The translations under genes and the position numbers were made by a program. A stretch of DNA of 6,212 bases from an uncultured Ruminococcus sp. GTDB taxonomy: Bacteria; Bacillota_A; Clostridia; Oscillospirales; Acutalibacteraceae. The first letter of the stretch is position 1. Each line of letters opens with the position of its first letter. Below are positions 1 to 6,212 of this stretch, piece by piece. The notes under the pieces were generated by a model that saw only the letters and a program-made list of their open reading frames with translations, did no database searches and was not told where the DNA came from. The stretch covers positions 1-6,212 of the forward strand of contig CACYEJ010000103.1 in NCBI GenBank assembly GCA_902773395.1, given 5' to 3'.

Positions 1-29
1 AGTATAGCACGCTTTACTATTTTTGTCAA
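1..29 (-). promoter_or_regulatory. Leftward sigma-A-type promoter for a gene beyond the left edge
   Basis: Read on the minus strand, 29 to 24 is a perfect TTGACA and 6 to 1 is TATACT (5 of 6 to consensus), separated by exactly 17 nt. The start point would fall just outside the window, so the driven gene is not visible. An inverted repeat, ACGCTT at 9-14 and AAGCGT at 28-33, covers the spacer and touches the -35, which is where a repressor site could sit. That operator role is inference. Confidence 0.6.
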
Positions 30-135
30 GCGTACTTTACATATTTTATAAAAGATTTTTTTACTTTTCAGTATATAAAATATGATTTAATGTTTTAATT
101 CACCGAAATTATATGCTGAATATTTTTAAATTCTA

Positions 136-164
136 TTGAAACTTCCTATACAACGTGATATAAT
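136..164 (+). promoter_or_regulatory. Promoter of the macrodomain-ARH gene
   Basis: TTGAAA at 136-141 and a consensus TATAAT at 159-164 are separated by 17 nt, and TG at 156-157 makes an extended -10. Transcription would start near 171, leaving a leader of about 80 nt in which I see no obvious hairpin or riboswitch. The stretch from 30 to 135 is AT-rich and holds nothing I can support. Confidence 0.8.
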
Positions 165-250
165 TTAGATATATTGTTTAAAAAGAGTTAGCTATAACAC
201 GGATTTATATAGGTATTTTCACATCTAAAAACGATTAGGAGGATTGAATA

Positions 251-2356
251 ATGCTAAACCCAATTAAAGATATAAAAATGCTCAATGATACTCTGAACAT
301 TTTTAAGCAAGGTTATTACGAAAAGAACGGCAAAAAAAATAATTTAAAGCTTTCTCGCAGCGAAATGGAAGACATACAGGTGTATCTTCCGGAAGATGTG
401 AAGCAAAACGGCAGCAGAACTGATTTTAAGCCGCCTTTTGCTCTGGGAGGACGCTGCGGTCATGAATGCGAAAATACAGATTCCTTTACTCTTGCCAGAA
501 AGAGAATGACAGATACGTATTTATTTTCGAAAGATTGCTCTACCGTTCTTGTTTTGAATTTTGCTAATCCGGTGAATCCCGGCGGCGGAGTTCGATTAGG
601 TGCAAAGGCACAGGAGGAGGATTTGTGCAGAAAGAGTTCGCTATTGCTTTCACTGGAGAGTAATGCCGCTAAAGAGTTTTATAGTTATAACAAGAGCCTG
701 CATACAAATATGGGTTCAGACGCGCTTATGATAACTCCTAAGGTGGAGATTATCAGAGATGAAAACGGCGAACTGTTAGATGAATCTGTAGTTGTATCGG
801 TGTTGACTTGTGCAGCACCTATGATTACATACGGCAAAGAGGGCATGAGTGAAGCTGAATATGAGGAAATGTTCTACAATAGAATAATGAATATGCTTAA
901 ATGCGTTGCATATCTTGGATACAAAATTCTCGTGCTGGGTGCATGGGGCTGCGGAGCTTTTGGCAATGACGCTCATTTAGTATCCGATTTGTTTTATAAA
1001 GCTTTTAAGAATATTAACTACAACAATCACGGTGAAAGTGATTTGTTCAAGAAAGTTGATTTTGCCGTACTTGACCGTTCAAAAAGTCAATATAATTTTA
1101 AAGAGTTCTATCGCAATTTTTCATATGAAAATTTTTACCGTGAAGAAAATCAGAAAATAATTGATGAAGTCATGGAGAGGATAAAGGAAACAGAAGTTCA
1201 TTTGGATCAAATCAGAGGTTGTCTGATTGGCGGAGCAGCAGGAGACGCTTTGGGATATCCTGTAGAATTTCTATATGAGAGTCAAATATTCTCCGAATTT
1301 GGCAATAAAGGAATTACGAGCTATGTGCTTGACAGTAAAACCGGAAAGGCTTTGATTTCCGATGATACACAAATGACCTTGTTTACCGGAAATGGTTTGC
1401 TTATTGGAGATACAAGAGGCGCACTGAGGGGAATATCGGGTAATCCGAGTATGTATGTGAAATTGGCATATATGGATTGGCTGCATACCCAGCAAACAAC
1501 ATACAACAATAGCAGAAATGATGAAAATTGCAGATTCCCGAATCGCAAATCATGGCTTATGGACGTACCCGAATTATATGAATGCAGAGCACCGGGCAAT
1601 ACATGTTTATCGGCATTGATGAATTACGAACACAATAATGACAACATATATGATTTTGTGAATAATCCGCAAAACAACAGTAAGGGCTGCGGCGGTATTA
1701 TGAGAATAGCTCCGCTTGCATTAAATTATGGAAGAATGAGTTTGGAAAACTTGGACCGTGAGGCAGCGCATATTGCCGCAATTACTCATGGTCATTCTTT
1801 GGGATATATGCCGGCAGCAGCACTTGTCCACATTATCAACAGAATTGTATTCAGAAGAGATAATATGACCTTGAAAGAAATTGTGTTGGAAGCTAAGGGA
1901 GCAATGACAGGGATTTTTAATGGAGATAAGCATTTGAAAGAGCTTACAGACATTATTGATCTTGCAGTAGAGCTTTCTGAAAACGAAAAGTCCGATCTTG
2001 AAAACATACATCGTTTAGGCGGCGGCTGGGTTGCAGAAGAAACGTTGGCTATTTCCATTTACTGTTCGCTTCGATATGAGAATGACTTTTCCGCAGGTAT
2101 AATTGCATCGGTGAACCATAGCGGTGACAGCGATTCCACAGGAGCAGTTACAGGAAACATTCTTGGAGCTATCCACGGATATGATGCTATCGAAGAAAAA
2201 TGGAAAACAAATCTGGAGCTAAGAGATGTAATCATAGAGTTGGCAGATGATATATGTCATGGCTGCCAGATGAGCGAATACAGTAATTATAACGATCCGG
2301 ATTGGCTTCGTAAATACTGCAATATGCAATGGAAAGATGATGCAAATAATCCTTAA
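251..2356 (+). CDS. Two-domain ADP-ribose hydrolase: PARG-type macrodomain fused to an ADP-ribosylglycohydrolase
   Basis: Predicted cytosolic enzyme that removes ADP-ribose from modified targets. The start is set by AGGAGG at 237-242, 8 nt before ATG. Residues ~1-280 match the microbial PARG-type macrodomain (TIGR02452-like): PGGG at 110-113, then the catalytic QEE at 121-123 (the GGG-x(7)-QEE signature), and GAWGCGAFGN at 230-239 as the phosphate-binding loop. A polar linker spans ~280-318. Residues ~321-685 match the DraG/ARH fold: GD at 331-332, the metal-binding SDDT at 370-373, CGGIMR at 480-485, HGHS at 513-516, and GDSDSTG at 625-631, whose D626 and D628 should hold the second metal site. 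All key residues of both domains look intact, so neither half appears to be a dead remnant. Linkage preference (Arg, Ser, Asp/Glu, DNA or RNA) cannot be read from sequence. It is monocistronic between its own promoter and terminator, and no ADP-ribosyltransferase partner is visible. Confidence 0.93.
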   Translation: MLNPIKDIKMLNDTLNIFKQGYYEKNGKKNNLKLSRSEMEDIQVYLPEDVKQNGSRTDFKPPFALGGRCGHECENTDSFTLARKRMTDTYLFSKDCSTVLVLNFANPVNPGGGVRLGAKAQEEDLCRKSSLLLSLESNAAKEFYSYNKSLHTNMGSDALMITPKVEIIRDENGELLDESVVVSVLTCAAPMITYGKEGMSEAEYEEMFYNRIMNMLKCVAYLGYKILVLGAWGCGAFGNDAHLVSDLFYKAFKNINYNNHGESDLFKKVDFAVLDRSKSQYNFKEFYRNFSYENFYREENQKIIDEVMERIKETEVHLDQIRGCLIGGAAGDALGYPVEFLYESQIFSEFGNKGITSYVLDSKTGKALISDDTQMTLFTGNGLLIGDTRGALRGISGNPSMYVKLAYMDWLHTQQTTYNNSRNDENCRFPNRKSWLMDVPELYECRAPGNTCLSALMNYEHNNDNIYDFVNNPQNNSKGCGGIMRIAPLALNYGRMSLENLDREAAHIAAITHGHSLGYMPAAALVHIINRIVFRRDNMTLKEIVLEAKGAMTGIFNGDKHLKELTDIIDLAVELSENEKSDLENIHRLGGGWVAEETLAISIYCSLRYENDFSAGIIASVNHSGDSDSTGAVTGNILGAIHGYDAIEEKWKTNLELRDVIIELADDICHGCQMSEYSNYNDPDWLRKYCNMQWKDDANNP

Positions 2357-2393
2357 CACAGCAATATTTCAAAAATGTGATACAATAAAAAAT

Positions 2394-2450
2394 GCTCACA
2401 AGACAATGAATGTAACAACTTTACATCACCAATCTTGTGAGCTTATTTTT
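2394..2450. terminator. Bidirectional intrinsic terminator between convergent genes
   Basis: GCTCACAAGA (2394-2403) pairs perfectly with TCTTGTGAGC (2433-2442). Nested inside is a smaller TGTAA (2411-2415) / TTACA (2421-2425) hairpin. T-rich TTATTTTT follows on the plus strand, and on the minus strand the stem is followed by ATTTTTTATT, so it can end transcripts of both the ADP-ribose hydrolase gene and the rpn gene. The rpn stop codon lies only 6 nt from the stem and overlaps the plus-strand T tract. Confidence 0.88.
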
Positions 2451-2718
2451 ATGCTTTCAAACCAGTCTTTGTTTCGAATTCAGAAATTGTCATATTAGCT
2501 CGTTTTGCTGCATCGGTTAAAGATAAAATACCGTCCTTAATAAGACCTACTAGTGTATTAAGCGCTCCAATTTCCATACCTTCGGTTTTTCCCTCTGCTC
2601 TTCCTTCTGCTCTTCCCTCGGCTCTTCCCTCGGCTCTTCCTTCTGCAAAGCCCTCTTCTTTGCTTTCTTTTCTGATTTTATTTAAGGTTTGTTCTTCATT
2701 GTATTCAGTAATACACAT
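2449..2718 (-). CDS. Predicted internally initiated Rpn C-terminal small protein (RpnS-like)
   Basis: Within rpn, and in the same frame, ATG at 2718-2716 (Met225 of the full protein) is preceded by AGAGGTGA (2731-2724) with 5 nt between. This is the same Shine-Dalgarno and spacing as the main rpn start. It would yield 89 residues beginning MCITEYNEEQ, holding the whole AEGR repeat helix and the C-terminal tail but no nuclease core. In E. coli, Rpn proteins are reported as genes-within-genes in which a separately translated C-terminal fragment (RpnS), with a dimerising helix of four-residue repeats, inhibits the full-length toxic nuclease. The layout here matches that model. No separate internal promoter was convincing, so it would be translated from the rpn mRNA. 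Translation in this organism is a prediction. Confidence 0.62.
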   Translation of the reverse strand: MCITEYNEEQTLNKIRKESKEEGFAEGRAEGRAEGRAEGRAEGKTEGMEIGALNTLVGLIKDGILSLTDAAKRANMTISEFETKTGLKA

Positions 2719-3390
2719 ACGCTTCACCTCTGCTTTGTTTAACACTAGAAATGATTTTATTAAAAATTCCTCTGGTGTTTCATCAAGTACTATATCAATT
2801 GCTTTTTCCAAATCCTTAGTTACTTTCTGAGTTATGCGGACTCTGTCTACAAACCATGAGTATTCTTTAAGAGGTTTGCAGGCTTCCAAAAGCTCGCTGT
2901 TGTGTCCGTAGTTAATATTAATCATGGTGACTTTTACTTCAATATCGGGATTAGAGTTAGGAGCAAAAGTATCGCTGAGTTTCAATATTTTTATATCGTC
3001 CTCAGAAGATTTTCCATTGTAGAAACATATACATCTCGGAGTCGGGGCAGTCTGCTGCGAGGTACTGAATTCGTTATAATCTTCACTCTGTTTAATATAC
3101 TTGCTGTAAATCATACCTGCATAGATGAAAAAACGCATAGGCATATTGGGATTATAAGTAGACTGCTGCTCGTATAAATTCATAATATTGTCTACAAGAA
3201 ATGACACATCGTTCTTCATTCTCATATATACAGCGTCTTGTATTGTGGTAATCTCGATGTCATCAGTGTTGGTGTATGATGTTTTGTTGAGGGCATTGTA
3301 TAAGCTTAAAGTCCAGTCTAAATGTTCATGATGACCAAAGATAAATTTAAACAGCCTGTCTTTGTATTCACGGTTCGTTTCGGTCGACAT
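2449..3390 (-). CDS. rpn: Rpn-family PD-(D/E)XK nuclease (recombination-promoting nuclease / putative transposase)
   Basis: A 313-residue protein of the Rpn/PD-(D/E)XK transposase-like family, whose members are DNA endonucleases implicated in recombination and, in E. coli, phage defence. ATG at 3390 is preferred because AGAGGTGA lies 5 nt upstream; the GTG three codons earlier is buried in that Shine-Dalgarno. From this ATG, the family N-terminal motif KDRLFKFIFG is at 10-19. D61 and the E74-x-Q76 pair fit the nuclease core, and STYNPNMPMR (77-86) is typical of clostridial members. Residues 249-268 are four AEGR units plus AEGK, followed by TEGM, probably a long helix. The tail 273-313 is the variable C-terminal segment. 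The gene has its own promoter and diverges from an HTH gene. Direct biochemical activity is not established by sequence, but the core looks complete. Confidence 0.92.
   Translation of the reverse strand: MSTETNREYKDRLFKFIFGHHEHLDWTLSLYNALNKTSYTNTDDIEITTIQDAVYMRMKNDVSFLVDNIMNLYEQQSTYNPNMPMRFFIYAGMIYSKYIKQSEDYNEFSTSQQTAPTPRCICFYNGKSSEDDIKILKLSDTFAPNSNPDIEVKVTMININYGHNSELLEACKPLKEYSWFVDRVRITQKVTKDLEKAIDIVLDETPEEFLIKSFLVLNKAEVKRMCITEYNEEQTLNKIRKESKEEGFAEGRAEGRAEGRAEGRAEGKTEGMEIGALNTLVGLIKDGILSLTDAAKRANMTISEFETKTGLKA
2575..2646 (-). repeat. 12-bp tandem repeat encoding AEGR units in rpn
   Basis: Six consecutive 12-bp units encode AEGR x4, AEGK and TEGM (residues 249-272 of the 313-residue protein). 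The units differ mainly at synonymous positions (GCA/GCC, GAA/GAG), so the array is slightly aged but still able to slip or recombine in 12-bp, frame-preserving steps. In the Rpn family such four-residue repeats sit in the dimerisation helix and vary in number between strains. Confidence 0.9.
2724..2731 (-). promoter_or_regulatory. Internal ribosome binding site in rpn
   Basis: AGAGGTGA on the minus strand gives a seven-base run (GAGGTGA) complementary to the 16S rRNA 3' end, 5 nt before ATG at 2718. The true rpn start has the identical octamer at 3403-3396, 5 nt before ATG at 3390. The match of both sequence and spacing is the main evidence for an intragenic start. Confidence 0.65.
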
Positions 3391-3395
3391 TGAAC

Positions 3396-3403
3396 TCACC
3401 TCT
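3396..3403 (-). promoter_or_regulatory. Ribosome binding site that decides the rpn start
   Basis: AGAGGTGA on the minus strand lies 5 nt before ATG at 3390. An in-frame GTG at 3399-3397 overlaps this motif and has no site of its own, so the longer 316-residue reading is rejected. Confidence 0.8.
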
Positions 3404-3413
3404 CTTTATATTT

Positions 3414-3442
3414 ATTTTAGCATATTCAATTGTAAATAGCAA
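3414..3442 (-). promoter_or_regulatory. rpn promoter
   Basis: On the minus strand TTGCTA (3442-3437) and TAAAAT (3419-3414) are 17 nt apart, with TG one base upstream of the -10 (extended -10). Transcription would start near 3407, leaving a very short leader that begins just before the Shine-Dalgarno. The -35 is only 4 of 6 to consensus. Confidence 0.65.
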
Positions 3443-3503
3443 GATGTGTTTTATGAAAACGTACAATCCGTATATCTTTTTTATTAAAATTTTTAAAAGT
3501 CTA

Positions 3504-3532
3504 TTGACAAATATTGTGTTTTTTGTTAAAAT
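3504..3532 (+). promoter_or_regulatory. Promoter of the HTH regulator gene
   Basis: A perfect TTGACA at 3504-3509 and TAAAAT at 3527-3532 are 17 nt apart, with TG at 3524-3525 forming an extended -10. Transcription would start near 3539, with a leader of about 75 nt. The spacer begins with a short imperfect palindrome, ACAA-ATA-TTGT (3507-3517), a possible but weak autoregulatory site. The promoter is back to back with the rpn promoter about 60 bp away. Confidence 0.8.
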
Positions 3533-3613
3533 AATAACGGTTTCAACAGTTTGATCTCATTTTTTTATTCTCGATACATCTATTATTTTACTTTGATGTT
3601 AGGAGGAATTTAT

Positions 3614-4087
3614 TTGAGTAATGTTTTATTTCCAACTATTGACTTAGCCGCAACCGGCAAAAATATTGTTCGGCTGAGAAAAGCGTGCGGTCTTACCGTT
3701 CGTGATGTTCAGCAGTTCTTCGGCTTTGAAGAACCTCAAGCTATTTACAAGTGGCAGCAGGGGAAGTCCTTGCCTACTGTTGATAACCTTTTTGCTCTCA
3801 GCTTTCTTTTCGGAGTATCAATGAATGATATTCTTGTCGAAACAAAATTACAGCAAAATCTTAATTCAGTAACAGCAAACGGACAGTCTTTCGACTGTCC
3901 GTCTAATTTTTTTATCACCAACCGCTTCAGACGTAACAGGTTCATAAAGCATCGGACCATTTATAAATTTATTCATTACTCGAAAGCTTTGAATAATAGA
4001 TTAAATAAAAATATGAATAATATAAAAAACACAGTATTATTCCATAATAAAAAAATAAGTTCGTTGTCGAAACGCTTGTGGATTTAG
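3614..4087 (+). CDS. XRE-type helix-turn-helix transcriptional regulator with an abnormal C-terminal tail
   Basis: A predicted DNA-binding regulator. TTG at 3614 is chosen because AGGAGG at 3601-3606 lies 7 nt upstream; the reading frame continues upstream to 3551 but has no ribosome site there. From that TTG, residues ~14-75 form the HTH domain: ATGKNIVRLRKACGLTVRDVQ, an FGFEEPQAIYKWQQGKSLP recognition segment, and VDNLFALSFLFGVSMNDILV. This pattern resembles a group of about 100-residue regulators in Clostridia (recognised from memory). Residues 76-110 are a tail ending ITNRFRRNRF. Residues 111-157 are low-complexity, rich in N, K and I, and look like read-through of non-coding DNA. A terminator-like hairpin underlies residues 89-97. 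The likely ancestral stop is directly after residue 110, where a related sequence at 4266-4264 (minus) reads TAA. It diverges from rpn and may control it and itself; this is inference. Confidence 0.82.
   Translation: MSNVLFPTIDLAATGKNIVRLRKACGLTVRDVQQFFGFEEPQAIYKWQQGKSLPTVDNLFALSFLFGVSMNDILVETKLQQNLNSVTANGQSFDCPSNFFITNRFRRNRFIKHRTIYKFIHYSKALNNRLNKNMNNIKNTVLFHNKKISSLSKRLWI
3879..3913 (+). terminator. Terminator-like hairpin inside the HTH reading frame
   Basis: ACGGACAGTC (3879-3888) pairs perfectly over 10 bp with GACTGTCCGT (3893-3902) across a TTTC loop. CTAA and seven T residues (3907-3913) follow. It has the form of an intrinsic terminator with a small gap before the U tract, yet it lies upstream of the stop codon of the frame containing the HTH domain. 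Confidence 0.62.
3917..3955. repeat. Left arm of an inverted repeat pair
   Basis: The 27 bases at 3917-3943, starting ACCAACCGCTTCAGA, match the reverse complement of 4267-4293 at 25 of 27 positions. With small gaps the match continues through TAAAGCA (3945-3951) and TCGG (3952-3955). In the HTH frame this arm encodes TNRFRRNRF and then runs on. It carries one extra base, A3944, relative to the right arm. Confidence 0.85.
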
Positions 4088-4250
4088 AGAAAGCAGGTAT
4101 TAACGAATGAACGTTAGGAAGAAGAACGTTTAACGATTGAAAAATCGTTTGACGAAAGATTTTCCATTTATAATAAATTCATTCATGATTATGAAGTTCG
4201 GTAATCCGTACTCATAAAATATGCAGCCTTACAGTTCATCTGCACCTGAA
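4088..4250. other. Intergenic or decayed DNA between the inverted repeats
   Basis: No convincing gene is present. A short frame around 4054-4107 reads as plausible protein (KFVVETLVDLEKAGINE then stop), but it lacks a start with a ribosome site and may be a gene remnant. A hairpin with 7-bp arms, AACGATT (4132-4138) and AATCGTT (4143-4149) around a GAAA loop, extends by 4 more pairs past one mismatch; no U tract follows. GAACGTT occurs twice (4109-4115, 4124-4130). Confidence 0.5.
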
Positions 4251-4293
4251 CCGATCTTCTGCTTTAGAACCTGTTACTTCTGAAACGGTTGGT
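4251..4293. repeat. Right arm of the inverted repeat pair
   Basis: Reverse-complement partner of 3917-3955, with 25/27 identity in the core 4267-4293, ending 9 bases short of the stop codon of the minus-strand gene at 4303. Read on the minus strand it gives ILITNRFRSNRF followed by TAA. One of the two core differences is synonymous in that frame (CGC/CGT), and so is the ATC/ATT codon just outside the core. This suggests shared coding ancestry with the HTH tail rather than random similarity. A terminal inverted repeat of a small mobile element is the alternative. Confidence 0.8.
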
Positions 4294-4302
4294 AATGAGG
4301 AT

Positions 4303-4932
4303 TTAGTTTTTCAGGAAATCCTCAAATACTTCATCGAAGTTGCTGTTTACGTCAAATGGAGGATTAAAATCGACTTCGCATTCAATCAGACCTTTGTCTA
4401 TCTCCAAAGAAGCTTTGTCTGCTTGTGCAAAAAGCTGTGTGGAATACTTACGAACTTTGTTTCTGTCGAAGTTAATAGTTGTAACGTTCTCAATATCGCA
4501 GCGATAGGAAATCTGATTTCCCTCGTTGTTGAAGCAGTAGCCGGTGCCGGCATTAGTTTGGGTAAGCTCGCTGCTTTTTATACGGGACATGTTATTGAAC
4601 ACGGCAGACAATTTCTGACGGTGCTTGTTCAGACTTATCTCACTGTCAAGGTCAATAGGCAGACTACGCTTGCTCTCATTTATCTTATATGAAAGCTCTT
4701 CTCTTTTCTGGAGAAGAAAGAGTGCAAACTCAATCATTTCGTTAATATATTTATAATACTCTGTATCCGGCTGTACGGTAACAGTTTCGTTTACAGCGTT
4801 AGGGTTTGCCTTCTTGTAGAGATATGTACGTTTTGTGATAGTTACACAATCCTTGTCGGAAAGAATTGTTAGGCAATTATCGAGCAACGCTTCAATTTTG
4901 TTCTGAAATCTAAAGGCTTCTTTTAATTTCAT
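4303..4932 (-). CDS. Uncharacterised 209-residue cytosolic protein
   Basis: I do not recognise this family. The start is supported by AAAGGAG on the minus strand (4949-4943), with about 9 nt between GGAG and the ATG. There is no signal peptide and no membrane segment. Residues 1-30 and ~60-90 look helical, the second with a charged, coiled-coil-like run (LLQKREELSYKINESKR). Residues ~97-118 form another helix, ~125-153 look extended (TGYCFNNEGNQISYRCDIENV), and ~155-178 are helical again. The C-terminus is acidic (FDEVFEDFLKN). The alpha-rich, soluble character would suit a structural or accessory protein of a mobile element, but that is only an impression. It is downstream of, and co-directional with, the hydrolase gene but has its own promoter. 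No terminator is seen after its stop, which lies 9 bases from the right inverted repeat arm. Confidence 0.8.
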   Translation of the reverse strand: MKLKEAFRFQNKIEALLDNCLTILSDKDCVTITKRTYLYKKANPNAVNETVTVQPDTEYYKYINEMIEFALFLLQKREELSYKINESKRSLPIDLDSEISLNKHRQKLSAVFNNMSRIKSSELTQTNAGTGYCFNNEGNQISYRCDIENVTTINFDRNKVRKYSTQLFAQADKASLEIDKGLIECEVDFNPPFDVNSNFDEVFEDFLKN

Positions 4933-4955
4933 GGTTATTCACTCCTTTTGTTTTC

Positions 4956-4969
4956 CCGACTGTTGTCGG
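4956..4969 (-). promoter_or_regulatory. Short hairpin in the leader of the uncharacterised gene
   Basis: CCGAC and GTCGG pair perfectly over 5 bp around a four-base loop, just 5' of the AAAGGAG ribosome site of the gene starting at 4932. It could modulate translation or mRNA stability. No U tract follows on either strand, so it is not a terminator. Confidence 0.35.
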
Positions 4970-5042
4970 TGATGATAAATGTTCAAATGTACTAATTAAA
5001 ATCAAAGGCTCATTTCGTTTGGTTATCCTTTAGCGTATCTAT

Positions 5043-5071
5043 ATTATAATTCATTTTTTTATAAAAGTCAT
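5043..5071 (-). promoter_or_regulatory. Promoter of the uncharacterised 209-residue gene
   Basis: On the minus strand ATGACT (5071-5066, 4 of 6) and a perfect TATAAT (5048-5043) are spaced 17 nt. Transcription would begin near 5036, with a leader of about 100 nt that includes the hairpin at 4956-4969. Its -35 overlaps the foot of the hairpin at 5070-5088. Confidence 0.6.
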
Positions 5072-5088
5072 TAAACCGGCAGTTTAAT
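5070..5088 (-). terminator. Weak AT-rich hairpin after the serine hydrolase gene
   Basis: ATTAAAC and GTTTAAT form a perfect 7-bp stem around a five-base loop, 30 nt after the hydrolase stop codon. The minus-strand follow-on is GACTTTTAT, a poor U tract, so termination would be leaky at best. On the plus strand a richer T stretch follows, but no plus-strand gene is present there. Confidence 0.35.
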
Positions 5089-5117
5089 TTTTAAAATTTT
5101 TCTAACAGATAGAATTA

Positions 5118-6212
5118 TTACAAAATCCAGAATTTATAAAGCTCCCAGAAAAACACGCTAAATATACCGTACACAAGCGACAGCTCCACAAATGAATTGT
5201 ATATCAGTCTTTTTCTGCTGCTTTGAGATGAGAATAATTTTACAGCTCCCATTACGGCAGCAACAATATATACAGCGGCAAGTATAAAGAAAAGGATTAA
5301 TTGTACCTTGTAGCATTTCGAGAGATTACCCGTTGAATAACCGTAGTTCATACATATAAAGATTATTACGGAGGGCAGTACAGCTATAATACTGCTCAAT
5401 GTACTCCATAATCCAAGAGGAATATCGTTTTCAGTTCTCCTGATTTTACTTATAATCAGACGTATCAGTTTAACGATAAGCGATATTATGCCGAATATCA
5501 TGAACGCAATCCATATTCCAACAAGTACATACCGCACTATGACGTATGAAGTATCAAGAACAAGAAAATCTCCGTATACATCGCTTAATATGTCAATACC
5601 GTTTGCCTCTGAACGTGAGCAGGAATATTCAGGAAGTTTTATATAGCTGAAAACATCATATAATTGCAGCGGCTTCAAACCGGACATATTTTCGCCCAGC
5701 ATAACATATCCGCTGTATTTATCTGTGTAGTTATCGAAGGTATAATCTCCGAAAACAAGCTTTGGCATTTCACGGGTGTATTTTGAGGAATGCACCTGAT
5801 TCACCAAAACAACCATTCCTATTTGTTGTTCCGGGTCTACAATTAAATTCGACATACAGCCTGATGTTACACCGGAATGTTCTATAGCTGTTTCGCTTGA
5901 TTCGTTCATCCAGAAGCCGTGGCATAACATTCCATATTCACTGTTTCCGATGTACTTTGTAGGTGTGATTAGCTCTTGGTATGTTTCCTTTTTATCAAAC
6001 AGCTTTGTATCGTCACTCATTAAAGCACGAGCAAACGCTGTCATATCAGACAGAGTAGAGGTACACATTCCGGCAGGATAAGCGTTGATGTAAACCATTC
6101 CCTCGTGAGCTATTGTTACACCGTCCGCATTGTAGCATGAAAGCTCATTACGCTTTTGTGCTACGTCATAGTTATCGCTGAGGTCATTGTAAAGTGCAGC
6201 ATGCTCCATGCC
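5118..6212 (-). CDS. Serine beta-lactamase-like hydrolase with a C-terminal membrane domain (5' end off the window)
   Basis: Partial gene: the frame is open to the right edge, and the residues at the edge (G-MEHAAL) match the PLGM segment that follows the YxN motif in class C beta-lactamase / PBP4-like proteins. Counting from the Met at 6209, AYPAGMCTSTLSDMTAFARAL lies at 43-63, and H-S-G at 111-113 is the KTG-equivalent third active-site motif. It is followed by SNLIVDPEQQIGMVVLVN, the usual final strands. The SxxK nucleophile and YxN motifs would lie outside the window. Residues ~160-220 form a soluble linker. Four hydrophobic segments follow at about 222-249, 267-287, 302-324 and 338-360, placing the enzyme domain outside the membrane. 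Such proteins usually act on D-amino acid peptides, cell-wall fragments or esters; the substrate here is unknown. No ordinary resistance role is implied. Confidence 0.88.
   Translation of the reverse strand, partial: GMEHAALYNDLSDNYDVAQKRNELSCYNADGVTIAHEGMVYINAYPAGMCTSTLSDMTAFARALMSDDTKLFDKKETYQELITPTKYIGNSEYGMLCHGFWMNESSETAIEHSGVTSGCMSNLIVDPEQQIGMVVLVNQVHSSKYTREMPKLVFGDYTFDNYTDKYSGYVMLGENMSGLKPLQLYDVFSYIKLPEYSCSRSEANGIDILSDVYGDFLVLDTSYVIVRYVLVGIWIAFMIFGIISLIVKLIRLIISKIRRTENDIPLGLWSTLSSIIAVLPSVIIFICMNYGYSTGNLSKCYKVQLILFFILAAVYIVAAVMGAVKLFSSQSSRKRLIYNSFVELSLVYGIFSVFFWELYKFWIL

Follow-up and report, generated by a model that had tools for sequence, protein, structure and literature searches.

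The DNA analysed here, a stretch of 6,212 nucleotides referred to throughout as the window, contains on its minus strand an open reading frame (ORF) that runs from an ATG at position 3390 to a stop at 2449 and encodes a protein of 313 amino acids. On the basis of the ORF list, profile comparison and an AF2 model, it was annotated as an rpnL-like full-length gene (2449..3390), whose predicted product comprises, in this order, a PD-(D/E)XK nuclease (approximately residues 1–215), a hinge, a helix of four-residue repeats and an HTH-like tail. The Shine-Dalgarno (SD) string AGAGGTGA of the full-length start lies at 3396..3403 on the minus strand, and the GTG start at 3399 given by the ORF tool falls within it.

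The same string is present on this strand at 2724..2731, where it is spelled by the codons GCA GAG GTG AAG for A-E-V-K (residues 220–223) and was recognised as an internal SD by synonymous-site constraint. The in-frame ATG at 2716..2718 (minus strand), codon 225 of the long ORF, is the putative start of an RpnS-like product, as judged from Met and ATG conservation in relatives. From the ORF and the AF2 model, this candidate rpnS-like gene within the gene (2449..2718, minus strand) would encode 89 residues folded into a long helix followed by two short ones. The window has two copies of the complete string AGAGGTGANNNNNATG, at 3403-3388 (ATG at 3390-3388) and at 2731-2716 (ATG at 2718-2716), each on the minus strand, and the original prediction, which had placed AGAGGTGA-N5-ATG at 3390 and, within the frame, at 2718 (codon 225), was exact in this respect. 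Two such matches were obtained in none of 200 dinucleotide shuffles of the window; by itself, this count proves little about a selected SD, because GCA GAG GTG AAG doubles as the coding sequence of the conserved A-E-V-K peptide. The site inside the long gene is the sole one in the window, which holds no separate rpnS copy. Upstream of the internal start, a promoter-like site at 2783-2754 reached only a 9/12 match, and 11 promoter-like sites were counted on both strands of that region versus 6.2 expected.

Shortly 3′ of the rpn-like stop codon, a hairpin with a U-tract at 2386..2442 (minus strand; −26.7 kcal/mol, z −6.0) is a probable terminator between two convergent genes, and possibly a bidirectional one shared by both, since A/T tracts flank it on both sides. 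It was not among the matches of a simple terminator scan of the window. The convergent gene (251-2356, plus strand) encodes a microbial PARG/TIGR02452 domain fused to an ADP-ribosylglycohydrolase. Elsewhere in the window, an ORF at 3614-4087 (plus strand) encodes an HTH_3-type regulator whose tail is long and basic, and one at 4303-4932 (minus strand) a protein of 209 amino acids for which neither Pfam nor NCBIfam gave a match at E ≤ 0.001. The ORF at 5118-6209 (minus strand) holds the C-terminal portion of a protein of the beta-lactamase family, and the tail behind it has, by eye, the look of a membrane-spanning segment.

Assignment of the long protein

With the Pfam profile PF12784 (PDDEXK_2), the window protein scored 13.7 bits (E 0.053), below the curated cut-off of 27.4 bits, and with PF04754 (Transposase_31, the family of the E. 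coli Rpn proteins) it gave no match at E up to 10. On these scores, the protein was placed in neither PF12784 nor PF04754. Among the 76 members of the alignment of relatives, 52 matched PF12784 at E up to 1 (best 2.3e-4) and one matched PF04754 (E 0.045). PADLOC gave no match at E ≤ 0.001 for four window proteins; only weak RmrA matches were listed, to the HTH protein at 3614-4087.

We employed hhalign with a template made of E. coli RpnA and RpnC and of 20 ORFs that came from the PF12784 searches and had been picked with an ExQ filter. Against this template, the whole protein gave Prob 99.2 and E 3.4e-19, and the nuclease part alone gave Prob 92.8 and E 3.9e-7, with an E of 0.12 for the reversed control; comparison with E. 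coli RpnA alone was weak (P 0.053). Within the template, E85, Q87 and R97 were invariant, RpnA and RpnC included. In RpnA, mutations at D11, D63, E82, Q84 and R94 are described in PMC5350276 as removing activity wholly or partly, and through the hhalign profile alignment these residues correspond in the window protein to D11 (3360-3358), D61 (3210-3208), E74 (3171-3169), Q76 (3165-3163) and R86 (3135-3133), the putative catalytic residues (3133..3360, minus strand). They were kept in 75, 76, 76, 75 and 75 of the 76 aligned proteins, respectively, and the nuclease active site is, as far as these residues indicate, intact. By profile comparison, then, the nuclease is a relative of Rpn, belonging to a separate subfamily of the wider Rpn superfamily (COG5464-like PD-(D/E)XK).

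Most contigs that carry the subfamily have Ruminococcus, Lachnospiraceae or Clostridia in their titles. Two close relatives (L024, L027) come from contigs that were assigned to Thermoguttaceae and Planctomycetales MAGs, a placement due either to horizontal transfer or to mis-binning. Three others (L204, L205, L206) lie on unannotated faecal scaffolds that are filed as 'Bacteriophage sp.' and may be bacterial DNA; the arrangement GAGGT-8-ATG is kept in all three. In addition, each of three single genomes (G002, G003, G007) has several rpn-like genes, both PF12784 members and fragment-type matches among them.

Repeats and fold of the predicted short product

The 12-bp tandem repeats at 2582..2655 (minus strand) encode AEGR-type units. 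For the predicted 89-residue product, the original description as holding the whole repeat helix and the tail was correct, while the description of the repeats as "AEGR" was refined to EEGF-AEGR-AEGR..., the first unit lying at residue 21 (EEGF) or 25 (AEGR) of the fragment. A protein of 96% identity (P0001) lacks exactly three AEGR units, which is the kind of variation in repeat number reported for E. coli RpnS.

In the AF2 model of the 89-residue fragment (mean pLDDT 69), helices span residues 8–61, 67–73 and 78–85. The full-length model (mean pLDDT 67), in which the nuclease core is poorly modelled, has a hinge of low confidence (pLDDT below 50) at residues 229–233, before the long helix and between the two parts of the protein. 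Fold searches were uninformative: among the 50 Foldseek matches listed for the fragment model, all had E ≥ 1.2 and many were HTH regulators, and 7TH0, the three-helix RpnS fold, was not among the matches listed for the RpnS profile (A2).

Selection on the internal start

The search patterns used to collect relatives were degenerate back-translations without A-E-V-K, and therefore these codons were not selected by the search. The best 80 of 97 related loci and the window made up 81 protein-aligned rows, which were thinned to below 85% identity, leaving 63 rows with the window included. A Met was present at the internal-start position in 77 of the 81 rows; of the other four, L019 is a frameshifted gene, and L028, L040 and L069 have a gap there. 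At the equivalent of position 225 in alignment A1, Met was found in 76/76 rows.

In the thinned set, the internal-start codon was ATG in all 63 rows, and the Glu within the internal SD was encoded by GAG in all 63, compared to 36% of the 1804 other Glu codons of the same genes. After thinning to below 60% identity on the part upstream of the Met, this Glu was still GAG in 17/17 rows. The residue preceding it was Ala in 52 rows, with GCG used in 45 of these versus 26% elsewhere, and the Val in the SD was encoded by GTG (52) or GTA (10) and never by GTT or GTC, the remaining row having a Gly. An invariant Glu situated four codons past the Met, taken as a control, was GAA in 48 rows and GAG in 15. 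The mean SD-match run was 7.41, whereas 200 synonymous-codon shuffles averaged 4.46 (sd of the mean 0.16; largest 4.89). A run of at least six was found at 60 of the 63 internal-start ATGs, but among the 654 other ATGs in frame in these genes it was found at only 16. The distance from GAGG to ATG was 8 nt in 62/63 rows.

With regard to the gene as a whole, residues 221, 220 and 222 held ranks 1–3 of synonymous conservation over 217 scored columns (1.0, 0.66 and 0.63; next 0.33), and an SD scan (30 shuffles, 273 columns) peaked at residues 224–227 with z 15.7–19.3, the best column elsewhere reaching 4.0. The strongest codon-level constraint of the whole gene is thus that on the internal SD. No extra selection for weak mRNA structure was seen at the internal start (−4.95 versus −4.93 kcal/mol in synonymous shuffles).

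A scan of 195 loci and the window yielded 115 sites. Of these, 94 (in 91 loci) belong to ORFs with a match to the nuclease profile, 20 (in 18 loci) stand alone and one is cut by a contig end. The nuclease-bearing sites had ATG in 94/94 cases and GAGGT in 91/94, the exceptions being L022 (GAGGG), L086 (AGAGGGTG) and L168 (GGGGGTG). The variant of L168 (G284:C45), which could still pair through G-U, is common to the long gene and both separate copies at that locus.

The original prediction had named, as points on which it could be checked, the loss of the internal SD or Met in homologues and the conservation of the SD beyond what the protein sequence demands. Both elements were kept, as the counts for Met (77/81), GAGGT and ATG indicate, and the codon choice, above all the invariant GAG, goes far beyond that demand. 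At the level of sequence, these results establish the internal start as one selected in evolution for translation, and we regard internal initiation at 2718 as almost certainly real.

Stand-alone rpnS copies and repeat number

Fragment searches gave matches in all nine genomes reached through the loci, and in 14/200 and 28/200 genomes, family centres included, when carried out for two families, many of them in short open frames. All 20 stand-alone fragments of the site scan had ATG at the internal-Met position and 14 had GAGGT; the six others carried GGAGG (L084, twice), GAGGAG (L172), AAGGAAGGT (L079) and GGGGGTG (L168, twice). Seven of the 20 start nine codons or fewer from an in-frame stop, and the Met is therefore the most sensible start of those seven. 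In particular, in L029 and L039 nothing separates the neighbour's stop codon from GCGGAGGTGAAG, with which the downstream copy opens; in L141, the SD string of the copy lies one codon past an in-frame stop; and in both copies of L084 the upstream peptide is gone, with a different SD (GGAGG) in its place. The arrangements in L029, L039 and L084 argue for a translation start and against pausing or a peptide motif. The copies of L056, L001 and L022 retain 15–33 codons upstream of the Met. As far as can be read from their sequences, the separate fragments that begin at this position show that evolution treats the internal Met as a translation start. Some stand-alone fragments, such as L019, L069 and L080, may be broken long genes and not copies. 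In L011, the SD-Met-repeat start occurs twice in one long ORF (2336 and 2399), 21 codons apart, as a short internal duplication.

Ten pairs, out of the 20 separate copies, could be cleanly aligned for the comparison of tails and repeats with the neighbouring long gene. The pooled values for the tails, dN 0.072 and dS 0.326 (735 codons), are consistent with purifying selection, of which some may belong to the long gene. In all ten pairs, the repeat helices of copy and neighbour were of different length, and the difference, between 4 and 28 residues, was always divisible by four. In the loci concerned (L001, L018, L022, L029, L039, L084, L141, L168), the copies sit behind the long gene, like the second RpnS copy downstream in E. 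coli ypaA/rpnES (PMC10327210). For RpnC, the same source describes that one added repeat abolishes neutralisation; by that rule, the mismatched copies would not neutralise their own neighbour. A rather speculative extension, which we consider unlikely, is that in this clade the SD-rpnS unit is a movable antitoxin module, copied behind the toxin and diverging in its repeats, whose copies may neutralise other RpnL alleles and form an array of orthogonal immunities against Rpn toxins that are paralogous or incoming. The mismatch is equally explained by drift in a hypervariable repeat, and such an array is to be taken as a possibility and not as a result.

Other Rpn-like genes

In 47 other Rpn-like ORFs, ATGs located 60–125 residues from the end were preceded by an SD run of at least six in 22/123 cases compared to 9/266 elsewhere, with 21 of the 47 ORFs contributing. 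Similarly, 31 PF12784-type ORFs, which come partly from the same genomes as the former set, had such a site near the end at 14/89 ATGs versus 7/129 elsewhere. Among the best-scoring sites, the SD-ATG lies near the same junction but is spelled by other residues (KEVVDIM, NKEVCDM, TEVQSIM, REATKTM, EEGKVNM). Other Rpn-like subfamilies with an SD-start at the junction were seen in L093, L100, L104, L108, L111, L138-L140, L143-L146, L154 and L034 (1972-). The counts in both sets therefore indicate that the tendency is wider, while near-total conservation is special to the subfamily of the window. PF12784 proteins share with it a homologous nuclease, in which D, ExQ and R align, and a repeat tail, and differ in that their internal SD-ATG is only moderately enriched; the window protein itself lies below the cut-off of that family.

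Discussion

On the sequence data, and by analogy with E. coli, the gene is very likely a gene-within-gene toxin-antitoxin pair of the Rpn family, RpnL/RpnS, the antitoxin role of the fragment included. Ribosomes starting at 3390 would make RpnL, a DNA endonuclease of the PD-(D/E)XK type with a hinge, the repeat helix and a small HTH-like tail, and those starting at the internal SD and ATG at 2718 would make RpnS, that is, helix and tail alone. As in E. coli, RpnS would pair with the same helix in RpnL and keep the nuclease inactive, infection or stress would release the nuclease from RpnS, and the number of four-residue repeats would decide which partners pair. Inhibition, complex formation and phage defence are thus roles that we infer from the E. 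coli system. The claim that this gene shares the gene-within-gene architecture of the E. coli Rpn genes gained support from the codon constraint on SD and ATG, the separate fragments and the homology of the profiles.

Zhong et al. 2023 (PMC10327210) describe how an internal start gives rise to RpnS in E. coli; RpnS forms complexes with RpnL (2:2 for RpnA), and it blocks the growth inhibition, SOS induction and DNA cleavage caused by RpnL. The window subfamily has in common with this system the full-length nuclease, the in-frame internal SD and ATG before a helix of four-residue repeats, the variation in repeat number and, in relatives, the stand-alone downstream RpnS copies. In E. coli K-12 the sequence reads AAGGAG before rpnA M244 and GGAGG before rpnC M241, whereas the internal SD of the window subfamily is longer (GAGGTGA) and nearly invariant. 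The two systems also differ in that the nuclease described here is recognisable by profile comparison only, and its inhibition would follow by analogy. Furthermore, Rpn repeats are reported to begin at RpnS residue 8–20, and those of the window begin just outside this range, at residue 21–25. Finally, the E. coli rpn genes carry an internal promoter according to the same source, unlike the window gene, for which only the 9/12 promoter-like site can be put forward.

The idea is less new than the original prediction held, given that an RpnS from a Clostridioides rpn gene has already been expressed: in PMC10327210, C. difficile rpn expressed in E. coli is described as making RpnS, which was lost when the RBS and the internal start were mutated. 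That gene, too, is a Gram-positive rpn gene; the window gene differs in its membership of a Pfam-subthreshold subfamily.

Among other explanations, internal initiation could be real, with the short protein serving not as an inhibitor but as a required partner subunit, in the way Cas11 does in Cascade, or as an adaptor for oligomers. The codon and stand-alone evidence would fit any selected short product, and an internally translated helper subunit, Cas11d, is cited in PMC10327210. We nevertheless regard this as improbable, because the E. coli equivalent is described there as blocking all three effects of RpnL and the active-site residues of the window protein match those of RpnA.

Much less credible is that the GGAGGT string, instead of marking a start, makes elongation pause at a domain boundary through the anti-SD. 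The string is indeed close to the low-confidence hinge, but pausing requires no ATG at a fixed distance, and yet ATG was present in 94/94 sites and at 8 nt from GAGG in 62/63 rows; moreover, stand-alone copies start there, including those of L084, which have lost the upstream peptide and carry a different SD.

We give slightly less weight still to a conserved DNA or RNA element serving another process, for instance a duplication or recombination junction. The copies of L029 and L039, whose SD string follows the neighbour's stop immediately, and that of L141, one codon after an in-frame stop, would agree with a junction, but other copies (L056, L001, L022) retain the upstream codons, and the 47 other Rpn-like ORFs favour an SD-preceded ATG near the end with different residues. 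As for mere coincidence, with the 8-mer dictated solely by the conserved A-E-V-K peptide, A220, E221 and V222 are conserved as residues, but their synonymous codons were free and went unused (GAG 63/63; GCG 45/52 for Ala; GTG or GTA 62/62 for Val). Unless relatedness by itself accounts for this pattern, the codons speak against coincidence, and GAG was still invariant below 60% identity; we give this reading a negligible chance.

With the RpnL/RpnS pair as the preferred reading, the present analysis adds codon-level evolutionary evidence that the internal start of Rpn genes is selected as a start. As the window member, unrecognised by Pfam cut-offs and by PADLOC, illustrates, genes of this kind are easy to overlook, together with their second products. 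The invariant GAG signature suggests that genes within genes could be sought from sequence only. The mismatched separate rpnS copies, in turn, make the role of repeat number testable.
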